A stretch of 49,007 bases of DNA from Flavobacteriaceae bacterium (GTDB taxonomy: Bacteria > Bacteroidota > Bacteroidia > Flavobacteriales > Flavobacteriaceae), in assembly GCA_002697255.1 (NCBI GenBank), contig NZUH01000018.1, forward strand, positions 26,393 to 75,399. The letters run 5' to 3'. A model generated the notes under the pieces. It was not told the DNA's origin. It did not search any database and was given only the letters and a program-made list of their open reading frames with translations. Of the stretch, positions 1 to 49,007 are shown in pieces (position 1 is the stretch's first letter; each line of letters starts with the position of its first letter). The translations under genes were made by a program, and so were the position numbers.

Positions 1-161
1 TTAATTCTATTGCTTTAATTTATTTTCTAGAAACATATTTAATTTTTATATTTTTCCCATTTCTAATAACTTTAATAAAAATTATTGCAGAACAATATAG
101 AAATTGGATTTTTGAATTAGTAATTTTAATTTTCATTCTAATTAATCTATATCCTTTTTAG
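1..161 (+). CDS. C-terminal end of a hydrophobic membrane protein (truncated by window start)
   Basis: Open frame from window start: ..NSIALIYFLETYLIFIFFPFLITLIKIIAEQYRNWIFELVILIFILINLYPF* ending at TAG 159-161, 17 bp before the next ORF; strongly hydrophobic. Confidence 0.5.
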   Translation, partial: NSIALIYFLETYLIFIFFPFLITLIKIIAEQYRNWIFELVILIFILINLYPF

Positions 162-177
162 TTAAAAAAACAAAAAC

Positions 178-564
178 ATGAAAGTAGAAGTCTCAAGCGG
201 TGAACTATTAGATAAGTTTTCAATTTTAGAGTTAAAACTGAAAAACATTACTGATGACAAAAAATTGATAAATGTTAGAAAAGAGTTTGCATCGTTGTCC
301 CCTATGGTCAAAAAAATATTTCAAAAATTTGGTAAAGATTTGATTGCTCTATACGACAATTTATGTGAAATAAATGGTCAATTATGGAATATTGAAGATG
401 ATATTAGAGAATGTGAAAGGCACAAACAATTTGGAGACAGGTTTATTGAACTAGCAAGAGCTGTATACTTCACAAATGACAAAAGAAGTGATGTGAAAAA
501 ATTAATTAATAAGCTTACAGGCTCGGGATTTATTGAAGAAAAGTCATATGAAAATTATCAATGA
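178..564 (+). CDS. DUF6165-like protein associated with surface-glycan genes
   Basis: ORF MKVEVSSGELLDKFSILELKLKNI.. resembles the DUF6165 N-terminus; directly upstream of a GT9 glycosyltransferase. Confidence 0.65.
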   Translation: MKVEVSSGELLDKFSILELKLKNITDDKKLINVRKEFASLSPMVKKIFQKFGKDLIALYDNLCEINGQLWNIEDDIRECERHKQFGDRFIELARAVYFTNDKRSDVKKLINKLTGSGFIEEKSYENYQ

Positions 565-586
565 AAAATAAGCTAAACTTTAAAAG

Positions 587-1600
587 TTGAATAAGCATAT
601 ATTAATAATAAGGTTATCTTCTCTTGGAGATGTTGCAATGTGTGTACCGGTTATAAGTGTTTTAAGAAAAAATTATCCAAAACTTAAAATAACAGTTTTG
701 ACTACAAAGTTTTTTTCTCAATTATTTAATCAAGTTCCTGACATTAATTTTATTTTTTTTGAAAAAAAATACAAAAGCCTTTTAGGACTTTGGGCTTTTA
801 AGAATGGACTAAAAAAAATTAAGGCTGACTATATTATTGATCTTCATAATGTGTTAAGGACAAAAATCCTTGACATTTTTATTAATTCAACCCCTATGTA
901 TTCAGTCCCGTTTTTAAAGCTAGATAAAGCAAGAAAAGAAAAGAAAAAAATTATTAAAGGTGGCCAGTTAAAGAGACTAAAAACAATGCATCAAAGATAT
1001 GCAGATGTTTTTCAAAAAATTAATATAAATCTAGACTTACACAAATTTTCTCAATATAAAAAAATTAACATTTCTAAAAAAAATTATAATTTTTTGAATT
1101 CTAAAAAATTAGTAGGAATAGCGCCGTTTGCAAAGCACAGCTGTAAAGAATATTCTTTGGAGAATATTATAAAAGTCATCGATTTGTTGAGATCAAAAGT
1201 TTCTGTAATTTTATTTGGTGCAGCTGGCAAAGAGCAGAGAAAGCTGAAAGACATTGCAAAGAATAGAGAAAACACCTTTTCAATAGCTGGTGAATTAACC
1301 TTAAAAGAAGAGATGGATGTAATATCAAATTTAGATTTAATGATCTCTATGGATTCCGCTAACGGACACATAGCTGCTCTTTTCGGAATTAATGTCGTTT
1401 CAATATGGGGCGCAACACATCCATTTTTAGGATACGCACCCTTTGGTCAGCCTGAAAAAAATTCAATATTAGTTGACAAAAAAAGATACCCTAAAATTCC
1501 TGTTAGCATATACGGATCTAATTGCCCAAAACAATATATAAATGCAATAAATAGCATTAAGCCTGAAAAAATATTAGACAAAATTAACGAGATAATCTAG
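587..1600 (+). CDS. Glycosyltransferase family 9 (heptosyltransferase-like)
   Basis: N-terminal ILIIRLSSLGDVAMCVPVISVLRKNYP and C-terminal SMDSANGHIAALFGINVVSIWGATHP motifs typical of GT9; TTG start. Confidence 0.9.
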   Translation: MNKHILIIRLSSLGDVAMCVPVISVLRKNYPKLKITVLTTKFFSQLFNQVPDINFIFFEKKYKSLLGLWAFKNGLKKIKADYIIDLHNVLRTKILDIFINSTPMYSVPFLKLDKARKEKKKIIKGGQLKRLKTMHQRYADVFQKININLDLHKFSQYKKINISKKNYNFLNSKKLVGIAPFAKHSCKEYSLENIIKVIDLLRSKVSVILFGAAGKEQRKLKDIAKNRENTFSIAGELTLKEEMDVISNLDLMISMDSANGHIAALFGINVVSIWGATHPFLGYAPFGQPEKNSILVDKKRYPKIPVSIYGSNCPKQYINAINSIKPEKILDKINEII

Positions 1601-1881
1601 ATATCATCTATGTCTAATAGAATTTCATTAGATGTAGGGTAAGCCTGGCATGTAATAATAAGGCCGTCATCAATTTCATCATCTGTTAATATATAGTTTT
1701 GTTCTAAATCTACAGAACCCTTTTTTAGTCTACCAATACACGTTGCACATGCACCTCCTTTACAAGAGTATGGCGCATCAATATCGTTTTCTATGGCCGT
1801 GTCAAGAAGGGTCTTATTTTTGTCGCCAATAGCAGTAGTCTTGACCCCATCAACTTTATATGTTATTTTAATTAAATCCAA
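1597..1881 (-). CDS. 2Fe-2S ferredoxin
   Basis: Plant-type ferredoxin cluster motif CKGGACATC...TCQAYP. Confidence 0.9.
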   Translation of the reverse strand: MDLIKITYKVDGVKTTAIGDKNKTLLDTAIENDIDAPYSCKGGACATCIGRLKKGSVDLEQNYILTDDEIDDGLIITCQAYPTSNEILLDIDDI

Positions 1882-2003
1882 ATGTTTTATTTAACGCGAA
1901 TTTAATTAATTTCCGTTTCATAATAAAAAGATGATTATTTTAGCAACATGAACAATATCATTGACTTTATTATGTTTTTATAATTATATATTAATTTGAT
2001 CTA

Positions 2004-4502
2004 TTGAAAAAAGCTGTTACAACTATTTTTGCTATTTTTTTTATTTTAACTTTCCTATTAGGTTGTTCAAGAAAAAAAGATAAATTTTTAAACAAAAAAT
2101 TTCATTCGATAACAACCAAATATAATTTCCTTTTTAACGGAAATAATTTATACAACCTAGGATTAAATGAACTTGAAAATAATTTAAATGAAAATTTTTG
2201 GGAATTAATACCTGTTGAAAAGTTTAAATATTTAAATAGTGAATATGATGATGATAAGGAAACCAATTTCACAAAGTCTGAAGATAAAGCAACTTTAGCG
2301 ATTCAAAAACATTCAATGAATGTTAAGGGTAAAGAAAAAAACCCCATAATGGATCAAGCATATTTTTTATTAGGAAAATCTAGATATTTTGATAATAGAT
2401 TCATTCCCTCTCTAGAAGCGTTTAATTATATTTTATATAAATATCCAAAGAGTAAGCTTACAAACTTAGTTAAGATATGGAAGGAAAAGGTAAACATTAG
2501 ACTAGACCAAAATGATTATGCGATAAAAAATTTAAAAGAAATTTTAAATCAAGAAGATTTAAATCAATTTGAAAGATCAATGGCAAACTCCTTTATTAGC
2601 CAATCGTTTATTAATGAACAGAACATGGACAGCGCGTTGTTTTATTTAAAAAAAACAAGACTTGAAAAAGGCTTAAATTTCAGAAGAGATTTTTTGCTTG
2701 CACAGCTATTTCAGGAACTATCTATTAATGACACGGCTAATAATATTTATTCTGAGTTGATTGATCTTCATAGAAAGATCCCTAGAGATTTTTATATTAA
2801 CTCATATATAAAAAGATCTATGATTTCTGATTCGATAGACAGATCAATTACTGAATTAAAAGTATTGGCAAAAAATATTGAGAATATAGATTTTTTAGAC
2901 CTAATTTATCATCAGACTGGCATGTTGTACTTAAAAAAAGGAGCATTACTAAAAAAAGATAAAAGTTTTTTTAAAAAATCAGATTCTTTAGCTGTAGAAT
3001 ATTTTAACAAATCTTTAAGAATAGATTCTGATGAGGAGTTTTTAATAGCCAAGAATTACAGTGAATTAGCAGAATTAAATTTTAGAAATAAAAAATATTT
3101 AAAAGCAGGGTTGTATTACGACAGTACATTGGCTGAAATTAACATAAAAGCTAAGAAATACAGAAAGATAAAAAAGAAGCGAGATAATTTAAATGATTTA
3201 ATATTTTATGAAACTCAAACATCAAAACTAGACAGTATTATGTTTTTGGTAGAAATGTCTGATTTTGAAAGAAAAGAGTTTTTTAACCAATATGTTTCCA
3301 AGCTTGAGAAAAGGAAAAAAGAAGAGGGGGTAAAAAGCAATAATTTAGGCTCTGAAAATTTCATTTCTTCTGGAATTAACCCAGAAAATGCTACTTTTTA
3401 TTTTTATAACCCATCAGTCGTGGCATACGGCAAAACGGATTTTAATAATAAGTGGGGAAATAGAAAGCTTCAAGATAACTGGAGATGGTCAATTACGGAA
3501 AAAAATTTACAGGAGAATACAATTAATAATGAATCATATTTAATAAACAGGGATAGCTTACTTTCTGCGACTTACTATATTAGCTTGATTCCAAAAGAAT
3601 TACAAGAAATAGATAGTATAAAGCTTACAAGAAATGAAGGGTATTTTAAGCTGGGCGCTATTTACAGAGATCAGTTTGAAGAGTATAGCCTGTCTAATAA
3701 ATTTTTTCATAGATTATTAGACAATAACCCAAGTGAAGAGTTATTCTTGCCGGCTAAGTATTTTATTTATAAAAATTTTATGGACTTAAAAGAGTTAGGG
3801 CTAGCCAATGAAATTAAAAAATATATTATTAAAAATTATAAAGACTCTAAATATGCAGCAATTTTATTAGACCCAAGTAAGTCAATATTCAATGACGATG
3901 CGTCTGACTCCTATGAGCGGATATATTCTTTATATGAAGATCAAAAATATTTAGAAGTAATTTCAAATTGCGATAAATATATTAATTCATACAATGGAGA
4001 CAAAATTGTACCTAAATTTGAGCTTTTAAAAGCTTTAGCTATAGCTAGAGCTTATGGTTTTGAAAAATATAAAAAATCGTTACAATTTATAAAATTGAAT
4101 TATTCAAGTACCGTTGAAGGCAAAGAGGCGGAAATATTACTGAAAGAAGTACTTCCTCTTTTAGAAGATCAATCTTTTGAAGAGAATAAGCTATCTGATA
4201 ATTACAAAATAATATATACATTTAACTCTACATTATCTCAAAGTATAGATTCTCAAGTCGCTGATTTAGAAGAGTATATAAAAGGTGAGGATTTTTTAGA
4301 CTTAAGAGTTTCTGAAGATTATTACAATAATATTATTACATTTGTTGTAATACATGGTTTGAAGAGTTATGATGGTGGCATGGGGCTGAAAGAAAGGTTA
4401 GATAATATTATAAGGAAAAAGTCGATCACATCATTTGTAATATCTTCTAAAAATTATAAAACTATTCAGATTCATAAAAATTTAGAAACATTTAAGAATT
4501 AA
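2004..4502 (+). CDS. sprE: SprE/PorW-like TPR lipoprotein (gliding motility / type IX secretion)
   Basis: Lipoprotein signal LTFLLGCSRKKDKFLNKKFHSITTKYNFLFNGNNLYNLGLNEL, characteristic SprE/PorW N-terminus; 832 aa with TPR-like helices; TTG start. Confidence 0.85.
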   Translation: MKKAVTTIFAIFFILTFLLGCSRKKDKFLNKKFHSITTKYNFLFNGNNLYNLGLNELENNLNENFWELIPVEKFKYLNSEYDDDKETNFTKSEDKATLAIQKHSMNVKGKEKNPIMDQAYFLLGKSRYFDNRFIPSLEAFNYILYKYPKSKLTNLVKIWKEKVNIRLDQNDYAIKNLKEILNQEDLNQFERSMANSFISQSFINEQNMDSALFYLKKTRLEKGLNFRRDFLLAQLFQELSINDTANNIYSELIDLHRKIPRDFYINSYIKRSMISDSIDRSITELKVLAKNIENIDFLDLIYHQTGMLYLKKGALLKKDKSFFKKSDSLAVEYFNKSLRIDSDEEFLIAKNYSELAELNFRNKKYLKAGLYYDSTLAEINIKAKKYRKIKKKRDNLNDLIFYETQTSKLDSIMFLVEMSDFERKEFFNQYVSKLEKRKKEEGVKSNNLGSENFISSGINPENATFYFYNPSVVAYGKTDFNNKWGNRKLQDNWRWSITEKNLQENTINNESYLINRDSLLSATYYISLIPKELQEIDSIKLTRNEGYFKLGAIYRDQFEEYSLSNKFFHRLLDNNPSEELFLPAKYFIYKNFMDLKELGLANEIKKYIIKNYKDSKYAAILLDPSKSIFNDDASDSYERIYSLYEDQKYLEVISNCDKYINSYNGDKIVPKFELLKALAIARAYGFEKYKKSLQFIKLNYSSTVEGKEAEILLKEVLPLLEDQSFEENKLSDNYKIIYTFNSTLSQSIDSQVADLEEYIKGEDFLDLRVSEDYYNNIITFVVIHGLKSYDGGMGLKERLDNIIRKKSITSFVISSKNYKTIQIHKNLETFKN

Positions 4503-4513
4503 AACAATTAAAT

Positions 4514-4903
4514 ATGAATAATACAAATCAGCAAAATATGATAACTCAAGGCACAACATTAGATGGAAACATCCACAGCCAAGGAGATTTTAGAGTTGAG
4601 GGAAATATTAAAGGAGACATAAAAACATCTGGAAAAATAGTTGTTGGTAAAACAGGAGTAATTAATGGAAGTTTAGACGCAGAGAGCGCTGATTTTGAAG
4701 GGAGCTTTTCGGGCAAATTAAAATTAACGGGAATGTTAACTCTTAGATCATCTGCATACATTGAAGGTGAGGTAGAAATATCAAAATTATCCGTAGAGCC
4801 CGGGGCAACATTTAATGCAACATGCATTATGAAAGGCGGAGTTAAAGAATTAAAAAAGAGTGAAGAAAAAGACTCAACCGAAAAAAAAGAAAAGTCAGCA
4901 TAA
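4514..4903 (+). CDS. Bactofilin family protein
   Basis: TTLDGNIHSQGDFRVEGNIKGDIKTSGKIVVGKTGVINGSLDAESADFEGSFSGKL: repetitive beta-helix pattern of bactofilins. Confidence 0.9.
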   Translation: MNNTNQQNMITQGTTLDGNIHSQGDFRVEGNIKGDIKTSGKIVVGKTGVINGSLDAESADFEGSFSGKLKLTGMLTLRSSAYIEGEVEISKLSVEPGATFNATCIMKGGVKELKKSEEKDSTEKKEKSA

Positions 4904-5087
4904 TTTCATAATTTTCTCACAGATGGCATTTCAAATGCTAATTATTATTGGGGGAGGAATATTTTTAGGCCTAAAAATTGATGCTCATTATAATAACTTA
5001 AATAATTTTTTCACAATTTTATTTTCTCTAGTTTCAATAGCAATTTCTATATATTATATTACAAGTCAAGTAACAAAAAATGGGTAA
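4860..5087 (+). CDS. AtpZ/AtpI family membrane protein
   Basis: Two TM segments with GGGIFLGLKIDAHYN motif; GTG start overlapping the bactofilin 3' end; upstream of atpB. Confidence 0.75.
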   Translation: MKKKTQPKKKKSQHNFIIFSQMAFQMLIIIGGGIFLGLKIDAHYNNLNNFFTILFSLVSIAISIYYITSQVTKNG

Positions 5088-5466
5088 TATTCTAAAAAAA
5101 AATATAGATTTTACTATCTTTTTCTTATTTACAATTCTGTTATACAATCTTCATTCAAATTTGGAATTTAATTATTCAATCTTTGATAAAACACCCATTA
5201 ATTCTATCTATATATTTAATTTTTTTGCAATTTTAATCTTTTTGACAGGTTCAAGGCTGAATATAAAACATCAGTTAGTTAACCCGCTGACCTTTTTCAT
5301 TTTGCTCACATTAATTAAAATGCTTGCTACAATAATTTTCTTTATTTACTATAACCTAGGGTCCTTTTATGATATTAAAATAGTTGCGTATCATTTTTTC
5401 CCAGTTTATTTTTTATTCCTTTCATTTGAAATTTTTAGCCTAAAAAAAACGTTGAATAATATTTAA
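5080..5466 (+). CDS. Small multi-TM protein in the AtpI position (DUF6168-like)
   Basis: Four hydrophobic segments; located between AtpZ-like gene and atpB; overlaps atpZ-like stop by 8 bp. Confidence 0.6.
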   Translation: MGNILKKNIDFTIFFLFTILLYNLHSNLEFNYSIFDKTPINSIYIFNFFAILIFLTGSRLNIKHQLVNPLTFFILLTLIKMLATIIFFIYYNLGSFYDIKIVAYHFFPVYFLFLSFEIFSLKKTLNNI

Positions 5467-5487
5467 AAACTTCTTCTTTTTTTTTTG

Positions 5488-5518
5488 TTTGAAATTTCCT
5501 TTTATGTGTGTACATTTG
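5488..5518 (+). promoter_or_regulatory. Bacteroidota-type sigma promoter upstream of atpB
   Basis: TTTG (5488-5491), 19-bp spacer, TACATTTG (5511-5518) matches the -33 TTTG / -7 TAnnTTTG consensus; 33 bp before atpB ATG. Confidence 0.6.
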
Positions 5519-5551
5519 CAACCATAATTAATAGAAGAAATTTTAGCAAAA

Positions 5552-6640
5552 ATGCTTTTAAGATTTTCAACGAAATTTTTCTTAATTTTTTTCTTTCTTT
5601 TTTTTGGAAGTAGCATTGCTTTTTCGGCAGAAAAGTTTGATGATCAAAAAGACTTTGATGTAAATGAAATGATAATGCATCATATTAAAGACTCACATGA
5701 ATTTCATATAATGGATATTAATGGACATGGAGTTTCTTTTCCTCTGCCTGTTATACTTTGGACAGAAAATGGACTGGTCTCATTTCTTTCTTCCGAGTTT
5801 GATCATGATGATTCGGGGGCAGTAGTTGTTAACAGAAAGGGCCAATCTTTTGTTAAATATCATGAAAAAATACTTTATGCAAGTGATGAAAAAAACGGTA
5901 ATTATGTTTCTTATGATGAAGAAGGGAATATTTTAAATAAAAAACCATTAGACCTCTCAATAACCAAGCTTGTTTTTTCAATGTTTATTTCCATGATTTT
6001 ATTAGTGATTATTTTTGTAGCTACTGCTAAAACTTATTCTGGTTCAGTAAAAGGAGAACCAACAGGATTGAGTAAATTTACAGAGCCTTTAATTATTTTT
6101 ATAAAAGATGAGGTAGCAGTGCCAATGATTGGAGAAACAAATTACAATAGGTATATGCCTTTCTTATTAACACTTTTCTTTTTCATTTGGATTAATAATC
6201 TTATGGGGCTAATTCCTTTCTTTCCTTTTAGTGCAAATCTTAGTGGGAATATTGCTTTTACATTTGTGCTGGCTGCGATTACATTTATTATTACAACATT
6301 AGTTGCCAATAAAGATTATTGGAAACATATTTTTTGGATGCCAGGGATTCCTGTTCCTATGAAGCTTTTCCTTGCACCAATTGAATTTTTAGGAATTTTT
6401 ATTAAGCCCATATCTTTGATGATAAGGTTATTTGCAAATATTTCAGCTGGGCATATTATAGTATTAAGCTTGATATCATTAATATTTATATTTAAGAGTA
6501 TCTGGTTAGCGCCAGCGTCGTTATTCTTTTCAGTATTTATTAGTCTTATCGAAGTTTTAGTTGTTGCCATTCAGGCATATATATTTACAATGTTGTCTGC
6601 CTTATACATAGGTAGTGCAATTGAAGAACACGAACATTAA
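5552..6640 (+). CDS. atpB: F0F1 ATP synthase subunit A with long N-terminal secreted extension
   Basis: C-terminal FLAPIEFLGIFIKPISLMIRLFANISAGHIIVLSLI is the conserved subunit a motif. Confidence 0.97.
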   Translation: MLLRFSTKFFLIFFFLFFGSSIAFSAEKFDDQKDFDVNEMIMHHIKDSHEFHIMDINGHGVSFPLPVILWTENGLVSFLSSEFDHDDSGAVVVNRKGQSFVKYHEKILYASDEKNGNYVSYDEEGNILNKKPLDLSITKLVFSMFISMILLVIIFVATAKTYSGSVKGEPTGLSKFTEPLIIFIKDEVAVPMIGETNYNRYMPFLLTLFFFIWINNLMGLIPFFPFSANLSGNIAFTFVLAAITFIITTLVANKDYWKHIFWMPGIPVPMKLFLAPIEFLGIFIKPISLMIRLFANISAGHIIVLSLISLIFIFKSIWLAPASLFFSVFISLIEVLVVAIQAYIFTMLSALYIGSAIEEHEH

Positions 6641-6646
6641 TTTTAA

Positions 6647-6898
<252 letters not shown>

Positions 6899-6926
6899 GT
6901 ACTTATATTAACATTAATTAACTAAT

Positions 6927-7421
6927 ATGGATTTAGTTACACCAGACATTGGTCTTATTTTTTGGACTACAGTTTCTTTTGGGATCCTGTATTTCGTTCT
7001 CGCAAAATTTGCATGGAAACCTATTTTAGGGGCTGTCAATGAAAGAGAAAAGTCTATCAAAGACGCACTTTCTGCGGCTGAAAAAGCCAAAGATGAAATG
7101 GAAAATTTAAAGTCTGATAATGAAAAGATTTTAAATGAAGCAAAGCTTCAAAGAGAATTGTTATTAAAAGAAGCCAGAGAAATAAAATCAAAAATAATTT
7201 TTGATGCTGAAAATGAAGCGACTGAAAAGGCAAATAAGCTGATTGAGTCTGCTAAAACAGCAATTGAAAATGAAAAGACTGCTGCAATGAAAGAATTAAA
7301 AAACACTGTTGTAGACCTTTCGCTTAATATTGCTGAAAAATTACTTTCTAAGGAATTAGAAAATAAGGATAAGCAACTAGAAAATATTCAAGAGATTCTA
7401 GACAAAACAAAATTAAATTAA
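6927..7421 (+). CDS. atpF: F0F1 ATP synthase subunit B
   Basis: N-terminal TM plus coiled coil; operon position. Confidence 0.95.
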   Translation: MDLVTPDIGLIFWTTVSFGILYFVLAKFAWKPILGAVNEREKSIKDALSAAEKAKDEMENLKSDNEKILNEAKLQRELLLKEAREIKSKIIFDAENEATEKANKLIESAKTAIENEKTAAMKELKNTVVDLSLNIAEKLLSKELENKDKQLENIQEILDKTKLN

Positions 7422-7951
7422 TGCAATCAAGAGCAGCCATAAGATACGCAAAAGCAATATTTGAAATTGCTGTTGAAGAGAATACAATAGATGATATTTT
7501 CCATGACATGAGCACTATTGACTCTTTATCAAATGACTCCTCAGATTTCAAAAATTTATTGACTAATTCACAGATTAAATATCAAGATAAGAAAAATGCA
7601 ATCTTGTCATTAATCAAAAATTATAGCAGATTAACTGTAAAATTGATTGACTTGCTTATCAATAACAAAAGAATTTACATAGTTAATGACATTGCTAATA
7701 GCTTTATACAATTATATAACCGTCACAATGATATTAAGGAAGCTGTGGTTATAACAGCCACCCCAATTAATAAAGACTTAGAAGAAAAAATTCTTTCCAA
7801 GATTAATGTTGCTGACATTAAATCAATTAATCTAAAAAACATAGTGAATCCAAGTATTCTTGGAGGCTTCATTATAAGATTTGATGGAAAAGAGTATAAT
7901 GCAAGCGTAAAGCAAAATTTAAACAATTTAAAAACCGAACTTACAAATTAA
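7421..7951 (+). CDS. atpH: F0F1 ATP synthase subunit delta
   Basis: [19 protein letters not shown]-terminus and [30 protein letters not shown]-terminus. Confidence 0.95.
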
Positions 7952-7956
7952 ATAAT

Positions 7957-9531
7957 ATGGCCGAGGTAAATCCTGCTGAGATTTCAGCAATATTAAAAAA
8001 ACAATTAAAAGATTTTGACTCTTCTTCGTCATTAAACGAAATCGGAAGTGTTCTAACTGTTGGTGATGGAATTGCAAGAGCATATGGACTTTCAAATGCT
8101 CAATACGGAGAACTTGTGGAGTTTTCAAATGGAACTCAAGGAATTGTTCTTAATTTAGAAGAAGACAATGTTGGAATAGTGCTTCTTGGTACGTCCACAG
8201 ACATTAAAGAAGGAGACACTGTTAAAAGAACTTCTACAATAGCTTCTGTTAAAGTTGGTGAAGGTATTGTGGGAAGAGTTGTTGACACTTTAGGTAATCC
8301 AATTGATGGGAAAGGAGATTTAGCTGGAGATCTTTATGAAATGCCACTGGAAAGGAAAGCACCTGGAGTTATTTTTAGACAGCCTGTAAATGAACCACTT
8401 CAAACAGGAATAAAGTCAGTTGATGCAATGATTCCAATTGGAAGAGGTCAAAGAGAATTAGTTATTGGTGACAGACAAACTGGTAAAACAACAGTTTGTA
8501 TTGATACAATTTTAAATCAAAAAGAATTTTATGATGCAGGAAAACCTGTTTATTGTATTTATGTTGCTGTAGGACAAAAGGCATCCACCGTTGCTGGAAT
8601 TGCAAAAATTTTAGAAGACAAAGGAGCCTTAGCATATACAACAATTGTTGCAGCAAATGCCTCTGACCCAGCAGCTATGCAGGTCTATGCTCCTTTCACA
8701 GGCGCTTCTATTGGAGAATATTTTAGAGATACTGGAAGACCAGCTCTAATCATATATGACGACTTATCAAAGCAAGCAGTTGCATACCGTGAAATTTCAC
8801 TATTATTAAGGAGGCCCCCTGGAAGAGAAGCATATCCTGGAGATGTTTTTTATCTTCATTCAAGATTATTAGAAAGAGCCGCAAAGGTTATTAATGATGA
8901 TACAATTGCTAAAGACATGAACGATCTTCCAGAGTCACTTATATCGAAAGTAAAAGGAGGAGGATCTTTAACCGCATTACCGATTATTGAAACCCAGGCA
9001 GGAGATGTTTCTGCTTACATCCCTACAAATGTAATTTCCATTACCGATGGTCAGATTTTTCTAGAGTCAGATTTATTTAACTCTGGAGTTAGACCTGCGA
9101 TTAATGTGGGTATTTCCGTTTCGAGGGTAGGAGGTTCAGCTCAGATTAAATCAATGAAAAAAGTTTCGGGGACACTTAAACTTGATCAGGCACAATTTAG
9201 AGAATTAGAAGCCTTTGCAAAATTTGGATCCGATCTTGATGCAGCAACACTTAATGTTATTGAAAAAGGAAAGCGAAACGTAGAAATTTTAAAACAAGCT
9301 CAAAATGATCCGTTTAAAGTTGAAGATCAGGTTGCGATAATTTATGTTGGCTCCAAGAATCTACTAAGGGATATCCCTGTCGATAAGATAAAAGATTTTG
9401 AATCTGAATATATAAGAGTTCTGAACGACAAACACTTAGACGTATTGTTAATGATTAAACAAGGTAAATTAACCGATGAAGTCACAGGGACATTAGAAAA
9501 AGTATGTACTGACTTGGTGGCAATGTTTTAA
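7957..9531 (+). CDS. atpA: F0F1 ATP synthase subunit alpha
   Basis: Walker A GDRQTGKT; highly conserved alpha subunit sequence. Confidence 0.99.
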
Positions 9532-9534
9532 AAA

Positions 9535-10386
9535 ATGGCAAATTTAAAAGAAATAAGAAATAGAATTTCATCTGTATCTTCTACAATGCAGATTACAAGT
9601 GCTATGAAGATGGTTTCTGCAGCCAAGCTTAAAAAAGCACAAGATGCAATTACAGCCATGAGGCCTTATGCTGATAAGTTAACCCAAATGTTAGTTGACC
9701 TTGCTTCTTCTGTTGATTTTGAAAACCATTATCTTCAATCAACAGAAGACAGAAAATTATTAGTGGTATGCGTAACATCAAACAGAGGACTTTGTGGCGC
9801 TTTTAACTCTAATGTTATAAAAGAGTGTTTGGAAATAGCTAACACAGCTGACCATGAAGTTTCATTTTATTGCATTGGTAAAAAAGGGGCAGATATATTA
9901 TCAAAAAAGCATAATGTTATTGAGATAAGCAATGAGGTTTTTGATGATCTAAATTTTGAAAATGTTTCTTTAATTGCTAAGAAATTAATGTCAAAGTTTT
10001 CTGTAAAAGAATTTGATCAAATAAAGATAGTTTATAACAAATTCAAGAATGCGGCAACTCAGATTGTTAAAAATGAACAATATCTACCCATAGAAAATAA
10101 TGAATCTAGAGAAGCAAATGAATCCAAAGATTATATTTTTGAGCCATCTCAAACAGAAATTATTTCTGAATTAATTCCAAAATCTCTAAAGATACAATTG
10201 TATAAAGCGATTAGAGACTCGTATGCTTCTGAGCATGGAGCTAGAATGACAGCTATGCATAAAGCAACTGACAATGCAACTGAATTAAGAGACCAATTAA
10301 AATTGACTTATAATAAAGCAAGACAAGCGGCTATTACTAATGAAATCCTTGAAATTGTTGGTGGAGCCGAAGCTTTAAACGGCTAA
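9535..10386 (+). CDS. atpG: F0F1 ATP synthase subunit gamma
   Basis: MANLKEIRNRISSVSSTMQITSAMKMVSAAKL and C-terminal RQAAITNEILEIVGGAEAL. Confidence 0.98.
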   Translation: MANLKEIRNRISSVSSTMQITSAMKMVSAAKLKKAQDAITAMRPYADKLTQMLVDLASSVDFENHYLQSTEDRKLLVVCVTSNRGLCGAFNSNVIKECLEIANTADHEVSFYCIGKKGADILSKKHNVIEISNEVFDDLNFENVSLIAKKLMSKFSVKEFDQIKIVYNKFKNAATQIVKNEQYLPIENNESREANESKDYIFEPSQTEIISELIPKSLKIQLYKAIRDSYASEHGARMTAMHKATDNATELRDQLKLTYNKARQAAITNEILEIVGGAEALNG

Positions 10387-10451
10387 TTCCCTTTTGAACC
10401 TTTTGCATTCCAAGTTATATTAGTTTATTTTAGATATTAAACTTTATAAAC

Positions 10452-11918
10452 TTGGGCAAATTTTTACAATTATTCAAACAAACTTTTATTTATGGAATAG
10501 CCACCGTATTTCCAAGAATAATTAGTGTTGTTCTTCTTAGGATTCATACTGATAAAAGTGTAATTAGTGAGTCTTCGGAGTATGGGACAATTTCGCTTAT
10601 TTTTACTTATATCGTTGTTTTCAATGTTATTCTTTCTCTTGGAATGGAAACCTCGTTTTTTAGATTTTATAATAAAGAAAAAAATAAAAAAGACGTATTA
10701 AATACTGCTGCAATTTCAATAATTATTACTTCGATTTTATTCGCATCTTTATTTAGCATTTTCAAATTTAATATTTCAGAGTTTATAGGAATTAGTTCAG
10801 GTTATTTGAGCATAGTTGTATGGATATTAGTTGTGGATGTACTTACCGTTATTCCTTTTGCTTATTTAAGATTAAAAGGATCAGCATTTAAATATTCAAC
10901 AGTAAAAATCATTAATATCCTAGTGTACTTTTCATTAAATATTTTTCTATTAATTTATTTGAAAGGGCTGACTAATGATTACAAAATATTACAATCTATA
11001 TATATTGAAAATTTTGAAGTTTCCTATATTTTTATCTCAAACCTAATCGCTAGCATTGTTTCATTATTACTGTTATTTCCTTTTTACTTTGAAATTAACT
11101 ACAGAGCCAATATTAAACTACTTAAAAGAATGTTAGCCTATGGCTTCCCAATTTTAATTTCAGGGCTTGCCTTTAGTATTAATGAAACATTTGATAGAAT
11201 TTTATTAGATTTTCTTCTTCCTTCTTCAATTGCCAAAACTCAGATTGGTATTTATGCTGCTTGTTATAAATTAGCAATTTTTATGACATTATTTTCCACA
11301 GCATATAAATTAGCAATTGAGCCCTTTTTCTTTAGTGAAGCTGACAAGAAAAATTCAACAATAAGCTATGCATTAATCCTTGAAACATTTGTAATAATAG
11401 GATCTTCTATTTTAGTTTTGGTTGTAGTTTTATTAGATGTTTTAAAAGTAATCTTTATAGGTGACCCTGAGTATTGGCAGGCGATGTATATAGTTCCGAT
11501 AATATTACTAGCTAATTTTTGCCTTGGAATTTATCAAAATTTATCTGTTTGGTATAAGGTCACGGATAAGACTAAATTTGCCGCATACATTTCATCATTA
11601 GGAGCAATCATTACATTAACACTAAATATAATTTTAATTCCAAAATATAGTTATTTAGGGTCGGCTATAGCAACTTTGATTGCTTATTTCACTATGGCTG
11701 TTTTATCATATATTGTTGGTAAGAAATATTATCCAATTCCCTATAATATTTCTAAAATGTTGTTTTACATAATATTATCTGTATCCTTATCCTCAATTTC
11801 TTTTTATGGTTTTAGGGAAAATTTAATGGTAGGAATGTCATGCATATTCATAATGAATATTGTAATTTATATTAATGAAAAAAGACGAATTAAAAACCTA
11901 ATAAAGCTAGCCAGATGA
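10452..11918 (+). CDS. Polysaccharide/lipopolysaccharide flippase (MATE/Wzx-like)
   Basis: 488 aa with ~12-14 TM segments, pattern typical of oligosaccharide flippases; TTG start. Confidence 0.85.
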
Positions 11919-12346
11919 CAATTGATATTATTAATAAATCCTCAAACGGATTGCCAAAATATGAAACATTGTTTTCAGCTGGCATGGATTTAAGAGCAAA
12001 TTTAAAAGAATCAATTATTTTAAAACCACTTCAAAGAAAGGTTATAAAAACAGGTCTTTTTATTTCTTTACCTAAGGGATATGAAGCTCAAATTAGGCCT
12101 AGAAGTGGCCTAGCAATAAAAAAAGGAATTACTGTTTTGAACTCACCCGGGACTATTGACGCTGACTATCGAGGAGAGATTGGAGTAATTTTAATTAATT
12201 TTTCAAATTCTGATTTTGACATTAAATCAGGTGACAGAATAGCACAGATGGTAATTGCCAAGTATCAAACTATTTCATGGAAACTCACGGATAGTTTAGA
12301 TAATTCTCTTAGAGGAGATAAAGGCTTTGGGAGTACAGGAATTTAG
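11915..12346 (+). CDS. dut: dUTP diphosphatase
   Basis: [43 protein letters not shown] and C-terminal [10 protein letters not shown] dUTPase motifs. Confidence 0.98.
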
Positions 12347-12355
12347 AATCTGATT

Positions 12356-13096
12356 ATGAAAAAAACAATCCTATTATTATTAATAATTTCCTTTAGCTCC
12401 TGTTCATTAACCAAAAAAACAATTGAAAGTGATAGAAAGTATTCCCCGCAAAAAGTCATTAGAAATGCTAATAAAAACATAAATAAAATTAAATATATTC
12501 AGGCAAAGGCAAAAATTTCTTTTACAGACAATAAGAAAATTCAATCAAATACTATAACATTAAGAATATCATCAAATCAAAAATTATGGGCCAATGCTAC
12601 ATTGGGAGCAGCTAGAGTTTTAATTAATAACGACTCGATAAAATATTATAATAAAATTGAAAGAAACTTCTTTGTTTCAGATTTTAATTATATAAATAAA
12701 ATAATAGGTATAGAAATCGACTTTCAAATCCTTCAAAGTTTAATTTTAGGCGTATTATTTGAAAAATATGATTATTCATCTTTTAATGAAATAAATGATG
12801 AAATTTATTCTTTTAAAAAAGATATAGTTTTAGGTAAAAAATCATTTAAATCAATGGTTTATATTAGCCCATACAATTTCAGAATATTGAAAATAATATT
12901 TGATGACGATATAAATAAATTTGAAGTTGACTATGATGATTATTTGATATTAGAAAATCAAAATATTCCAACAAAAATTACTTTTAGAAATAATGGTGTA
13001 GAAAATTTTCACATTGAAATAAAATCGATTGTTTCACTTGATAAGATTAATCTTCCTTTTAGAATTCCAAAAAGTTATAAAAGAATTAATTTTTAA
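12356..13096 (+). CDS. DUF4292 lipoprotein
   Basis: Lipobox SFSSCSL; LolA-like beta pattern, next to dut and EnvC-like gene as commonly seen in Flavobacteriia. Confidence 0.7.
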   Translation: MKKTILLLLIISFSSCSLTKKTIESDRKYSPQKVIRNANKNINKIKYIQAKAKISFTDNKKIQSNTITLRISSNQKLWANATLGAARVLINNDSIKYYNKIERNFFVSDFNYINKIIGIEIDFQILQSLILGVLFEKYDYSSFNEINDEIYSFKKDIVLGKKSFKSMVYISPYNFRILKIIFDDDINKFEVDYDDYLILENQNIPTKITFRNNGVENFHIEIKSIVSLDKINLPFRIPKSYKRINF

Positions 13097-13099
13097 TAT

Positions 13100-14284
13100 A
13101 TGTCTAGATTATTTTGCGTAATAATTTTCATGTTCTCCTGTTGTATTAATTCTCAAACCAAGATTGATTTAGAAAGCGAAAAAAATCAAATTCAAAAAGA
13201 TATAAGGCTTATTGAGGCAAAAATATCAAGTAATAAAAAGAAAAAGCAATTAGCAGTTTCTGACGTAGAAGATCTCAATTTTAAAATTAAATTACAGGAA
13301 ACCCTGATTAATAATATTAACGACCAACTTAACCTAATAGTTGATGAAGTCAAATTAAATCAAAAGCAATTAGCTGAACTTGACAAAACTCAAACTTCAT
13401 TAAAAAATGAGTTGTCAAGCATGATTCTTAAATCGTATAAAAAGAGATCGTCATTAAATAGAATTATGTTCATCTTTTCTTCAAATTCTTTTACCCAAGC
13501 TTACAAGAGGATTCAATATTTCAAGCAATATGCAAAATTTCAAAAAAAAACTACAGAAAAAATTAAAAGAAACTCTAATCTTATAAAAAATAATATAAAA
13601 AGGCTAGATTCGATTAAAATTGAGAAAAAGGTTTTGATTGAAGAAAATGAATCAGTCAGAATTAATTTAAAAATTCAGTACAAAGACTTGAATAAGTTTA
13701 TAAGTGAAATTAATATAAATCAAAAAAGCTTTCAAGATAGCATAAAGGTTAAGCAAAAAATTAGCAAAGAAATTGAAATTAAAATTCAAAAAATTATTGC
13801 TGATGCTTATAATAATTCAAAAAATAACGACGGAAAAATTAAACTTACTGAGGAAGCAAAAGTTATTTCAAAAAATTTTAATTTAAATAAAGGAAAACTA
13901 CCTTGGCCAGTTTTAAAAGGCTATGTAATACTTGGTTTTGGGGAACAACCACACCCAGTGGTTAAAACCGCCACAATTCAAAGTAACGGGGTAAGAATAA
14001 GAACCTCTAAAGAAACAAATGCCAGAGTTATTTTTGATGGCCTGGTATATTCAATAATTATTTCAAAAAATAATACTCACACCGTGATAGTTCAGCATGG
14101 AAATTTTTTTTCAGTGTATAAAAATTTAACGAAAATATATGTTTCTAAGGGCGATAATATTTACAGAAAAGACATAATAGGAGAAATATTTACAGATGCC
14201 ATTTCAAAACAAACAATTTTAAGCTTTAGTATTTTTAAAGACGGTAAACCACAAGACCCATCTCAGTGGATATATAAAATGTAG
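13100..14284 (+). CDS. EnvC-like murein hydrolase activator (degenerate M23 domain)
   Basis: Long coiled coil followed by LPWPVLKGYVILGFGEQPHP...VIVQHGNFFSVYKNLTKIYVSKGDNI LytM-like domain. Confidence 0.85.
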   Translation: MSRLFCVIIFMFSCCINSQTKIDLESEKNQIQKDIRLIEAKISSNKKKKQLAVSDVEDLNFKIKLQETLINNINDQLNLIVDEVKLNQKQLAELDKTQTSLKNELSSMILKSYKKRSSLNRIMFIFSSNSFTQAYKRIQYFKQYAKFQKKTTEKIKRNSNLIKNNIKRLDSIKIEKKVLIEENESVRINLKIQYKDLNKFISEININQKSFQDSIKVKQKISKEIEIKIQKIIADAYNNSKNNDGKIKLTEEAKVISKNFNLNKGKLPWPVLKGYVILGFGEQPHPVVKTATIQSNGVRIRTSKETNARVIFDGLVYSIIISKNNTHTVIVQHGNFFSVYKNLTKIYVSKGDNIYRKDIIGEIFTDAISKQTILSFSIFKDGKPQDPSQWIYKM

Positions 14285-14791
14285 TTAAGAAAATAATGCT
14301 TTTAATTCTGTTGCATCATCAGCCTCCATTTTACCAGCTAGAACTAAACTAAGCTGTTTTCTTCTCAGAGCAGCATCATATCTTTTTTTTTCTTGAATTG
14401 TTTCTGGGAAAATTTTATCTATTTGGGTAGGCCTTCCATTTTTATCTACGGCAACAAAAGTATAAATAGCCTCATTTGCTTTTATTTTTTTTCCTTTTTC
14501 ATCATCAACCCAAACATCGATGAATACTTCCATAGATGTATTAAATGCACGTGAAACTTTTGCCTCAATTGTAACAGTGGTCCCTATAGGTATTGCTTTG
14601 CTAAATGAAACGTGATTAACTGAAGAGGTTACTACAATCTCTTCAGAATGTCTTTTCGCAGAAATACTGGCAGCTCTATCCATTCGAGCGAGTAATTCCC
14701 CCCCAAACAAATTATTAAGAGCATTGGTTTCTCCAGGAAGAACAGAATCTGTTAAAGTAGTTAAAGAATCTTTGGGAGTTTTATTATTCAT
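14285..14791 (-). CDS. Acyl-CoA thioesterase (hotdog fold)
   Basis: PGETNALNNLFGGELLARMDRAASISAKRHS motif of acyl-CoA thioesterases. Confidence 0.9.
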   Translation of the reverse strand: MNNKTPKDSLTTLTDSVLPGETNALNNLFGGELLARMDRAASISAKRHSEEIVVTSSVNHVSFSKAIPIGTTVTIEAKVSRAFNTSMEVFIDVWVDDEKGKKIKANEAIYTFVAVDKNGRPTQIDKIFPETIQEKKRYDAALRRKQLSLVLAGKMEADDATELKALFS

Positions 14792-14801
14792 TCAATAACA
14801 A

Positions 14802-15680
14802 TTATTTTTTTAAGAGCCAGGCACTCTTGTCTTCTGCAATCCTTATTTTAGATAACGCATTTTTTGCTTCTTCAATGGTAGAAAAACTATTATATGAAAT
14901 TTGAATTAAGCCATACTTGTTAACTCCTACTCTTTTGCAATTCGTAAACCCTTTATTCTCTAATCTTAAAAGCATTTTTAAAGCATTTTTTTCTTTTCTA
15001 AAAGCTCCTGCGATTATGTGATAATTTTGAGTTTTCTTTTTTACAAATAATTTAACCGCAGGTAATGACGTACTTATATTAAATGTTGCTTTTTCAATTT
15101 CTTGCTCAATTTTTTTGTTAGCTTGAATGTAAGCTGTTTCGTTATATTCAGTTACTGAGTTAAAGTAATAATCAGAAAAAATGCTTACTAAGCCAACTAA
15201 AACTATAAAGATTGCAGCATATTTTAAGAAAGTTTTATTAATTCTTTCAAGACGCATCTTATCTCTGTGAATTAAAGTAGAGTCAATATTTTTAAAACCA
15301 AAAGAGCTTTTTAAAATTATAGAATTTAATTTAGGATAAAAGGAGTATTTGGAATTCTTTAATTCAAGTGATCCAATTTTTTCAAAATTTACAAATCCCT
15401 TATTCTTTAACTTGTTATTTGTTTTTAACAGCCAATTATTTATTTTCTTTTCAGCTTTCACATATGAAATATTTTCCACTTGCGATATTACACCAGTCAA
15501 TAATCCGTCAGATTTAATTAATTTTTTATTAAATGAAATTTCTTTATTTGGAGGAAAAATCTTTTTACCATCTGGGCTTAATTTTGCAGAAATTTTTCTG
15601 CAAACAAATGCTCCAAAATTTGGAATAATGACACAATCGTTTTCCTTTAATAAATTAAATATGTGTGAACTTACTTTCAT
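14802..15680 (-). CDS. HU-CCDC81-like N-terminal domain, TM segment and C-terminal SPOR domain protein
   Basis: N-term LLKENDCVIIPNFGAFVCRKISAKL...FPPNKEISFNKKLIKSDGLL; TM YAAIFIVLVGLVSIF; C-term YHIIAGAFRKEKNALKMLLRLENKGF SPOR pattern. Confidence 0.85.
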   Translation of the reverse strand: MKVSSHIFNLLKENDCVIIPNFGAFVCRKISAKLSPDGKKIFPPNKEISFNKKLIKSDGLLTGVISQVENISYVKAEKKINNWLLKTNNKLKNKGFVNFEKIGSLELKNSKYSFYPKLNSIILKSSFGFKNIDSTLIHRDKMRLERINKTFLKYAAIFIVLVGLVSIFSDYYFNSVTEYNETAYIQANKKIEQEIEKATFNISTSLPAVKLFVKKKTQNYHIIAGAFRKEKNALKMLLRLENKGFTNCKRVGVNKYGLIQISYNSFSTIEEAKNALSKIRIAEDKSAWLLKK

Positions 15681-15729
15681 TTAAAGTTTTATTATATATC
15701 AATATATAAAATTATATCAAATATTTATT

Positions 15730-16710
15730 TTAATAACCCAATTTTTTACGAACTCTTCCAAGAACTTTATTTGCTGTTGTTTGCGCTTTTAATGAGCCTT
15801 TACTTAAAATTTTTTCAACCTCTGCTATATTGGAAACGTAATAATTAAATTGTTTTCTTTCATCAGAGAATTTTTCAAGAATTAACCCAATCAATTCCTT
15901 TTTTATATTTCCAAAACCAACCCCCCCTTTTTCATATAGCTGTTTCATTTTTTTTGAATCATTTTCTGAAGCAATATGTTTGTAAATATTAAATAAATTA
16001 CAATTCTTCCAGTCTTTTGGCTCTTCTATTTTATTTGAGCTAGTTGTAATTGAATTAATCTGTTTTTTCAATATTTTTTCATCTGCAAAAACATTAATTA
16101 TATTGTTTTTGCTTTTGCTCATTTTTTTGCCGTCTGTTCCAGTAATAAGTTTTGTATTCTCTGTCAAATAATCTTTGGGAATTATAAATGTTTTTCCAAA
16201 TAAAGTATGAAATCTATTAGCGATGTTTCTGGTTATTTCTATATGCTGAAGCTGATCTTTTCCAACTGGAATAATTTCAGCATCATATAAAAGTATATCT
16301 GCAGCCATTAATATAGGATAATTAAAAAGTCCAGAATTAATATCATCCAGTCGATCTTTCTTATCTTTAAAACTATGAGCAAGAGACAGCCTGCTAAACG
16401 GGTAAAAACAACTTAAATACCATGCTAATTCTGTTACTTGTGGGACATCGCTTTGACGATAGAATATGGTTTTTTCAGGATTTAACCCAAATGCCAGCCA
16501 GGCAGCGGCAGTATGAAGCGTATTTTCTTTCATAATATGAGCATCTTTAATCTGCGTCAGAGAATGAAAGTCAGCTATAAATAAAAAGGTTTCAATATTA
16601 TTTTGCTTAGAAAAATTAATTGCCGGTATAATAGCGCCTAATATATTACCCAAATGTGGAGTCCCTGTACTTTGAATTCCTGTTAAAATTCTTTTTAAAT
16701 TTTTGCTCAT
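15730..16710 (-). CDS. trpS: Tryptophanyl-tRNA synthetase
   Basis: Class I motifs TGTPHLGNILGA (HIGH) and GKKMSKSKNN (KMSKS); PVGKDQLQHIE. Confidence 0.98.
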   Translation of the reverse strand: MSKNLKRILTGIQSTGTPHLGNILGAIIPAINFSKQNNIETFLFIADFHSLTQIKDAHIMKENTLHTAAAWLAFGLNPEKTIFYRQSDVPQVTELAWYLSCFYPFSRLSLAHSFKDKKDRLDDINSGLFNYPILMAADILLYDAEIIPVGKDQLQHIEITRNIANRFHTLFGKTFIIPKDYLTENTKLITGTDGKKMSKSKNNIINVFADEKILKKQINSITTSSNKIEEPKDWKNCNLFNIYKHIASENDSKKMKQLYEKGGVGFGNIKKELIGLILEKFSDERKQFNYYVSNIAEVEKILSKGSLKAQTTANKVLGRVRKKLGY

Positions 16711-16760
16711 ATAACAAAGTTAAAATTTTTATTAAAATAAATTGGTTAGTTTTGAAACTT

Positions 16761-17516
16761 GTGAAAGCACTTAAATATCTTTTCTGGACTATTTACAATA
16801 TATGGTTTTACATATTAGTATTATTATTTACACTAATAATTATTTTACCATCATTTGTTTTAATGCAATTAACTGGAGCTTCATATAAACATTTTTATAG
16901 TGCTGGTGTCTTATGGTCGGATTGTGTTTTATATGGAATGTTTATGTTCCCCCAAAAAAACAAGTCTTTGAAAACTATTAAAAATCATGCTTATATTTTT
17001 GTTGCCAACCATGTTTCAATGATAGATGTGATGCTACTTGTTTCAACCGTTAGAGAAAACCCTATTGTATTTATCGGGAAGAAAGAATTAGAAAAAATTC
17101 CGATTTTTGGGTATGTTTATAAAAGAACAATGATTCTTGTTGACAGGTCCAGTAATGAAAGTAAAAAAAGAGTTTTTGAGCAAACCAAAAAGAAATTAAA
17201 TTCTGGGATAAGTATTGCAATTTTCCCTGAAGGAACAGTACCCGATATTGAAGTTGAACTTGCGCCTTTTAAGCACGGCGCCTTCACAATAGCGATTGAA
17301 CATCAAGTTCCTATCATTCCTATAACATTTATCGATAACAAAAAGAGATTCCCATGGAGCTTTGGAGGATTAATTGGTGGATCAAAAGGTTCCCCAGGAA
17401 AATTAAGAGTTAAAATACATAATCCTATTCCAACAAGAGGTATGGTTAAAGATGATAGAGTTAGTCTTAATGAAAAAGTAAGAAGTATAATGCTAAAAGA
17501 TTTGAAATCCGGTTAG
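16761..17516 (+). CDS. plsC: 1-acyl-sn-glycerol-3-phosphate acyltransferase
   Basis: NHVSMIDVM (NHxxxxD) and FPEGT motifs; ORF track start at 16656 overlaps trpS antisense, so TTG 16752 or GTG 16761 is more likely. Confidence 0.9.
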
Positions 17517-18505
17517 ATAATCTCCTTAAGTTTATTTTCCAGAGTATCCATCAGTTCTGGATTATCTTTAAGTAAGTTTTTTACAGAGTCCCTGCCTTGT
17601 CCTAATTTTGTACCTTCATAACTAAACCAAGATCCGCTTTTATTGATTATATCAGCTTCTACAGCGTGGTCAATAATTTCTCCAACTTTTGAAATCCCTT
17701 CACCATACATTATATCAAATTCGGCAAGTTTAAAAGGAGGAGCAACTTTGTTTTTAACTATTTTTACTCTTGTTTTATTTCCCATAACAACACCATCACT
17801 ATTTTTTATCTGAGTTGATCTTCTTATATCTAGCCTTATCGATGCATAGAATTTTAAGGCATTACCACCAGTAGTTGTTTCTGGATTTCCGAACATTATG
17901 CCTATCTTTTCACGTAATTGGTTAATAAACATTACCGTACAGTTAGTTTTACTTATTGATCCTGTAAGTTTCCTTAAGGCTTGAGACATCAGCCTTGCAT
18001 GTAAACCCATTTTTGAATCACCCATTTCCCCTTCAATCTCACTTTTAGGAGTTAATGCTGCAACAGAATCAATAACCACCATATCAATAGCTCCAGATCT
18101 TATCAAATTATCAGCTATTTCTAATGCTTGCTCTCCGTGATCAGGTTGTGAAATTATTAGATTTTCAATATCGACACCTAATTTTTCAGCATAAAATCTA
18201 TCAAAGGCGTGTTCTGCATCAATAAATGCCGCTATACCCCCTTTTTTTTGACACTCGGCTATTGCATGTAAGGTAAGTGTTGTTTTACCGGAAGACTCCG
18301 GGCCATAAATTTCTATAACTCTTCCTTTTGGATAGCCGCCTACTCCCAACGCAATATCTAAACCTAAGGATCCTGAGGATATGGACTCAACAGATTTGTC
18401 AGGGGCATCACCCATTTTCATTACTGTTCCTTTTCCGTATGTTTTATCTAGTTTATCTAAGGTTAATTTTAGTGCTTTTAGCTTATCTGCTTTAACGTTG
18501 GCCAT
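17513..18505 (-). CDS. recA: Recombinase RecA
   Basis: [10 protein letters not shown] Walker A, highly conserved RecA sequence through [19 protein letters not shown]. Confidence 0.99.
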
Positions 18506-18617
18506 AATATTTTTTTTCTATACTAATTTAGAACATCTTTTTACACAATACAATATAGAAATGGATGATTTTTATCTTTTTTATCTACTTTTGTTATTAA
18601 ATATAAATTAGTATAGC

Positions 18618-19649
18618 ATGCAACTGTACAATAAATTAAGTGCTGACGAGCGATCCAAGATTTTAGAAAGCACAAATCTTAAAAGAATCACTCTTTCATT
18701 TTATCAGTATGCTAAAATTACTGATCCAAAAAAATTCAGAGATTCATTATTTATTTTCTGGGATAGCATAGGTGTTTTAGGAAGAATATATGTAGCCAAC
18801 GAAGGAATTAATGCACAACTATCCCTCCCTGAAGAAAATATCAAGAAATTTACCAAGCACTTAAACTCAATTTCATTTTTAAAAAATATAAGATTAAACA
18901 TCGCATTAAAACATGAAATCAAATCATTTCTAAAATTAAAGATTAAGGTTAAAAATAAAATTCTGGCTGATGGATTAAACGATAAGACTTTCGATGTTAC
19001 TAAAAAGGGGATCCATTTAAATGCAGCTGATTTTAATAAATTAATGAAAAAAAAAGATTCGATAATTCTGGATATGAGAAATCATTATGAAAGTGAAATT
19101 GGACATTTTAAAAATGCAATATGCCCTAATGTTGATACTTTTAGAGATTCACTCGACGTTATCGAAGATAAATTAAAAGATCATAAAGAAGATAGAAATT
19201 TGTTAATGTATTGCACTGGAGGAATACGTTGTGAAAAGGCAAGTGCCTATTTTAAGCATAAAGGTTTTAAAAATGTTTACCAGCTTGAGGGTGGAATTAT
19301 AGAATATGTAAGGCAGACTAGAGACCAAGATTTAAAAAATAATTTTATAGGGAAAAATTTTGTTTTTGATAATAGAAGAGTAGAAAAGGTAAGTGAAGAA
19401 ATAATTGCTAAGTGTCATCAGTGCGGCATTCCATTTGACATACACACAAACTGTGCAAATGACGCATGTCATCTTTTGTTTATCCAATGCGATAAATGTA
19501 AAAAGAAACTTAATAATTGTTGCTCCAATAAATGTTATGAGATTAATCAAATGCCATATGTTTTACAAAAACAACTAAGAAAAGGTCAAAAGAATAGTAA
19601 TGATATTTTTAAAAAAGGGAGAACAAATAATGTAACAATTTTTAAGTAA
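18618..19649 (+). CDS. trhO: Rhodanese-related tRNA uridine(34) hydroxylase (TrhO/YceA family)
   Basis: MYCTGGIRCEKASAYFKHKGFKNVYQLEGGII rhodanese active site; N-terminal acylphosphatase-like domain; C-terminal Cys-rich CHQCG..CDKC. Confidence 0.93.
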   Translation: MQLYNKLSADERSKILESTNLKRITLSFYQYAKITDPKKFRDSLFIFWDSIGVLGRIYVANEGINAQLSLPEENIKKFTKHLNSISFLKNIRLNIALKHEIKSFLKLKIKVKNKILADGLNDKTFDVTKKGIHLNAADFNKLMKKKDSIILDMRNHYESEIGHFKNAICPNVDTFRDSLDVIEDKLKDHKEDRNLLMYCTGGIRCEKASAYFKHKGFKNVYQLEGGIIEYVRQTRDQDLKNNFIGKNFVFDNRRVEKVSEEIIAKCHQCGIPFDIHTNCANDACHLLFIQCDKCKKKLNNCCSNKCYEINQMPYVLQKQLRKGQKNSNDIFKKGRTNNVTIFK

Positions 19650-19668
19650 AATTTTAAAGTTAATAAAC

Positions 19669-20148
19669 ATGAATTATAAATTACTATTCTTATCCATCAT
19701 CTTATTATGTTCTTGCAAATACGATATAGAATATATTAATTACAACAAGGTTAAAGATAAATGGCATATGGATTCGATTCAGAAATTTGAATTCAGATTA
19801 AATAATGTCGACAGTACTGTTTACAATAGTTTTATTAATTTAAGAATTAGTAATGAGTATGAGTTTAATAATATTTTTTTAATAACTAAATTATCTGATT
19901 CTTTACAGCTAATTTATAAAGATACTTTAGAATATAAGTTGGCAGATAAATTTGGTAAATTTATGGGTTCAAGCAATATAAATATTACAGAAATAAGTCT
20001 TCTTCATAAAGAAAACATTCATTTTGAAAATAATAAATATTATAATTTAACAATAGAACATGCGATGCGAGGAATTAATAAAGTTAAAGGAATTGAAAAT
20101 TTAAAAGGAATTATAGATATTGGCTATAAAATTAAAAAAATAGATTGA
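19669..20148 (+). CDS. gldH: Gliding motility lipoprotein GldH-like
   Basis: Small lipoprotein (ILLCSCKYD) with IEHAMRGINKVKGIENLKGIIDIGYKI C-terminus, directly upstream of PBP1A. Confidence 0.75.
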   Translation: MNYKLLFLSIILLCSCKYDIEYINYNKVKDKWHMDSIQKFEFRLNNVDSTVYNSFINLRISNEYEFNNIFLITKLSDSLQLIYKDTLEYKLADKFGKFMGSSNINITEISLLHKENIHFENNKYYNLTIEHAMRGINKVKGIENLKGIIDIGYKIKKID

Positions 20149-22472
20149 AAAACAAGACTTACAAAATTAATTACAAATTTTTTTCATATTTGATGTGGTG
20201 CGGATTTCTGTCACCAATTATAATAATTTCACTTCTTTTTTATTTTGCCTCTATCGGCGGTTTTGGAGAAATGCCTGATATTGAAGTTCTAGAAAATCCA
20301 AAAACTAATTTAGCAAGTGAAATATTTAGCTCAGATTATAAAACATTAGGAAAATTTTATTTTAACGATAACAGAACACCTGTAAAGTTTGAAGATCTAC
20401 CGGCTCATTTGATTAATGCGCTTATAGCTACAGAAGATATTAGATTCTTTTCTCACTCAGGAATTGATTTTAAATCAACATTGCGTGCTATTATAAAATT
20501 GGGCAGCGATGGAGGAGGAAGTACTATAACTCAACAATTAGCAAAGCAACTTTTTACTGGTGAAGGATCTAAAAATATATTTGAACGTATAAGTCAAAAA
20601 TTTAAAGAATATATTATTTCTATTAGATTAGAGTCTCAGTTCACAAAAAATGAAATAATTAGTCAATATTTAAACATATATGATTTCAATAATAATGCGG
20701 ATGGAATTAGAAGTGCCGCTAGGATATACTTTGGTAAAGAACCAATAGATTTAGATATTAACGAATCAGCAATGTTGGTTGGAATGTTAAAAAATTCTTC
20801 TTTATATAATCCAAGACCCAACAGAAATCCTAGAGGTGTAAAAAACAGAAGAAATGTTGTTTTGGCTCAAATGTCAAAATATGGATATATTAATAGGTCT
20901 CTTGCAGATTCATTAAAGCTCCAGCCTTTAAATTTAAATTATACTCCAGAATCTCATAGAGAGGGTTTAGCAACATATTTTAGAGAGTATTTAAGGGCGT
21001 ATATGAAATCTTGGATTGAAAGCGAAGACAATAGAAAGCCTGATGGGTCAAAATATAATCTTAATACAGATGGTTTAAAAATTTATACTACTATTAATTA
21101 TTCAATGCAAGAAATGGCAGAATTAGCTGTAAAGGAACATATGCCAAGACTTCAAGAAGAATTTTTCAGACAAAATAAATCTTTGAACAAGTCAATAGCT
21201 CCTTTTAGAGATTTGACTAAAAATGAAGCTAAAAAAATCCTTAAACAATCAATGAAAAGATCTGAAAGATGGCGAAAAATGAAATACGATCTAAATATTG
21301 ATGAAATCCAAATAGAACAATCATTTTATAAGCCAACTAAAATGACAATTTTTTCTTGGAAAGGAGAAATAGATACAGTAATGACCCCCATTGACTCAAT
21401 GAAATATTATAAGTCTTTTTTAAGGCCTGGAATGATGTCAATGGATCCTTTGAATGGACATATTAAAGCCTGGGTAGGCGGTATGAATTATAAGCATTTT
21501 CAATATGATATGGTTAAATTGGGTAAGCGTCAGATAGGCTCTACTTTCAAGCCATTTGTTTATGCAGCAGCAATAAATCAGTTAAAAGTTTCACCATGTG
21601 ATACATTTCCAGATAGCAGATTTTGTATAGAAAAAAATAAATATGGTAATTTAAAAGAGTGGTGCCCTAAAAACTCTGGCGGTATTTACGGGAAAACAAG
21701 AACTTTAAAAAATTCTTTAGCTAATTCTGTTAATACTATTTCAGCTAGATTAATAGACAGAATAGGCCCAATAACAGTGATAAAACTTGTAAATAATTTA
21801 GGAATTGAACAGGATATCAATCCATTACCTTCAATTGCACTTGGAACTCCAGATATAAGTGTCTATGAGATGGTTGCGGCGTATTCAGCTTTTGCCAATA
21901 AAGGTGTTTACACTAAACCTGTTTTTATTGAAAGAATTGAAGATAAAAATGGTACAGTTCTTTTTGAATATCAACCCATAACTAAGGATGTTTTAAGCGA
22001 GGAGGCTGCATATGTGACTGTAAACTTGTTAGAAGGAGTTACAAAGTCTGGTTCCGGCATTAGATTAAGAACAAATTATTCTGCGAATAATCCTGTATTT
22101 AAAAAAATTATCACAGGTTATCCTTATGAGTTTACAAACCCAATTGCCGGCAAAACAGGAACAACTCAAAATCAAAGTGATGGTTGGTTTATCGGAATGG
22201 TTCCAAATTTGGTAACTGGAGTGTGGGTAGGTGCAGAAGATAGATCTGTTCATTTTAATAATATTGCCTATGGTCAAGGTGCTTCAATGGCCTTACCGAT
22301 TTGGGGTGTGTATATGAAAAGTATATACAATGACTCAACATTGATGATTTCAAAAGAATCTTTTGAAAGGCCTAAAAAATTAGGAATTGATTTAGATTGT
22401 TATGATTTCAGATTAAATAATTTAGGAGAAAAAGTTGTCAGTCCAGGCGATCTTTCAGATATTGATTTTTAA
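20145..22472 (+). CDS. Penicillin-binding protein 1A (transglycosylase/transpeptidase)
   Basis: EDIRFFSHSGIDFKSTLRA, GGSTITQQLAKQLF, RQIGSTFKPFVYAAAI, GKTGTTQNQSDGWFIG. Confidence 0.96.
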   Translation: MKNKTYKINYKFFSYLMWCGFLSPIIIISLLFYFASIGGFGEMPDIEVLENPKTNLASEIFSSDYKTLGKFYFNDNRTPVKFEDLPAHLINALIATEDIRFFSHSGIDFKSTLRAIIKLGSDGGGSTITQQLAKQLFTGEGSKNIFERISQKFKEYIISIRLESQFTKNEIISQYLNIYDFNNNADGIRSAARIYFGKEPIDLDINESAMLVGMLKNSSLYNPRPNRNPRGVKNRRNVVLAQMSKYGYINRSLADSLKLQPLNLNYTPESHREGLATYFREYLRAYMKSWIESEDNRKPDGSKYNLNTDGLKIYTTINYSMQEMAELAVKEHMPRLQEEFFRQNKSLNKSIAPFRDLTKNEAKKILKQSMKRSERWRKMKYDLNIDEIQIEQSFYKPTKMTIFSWKGEIDTVMTPIDSMKYYKSFLRPGMMSMDPLNGHIKAWVGGMNYKHFQYDMVKLGKRQIGSTFKPFVYAAAINQLKVSPCDTFPDSRFCIEKNKYGNLKEWCPKNSGGIYGKTRTLKNSLANSVNTISARLIDRIGPITVIKLVNNLGIEQDINPLPSIALGTPDISVYEMVAAYSAFANKGVYTKPVFIERIEDKNGTVLFEYQPITKDVLSEEAAYVTVNLLEGVTKSGSGIRLRTNYSANNPVFKKIITGYPYEFTNPIAGKTGTTQNQSDGWFIGMVPNLVTGVWVGAEDRSVHFNNIAYGQGASMALPIWGVYMKSIYNDSTLMISKESFERPKKLGIDLDCYDFRLNNLGEKVVSPGDLSDIDF

Positions 22473-24360
22473 TTTTTATAAATTCTCCTAAACATTTTGG
22501 ATTTCTCATTGCCCCCTTTGAAATCACTTCTTCTATTTTAAATCCAGATAAAATTTTTTTTATTGGAATTTCCATTTTTTTTCCGCTAATTGTATAAGGA
22601 ATTTCCGAAACCCTGAAGATCAAATTTGGCACATGTCTAGGGGAACAATTAGATTTAATATTATTTTTTATTATTTTCTTTATTTCTAAATCTAATTCAT
22701 TATTTGAAGAAATAAATAAAATTAGTTTACTTGAATTTTTTATCGGCAAGTCTATAATTAATGAATCTTTTATTCTTTTAATTTTATTTAATACAGAGTA
22801 TATCTCAGCTGTTCCAATTCTAATTCCATTTCTATTTAGAGTTGCATCTGATCTTCCTTGAATAATTATTTCTTTTTTTTGCTCAATCCTTATCCAATCG
22901 CCATGAGTCCATACACCTTTATTTTTCGAAAAATAAGACTCATGATATTTTTTAAAGTTTTTATCATTCCAGAAAAAAACAGGCATTGAAGGAAGTGGCT
23001 TAGTAATTACTAGTTCACCTGTTTGATTTAAAATGGAGTTTCTGTTCTCATCCCATGACTCTATTGCAGCACCAAGCATTTTACATTGTAAATAGCCTGA
23101 ATATACAGGAAGTATTGGACAGCCCCCTAAAAAAGCAGAGCAAACATCAGTACCTCCACTTAGGGAAATTATTTGAGTTTTGGGAAGCCTATCCTGAAGC
23201 CATAAAAAAGTATCTTTTGGTAGAGAAGAACCAGTCGCTCCGATTGTTTTTAAATTACTTAATCCATTTACATTAACGTCTTCAATATTTTTTCGCATAC
23301 TTTCGATAAATAACGGAGACCCATTTCCAAAATGATTTATTTTAGCATGTTTAGCAAATCTCCATTGAACTCCAATATCGGGGTAATTTGCTGCACCGTC
23401 ATATAGACATAATTTTGCACCACATAAAAGTGATCCTAGAGCATAGTTCCACATCATCCAACCTGTCGTTGTATTCCAAAAAAATCTATCATTAATTGAA
23501 ATGTTTTGATGTAGAGAAAGAGACTTATATTGCTCAATTAATATTCCACCTGTTCCATGAGTAATAGCCTTTGGTTTACCAGTAGTCCCTGATGAAAATA
23601 AAACCCAGATTGGATGATTAAAATTTACGGGTTTCATTTTATAATCAATCCAATACTCACTGTTTAGATCCCAGGATCTAAAATCAGGTGTAAATATGAT
23701 TGTTTTCTTTAAACTTTTTAAATGGGCTTTTAACTTTAATATTTTTTCAGCTTGATTAAAATATCTGTTATTATAATAATAGCCGTCATGAGCCAATAAT
23801 ATTTTAGGGCTCAGCTGATCAAATCTATTTATTACACTTTCTACGCCAAAGTCAGGAGAGCAACATGACCAAATAGCTCCAAGAGAATTTACAGCAATGA
23901 AAGACGCAATTGTGTCAGGATGATTTAATAAATATCCAACAACAACATCTCCTTCGCTGATTTTATTTTTTATCAATTCTGATCGAATTTCTTTTGATCT
24001 AAGAAGTAAGCTGTTCCAAGTAATATTTAATAATTTATCTTTTTCATTTTTATAAATTATTGCAGTTTCCCCTTTTTTTGCATGCTTTAACAGATGTTTA
24101 GAATAGCTTAATTTAGAGTTTTGAAACCAAATAGATTTATAAAATGGTTTTTTTTGAATTAATACATCCGTATAATTCTTACTAAACTCAATTTCAAAAA
24201 ATTCACTTATTGATAGCCAAAACTTTTCAGGTTTATTAATAGACCAATTGTGAATTTCATCATAATTATGAAATTCTTTTTTATAATTAGTTTTTAAAAA
24301 AGTTTGAAAATTAAAAAAGTTTGAACTTTTAGAATTATTTGGACTCCAGATTAAAGACAT
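22438..24360 (-). CDS. Acetoacetyl-CoA synthetase (acetate-CoA ligase family)
   Basis: LFSSGTTGKPKAITHGTGG AMP-binding motif, ATGSSLP, HGDWIRIEQKKEIIIQGRSDATLNRNGIRIGTAEIY. Confidence 0.93.
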   Translation of the reverse strand: MSLIWSPNNSKSSNFFNFQTFLKTNYKKEFHNYDEIHNWSINKPEKFWLSISEFFEIEFSKNYTDVLIQKKPFYKSIWFQNSKLSYSKHLLKHAKKGETAIIYKNEKDKLLNITWNSLLLRSKEIRSELIKNKISEGDVVVGYLLNHPDTIASFIAVNSLGAIWSCCSPDFGVESVINRFDQLSPKILLAHDGYYYNNRYFNQAEKILKLKAHLKSLKKTIIFTPDFRSWDLNSEYWIDYKMKPVNFNHPIWVLFSSGTTGKPKAITHGTGGILIEQYKSLSLHQNISINDRFFWNTTTGWMMWNYALGSLLCGAKLCLYDGAANYPDIGVQWRFAKHAKINHFGNGSPLFIESMRKNIEDVNVNGLSNLKTIGATGSSLPKDTFLWLQDRLPKTQIISLSGGTDVCSAFLGGCPILPVYSGYLQCKMLGAAIESWDENRNSILNQTGELVITKPLPSMPVFFWNDKNFKKYHESYFSKNKGVWTHGDWIRIEQKKEIIIQGRSDATLNRNGIRIGTAEIYSVLNKIKRIKDSLIIDLPIKNSSKLILFISSNNELDLEIKKIIKNNIKSNCSPRHVPNLIFRVSEIPYTISGKKMEIPIKKILSGFKIEEVISKGAMRNPKCLGEFIKIKNQYLKDRLD

Positions 24361-26045
24361 AGTAATGTTGATGATTTTATTAATTTTTTTGTATAATCAT
24401 TTTTTGGTTCAGAAAACAGCTTGTCAGCTTCTTCGTATTCTACTATCTTACCTTTAAACAATACAACAATTCTATCTGACATATATCTTACAACTGAGAG
24501 ATCATGAGAAATAAACATATAAGTAAAATTGTATTTATTTTTTAAAGAGTTTAACAGGTTCAAAATTGTTGCCTGAACAGAAACGTCTAAAGCTGAAACA
24601 CATTCATCACATATAATTATTTTTGGCTTAAGACTTATTGCTCGTGCAATACAAACTCTTTGTCTTTGACCACCAGAAAGTTCGTGTGGATATCTTGACA
24701 AAAATGTTTCATCAAGCCCAACATCGTTTAATAGTTCAATTACTTTTTCTAAAATTTCCTTTTTTTCTAAAATTAGTCTATGGTATTTAATTGGCTCACT
24801 GATAGTCTGTTGGATATTTTTCATCGGATTTAAAGAAGTATACGGGTCTTGAAAAATTATTTGAACTTGTTTTCTAAAATTCAACAGATCTTTCCCTCTT
24901 AATATAGAAATATCTTTTCCCTCATAGTATATTTTACCTTCTTCAAAAGAATGAATCTTTAGAATTGCATTTGACAAGGTAGATTTACCTGAACCTGACT
25001 CCCCGATTAATCCTAATGTTTCTCCGGCATACAAGTTTAAGTCAACATTTTCTAGAGCCTTATACTCTTTATTTTTTACAAACAAATTAGTCGAGGTATT
25101 GTAAAACTTAGAAACATTATTAATCTTTAATATTGGTTCCTTAGAATAAATATCTCTTTGTCTTTTTAGTCGATTGACATTATTTTGTAATTCCGGTTTT
25201 TTATTTATATCAAAGGTTTTTATTGTTGGTAAAATTTTTGGTCTTCTTTTATGATTTATGATTAATGACAAAAGAGCTTTTGTGTAATTAGATTTAGGTG
25301 TTTTAAATATATCCTTACTTACCCCTTTTTCAATTATTTCCCCATCCTTCAAAATTATTAATCTGTGAGCAATTTTAGAAACTAACTTTAAATCGTGTGA
25401 AATAAATAATATTGAAAGATTTTCAGTTTTTTGAAGAGATTGAAGTATTTTTATAATTTCTTTTTGCACAGTTAAATCAAGCGCAGTTGTTGGCTCATCC
25501 GCAATTAATAGCTTGGGTTTGCAGGCTAGAGCCATAATGATCATTATCCTTTGTTTTTGACCGCCTGAAATTTCATGTGGATATTTTTGTAATATATTCT
25601 CAACTTTTTCAAGTTTCACCTTTTTTATAAGTTGTTTAATTTTTTTTTGAATATTAAAGTTTGATTTTGCTTGATGAATCTTATACACTTCAGATAACTG
25701 TTTACCAATTTTCATAGTTGGATTTAAAGCACTCATAGGTTCTTGAAAAATCATTGAAATTTCAGCACCTCTGATTTTCAACATTTTATAATCCTCAATT
25801 TTTAACAGATCCTTCTCTTGAAATAAAATTTCCCCAGAAACCTTAAACTGATCCTTATTTAATAGTTTTAAAATTGCTAACGAAGTAAGAGATTTCCCGC
25901 TTCCGGATTCACCTAACAAACCAATTATTTCATTTTTTCTTATGTTGAATGAAATATTTTTCACTAATGATTTTACATTGTTTTTTGATGCAGTTGAAAT
26001 GCAAAGATTATTTACCTCTAATAATATATTGTTATTTATCTTCAA
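24351..26045 (-). CDS. Oligo/dipeptide ABC transporter, fused double ATP-binding protein
   Basis: Two Walker A (GLLGESGSGKS, GLIGESGSGKS), two signature motifs (ISGGQKQR, LSGGQRQR). Confidence 0.96.
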   Translation of the reverse strand: MKINNNILLEVNNLCISTASKNNVKSLVKNISFNIRKNEIIGLLGESGSGKSLTSLAILKLLNKDQFKVSGEILFQEKDLLKIEDYKMLKIRGAEISMIFQEPMSALNPTMKIGKQLSEVYKIHQAKSNFNIQKKIKQLIKKVKLEKVENILQKYPHEISGGQKQRIMIIMALACKPKLLIADEPTTALDLTVQKEIIKILQSLQKTENLSILFISHDLKLVSKIAHRLIILKDGEIIEKGVSKDIFKTPKSNYTKALLSLIINHKRRPKILPTIKTFDINKKPELQNNVNRLKRQRDIYSKEPILKINNVSKFYNTSTNLFVKNKEYKALENVDLNLYAGETLGLIGESGSGKSTLSNAILKIHSFEEGKIYYEGKDISILRGKDLLNFRKQVQIIFQDPYTSLNPMKNIQQTISEPIKYHRLILEKKEILEKVIELLNDVGLDETFLSRYPHELSGGQRQRVCIARAISLKPKIIICDECVSALDVSVQATILNLLNSLKNKYNFTYMFISHDLSVVRYMSDRIVVLFKGKIVEYEEADKLFSEPKNDYTKKLIKSSTLLCL

Positions 26046-26048
26046 AAA

Positions 26049-27194
26049 TTATTTGATTGATTGTGCAAGCTTATAACCTTCAGAAATATATTTATATAGA
26101 TCTCCTGATCTTTCACTAACTCGTCCCTTTTCGTTAAAATCTCCTTGCCTTACAATAATTATATTATCTTCAGGAAAAGATATTACAAATTGCCCCCTAT
26201 GGCCATTCATTGTAAATACTTTTTTTCCGTCATAATTATATAGCCACCATCCGTAACCATAATATGGGCTTTCTTCAAAAACAGGATTAATTGATTGCTC
26301 CACAAAAGAAGAATCTAGAATTATTTCGTTTTCCCATTTACCTTTGTTAATGTATAGCTTTCCAAATCTTGCAAAATCTCGAGCTGTACTTGCTATACAG
26401 CAATAGGCTTTTTCCATACCATATTTATCACTATCAAGTTGCCAAAGAGCAGTATTTTCCGCTCCCATAGGCTTCCAAAACTTTTCTGACAAATAATTTG
26501 ATAATGTTGTACCGGTAGCCTTTTCGATTATCATTGCAAGAAGTTGTGTGTCACCGCTTGAATATCTGAAACTTTTTCCTGGATTTTTAATAATTTTTTG
26601 CCTTAAGATTACAGACCTAAGATCATCAGTAAAATAACTTTCAGATGTAATATTTATAACACTGTAATATTTTTCATTCCATTTCATACCAGAAGACATA
26701 GATGCTAAATCACCAACTGTTAGTTTGCTGGCTAATCCATTTTTATATTCTTCAAAATAGTCACTTACGGGCTGGTCAAGTCCTTTAATTTTCCCCTCCA
26801 TAATTGCTTTACCCATTAAGCTTACAACAATACTTTTTGACATAGAAAAGGAATTGGATAAACTATTTTGATCGTATCCGTCAAAGTATTTTTCAAAAAG
26901 AATACTGTCGTTTTTTATTACAAGAAAAGATTTTGTTTCCCTTATTTCATTTAAATTTTTTAATTCTTTTGACTCTGATACTTGATTATATTTTTTATGA
27001 ACTGCCCAAGGAGTTGTATTACTATTTTTAATTTCTCTGTTATCAAAATATTTATAGTCTGAAATAAAAGCAGTATTATTTCCTGTTAAATAAATCGTTC
27101 TAATTCCCTTAATTAAATATTCAATATTAAATGTATAAATAAGTAAAATTAGAGAGCATATAATTAAAAAAAACCATTTTAATTTCTTGTTCAT
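26049..27194 (-). CDS. Beta-lactamase-fold serine hydrolase
   Basis: SMSKS (SxxK), YSSGDTQLL, MNGHRGQ motifs; N-terminal TM. Confidence 0.9.
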   Translation of the reverse strand: MNKKLKWFFLIICSLILLIYTFNIEYLIKGIRTIYLTGNNTAFISDYKYFDNREIKNSNTTPWAVHKKYNQVSESKELKNLNEIRETKSFLVIKNDSILFEKYFDGYDQNSLSNSFSMSKSIVVSLMGKAIMEGKIKGLDQPVSDYFEEYKNGLASKLTVGDLASMSSGMKWNEKYYSVINITSESYFTDDLRSVILRQKIIKNPGKSFRYSSGDTQLLAMIIEKATGTTLSNYLSEKFWKPMGAENTALWQLDSDKYGMEKAYCCIASTARDFARFGKLYINKGKWENEIILDSSFVEQSINPVFEESPYYGYGWWLYNYDGKKVFTMNGHRGQFVISFPEDNIIIVRQGDFNEKGRVSERSGDLYKYISEGYKLAQSIK

Positions 27195-27330
27195 AGCCTG
27201 TTTGTTTTAACCAAAGATATGAATTTAAATCTCTATTTTTTTGAATTTTGATTCAGCTAAAATTCACCAGTCACTAAATAATTATTAAATTTAATTTAAA
27301 CTAAATAGAGATTTATTCCTTTTTAAATTA

Positions 27331-28764
27331 ATGCGAGAAAATAAAATATCCTTAAGCTCTAGAATTTTTTACTATATGATGGTTTTTATAGTAGTTGAAT
27401 CTATCATGATTGGAGGTATAACATTATATCAATTTAACAAACAGAATTCTGAGTATCACGAAGGAAGACTTGAGAGAAAAGAAAGTAATTTATTGGTAGA
27501 TATTAAATATGAAATTAAAAAAAATGAAATTAATTCATTAGCGTTTCTTAGCAATGAAATAATTTTAGAAATGTCAGATATCCATAAAATTGAATTTGAA
27601 TTATATTCCTTAGATGGGATATTATTAAAAAGCTCAACTGCACTAACGGGTATTCGTGGCAAAACTATTTTAGATTCTACTGTTGTTAATTATTTTAATA
27701 GTAAAAAATCATCTAGATATGTAGAAAGTGATGAGAATACCGATTACTTTAAGTCATCTTATAATTTAGTCTCTAATTTTAAAAATCAACCTCTTGGTAT
27801 TATATATATCCCATATTTTGCAGATGATTCATCAGTTAAAATAGAACTAAATAGTTTTTTAATTAGACTGGGATTTGTTCACGGAAATATGATTCTTATA
27901 GCTTTTATAATTGCGTATTTCATTTCAAATTTTGTAACAAAATCTTTAGATTCAATAGGAGAAACGATTAAAAAAACTAATCTTCAAAATCAAAATATTA
28001 AAATTGACATTAAAAATACTCCAACTGAAGTAGTATCGTTAATTGAGTCATACAATACTATGATAGACAAATTAAAGAATAGTGCAATAAAACTTGCAAA
28101 AAGTGAGAGAGAAACTGCTTGGAGGGAAATGGCAAAGCAGGTTGCACATGAAATTAAAAACCCCCTTACTCCAATGAGATTGACTATTCAAACTTTTGAA
28201 AGGGGGTATAGTAAAGGTCAAGAATTTTCAAAACAGAGAGTAAAAGAATTTAGTGATTCATTAATTCAACAAATTGATACAATGAGTTCCATAGCCACCG
28301 CTTTTTCAGATTTTGCAGAAATGCCTGAACCAAAAAAAGAAAAACTAAATGTTGTAGAAGTTGTTGAATTGGCTTTAGATATTTTTAACAGAGATCAAAT
28401 TGAGTTTGAAACCTCTTCAAATACAATTGAAGCAAGTTTTGATAGGACTCAGCTAATTAGAATAATCACAAATTTATTAAAAAATGCTTTTCAGGCAATT
28501 CCAGAAAACAGAACACCTGAAATCAGTGTTAAAATTTCTCAGGGAGCATCAGAGGTTAAAATTTCTATTTCTGATAACGGATATGGAATATCAAAATCTG
28601 ATACAAAAAAAATATTTGAACCAAGCTTTACCACAAAATCAAGTGGTATGGGCTTAGGTCTTTCAATGATAAAAAGTATAATAACAGCTTATAATGGAAC
28701 GATAAAGTTCTCATCAAAAAGTAATGTTGGAACTACTTTTAAAATAACATTTCCAAAAAAATAG
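27331..28764 (+). CDS. Sensor histidine kinase (NtrY-like, HAMP)
   Basis: HEIKNPLTPMRLTIQ H-box, LLKNAFQAIPE N-box, SDNGYGIS, GMGLGLSM G-boxes; two TM segments. Confidence 0.95.
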   Translation: MRENKISLSSRIFYYMMVFIVVESIMIGGITLYQFNKQNSEYHEGRLERKESNLLVDIKYEIKKNEINSLAFLSNEIILEMSDIHKIEFELYSLDGILLKSSTALTGIRGKTILDSTVVNYFNSKKSSRYVESDENTDYFKSSYNLVSNFKNQPLGIIYIPYFADDSSVKIELNSFLIRLGFVHGNMILIAFIIAYFISNFVTKSLDSIGETIKKTNLQNQNIKIDIKNTPTEVVSLIESYNTMIDKLKNSAIKLAKSERETAWREMAKQVAHEIKNPLTPMRLTIQTFERGYSKGQEFSKQRVKEFSDSLIQQIDTMSSIATAFSDFAEMPEPKKEKLNVVEVVELALDIFNRDQIEFETSSNTIEASFDRTQLIRIITNLLKNAFQAIPENRTPEISVKISQGASEVKISISDNGYGISKSDTKKIFEPSFTTKSSGMGLGLSMIKSIITAYNGTIKFSSKSNVGTTFKITFPKK

Positions 28765-28768
28765 ACAT

Positions 28769-29545
28769 ATGATATATAAGAATTTATTATCCTCAATTAA
28801 TAATCGTGTAAATATAATTTCGATTAATAGGCCAGATAAATTAAATGCTTTAAACATTGAAACTTTTAAAGAATTAGATAAGGCAATAAATCTTGCAGTT
28901 TCAAATTCAGAAATAAGAGTAATTATAATTACAGGTTTTGGTAAAAAGGCGTTTATTGCTGGTGCAGATATCAAGGAATTTGCAAATTTCACAAAAGATA
29001 AAGGACATGAATTATCTCATTTAGGCCATAAAATATTATCAAACACGATTGAAAATTGCCCAAAGCCAATAATTGCTGCTATTAATGGTTATGCATTAGG
29101 AGGAGGACTTGAAATTGCCATGGCATGTCATATTAGAGTCACATCGAGTAAAGCCAAAATGGGATTACCTGAAACTTCACTTGGACTAATTCCTGGTTAT
29201 GGAGGAACACAACGTTTAGCTCGATTAATCGGAAAAGGGAGAGCATTAGAAATGATTCTGTCAGCAAGAATGATTAATGCTGATGAAGCTTTAAATTACG
29301 GTTTAGTAAATTACAAAGTTTTACAAGAAGAACTAATTCCTTTTTCTGTTGAATTGGCTAATAAAATAATTTTAAATTCTCCTAATGCAATTAAGAATGC
29401 AATAAAAAGCGTTAACGCTTATAATCAGCCTGACTCTGAAGGTTTTAATATTGAAATGAAGGAGTTTAGTAGCTGCTTTGAAACCGAAGATTTTATTAAA
29501 GGAACGAAAGCATTTTTAAATAAGGAAAAACCTGAATTTAACTAA
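28769..29545 (+). CDS. Enoyl-CoA hydratase/crotonase family protein
   Basis: NRPDKLNALN, GKKAFIAGADIKEF, NGYALGGGLEIAMACHIR, PETSLGLIPGYGGTQRLARLIG. Confidence 0.97.
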   Translation: MIYKNLLSSINNRVNIISINRPDKLNALNIETFKELDKAINLAVSNSEIRVIIITGFGKKAFIAGADIKEFANFTKDKGHELSHLGHKILSNTIENCPKPIIAAINGYALGGGLEIAMACHIRVTSSKAKMGLPETSLGLIPGYGGTQRLARLIGKGRALEMILSARMINADEALNYGLVNYKVLQEELIPFSVELANKIILNSPNAIKNAIKSVNAYNQPDSEGFNIEMKEFSSCFETEDFIKGTKAFLNKEKPEFN

Positions 29546-29552
29546 AAATTAT

Positions 29553-31634
29553 GTGTTCTTTAACATTAAGTTTATCCCAAAATTAAGATATTCACGAACT
29601 AATTTTTTTATTTTGAATAGATATATTACAATTATTTTCTTTTTGTTCTCTCAGTTAGTCAGTGCACAGCAGGTTGAATTAGTTGAAATAAATATTAACG
29701 CTTCAGTATTGGACAACGAAACTAAGAAGCCAATTCCCTTTTCTGAAATTAAGTTCTTAAAAAAAAATATTGGTACAATTTCTGACAACGATGGCAGATT
29801 TAATTTAAGCTATTTCGATGGCTATTTAAATGAAAATGATGTTTTTCAGATATCAGCTTATGGATATGATACAATAAGAACTAACCCCAAAAATCTTTAC
29901 AAATTTTTAAAAAACACTAACAATTTTTTTCTTAAGAAGAATAAATCGAGTAAAAAATGGTTTAGTGAAGATGATAATTCAGGAAAATATTTATTTGGAA
30001 AAGTTTTTAGTGTTAAAGGTCCCATTCAAGGTGCATCAATAAAAATTAAAAATAGATTAATTGAATCAAAAAGCAATTTTGAAGGTTTTTTTAAAATTAA
30101 AGCTGACTTAAATGATATTATTAATATATCCTACCTCGGAATGATTGATGAACAATTATTAATTGAAGATTATAATGACAAATATGTTTTATTAAAAACA
30201 GATAATCAGATTTTGGATCAAGTTGTTATTACTGGATCAAAAGAGCTTAGTGAAGAAGTTGAAACAAGTTATGGCACTAAAAAAAAGAAATCAGTTGGTT
30301 TTTCTACATCAACAATTACTTCTAAAGATATATCGCCTGGAGCTGTTTCTATAGTTGATGCGATTAGAGGAAAGTTTACAAATGTTCAAATTGCATACAA
30401 TCAGAGCGGTGCAGCAACTGGGAATAAAGTACAGATATATGTAAGAGGAGGTACATTATCAATTAACAATTCAGCTGCAGCAATTTATGACATTGAAGGT
30501 TTAGTTTATACGGATGTCCCTGATTTTATTGATCCTCAACAAATAGAAAGCATTACATTATTAAGATCTTTGGGTGCAACGAACAGGTATGGTAGCCAGG
30601 GAAGAGGAGGAGTTTTTTTAATTAAGCTCAAATCCTCTTCAAAAAATATAAGAAAACTGTTAAAGTCATTAGAGGTCAAAGGAAATGACTATAATGAGCC
30701 ACTATATCTAGTTGATATAGATTCGTTAAAGCCTAATTTTATAGATGAATTTAAAAATGTAAGCTCTGTAATTAATGCAAAAAAACGATTTTATAAACTT
30801 CAAAAAGAGTTCTATGAATCATCAATTCCTTTCTATATTGAATCCTATAATTATTTTAAAAATTTAGATGAGGAATTTGCGTTATCTGTCTTAAAGATTC
30901 TCTCTGAAAAAGCAAAAGATAACCCAAAGGCATTGAAAACTATTGCGTATAAATTAGAAGAAAGTGGTAATTATAATTTAGCAAAAGTCATTTATCAAAG
31001 ACTTCTTAAAATAAGACCTTCAGATGAACAATCATACAGGGACTTGGCTTTAATTTATAAGCAAATAGGTGAATATCAATTTTCCTCTTCTATTTATAAT
31101 AAAATATTAAAAAATCAGCTTAAAAACGTTGATATTTTAGGTTTACAGAAAACAGTTGTAAATGAGGCTTCCCATTTGTATTGGACACAAAAAGATAACT
31201 TATTGCTTTCAGAATTTCCTTTAAAGATATTAAGAGGTTTTATACCTAAAAATGATTGGAAAAAATACGGATTTGATTATCGAATAGTTTTCGATTGGAA
31301 TGATCCTGCAGTTGAATTTAATATTCAATTTGTAGATCCAAACAAAAAGTATTTTAACTGGTCTCATACAATTATCGATGACAAAACTGCCTTGGAAGAT
31401 GAATTCAATTATGGATACAACACTGAAGAGTTTATTATTGAAAAATCTAAAAAAGGTGAATGGATAATTAATATTGAAAACTATACTATCCAAGACAGTT
31501 CAAATCCTACCTTTATTAAATACACTGTTTATAAGAATTATGGAAGACCAAATGAAATTAAAAAGGTTAAAGTATTAGATTTAAATAAACTGAAACAAAA
31601 AATTACACTTGATATTTTAAAATATTATAATTAA
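29553..31634 (+). CDS. Secreted/outer-membrane protein: carboxypeptidase-regulatory-like domains, TonB-receptor plug-like domain, TPR, C-terminal DUF2135-like domain; no beta-barrel
   Basis: SVLDNETKKPIPFSEIKFLKKNIGTISDNDGRF; plug-like IRGKFTNVQI..VQIYVRGG..AAIYDIEGLVY..ESITLLRSLGATNRYGSQGRGGVFLIKLK (about 30270-30632); TPR-like helices; FDWNDPAVEFNIQFVDPNKKYFNW..YGYNTEEFIIEKSKKGEWIINIENYT. Confidence 0.8.
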   Translation: MFFNIKFIPKLRYSRTNFFILNRYITIIFFLFSQLVSAQQVELVEININASVLDNETKKPIPFSEIKFLKKNIGTISDNDGRFNLSYFDGYLNENDVFQISAYGYDTIRTNPKNLYKFLKNTNNFFLKKNKSSKKWFSEDDNSGKYLFGKVFSVKGPIQGASIKIKNRLIESKSNFEGFFKIKADLNDIINISYLGMIDEQLLIEDYNDKYVLLKTDNQILDQVVITGSKELSEEVETSYGTKKKKSVGFSTSTITSKDISPGAVSIVDAIRGKFTNVQIAYNQSGAATGNKVQIYVRGGTLSINNSAAAIYDIEGLVYTDVPDFIDPQQIESITLLRSLGATNRYGSQGRGGVFLIKLKSSSKNIRKLLKSLEVKGNDYNEPLYLVDIDSLKPNFIDEFKNVSSVINAKKRFYKLQKEFYESSIPFYIESYNYFKNLDEEFALSVLKILSEKAKDNPKALKTIAYKLEESGNYNLAKVIYQRLLKIRPSDEQSYRDLALIYKQIGEYQFSSSIYNKILKNQLKNVDILGLQKTVVNEASHLYWTQKDNLLLSEFPLKILRGFIPKNDWKKYGFDYRIVFDWNDPAVEFNIQFVDPNKKYFNWSHTIIDDKTALEDEFNYGYNTEEFIIEKSKKGEWIINIENYTIQDSSNPTFIKYTVYKNYGRPNEIKKVKVLDLNKLKQKITLDILKYYN

Positions 31635-32041
31635 CAGTATTCGTTAAAAGCTCCTTTTAGATTTTCAGAAATAATTTCAGCAGACCTACCCTCAATATGA
31701 TGTCTTTCCAACATGTGAACCAATTCACCATCTTTAAATAACGCAATAGCTGGTGAACTAGGAGGAAATGGGGCTAAAAAATCTCTAACCTTTTCAACAG
31801 CTTCTCTGTCTACACCTGCAAATACTGTGGTTAAATGACTGGGCTTTTTCTCGTTTAATAAACTTGTTAAGGCCCCAGGTCTTGCATTTGCTGCTGCACA
31901 TCCACAAACAGAGTTGACAACAACTAATGTTGTTCCACTATTTTTTATCATATTTTCTACATCATTAACCGTCTTTAATTCACTAAAGCCGTGATCGGTT
32001 AATTGTTTTTTCATTGGCAATACTAGTTCTTCTGGATACAT
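31631..32041 (-). CDS. BrxA/BrxB family bacilliredoxin
   Basis: NSVCGCAAANARPG CGC active site and VFAGVDREAVEKVRDFLAPFPPSSPAIALFKDGELVHMLERHHIEG. Confidence 0.95.
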   Translation of the reverse strand: MYPEELVLPMKKQLTDHGFSELKTVNDVENMIKNSGTTLVVVNSVCGCAAANARPGALTSLLNEKKPSHLTTVFAGVDREAVEKVRDFLAPFPPSSPAIALFKDGELVHMLERHHIEGRSAEIISENLKGAFNEYC

Positions 32042-32127
32042 AATTAGAATGATTTTAAATTATTACAAATATAAAATGATTTAACTTATATTAATAATTG
32101 ATTTACTATTTTCGTCAAAACTTATTT

Positions 32128-32985
32128 ATGGAAACTATCGCAAACCAATTAGAAATTTTTTTTAATAATCTAGAGAATCCAATTTTACAAGCTTTTGTTG
32201 CGGGATTATTTACATGGATTTTAACCGCTCTTGGCGCATCACTTGTTTTTTTCTTTAAATCTGCTAACAGAAAAGTTTTAGATGCTGCTTTAGGTTTTAC
32301 GGGAGGTGTAATGATTGCTGCTAGTTTTTGGTCATTATTGTCACCAGCAATCGCTGCAGTTGAAAAGCAACATGAACTTGGATTGACATCTCTTCCGTCT
32401 TTTTTACCTCCTGCAATTGGATTTTTCCTTGGTGCATTTTTCCTATATTTTCTAGACAAAAAAATACCTCATTTACATTTATTTAAAAAAATAGAAGAAG
32501 CAGAGGGCCCAAAATCTGATTTAAAGAAGACAGAGCTCTTGGTTTTGGCAATTGCAATTCATAATATTCCTGAAGGTTTAGCTGTTGGAGTTGCTTTTGG
32601 TGCTATAGCATCTGGAATGGATATCGGGTTTACTCTTGGCGGCGCAATTGCCCTGGCTATAGGAATGGGATTGCAAAATGCGCCTGAAGGATTTGCAGTT
32701 TCCATGCCAATGAGAAGAGCTGGATTCAGTAGGTTTAAAGCTTGGCAGTGGGGACAGCTTTCAGCAATTGTAGAACCAATATTTGCAGTTATAGGAGCTG
32801 CAATTGTAATTTCTGTTTACCCTGTGCTTCCTTATGCTCTTGCTTTTGCTGCAGGGGCTATGATTTTTATTGTTGTTGAAGAGGTAATACCAGAAAGTCA
32901 AAGTGGTGGAAATGCTGATATTGCAACAATGGGGTTGATCGGAGGATTTATTGTAATGATGTGCTTAGACGTTGCTCTAGGATAA
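32128..32985 (+). CDS. ZIP family metal transporter
   Basis: AIHNIPEGLAVGVAFG and GMGLQNAPEGFAVSMPMRRAG ZIP motifs; start moved to ATG 32128. Confidence 0.95.
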   Translation: METIANQLEIFFNNLENPILQAFVAGLFTWILTALGASLVFFFKSANRKVLDAALGFTGGVMIAASFWSLLSPAIAAVEKQHELGLTSLPSFLPPAIGFFLGAFFLYFLDKKIPHLHLFKKIEEAEGPKSDLKKTELLVLAIAIHNIPEGLAVGVAFGAIASGMDIGFTLGGAIALAIGMGLQNAPEGFAVSMPMRRAGFSRFKAWQWGQLSAIVEPIFAVIGAAIVISVYPVLPYALAFAAGAMIFIVVEEVIPESQSGGNADIATMGLIGGFIVMMCLDVALG

Positions 32986-32986
32986 T

Positions 32987-33529
32987 TTATTTTCTTGAAC
33001 TATTTGCGATTTCTTTGAAGTCAATATTACTATACTTAAAATACTGATTCTTCATTAATTCATTTCCGTAATCATTTAACCAGTCTTTATGAATCGACAA
33101 GTCAATGTGAGTAGGAGGTAAAATATTGAATTCAACCAGATATAAGTCATCTTCATTTCCGGGTAAGGAAATATTTCTTGCATAATGATAATTGTCTACA
33201 AGATTTATGTGAGGCAATAAATCGATAAAAGTACTCATTCCTGTATTTTGATTAGTGATTTTTGCAGTGATGTGAAGGTAGGCCACAAATCCACCCGGTG
33301 GTGTCCCTTTGGGAATATTAGTTGTGTCCCAATTCACCCTTGCTTCTATGTGAATATTAGTTTGATTTTCTTTTAAATGCATTCCCTCTGGCATTACGTG
33401 ATCTTTGACTGCTCCTTCAAAAATGAATACAATTCCAGGAGTTATAGTTTCTTCTCCAATAATTAATTCTTGAGAAGAGCCAGTATTAAGCCCAAAGATA
33501 ATAAGTAGGTAAAAAAATATTTTTTTCAT
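32987..33529 (-). CDS. P19/Tpd-like periplasmic Fe2+/metal-binding protein
   Basis: EGMHLKENQTNIHIEARVNW...GGFVAYLHITAKITNQNTG...FIDLLPHINLVDNYHYARNISLPGNEDDLYLVEFNILPP fits the Fe2+-transport P19 pattern; signal peptide. Confidence 0.75.
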   Translation of the reverse strand: MKKIFFYLLIIFGLNTGSSQELIIGEETITPGIVFIFEGAVKDHVMPEGMHLKENQTNIHIEARVNWDTTNIPKGTPPGGFVAYLHITAKITNQNTGMSTFIDLLPHINLVDNYHYARNISLPGNEDDLYLVEFNILPPTHIDLSIHKDWLNDYGNELMKNQYFKYSNIDFKEIANSSRK

Positions 33530-33547
33530 GAGTAAAAATAATAGTTG

Positions 33548-34237
33548 TTAATATAAGTTTTTTAAAATTTCGATGTCTAATAGAAGTCTTTCAATTTCTT
33601 TTATATCGGTTCCATCATAAAATCCTCGGATTTGTCTTTGCTTATCTATTAGCATAAAATTTTCAGTATGAATCATGTCAAAATCTCCAAATTCTGAATC
33701 TTCAACCGCTAAATAAGATTTTCTTGCCAGGTCATAAATTTGTCTTTTATCACCTGTAACTAGATTCCATTTACTATCATCAACGCTGTTTTCTAACGCA
33801 TACCTTTTTAACTGTTGTACAGAGTCAATTTCAGGCGTAACCGTATGAGAAAGTAAAAGTATTTCTTTATCATTTTTAAGTTGTTCTTGTATCTCAAGCA
33901 TATTTTTTGTCATTATAGGACAAATGGATTGACATGTAGTGAAAAAGAAATCCGCTACATATATTTTATTTTTATAATATTCTTGTGTAATAGTTACTCC
34001 ATTTTGATTTATTAATTCAAAATCTGATATTTTATGATATTTTGATATGTATGAAATTGAGGAGTCAACTAATTTTTCATTCACCTCATATGGCTGATAT
34101 ATAGGAAGTGTTTTCTGAGGTGTTAGTATAAAATAGAATAGGGAAATAGAAATAGCTCCAAAAACTATTATGAATCCAACTATAATAAAATCTCTTTTTC
34201 TAAATAATTTCAAAGTCTTCAATTTTTGAGTACGCAA
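33548..34237 (-). CDS. SCO1/SenC family copper chaperone
   Basis: VADFFFTTCQSICPIMTKNMLEIQ (CxxxC) and MIHTENFMLIDKQRQIRGFYDGTD. Confidence 0.92.
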   Translation of the reverse strand: MRTQKLKTLKLFRKRDFIIVGFIIVFGAISISLFYFILTPQKTLPIYQPYEVNEKLVDSSISYISKYHKISDFELINQNGVTITQEYYKNKIYVADFFFTTCQSICPIMTKNMLEIQEQLKNDKEILLLSHTVTPEIDSVQQLKRYALENSVDDSKWNLVTGDKRQIYDLARKSYLAVEDSEFGDFDMIHTENFMLIDKQRQIRGFYDGTDIKEIERLLLDIEILKNLY

Positions 34238-34326
34238 AAATACAATTCATTTATTTTAAATAATTAAAATAGTTATTTTTAATTTACCATTAATCAATTA
34301 CTTTTGTCAGCTAATCAAATTGCTCT

Positions 34327-35673
34327 ATGGAAATTATCATTAAGATCCTTCAATTTATATTAAGCTTATCCTTAATAATTGTATTACACGAACTTGGGCA
34401 TTATTTACCTGCAAAATTTTTCAAAATTAAAGTAGAAAAATTTTATTTATTTTTTGACGTTAAATACTCATTGTTTAAAAGAAAAATCGGCGAAACTGTT
34501 TGGGGAATTGGTTGGCTACCGCTAGGGGGATATGTAAAAATTTCTGGAATGATTGATGAAAGTATGGATAAAGATCAGATGTCAAAACCACCTCAACCAT
34601 GGGAGTTTAGATCAAAACCAACCTGGCAGAGGCTTATTGTCATGCTAGGCGGTGTGACTGTAAACTTTATACTTGCCTGGGTTATATATATTGCTTTAGC
34701 ATTTAGCTATGGATCAAGCTCCATACCACTTGATTCAATAAAAGATGGTTTTTTAATTAAAAACCCTATATTATTGGAGTTAGGGTTTAAAACGGGAGAT
34801 AAAATTTTAAGTAATAACGGAAATAAATTGCAATCATATTCTGAGTTAAGAAAATCAATTATAACATCTAAAAGTTATAAAATTAATCGTGATGGAGAGA
34901 TAATTAATATTAATCTTCCAGTTGATTTTTTAGGAAAATTTTCTTCAGCAAATGACAAGACTTCTTTTGAATTTAGACAACCTTTTGTTATTCAGTCTAT
35001 TTCTGAGACATCCTTAAATAAGGATTATGATATAAGAAAAGGAGATATAATTTATTCTATAAATGGAGAAGAAAAAATATATCTGGATGAAATAATACCT
35101 ATATTAACTAGCAATAAAAATAGAACAATTGAAGCAGAACTTTTAAGAGGAACATTTAAAATTAAAAAAACATTAAATGTTGATGAGAGCGGAAAACTAG
35201 GCTTTATGCATGGATCTACAACACAAGATATAATTAATTATGGTTATATGGAGTTTAAGGAAGACTCCTATTCTCTAATCGAAAGTATTGGAATTGGATC
35301 AGCAAACTTTGCTTCGTTTATAGGATTTTACTTTGATCAACTAACCGCAATTTTCAATCCAAGTACAGGAGCTTATAAGGGATTAGGTGGTTTTATCGCA
35401 ATTGGAAACATATTCCCATCACAGTGGAGTTGGCAATCATTTTGGAACATTACCGCCTTACTTTCTGTTATGTTGGGAGTTCTTAACCTTTTACCCATCC
35501 CTGCGTTGGACGGAGGACATGCTATGTTTTTGATTTATGAGATGATTTCAGGCAAAACACCGTCGGATAAATTTATGGAATATATACAGCTTATTGGATT
35601 TATTATCCTAATATCATTAGTAATTTTTGCAAATGGAAATGACATTTATAAGTTATTTAATTTTATGCTTTAA
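34327..35673 (+). CDS. rseP: Site-2 protease RseP (M50)
   Basis: VLHELGHYLPAKFFKI HExxH, PDZ, LLPIPALDGGHAMF. Confidence 0.96.
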   Translation: MEIIIKILQFILSLSLIIVLHELGHYLPAKFFKIKVEKFYLFFDVKYSLFKRKIGETVWGIGWLPLGGYVKISGMIDESMDKDQMSKPPQPWEFRSKPTWQRLIVMLGGVTVNFILAWVIYIALAFSYGSSSIPLDSIKDGFLIKNPILLELGFKTGDKILSNNGNKLQSYSELRKSIITSKSYKINRDGEIININLPVDFLGKFSSANDKTSFEFRQPFVIQSISETSLNKDYDIRKGDIIYSINGEEKIYLDEIIPILTSNKNRTIEAELLRGTFKIKKTLNVDESGKLGFMHGSTTQDIINYGYMEFKEDSYSLIESIGIGSANFASFIGFYFDQLTAIFNPSTGAYKGLGGFIAIGNIFPSQWSWQSFWNITALLSVMLGVLNLLPIPALDGGHAMFLIYEMISGKTPSDKFMEYIQLIGFIILISLVIFANGNDIYKLFNFML

Positions 35674-35674
35674 T

Positions 35675-36418
35675 ATGTCGTGGTTTTATAATTTATTAAT
35701 GATATGGATATTTGTAGGCCTTTGCACTTTTCTATATTTAATTTTTTCTAACACAGTTGCTCCCTATGGAAGACATTCCAATTCAAAATGGGGGATTACA
35801 ATCGATAATAAGTGGGGATGGTTTTGGATGGAACTTCCTGCACTGATATTAATGCCATTAATAGTTTTATTTTCTTCAGTTGAAAAAAACAGTGTTGTTA
35901 TATTAATGCTTTTTATTTGGGTTTATCATTATTTCTACAGAACAATTTTATTCCCTTTAAAGCTAAAAACAAAAGGAAAAAAAATACCAATAGTGATTGT
36001 AATTAGTGCATTTATTTTTAATCTTTTAAATGGTTTTTTTGTTGGCTATGACATAGGATATATTTCACATGAATTTGATTTTGGACCAAATACAATATTA
36101 GGTTCTTTAATATTTTTCACAGGTATGTACATAAACAGAACTTCTGACAATAAATTAATTTCATTAAGAAAAGAAAATAAAGATTATCAAATTCCTCACG
36201 GAGGCATGTTTAAATATATATCCTGTCCAAATCATTTTGGAGAAATTATAGAATGGATTGGCTTTACAATTATTGCATTTAATCTGGGTGCTTTAAGCTT
36301 TGCTTTATGGACTACATTTAATTTAATTCCTAGAGCTATGAATCACCATAAATGGTATAGAAGTTCTTTCATAGAATATCCTAAAGACAGAAAAGCTGTA
36401 ATTCCTTTTTTATTTTAA
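35675..36418 (+). CDS. 3-oxo-5-alpha-steroid 4-dehydrogenase-like / DUF1295 integral membrane protein
   Basis: PHGGMFKYISCPNHFGEIIEWIGFTII...HHKWYRSSFIEYPKDRKAVIPFLF; start moved to ATG 35675. Confidence 0.85.
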   Translation: MSWFYNLLMIWIFVGLCTFLYLIFSNTVAPYGRHSNSKWGITIDNKWGWFWMELPALILMPLIVLFSSVEKNSVVILMLFIWVYHYFYRTILFPLKLKTKGKKIPIVIVISAFIFNLLNGFFVGYDIGYISHEFDFGPNTILGSLIFFTGMYINRTSDNKLISLRKENKDYQIPHGGMFKYISCPNHFGEIIEWIGFTIIAFNLGALSFALWTTFNLIPRAMNHHKWYRSSFIEYPKDRKAVIPFLF

Positions 36419-36420
36419 AA

Positions 36421-37530
36421 TTATAAATCAACAATTGATCTGAAGCTTTCTCTATCAGTATCTCCTTCAGTGTTGAATATTAAAATTCTGGATTTTGAAT
36501 TTAACTCAATGTGCTCATTTAATTTTGACAATCTTGGATCTTTTATGCATTTTATTAGACCCGCTAGGCCTGCAGCGCCTGATTCACCAGAAATAATTCT
36601 TGCATCATTTTCCTCAGGATTATACAAAGTTCTCATGGCATCCATTGTATATTCATCAGAAATTGTCATAACTGCATCACAACCATTTTTTATAATTTCC
36701 CAAGCATTTTTTGAAGGTATTCCACAATTTAAACCAGCCATAATTGTTTTAGAATTACCTTTTGGTGAAACTCTTTGATTCTCTATAAATGATCTTAATA
36801 CTCCAGAAGCTTTATTTGGTTCTACTAAAACTATTTTTGGTCTATTTTTTTTATACCTGCTCATATAATACCATATACAAGAGGCAGGCCATGAACCAAC
36901 TCCACATTGAAGAAATATAATATCTATTTTAGGCTTTTGAAATAAATTAATGGAATCTTCCATTTCTTTAAAATGCGTTAGATAGCCTGACATTATTAAG
37001 GCTGGAATTTTCTCATATCCAACCCAAGAAGTATCTTGAACAAGCAACCAATTATTTAAAACACATTGCTTTGCAGCATGATTACATGTTTCTTCATAAT
37101 TCATGTTAAGTTGTATAACTTCTCCTCCGAATTTAGCAATTGCATCTATTCTATTTTTAGTTGTATCTCGAGGAACATATACCACAGATTTTTTTTTATT
37201 TATAGATGCAGACCAAGCTACTGCTTTTCCATGATTACCGTCAGTTGCAGTGCAAAAAACATTTATTTTTGAGTTCTCAGTTAATATTTTATTAATCGCA
37301 TAGGAAGCTCCAAGCCCTTTAAATGCATTTAAACCAAACCTTGTTGATTCATCTTTAACATAAACGTTTTTTATATTAAGTTTTTTTGATAAATTCTCAA
37401 GTTTGAATAATTTACTTATTGAATAATTAGAAAGCTTTTTATGAAAATCAATTGAATTAGAATTAGACAAGATTCTATCTGTAGCATTCTTGTTTAATTT
37501 ATTGTTTGGAAAATTTAAATAAAAATCCAT
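36421..37530 (-). CDS. Diaminopropionate ammonia-lyase-like PLP enzyme
   Basis: VKDESTRFGLNAFKGLGASYAI, ATDGNHGKAVAWSA, QDTSWVGYEKIPALIMSGY, AGLNCGIPS. Confidence 0.88.
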   Translation of the reverse strand: MDFYLNFPNNKLNKNATDRILSNSNSIDFHKKLSNYSISKLFKLENLSKKLNIKNVYVKDESTRFGLNAFKGLGASYAINKILTENSKINVFCTATDGNHGKAVAWSASINKKKSVVYVPRDTTKNRIDAIAKFGGEVIQLNMNYEETCNHAAKQCVLNNWLLVQDTSWVGYEKIPALIMSGYLTHFKEMEDSINLFQKPKIDIIFLQCGVGSWPASCIWYYMSRYKKNRPKIVLVEPNKASGVLRSFIENQRVSPKGNSKTIMAGLNCGIPSKNAWEIIKNGCDAVMTISDEYTMDAMRTLYNPEENDARIISGESGAAGLAGLIKCIKDPRLSKLNEHIELNSKSRILIFNTEGDTDRESFRSIVDL

Positions 37531-37611
37531 TTTTATTGAATTGATTTTTTCAAGATAAAATTAAATTAAATTTTAAAAAAATTATATATTTGCCCTCACT
37601 GAAAAGTAAAT

Positions 37612-37685
37612 TCCTCCTTAGCTCAGTTGGTTAGAGCATCTGACTGTTAATCAGAGGGTCCTAAGTTCGAGTCTTAGAGGGGGAG
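37612..37685 (+). tRNA. tRNA-Asn (anticodon GTT)
   Basis: Cloverleaf by eye: TCCTCCT/AGGGGGA acceptor, D-arm GCTCAGTTGGTTAGAGC, anticodon arm TCTGA CTGTTAA TCAGA, T-arm CTAAG TTCGAGT CTTAG. Confidence 0.95.
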
Positions 37686-37710
37686 CAAGCTTAACCGCTA
37701 CACTACTCAG

Positions 37711-37747
37711 ATAAAAGCCTTCGAGAAATCGGGGGCTTCTTTTTTTA
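37711..37747 (+). terminator. Rho-independent terminator after tRNA-Asn
   Basis: AAAAGCCTTCGA GAAA TCGGGGGCTTC TTTTTTT hairpin plus T-tract. Confidence 0.8.
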
Positions 37748-37787
37748 CATCAATTATTAATGAACTTGCATAAAGTTAGTAAAAAAG

Positions 37788-37818
37788 TGGCAACTATATG
37801 GCAACTCATTTGGCACTC
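37788..37818. repeat. Three tandem direct repeats TGGCAACT / TGGCAACT / TGGCACTC at 11-12 bp period
   Basis: Copies start at 37788, 37799 and 37811; directly downstream of tRNA-Asn. Confidence 0.65.
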
Positions 37819-37835
37819 TTTAATGAAGATGGATG

Positions 37836-37865
37836 TAGTATTAGCTTTTTCATACTTATAAGCTA
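37836..37865 (-). repeat. Orphan truncated copy of the signal-peptide leader cassette
   Basis: Reverse complement ...AAGTATGAAAAAGCTAATACTA then CATCCATC..; reads MKKLILHPSSLKSAK*. Confidence 0.6.
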
Positions 37866-37882
37866 ACTGCGTTGATTAAAGT

Positions 37883-38416
37883 TTATTTTACAGGTACAGA
37901 AATAATAGTATTTCCCCAGCCCATCTTTAATGTCATATCTTTATCAAACATCATTGAAAAAGCTTCAATATTTTTCTCTGATTTTGAGGTTTTTGCTGAA
38001 ACTCGAATAACATCTTGATCTTTCTTATAGTAGTATGAGCCCCAAATATTTGTAGCTCTATTGATAATTATGATCCAATCTCCTTCTACAGAAGGTATTG
38101 TAAATAAAGAATAAGTACCTGCCTTTAATGGTTTATCACCAAAAACAACATCCTTATAAAATGTGATTTCTGCCGCTTCATTTGCCCCCGTTCTCCAAAT
38201 TTTATTAGGAGTTGCTAGGTCAAATAGATCTCTTCCTTTCAATTGTGGACGGCTGTAGATTACTTTAGCTATTTTATCGGATATTTTATAACTACTAGGA
38301 AATGTCGCTTTGTCCATTGGGCTTTTGTCTAAGCTTTTAAATTCTTGCGCGGTTAGTTGTAATGTGCTAATTAATGTAATCACAAAAACAAGGATGGTTA
38401 AAATTGAATTTTTCAT
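37883..38416 (-). CDS. DUF2911 domain protein (secreted)
   Basis: IKVIYSRPQLKGRDLFDL-type motif (AKVIYSRPQLKGRDLFDLATPNKIWRTGANEAAEITF..PLKAGTYSLFTIP) typical of DUF2911. Confidence 0.9.
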   Translation of the reverse strand: MKNSILTILVFVITLISTLQLTAQEFKSLDKSPMDKATFPSSYKISDKIAKVIYSRPQLKGRDLFDLATPNKIWRTGANEAAEITFYKDVVFGDKPLKAGTYSLFTIPSVEGDWIIIINRATNIWGSYYYKKDQDVIRVSAKTSKSEKNIEAFSMMFDKDMTLKMGWGNTIISVPVK

Positions 38417-38430
38417 AATATATTTTAAGT

Positions 38431-38493
38431 TAATATATCTACAAGTTAGTGAAAAAGTTGTTTATGGTTTATCTTATGTAGCTCTATATTTAA
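38431..38493. repeat. Intergenic repeat copy A
   Basis: TAATATATCTACAAGTTAGTGAAAAAGTTGTTTATG identical over 36 bp to copy B, similarity continues ~25 bp further. Confidence 0.9.
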
Positions 38494-39143
38494 TCTGGAT
38501 TACAATTTGTAAAGTTCGGCTTCTTGGATTCTGGCCAATTGGTTATGCCACCAAAAAAACCATTGCAATTAGTTACATTAGAAACATCCCATTCACTTAA
38601 GTCCATTCCTTCAATATATTTTTCTCCGTTATTAGAAAAAAATAGCATACCCATTTCGGTAACATTACTTACATCCCAATCATTAATGTTGGGATTAATA
38701 GTGTCTAAAACGAAACCAGCTGAAATATTTGTAAAATTACTCGTATCCCAATTTCTAAGATCTGATTCAACCGGCATACTTGAATAAAATATTCCTTGGA
38801 CGTCATTAAAATTGCTGACGTCCCAACTTTCAATTCCTTTGATAGGCACAAAACCAACTCCTGAGACATTAAAAATAGCAGCAAACTGAGAATCTGTTGT
38901 GTCACTAACTAAAGTTGTCACAACTTTACTAAAATCTTGTCCAGTATTTATCCATTCTTTCAAGGAAGCTAAATCAACAGCAGTATAAGTTTCCCCATTA
39001 AGATTTCCTGTTGTTCCAACGGTAACCCAACTCCTTGCTTTAATCGTTACTCCATTGTCTGTAAAATAAAATGGTAATTCCTCATCATCACTACTACAAT
39101 TAAAGACAAGTGGAATAAATAGTAATAGTATTAGCTTTTTCAT
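38490..39143 (-). CDS. BspA-like (DUF285) surface lipoprotein
   Basis: Repeats WDVSNFNDVQGIF / WDTSNFTNISAGF / WDVSNVTEMGMLF / WDVSNVTNCNGFFGG; lipobox LVFNCSS. Confidence 0.9.
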   Translation of the reverse strand: MKKLILLLFIPLVFNCSSDDEELPFYFTDNGVTIKARSWVTVGTTGNLNGETYTAVDLASLKEWINTGQDFSKVVTTLVSDTTDSQFAAIFNVSGVGFVPIKGIESWDVSNFNDVQGIFYSSMPVESDLRNWDTSNFTNISAGFVLDTINPNINDWDVSNVTEMGMLFFSNNGEKYIEGMDLSEWDVSNVTNCNGFFGGITNWPESKKPNFTNCNPD

Positions 39144-39157
39144 ATCGTATGCTTGTT
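39112..39157 (-). repeat. Leader cassette copy L1 (before BspA-like lipoprotein)
   Basis: AACAAGCATACGATATGAAAAAGCTAATACTATTACTATTTATTCC. Confidence 0.8.
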
Positions 39158-39169
39158 ATTTTTAAAAGA

Positions 39170-39724
39170 TTATTTAATAGCTTGAATATATTCTATTTCT
39201 AAATTAAATTCCCCCTGTTGTTTATCAGAAATATGAAGGCTCAATGAATTTATTTTATCAAGATTTAAAGCTGGATAATCAGAGTAGGTATATCCTCTCC
39301 AGGTTGCTTTAAAGCTTTCAACTGGAAGTTTTACAATTGTCCATTCATTTTTTTGGGATTTAAAATCACAAGAATAAGAAACACGCATATTTTTTTGCCT
39401 AAACCTTAGTTTATAATTATTTCCATCACCCTTAAATTTAATTTCAAAAAACTTTACACCATTAAGATTTTTCTTTCGTATATCCATTCTTGACGAAGCA
39501 AACCCCCCATTGTTTTCAAGAGATAGATATCCTTTAAAAATTAAGTGCTTTGAGTCGTTAATTAAAACATAAGATTTTGAAATACCACCCATAACATCAT
39601 CGTTGACGATACTCCAGTTTTTTGTTCCGATATTTTTAGACGGATTAATTAAATCAAAATTCTGAGAGCAAATTGGGATTTCAAAAAATAAAAAAATAAA
39701 TAGTGTTAGTATCAGCTTTTTCAT
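39170..39724 (-). CDS. CIA30 domain secreted protein
   Basis: NWSIVNDDVMGGISKSYVLINDSKHLIFKGYLSLENNGGFASSR CIA30 signature. Confidence 0.9.
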   Translation of the reverse strand: MKKLILTLFIFLFFEIPICSQNFDLINPSKNIGTKNWSIVNDDVMGGISKSYVLINDSKHLIFKGYLSLENNGGFASSRMDIRKKNLNGVKFFEIKFKGDGNNYKLRFRQKNMRVSYSCDFKSQKNEWTIVKLPVESFKATWRGYTYSDYPALNLDKINSLSLHISDKQQGEFNLEIEYIQAIK

Positions 39725-39736
39725 TTCGTATGTTGG
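39694..39736 (-). repeat. Leader cassette copy L2 (before CIA30 protein)
   Basis: CCAACATACGAAATGAAAAAGCTGATACTAACACTATTTATTT. Confidence 0.75.
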
Positions 39737-39737
39737 T

Positions 39738-39821
39738 TTAGTTGAAGAATAAAAGATATGGTATCATTACAGCAAGAAAACCTGCGATAATAGCGAGAAT
39801 AAATTTTTGATTTTTTTTCAT
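39738..39821 (-). CDS. 27-aa single-TM microprotein MKKNQKFILAIIAGFLAVMIPYLLFFN
   Basis: Complete ATG-TAA frame in an otherwise empty gap; same CATACAATATGAAAAA 5' context as neighbouring genes; basic N-terminus plus hydrophobic helix. Confidence 0.6.
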   Translation of the reverse strand: MKKNQKFILAIIAGFLAVMIPYLLFFN

Positions 39822-40153
39822 ATTGTATGTTGTAAGATTATTATACCTAAAATAAGATATGCTAAAGCAGGAAGAATTTCAGAAATATTATCTTTTATTT
39901 TAAGTCTGACATAAACAGCTACAAGCATCATTATTATTAAAATTGCAGAGCTAAAAATTAGAACAGTATTTAACTTTAGCCCAATTAGTATTCCTATTCC
40001 ACAAGCTAATTGAAAACTACCAATCTCTTTCCTTCTTTTTTCTAATCCCCATCTTCTAAATTCCAAAATCATTTTATTTGAAATAAAAGAATTTACACCA
40101 TAAGCAATAAAGGATATTGATGTGAAAACTATAATTATATTATATATGTTCAT
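39818..40153 (-). CDS. DoxX-like small integral membrane protein
   Basis: ~4 TM, RRWGLEKRRKEIGSFQLACGIGILIG DoxX-like pattern; ATG at 40153 overlaps the upstream gene's stop (TAATG); ORF-track end is 40168. Confidence 0.65.
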   Translation of the reverse strand: MNIYNIIIVFTSISFIAYGVNSFISNKMILEFRRWGLEKRRKEIGSFQLACGIGILIGLKLNTVLIFSSAILIIMMLVAVYVRLKIKDNISEILPALAYLILGIIILQHTI

Positions 40154-40497
40154 TAAATTAAACCACAATTAAACGAAGCAATAAACAGAGACATAATCAA
40201 AAATATTAGTGATGGAACGAACTTGATAAAAGGGTTTTTAACTTTTATATGAGACAGTTGTGCGCACAACATAAAGAAGGCCATTGATAAGGACGCATAA
40301 ATTGTAATTTCATTATACCATAAGCCAAGTATTAATAATGTTGAAGTTGATGTTTTTGCCACCCCAACAAAATTTCTTAACAGGTCTGAATATCCATAAT
40401 GTTTAAATTCAACTACAATTTTATCATATCTAATAATCCAAATGATAAGAACTGAAATTGCAACGATCAATTGAAATGCTACTGAAATATTTTCCAT
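40153..40497 (-). CDS. DoxX-like small integral membrane protein
   Basis: VVEFKHYGYSDLLRNFVGVAKTSTSTLLILGLWYN; ~4 TM. Confidence 0.65.
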   Translation of the reverse strand: MENISVAFQLIVAISVLIIWIIRYDKIVVEFKHYGYSDLLRNFVGVAKTSTSTLLILGLWYNEITIYASLSMAFFMLCAQLSHIKVKNPFIKFVPSLIFLIMSLFIASFNCGLI

Positions 40498-40511
40498 AGT
40501 GCTAATTTATT

Positions 40512-40574
40512 TAATATATCTACAAGTTAGTGAAAAAGTTGTTTATGATTTATAGTGAGTTGCTCTAAATATAA
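40512..40574. repeat. Intergenic repeat copy B
   Basis: TAATATATCTACAAGTTAGTGAAAAAGTTGTTTATGATTTATAGTGAGTTGCTCTAAATATAAT; see copy A. Confidence 0.9.
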
Positions 40575-40608
40575 TGTATAAACTAATATAGTTGCAACTA
40601 ATGCATCG

Positions 40609-40986
40609 CTATTCAATATAGTTCGTATATACCCAATAAATAGTTCCAAAAAAGATAGCAGAGCCAATAAAAACTTGCCATATTATTTGAATAGCTCCTA
40701 AAATAGGACCTGTTAACTCCGCAAAAGCAACTATTGAACCAATTACCACCATTGTTGTCCCAAGGCCTTTCAAAAAACTATTATCAAAATTCTTCCTTAA
40801 AAGTAAACCAAGAACAATTACAACGGCACATATTACTGCCGAGTAGAAAAAATTTTTGAACTCAAAATTAGACCAATCATATGGTTGGTTGTCTTCATTG
40901 TCAAATACTCTTTGTGCAAAAGCAGAGGAAATAGTTAACATACTCAATAGAGTTGTGAGAAATAGCTTCTTTAAATTTTGTATCAC
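40609..40986 (-). CDS. Hypothetical membrane protein with signal peptide
   Basis: ORF with signal peptide (ISSAFAQ) and 3 hydrophobic segments. Confidence 0.6.
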   Translation of the reverse strand: MIQNLKKLFLTTLLSMLTISSAFAQRVFDNEDNQPYDWSNFEFKNFFYSAVICAVVIVLGLLLRKNFDNSFLKGLGTTMVVIGSIVAFAELTGPILGAIQIIWQVFIGSAIFFGTIYWVYTNYIE

Positions 40987-41056
40987 ATATCAAATTTATA
41001 AAAAAATAGTTTTTTAATTATCTTTTTAAGAATAGTTAAATTTAGCCACTTTTTTA

Positions 41057-41185
41057 ATGAGATTCTTTATTACATTTTCAGTAATTTGTTCTATCTATCG
41101 AATTTTATTTGGAAAATCTGAAAATACTTTACAATATGTAATAGCGATAATATGTTTATTAATAACAATTTGCAAAATTAATTAA
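41057..41185 (+). CDS. Possible 42-aa membrane microprotein MRFFITFSVICSIYRILFGKSENTLQYVIAIICLLITICKIN
   Basis: ATG-TAA frame on the plus strand in an intergenic gap; two hydrophobic segments; no other support. Confidence 0.3.
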   Translation: MRFFITFSVICSIYRILFGKSENTLQYVIAIICLLITICKIN

Positions 41186-41723
41186 GAAAAAGGGGTTTTA
41201 GCTTGACCTCTCCGTCTGTACAAAGTGAGTAAGTTTTATTTATTTCTAATGAATTAATATCAATTGGGCCTTGTCCGCTTAGTGATATAAGCTTCTCAAA
41301 GAGTAGATTTCTTTCTTGCATATTATTTGTAATGAATTCCAATTCATTTAGGAAAGCATTTTTAATAGCCCAACCATTTTTAAATCTTATCTCAATCCAA
41401 TCTACTTCATAGTTTTTACTAGATAAGTATGTTAGTAATTCAAGTGTGTTTTCAAAAGATAAGTTCATTTTATGTTGTGGATATACCTTTTTAGACTTCC
41501 TATTTTTTGCGCTCTTTTTTCGGTAATGTAAAGTCAGGTTGTGAATACTGAGATGTTTAAAATGAATGAGCATAGATATTCTGTCAAAATTATTATTGAA
41601 TTTAACGGTAAAACTCCTATGGGTGCCTTTTTGCAATTTGTTAGGATCGTCCATGTCTGCTATCCACGGAGAATATCTTAATGCTATAGTTTTAAATAAT
41701 ATATATTCTTGACTATCTTTCAT
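41178..41723 (-). CDS. Hypothetical protein
   Basis: 181-aa ORF, overlaps start of 41720..43525 by 4 bp, same strand. Confidence 0.65.
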   Translation of the reverse strand: MKDSQEYILFKTIALRYSPWIADMDDPNKLQKGTHRSFTVKFNNNFDRISMLIHFKHLSIHNLTLHYRKKSAKNRKSKKVYPQHKMNLSFENTLELLTYLSSKNYEVDWIEIRFKNGWAIKNAFLNELEFITNNMQERNLLFEKLISLSGQGPIDINSLEINKTYSLCTDGEVKLKPLFLN

Positions 41724-43525
41724 TCATAGTATAGTTTATCATTTTTATCTTTAAAGGTCATCATAAGCTCAAAACAAAGTTGATCAATGTTTCCTTGAAA
41801 TGGATTAAAAGCCGAAACATTTGAAAGAATTACTAATCCTATTTTATTTTTAATGTCTAAAGCCATTGAGGAAGTATACCCTCCAGTTCCGCCGTTATGC
41901 CAATGCCATTTATTTTCTGATTTTTCAGAGTTTATAATATGCCAACCAAGACCAACGTCTATTTGTTCATTCACTTTAATTGTCTTTTCTTTCAATAAGT
42001 TTAATTCAATATTTGACTCGTCAAAATGAGCAACTCCATACTTAACTAAATCTTCAACATTAGATAAAATTCCCCCAGCACTAACCATTGCTGAAAGATC
42101 CCAATTAGCCGTCTCCCTACCGTCTTTATTAAGACCATTAACAAGTCTTATATCGGCCTGTTCAGCATTAAGAAATGTATTCTGCATTTTGTATTTTGAG
42201 AAAATAACTTGTTTAACTAAATCTTCATAACTCATTTCATATATTTCGCTTATTGTGTAACCTAATATGCCAAAACCTAAATTTGAATATGAAGAATCTC
42301 CGATAGCATTTTTATCAATCTCCAAAAAGTTTATTAGATAATCCTCTAAATCATCATTATCATAGTATTTGTATGGGTTATCATCTAAATTTCTCAGATT
42401 AACAAGCTTTTTCTTTTCAGCTTTAGCCAATATTTCGATTATATGATAACCAAAAACTGTTTCTACAATATCTATAGAACCAATTTCATTGTTAAAAGAG
42501 AAATCCCTGAACTCAGGGGCAAATCCATCAAATATCGTAAATTCAATTTCTCCAAATTCATTGCCAACCTCTGTGTCAGATGAAAAGCTTAAAAATGATT
42601 CGAATTTTACATTATTTGTGATTATTTCTGAAAATATGCTGTCTGCTCTTCTTTTTGCAGAAAGCTTTGTATTTTGAACATCCTCGCTACTTGCTAACGC
42701 ATCTTTATAAGGAATTAAGATGTGTCTAACCTTTACTATGTCGGCTGAATCAAGTTTCTCAATCTCAAAGTTAGTAGGCATCCGCGGAAGTCCTGAAGTG
42801 TGATTAGCCAGGCTCTTAAATGAAATCCTATTATCATTATTTAATTTTATATTTAAATAGTCGTTAATATAATCAGCAAGTTTTATCTTATTATCGATTG
42901 CCGCTTTTGCTAATAAATTTGCAGTAAATACTTTTGTAATTGAACCAATTTCAAAAATATGCTGATTGTTATTTATGTAAACAATCGAATCATTTTTTCG
43001 TTTTATTCCGTAATAATTTACATTATCTCCGTTTATAAATGCCAATGAAATTTCAGTATTATTAGGGAAGTATTTGGACTTTTCAAAAATTAATTTAGTT
43101 TGATTTTTAGACATTATTTTATCATTATTTGATAAACTATTTATCGCTAAGCCTGCAAGAATCTCTTCTTTAAATGTGTCAAAGTAAAAAACATCGCCTA
43201 TTTTTTTATTATCATTAATTGAAAACCTGTATTCTGAAACCCAGTTTTCAAAAGTCAATTTATAAATTGAGATATTATTTTCTTCTCTAATAAATTCATT
43301 TGCAGAAATTTTACCTGCATTAGAATTTAAATTTTTAAGAAAATCTGTTAACTCGTTAATCGGTAATATTGTTTTAGTTTCTGGCGAAAATAATTTAAAA
43401 ATGGACTTATAATCATCAGAGTTATAGGCTTCTATAAAACTATCAACTAATATCCTGGATTCAGCTTTTTCATCTTGACTCAGCATTGTAAGAGGAATAA
43501 ATAGTAATAGTATCAGCTTTTTCAT
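41720..43525 (-). CDS. Secreted beta-lactamase-fold serine hydrolase with nested parvulin (PpiC-type) domain and N-terminal DUF3887-like domain
   Basis: Serine hydrolase motifs GSITK (residues 194-198), NHTSGLPRMP, SYSNLGFGILG (412-422), HWHNGGTGGYTS; parvulin motifs VRHILI, RRADSIFSEI, FESFLSFSSD, FGEIEF, FAPEFRDFSF..EIGSIDIVETVFGYHIIEIL (about residues 262-370). Confidence 0.92.
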   Translation of the reverse strand: MKKLILLLFIPLTMLSQDEKAESRILVDSFIEAYNSDDYKSIFKLFSPETKTILPINELTDFLKNLNSNAGKISANEFIREENNISIYKLTFENWVSEYRFSINDNKKIGDVFYFDTFKEEILAGLAINSLSNNDKIMSKNQTKLIFEKSKYFPNNTEISLAFINGDNVNYYGIKRKNDSIVYINNNQHIFEIGSITKVFTANLLAKAAIDNKIKLADYINDYLNIKLNNDNRISFKSLANHTSGLPRMPTNFEIEKLDSADIVKVRHILIPYKDALASSEDVQNTKLSAKRRADSIFSEIITNNVKFESFLSFSSDTEVGNEFGEIEFTIFDGFAPEFRDFSFNNEIGSIDIVETVFGYHIIEILAKAEKKKLVNLRNLDDNPYKYYDNDDLEDYLINFLEIDKNAIGDSSYSNLGFGILGYTISEIYEMSYEDLVKQVIFSKYKMQNTFLNAEQADIRLVNGLNKDGRETANWDLSAMVSAGGILSNVEDLVKYGVAHFDESNIELNLLKEKTIKVNEQIDVGLGWHIINSEKSENKWHWHNGGTGGYTSSMALDIKNKIGLVILSNVSAFNPFQGNIDQLCFELMMTFKDKNDKLYYE

Positions 43526-43532
43526 ATTGTTG
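43494..43532 (-). repeat. Leader cassette copy L4 (before serine hydrolase/parvulin)
   Basis: GCAACAATATGAAAAAGCTGATACTATTACTATTTATTCC; 33/34 nt identical to L1 from ATATG through ..TTCC. Confidence 0.85.
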
Positions 43533-43543
43533 CTTTAATAATT

Positions 43544-44299
43544 TTACTTTGGGATATCTAGCTTATAGGTCCATAAAACTGAATCATATAAATAACGCAT
43601 ACTGTTAGAATCAGGAAATAAAATGTAAATATCCGATCCTGATAAGTCTTGAGATCCACCAGCTTCATAAGTTAACTGATAATATCCATCTTGAACAGAA
43701 AAGGTCCCAAAAAAGGCATTATCTTGAGAGCAAATTGGATTAGGATTTTCTGAATAATCAGCAACAAAATAATCAGTAAACGTACCACCACTGTTAAAAT
43801 CCATATAAAGATCAGGACAATATCTTGAATTATCATAGTAATATATATCTCCATTTTCGTATTCAGCCGAATATAAATACCAATAATTAATTATTTTAGA
43901 CTCGTCATCAGTGCTTGATCTTCCTGAGGTATTAGAGATGCTAGAGTGTATCTGATTATCAAATGAACCAAAAAATTGATTAGAACCTAAATTTCCAACA
44001 AAAGCACCAACATTGTAATTACGTGAAGGCTCAATTAGAGTTACATTACAATCAAGAAAACCTTTATTGTTAACGCTGCCACTAATTGTATACATCTGAT
44101 TGTATTTATAAGATGTTATACTTCCGTCAACACTTCCGTTATTATTAACACTAAATGTCCAGGTTCCGGTATTTTCTCCCTCAATTAATCCAGACCATAA
44201 GCCCGCAAATTCACTGATCTGGTTCTCTATGATTTCTAAAGGCTCATTATTACAAGAAAAAATAAGTGGGATAAATAGCAATATAATTAGCTTTTTGAT
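43544..44299 (-). CDS. Lipocalin-like/hypothetical lipoprotein; canonical start codon apparently mutated to ATC
   Basis: IKKLIILLFIPLIFSCNNEP continues in frame upstream of the ORF-track TTG start (44281) with ATC in the position of the leader ATG. Confidence 0.65.
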   Translation of the reverse strand: MKKLIILLFIPLIFSCNNEPLEIIENQISEFAGLWSGLIEGENTGTWTFSVNNNGSVDGSITSYKYNQMYTISGSVNNKGFLDCNVTLIEPSRNYNVGAFVGNLGSNQFFGSFDNQIHSSISNTSGRSSTDDESKIINYWYLYSAEYENGDIYYYDNSRYCPDLYMDFNSGGTFTDYFVADYSENPNPICSQDNAFFGTFSVQDGYYQLTYEAGGSQDLSGSDIYILFPDSNSMRYLYDSVLWTYKLDIPK

Positions 44300-44310
44300 A
44301 TCGATTGTGG
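44268..44310 (-). repeat. Leader cassette copy L5 with ATG to ATC change
   Basis: CCACAATCGATATCAAAAAGCTAATTATATTGCTATTTATCCC. Confidence 0.8.
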
Positions 44311-44311
44311 T

Positions 44312-44755
44312 TTATCTTTTAAAAATATAACGAGTAATAAAAATTCCAGCATTATCGTCTTTTGCACCTTTACTTTCAACGGCACTTGTTACAAAAGCTA
44401 ATTCCCAACCTTCAGAAATCATACTATTTATTTTCGAGCTAACAATAGCATCATTAGCAGCTATATTCTGGAACCTAATACCCCCAACATTATAAAAGTT
44501 TAATAATTTTGTTTCATCAAACGATTTTACTCTAATATCAGCTCTGTCAGATTTATTCCTTTTATTACTTTCCTCTGATTGGGATGATGTATATTGACTG
44601 AAGTCTTTTGTTTCATTAGCGGTAATTAATCTTGACCTACCTAAACCTCCAGGGACAATAGATTCAATACTTGTAATTATTTTGTATTCAACTTGAGCAA
44701 TTGCATCAGCAAAAGTAAATAATGTAACAATTGCAAAAAGGATAGTTTTTTTCAT
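44312..44755 (-). CDS. Secreted hypothetical protein (C-terminal DUF4177-like motif)
   Basis: Signal peptide ..FADAIAQ; INSMISEGWELAFVTSAVES..GIFITRYIFKR. Confidence 0.6.
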   Translation of the reverse strand: MKKTILFAIVTLFTFADAIAQVEYKIITSIESIVPGGLGRSRLITANETKDFSQYTSSQSEESNKRNKSDRADIRVKSFDETKLLNFYNVGGIRFQNIAANDAIVSSKINSMISEGWELAFVTSAVESKGAKDDNAGIFITRYIFKR

Positions 44756-44779
44756 AATAAGTAGCTTTTAGTTGTTTAT

Positions 44780-44825
44780 TTTATCTACAAGTTAGTGAAA
44801 GTTATTTATGTTTTATCGTGTGTTA
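44780..44825. repeat. Intergenic repeat copy C
   Basis: TTATCTACAAGTTAGTGAAAGTTATTTATGTTTTATCGTGTGTTAG; shares ATCTACAAGTTAGTGAAA and TTATTTATG/TTTAT with A and B, 2-nt deletion. Confidence 0.8.
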
Positions 44826-44889
44826 GTCAGTTCTTTTTTGCCTCTTCTTTTGAAAATATTGTAAATTGTAAAAACTAAATCATAATAAA

Positions 44890-45432
44890 ATGACATCTGT
44901 TTATAATTTCTTTAAAATAAAACTATGTTTTAGAACATATTGGAGACAGTGGTTACTGTTTTTGATTATTACTTTACTATATTCATTTAATCTGTTTAGT
45001 CAATCAAACTCTTCGTTAAGTATGGAAAAAGGAGCTGTAGAGGTTCCATTTGCAGTTATTGAGGAGGCCCCAATTTTCCCTGGTTGCAAAAAAGGGAATA
45101 ATTTAGAAAAAAAAAATTGTATGTCTAAAAAGATTGCAGTATTTATTCAAAGAAAATTTAATACGGATTTAGCTTCAGATTTAGGTTTAACCGGTAGAAT
45201 AAGAATCAGTGTGATTTTTAAAATTGATAAAAGGGGTAATGTAATCGATATAAAAGCTAGAGCTCCACACCCAAGATTGGAAACAGAGGCTATTAGATTG
45301 GTAAGCATGCTTCCAAAAATGAAGCCAGGAATACAACGTGGTAAAGCTGTAATAGTACAATATTCTCTACCTATCATTTTTGAAATTCCTGAGGATGCAG
45401 ATAATGACGAAGAAAACCCTTTTACCCTTTAA
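44890..45432 (+). CDS. TonB C-terminal domain (energy transducer TonB-like) protein
   Basis: VPFAVIEEAPIFPGCK...GLTGRIRISVIFKIDKRGNVIDIKARAPHPRLETEAIRLVSMLPKMKPGIQRGKAVIVQYSLPIIFEI. Confidence 0.88.
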   Translation: MTSVYNFFKIKLCFRTYWRQWLLFLIITLLYSFNLFSQSNSSLSMEKGAVEVPFAVIEEAPIFPGCKKGNNLEKKNCMSKKIAVFIQRKFNTDLASDLGLTGRIRISVIFKIDKRGNVIDIKARAPHPRLETEAIRLVSMLPKMKPGIQRGKAVIVQYSLPIIFEIPEDADNDEENPFTL

Positions 45433-45671
45433 TTACATGGCCCTTCAGAATATGCTATTACTCCATGCCAATTAAAAGCCTCACAGCTGTTGCCGTAAGT
45501 TATTCCATCACATCCACAAACAGGTTGAGCTTCCTCTGTACAAACCAAATCTAAATTGATTAGAGTTTCGTCAATGCACATATTTGGGACATCATCATTA
45601 TCCTTATCACAAGTAAATAAAATTGCAATTAAAAGTAATAGTATTAATTTTCTTAATATTTTAATTTTCAT
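45429..45671 (-). CDS. Kazal-type protease-inhibitor-like lipoprotein
   Basis: C...PVCGCDGITYGNSCEAFNWHGVIAYSEGPC Kazal cysteine spacing; lipobox ILFTCDK. Confidence 0.88.
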   Translation of the reverse strand: MKIKILRKLILLLLIAILFTCDKDNDDVPNMCIDETLINLDLVCTEEAQPVCGCDGITYGNSCEAFNWHGVIAYSEGPCN

Positions 45672-46023
45672 CTATTGAGTCTCCTAATTCTTGCAGTGCT
45701 AGCCCCATTTCTAATAATTTCTTTGCACTTTCACAGTTATCAAGTAAATATGCCTCAAACTCTTCCTCATCATATTTAATTTTGATAATTGCTATTTCTT
45801 CCACCATGGATTCAAGCTTATTTTCAAGGTCATCAAGTTGTTTTTTAGCCTCTTCTTTTGATTCTTCATCACCTCCGAATGCTGATTTTATACTGAGTTG
45901 CATGATTTCAGGCATCATTTCAGTTGTTTGCGTGGTAAAATCGCATACTTTTTCTGCATCAGCCTCCATATTTGAACAGGAAGAAAATGTTATAAGAATA
46001 ATAGCAAAAAATATATTTCTCAT
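45661..46023 (-). CDS. Hypothetical lipoprotein
   Basis: MRNIFFAIILITFSSCSNMEAD lipobox; start moved to second Met; acidic helical mature part. Confidence 0.6.
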   Translation of the reverse strand: MRNIFFAIILITFSSCSNMEADAEKVCDFTTQTTEMMPEIMQLSIKSAFGGDEESKEEAKKQLDDLENKLESMVEEIAIIKIKYDEEEFEAYLLDNCESAKKLLEMGLALQELGDSIDEN

Positions 46024-46036
46024 AGTCTTCAGTAAA

Positions 46037-46525
46037 TTAATATTCGTATTCAACTGCCTGTCCTTGTAGGCCGATAGACCAATGAATTTGAACTACCTTC
46101 CATTCATTTTCAATTTTCTTAATAACGCCACTATTTCTGACATTATTTATTTCTCCAGGCTCTTGGCCAATAATAAAGGTAAAATCTAGTAATTGAGTAT
46201 ATGAAGCCATATCTCCAGAAGAGCTCATAACCATATTTAAGTCTCTGGTATTAAATTTAGGATTTTTAATAGCTAATTGACCTTTTATTGACGGTTCTAT
46301 TTGATCCCAACCGCTAAAGAATTCTGCTTCATCCGTTCCGATTAATACAGCATCTGATGCAAAAGTAGCTTTAGCTTCTTCTAAACTACTATTAGTAAAA
46401 AAATCAAATTGACTTGAAATAAAGGCTTTGGCCTCATCGTTAGCAACTTCTAAATTCACTGGTGTATCGTTACAGCTAACCAGTAATAAAGACGTAAATA
46501 AAAAAGTTAAAATTATATTTTTCAT
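46037..46525 (-). CDS. SnoaL/DUF4440-like (NTF2-fold) lipoprotein
   Basis: LVSCNDT lipobox; LEEAKATFASDAVLIGTDEAEFFSGWDQI...VIKKIENEWKVVQIHWS. Confidence 0.75.
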   Translation of the reverse strand: MKNIILTFLFTSLLLVSCNDTPVNLEVANDEAKAFISSQFDFFTNSSLEEAKATFASDAVLIGTDEAEFFSGWDQIEPSIKGQLAIKNPKFNTRDLNMVMSSSGDMASYTQLLDFTFIIGQEPGEINNVRNSGVIKKIENEWKVVQIHWSIGLQGQAVEYEY

Positions 46526-46652
46526 ATTTAAAATTTAATTAAACAATGAATTTAACAAAAACTTTGCAACCATTAATAAGCATATAGTATTCTTTTAAAA
46601 TTAATATTTAACAATTTATTATATTTGATAAACTAACTTTAAAATATTAAAT

Positions 46653-47174
46653 ATGAAAAATATAGTTTTGACGCTATTTACTCTAACTTTTATTATGAGT
46701 TGTACTAGTGATAGCGGTCCAACTGAGCAAGATACTGCAACTTTTAACAATCACGTGGAAAGTTGGAAAATGGCAGCTAGCGGATTTACATCTGAAGACC
46801 CAGAAAAAGTGATGAGTATTTTTGCTGATTCCTTAACTTGGAATAATCCTGAAGCTTTAATGAACGTTACTAAAACAAAAGCAGATTTAACCGCAGCGGT
46901 TAATTTTTACATTAATACTTTTGACAATATTACTTTTACCGAAGATGTTTATTACGGAGGAAGTCTTTATTCTTCAGAGGAAACATCTTCCTCTCCAAAT
47001 GGGCTTAGAGTATATGGCAATTGGTCTTTTACCGATCCTGAAACTGGAGCGGATGTCGCATACAAATGGATGGGAGTTTTAAGATTCAATGAAGATGGAA
47101 AAGTTTTTGATTTTGCTGATTGGTTTGATGTAAGTAGTATACCAAGTCAAATAAATGGCACATACAAAAGATAG
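46653..47174 (+). CDS. SnoaL-like (NTF2-fold) lipoprotein
   Basis: IMSCTSDSG lipobox; DPEKVMSIFADSLTWNNPEALMNVTKTKADLTAAVNFYINTFDNITFTEDVYY..GNWSFTDPETGADVAYKWMGVLRFNEDGKVFDFADWFD. Confidence 0.8.
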   Translation: MKNIVLTLFTLTFIMSCTSDSGPTEQDTATFNNHVESWKMAASGFTSEDPEKVMSIFADSLTWNNPEALMNVTKTKADLTAAVNFYINTFDNITFTEDVYYGGSLYSSEETSSSPNGLRVYGNWSFTDPETGADVAYKWMGVLRFNEDGKVFDFADWFDVSSIPSQINGTYKR

Positions 47175-47199
47175 TACAATAGTATATACAAGTTGTTTT

Positions 47200-47241
47200 A
47201 AATAAAGAAAACCTCTCTTTATGGGAGTGTTTTCTTTATTT
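47200..47241 (+). terminator. Hairpin terminator, probably bidirectional
   Basis: Perfect 13-bp inverted repeat AAATAAAGAAAAC/GTTTTCTTTATTT plus inner CTC/GAG, A-tract 5' and T-tract 3'. Confidence 0.8.
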
Positions 47242-47280
47242 AATAATTTTGGTTTAAAATAAACACTTTAAAAAATTATA

Positions 47281-48564
47281 TTGATTATGAGAAAAATTTC
47301 ATTTTTACTTTTTTTCGTTTTTAGCTCAGCAGTGGCTCAGGAAATTGACAAGTTAAATAAGCGTGAGCTGAAAGAATTAGCCAATAACCAGAAAGAACAA
47401 ATTATAATAAAAAATAGTCAAATTAATGATCAAAATTTGATTATAGAAAATTCGTCCGAAAAAATTAAAGAATTAAATCAAATAAAAGCTCAGTTAGAAA
47501 TTAGCTTATCAGAATCTGAGAAAAATTTGAAAGTTTTAGAAAGTTATAAGCTTTCATCAATAGATTCAATTCAAAAATTAAATGCTGAGAATGCTGTTAT
47601 CCCAAACCTTGAAAATGAAATCATTAAACTGACAGATTCAATAAATAGTATTAATAATTTATTGTCTTCTTATGTATCACAAGGTCCTTCTAATGTCAAC
47701 CAAAGTTCTGTTTCAACTAATTATGGGTTTTTAAATAATTTATATTTGGGATATTCTCAAATTGAGAATCAAACTTTTCGTTTAGTCCCAGCAGGCATAA
47801 TAGCCGAAAACCAATTAAATAATAATAATAGAAATGAATATAATTATTATGGATATCGTATCCCTCAATTTATATCGATGAGTGAGTTAAAAATTGGGGT
47901 ACAAGAAAAAAAGAAAACTTATTTGTCATACAGAAATGATGTTCAAAATTTTAAACAACTTATAAAAGACAATTATAAAATGATTTCAGGATCTAATTTA
48001 TATAACTTATATTCTAAAATATTTCCCACATTTTCCTTTGTTAAAGGAAAGCTTTTAACCATAACAAACGAAAATATATCAAAGGATTTTCTTTTTTCGA
48101 TAAAGGAGAAAAATACAGAAGGTGATTTAGAAAATCAACTGGGTCAAAAAGGAAAATATTTCAGTTTAACGGACGACGATGAAAAAGAATATCTATTAGA
48201 ATTAATTTTAATAAATGATGAGGTATACCTTACGTTTAATTTTTATAACTACGAAAATGATCTAGCGAAATTAGGCGTGAAATGGGAAGTTACATCAAAT
48301 TATGAATCAAAATTGGTTAGATATTATAATAATAGCTATGGAGAAAGGGCAGATACAGCTCAAATTAATAGCAATGATGGTGCTTTAATGGATAGTAATT
48401 ATGATTATAATACTAGTAAGTATACATACTTCCTTTACGAGGACAGTGATTATTTTTTAGAATGTGATAACACGTATATGTCTATTTGGTTAATTCCGAC
48501 AATATATGAAAGTCAAGTTAGAGTAAACCCTGGGATATTTTTATTTAAGCTTGAAGAAATTTAA
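47281..48564 (+). CDS. Secreted hypothetical protein with N-terminal coiled coil
   Basis: Signal peptide FSSAVAQ, KELNQIKAQLEISLSESEKNLKVLES coiled coil, novel C-terminal region. Confidence 0.65.
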   Translation: MIMRKISFLLFFVFSSAVAQEIDKLNKRELKELANNQKEQIIIKNSQINDQNLIIENSSEKIKELNQIKAQLEISLSESEKNLKVLESYKLSSIDSIQKLNAENAVIPNLENEIIKLTDSINSINNLLSSYVSQGPSNVNQSSVSTNYGFLNNLYLGYSQIENQTFRLVPAGIIAENQLNNNNRNEYNYYGYRIPQFISMSELKIGVQEKKKTYLSYRNDVQNFKQLIKDNYKMISGSNLYNLYSKIFPTFSFVKGKLLTITNENISKDFLFSIKEKNTEGDLENQLGQKGKYFSLTDDDEKEYLLELILINDEVYLTFNFYNYENDLAKLGVKWEVTSNYESKLVRYYNNSYGERADTAQINSNDGALMDSNYDYNTSKYTYFLYEDSDYFLECDNTYMSIWLIPTIYESQVRVNPGIFLFKLEEI

Positions 48565-48587
48565 TAAAAGACATTAAATATTCATTT

Positions 48588-49007
48588 TTAATCTAAAATA
48601 ACCGACGGGAAAATTTCAGAATTACTTTTTACAATAATATATGATGAAATTGCATAAAATGCATTCCCGCCATTTCCATCACTATTCCAATTTTCAAAGT
48701 CATATTCAAATAAAATAGTTGATCCACTAGAGCTTACATCAAGATTGTTTTTTCTTACAGGTACTACCATTCCTGGGCACCATCCAGCTCTATCCGGCTG
48801 CCAATTCCCCGGGGATTGATTGCTAATAGGGTTTGAAGAACAACCTATTGGACTAAGATTATGTTGAAATGTGTTAACATTATTAATTTTTATATTATGA
48901 GTTCTGTAGCACCATTCTGCACAAGGCCTACCATCTGCATCATAAGGTGTTGCATGTCCCCAACCGGAAATAATAGTTCTTAAATGTGAACTTTCTGAGT
49001 TAGATGG
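48588..49007 (-). CDS. PNGase F-like peptide-N-glycosidase, C-terminal part (continues beyond window end)
   Basis: Continuous frame from window end: PSNSESSHLRTIISGWGHATPYDADGRPCAEWCYRTHNIKINNVNTFQHNLSPIGCSSNPISNQSPGNWQPDRAGWCPGMVVPVRKNNLDVSSSGSTILFEYDFENWNSDGNGGNAFYAISSYIIVKSNSEIFPSVILD*. Confidence 0.93.
   Translation of the reverse strand, partial: PSNSESSHLRTIISGWGHATPYDADGRPCAEWCYRTHNIKINNVNTFQHNLSPIGCSSNPISNQSPGNWQPDRAGWCPGMVVPVRKNNLDVSSSGSTILFEYDFENWNSDGNGGNAFYAISSYIIVKSNSEIFPSVILD

Follow-up and report, generated by a model that had tools for sequence, protein, structure and literature searches.

Can a complete prolyl isomerase domain lie inside the catalytic domain of a secreted hydrolase, and if so, where did it come from and what might it do there? 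The question is raised by a 601-residue open reading frame (P0001) at positions 41720..43525 on the minus strand of the window, a 49,007-nucleotide stretch of a Flavobacteriaceae contig. The first-pass annotation had described the product as a serine hydrolase of beta-lactamase fold with a parvulin nested in it. Re-reading of 41720-43525(-) confirmed the frame, strand and length as well as the motifs, namely SITK with Ser195, NHTSGLPRMPTNF, SYSNLGFGILG with Tyr413 and HNGGTGGYTS.

Architecture of the hydrolase-parvulin protein

Pfam recognizes each of the three modules that had been claimed, DUF3887, hydrolase and parvulin, with a score over the gathering cut-off. A putative signal peptide was read by eye from the sequence (MKKLILLLFIPLTMLS, residues 1-16, 43478..43525; all coordinates of this gene refer to the minus strand). 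It is followed by the DUF3887 domain (PF13026, residues 28-109, 43199..43444; 42.1 bits against a gathering score of 31.8, E 1.4e-10), which is common to the uninterrupted homologs L003, L004 and L014. The family PF00144 (E 2.3e-33, 116.2 bits against 27) matches in two stretches, the better one at residues 411-575, and significant matches were also obtained for PF13616 (Rotamase_3, residues 259-368, E 1.8e-16, 61.1 bits against 22.5) and PF00639 (Rotamase, E 7e-9, 37 bits against 21.7), families that the annotation had named for such a search. Consistent with membership in PF00144, the SxxK, YxN and H/KxG motifs follow each other in order. The protein scores below the NCBIfam cut-offs for class C beta-lactamases (NF033085, 79.2 bits against 415) and for the AmpH D-alanyl-D-alanine carboxypeptidase/endopeptidase (NF007943, 88.6 bits against 266).

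Host and insert were compared in an alignment of 18 hydrolases (A1), comprising P0001, the second copy L032 described below and 16 relatives without the insert. All 16 uninterrupted relatives align straight across the insertion site; in L003, NLDLAKVN joins PENPY directly where P0001 has KLDSADIVKVRHILI...KKKLVNLRNLDDNPY. In genome searches the host matches are split in two, the first ending at about residues 252-260 and the second starting at about 377-383, and in genome G240 host matches 4-259 and 382-593 are separated by 3 bp. With PF00144 matches on both sides of the parvulin, this bears out an insertion into a fold, as had been claimed, and not an end-to-end fusion. The first part of the hydrolase (residues 131-259, 42749..43135) holds the SITK motif (Ser195/Lys198, 42932..42943) and, directly ahead of the insertion, HTSGLP (residues 242-247, 42785..42802). 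The second part (residues 382-590, 41756..42382) holds the YSN motif (Tyr413/Asn415, 42281..42289) and HNGGTGGY with His543 (41876..41899), the third catalytic motif in place of KTG. The named residues and HTSGLP are invariant in 18/18 aligned hydrolases. Between the two parts lies the insert (residues 260-381, 42383..42748); a parvulin had rightly been placed at 42416-42742 (residues 262-370), and the uninterrupted relatives show the true insert to be slightly wider. The flanking motifs are indeed normally only a short loop apart, with about 15 residues from HTSGLP to NPY in uninterrupted DUF3887-hydrolases. The insertion appears to have taken nothing away from the host, and at the level of sequence both folds are complete and the insert joins its host cleanly and in frame. 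Overall, the predicted product is a serine hydrolase with the class-C beta-lactamase/D,D-peptidase fold, secreted and interrupted by a complete parvulin domain.

Aligned with solved class C enzymes, residues 187-262 pair with chain positions 53-127 and residues from 412 onwards with positions from about 147-149. We infer that the insertion lies in the loop after HTSGLPxxP, a few residues past class C Gln120, a residue that touches the ligand in the class C enzyme MOX-1 (PMC8713471). This agrees with the earlier proposal of a parvulin over the loop bordering the active-site cleft as far as the position of the loop is concerned, while the geometry itself is a deduction from the alignment. The two junctions share no direct repeat of more than 7 nt, so we propose no mechanism of insertion.

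The insert retains most of the parvulin pocket. His268 (RHIL, 42722..42724) and His361 (FGYHIIEIL, 42443..42445) occur in all 51 PpiDs compared and in the inserts of both P0001 and L032. Asp317 (42575..42577), by hand alignment the equivalent of Pin1 Cys113, is Glu in L032. Across the 51 PpiD parvulins 21 positions are invariant, 18 of which, Asp317 and Phe339 among them, are retained in the window insert and 17 in that of L032. Both inserts, which differ at 27% of residues, hold the histidine pair, Phe339, Gly359 and most pocket positions expected of a parvulin. A PDB search with profile A3 gave parvulin matches down to E 3.5e-14 (SurA) and 3.6e-13 (PrsA). AlphaFold2 models, built from an alignment of two sequences only and so too shallow for conclusions, reached a pLDDT of 30 for the whole protein and 59 for the insert alone, for which Foldseek returned no parvulin match.

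Second copy and origin of the insert

A sparse peptide-pattern scan of genome contigs found a homolog with the same insertion point, the kind of relative that the first-pass annotation had suggested looking for. L032 has the same architecture and identical junctions at 70% identity over the whole protein, and Pfam recognizes both folds in it too. It derives from a Flavobacteriaceae metagenome-assembled genome (isolate SFB_18D_100_41; G378) of a genus different from that of the window. Its contig has a G+C content of 33%, close to the 34% around the PpiD gene of G378, so misbinning is not indicated. The hybrid is carried by 1/21 genomes in the genus of the window and 1/19 in that of G378. Family samples of 301 and 400 genomes, an order sample of 398 and a draw around G378 yielded no third hybrid; the samples overlap, and about 500 genomes of the family are among those searched. 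Scans of viral contigs with P0001, A1 and A3 found no relatives, and a plasmid collection yielded only distant hydrolases, with about 31% identity over part of the protein among the best matches. That the hybrid gene moved between genera is the simplest reading.

The surroundings of the two copies were read as well. Upstream of L032 the translations indicate a two-component system, while the neighbors in the window are small secreted proteins. Directly downstream of P0001 a 181-residue frame without a Pfam family (41178..41723, minus strand) has a 4-nt overlap (ATGA) with the stop of the hydrolase gene and is therefore probably co-translated; no counterpart was seen in the short stretch covered downstream of L032. 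Near-identical signal peptides (MKKLILLLFIPL, MKKLILTLFIF) occur on the unrelated secreted neighbors 38490-39143(-), 41720-43525(-) and 39170-39724(-), and two overlapping tandem frames encode DoxX_2 proteins (39818-40168(-), 40153-40497(-)). Genus relatives of a DUF2911 neighbor (37883-38416(-)) reach at most 40% identity, which suggests an accessory character for this region of the contig.

A comparison of the window copy with L032 gives a dN/dS of 0.118 in the insert, similar to the two hydrolase halves (0.091 and 0.143), and of 0.298 in the N-terminal part; these values are approximate since dS is high (0.9-1.4). The inserts are 73% identical without an indel. Hydrolase and parvulin parts both appear to be under purifying selection; for the insert this could mean only that it has to fold without spoiling its host. 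With a second copy, purifying selection and parvulin matches in the PDB, the observation is far beyond chance.

The parvulin tree pairs the two inserts with each other (100/100) and places them within the main group of Flavobacteriaceae PpiDs, away from those of the genus of G378. As the stem leading to the inserts is long (1.04) and many forks of the tree are open, the donor is traced only as far as Flavobacteriaceae PpiD. The best non-hybrid matches to the insert in genome searches are parvulin domains within frames of about 700-740 residues; those scanned with Pfam, the PpiDs of the window genome (P0002) and of G378 (L050), have a SurA-like N-terminal domain (SurA_N_2) and are PpiD-type, whereas P0001 lacks this domain. 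By its domain content P0001 is not a PpiD, although its parvulin would descend from one. As a single clade among the PpiD parvulins of Flavobacteriaceae, the two inserts point to one transplantation from a PpiD-type gene. The parvulin had been called PpiC/SurA-type; the tree and Pfam refine this to a PpiD-type Flavobacteriaceae domain inserted once.

Possible roles of the nested parvulin

All catalytic motifs of the hydrolase, the two parvulin histidines and most other pocket residues are, judged by alignment, kept in the hybrid. Our preferred reading, held tentatively and at somewhat less than an even chance, is that a PpiD-derived parvulin was inserted once into the hydrolase loop, spread to at least two genera and binds proline segments beside the cleft. 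The domain would have passed from the gene of a Flavobacteriaceae PpiD-type periplasmic chaperone into the surface loop after HTSGLPxxP of a secreted serine hydrolase with a DUF3887 domain, and at least two genera would later have acquired the hybrid. The protein would work at the cell surface or in the periplasm, where its parvulin may bind, and possibly isomerize, proline-containing peptide or protein segments beside the active-site cleft. The parvulin may thereby present or select substrate for the serine hydrolase, putatively an acyl-enzyme of the D,D-peptidase, esterase or peptidase type. We give peptide binding more weight than catalysis because the parvulin of E. coli PpiD is reported to have no detectable PPIase activity (PMC2956729) and Pin1 tolerates loss of both histidines, as cited in PMC2678132. 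The E. coli domain is also reported to be dispensable for PpiD to rescue surA skp cells, and a role in peptide binding has been suggested for it (PMC2956729). The two parvulin histidines can be structural and are not strictly catalytic (PMC2678132).

A parvulin folds autonomously, with its N and C termini close together. It may simply have landed harmlessly in a surface loop, with no role beyond folding cleanly, which we consider rather unlikely. Such domains are separable, as the chaperone function of E. coli PpiD and SurA is independent of them (PMC2956729), and the PpiD of the window genome (P0002, also L002/L065; G000:C9:40578-42725) shows that a pocket can be lost while the gene stays open and otherwise conserved. 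In its parvulin domain P0002 is about 50% identical to its congeners, while the remainder of the protein reaches 53-68%; in other congener pairs the parvulin domain is conserved as much as the rest or more. Both histidines are replaced (now Ser and Met), Asp317 has become Pro and Ser315 Phe, with scaffold positions retained; the histidines are intact in 16/16 other genus members having a PpiD. The same decay argues against a mere passenger, as an unneeded pocket can be lost, yet both histidines, Phe339, Gly359 and most pocket positions persist in inserts that differ at 27% of residues. The window genome also encodes two more proteins (544- and 454-residue frames) with two parvulin domains each.

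Alternatively, the insert could be a built-in folding helper, a cis version of PrsA that isomerizes prolyl bonds of its own host or of neighboring periplasmic proteins; we regard this as unlikely. The insert adjoins Pro247, Pro250 and Pro384, conserved in the 18-sequence alignment. According to PMC6858329, PrsA is needed for PBP2a-mediated resistance in Staphylococcus aureus, and the chaperone domain of SlyD sets a precedent for a helper inserted beside an active site (PMC11013033, PMC5034536). However, insert-free relatives with the same prolines fold anyway.

Very doubtful is a proline-directed, substrate-selecting lid acting in cis that took over a role from PpiD and so let the pocket of P0002 decay. 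L050 keeps both histidines despite the hybrid in the same genome, by which we rejected PpiD decay in both insert-bearing genomes; we therefore claim no causal link between the hybrid and the decay of P0002.

An assembly or binning chimera of a hydrolase with a piece of PpiD has a probability close to nil and is refuted as far as the present data go. In its favor one could cite the state of the window genome (84% complete, in 33 contigs) and the metagenomic source of L032. However, a species of another genus has the same architecture at 70% identity, the junctions are identical in two independent assemblies, the frame runs seamlessly across them and the insert was not copied from the PpiD of either genome (38% and 27% identity).

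Comparison with known systems

Each module is known. Our searches of genomes, solved-structure sequences and literature did not turn up the nested combination, in line with the first-pass annotation, which knew of no described family of this kind. In the main text of PMC13114784, a survey of domain insertions from 2026, neither parvulins nor lactamases are mentioned. Natural nested insertions that keep the active-site residues of both enzymes are test cases for the origins of multidomain enzymes. In the present case the host is known without its insert, the donor family has been identified and two diverged hybrids are available, so the benefit of the insertion is directly measurable. If the parvulin does gate the hydrolase, this would be a new way to give a beta-lactamase-fold enzyme substrate choice.

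The closest relatives of the host are Flavobacteriaceae DUF3887-serine hydrolases (PF13026 + PF00144; L003, L004, L014). They share the N-terminal domain and the catalytic motifs at 40-48% identity but have no parvulin in their stretch of about 15 residues from HTSGLP to NPY. Flavobacteriaceae PpiDs (SurA_N plus parvulin) have the same pocket residues, with parvulin domains 41-54% identical in the aligned set, but there the domain belongs to a SurA-like chaperone and not to a hydrolase. With class C beta-lactamase/D,D-peptidase-type enzymes (AmpC, 2qmi, 3ozh), P0001 has in common the fold and the order of SxxK, YxN and third motif; it differs in having HNG for KTG, in the nested domain and in scores far below the NCBIfam cut-offs. 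SlyD, with its insert-in-flap domain (PMC5034536, PMC11013033), likewise carries a folding-related domain inserted beside the active site, but in SlyD a chaperone domain lies in a prolyl isomerase, whereas in P0001 a prolyl-isomerase domain lies in a hydrolase.
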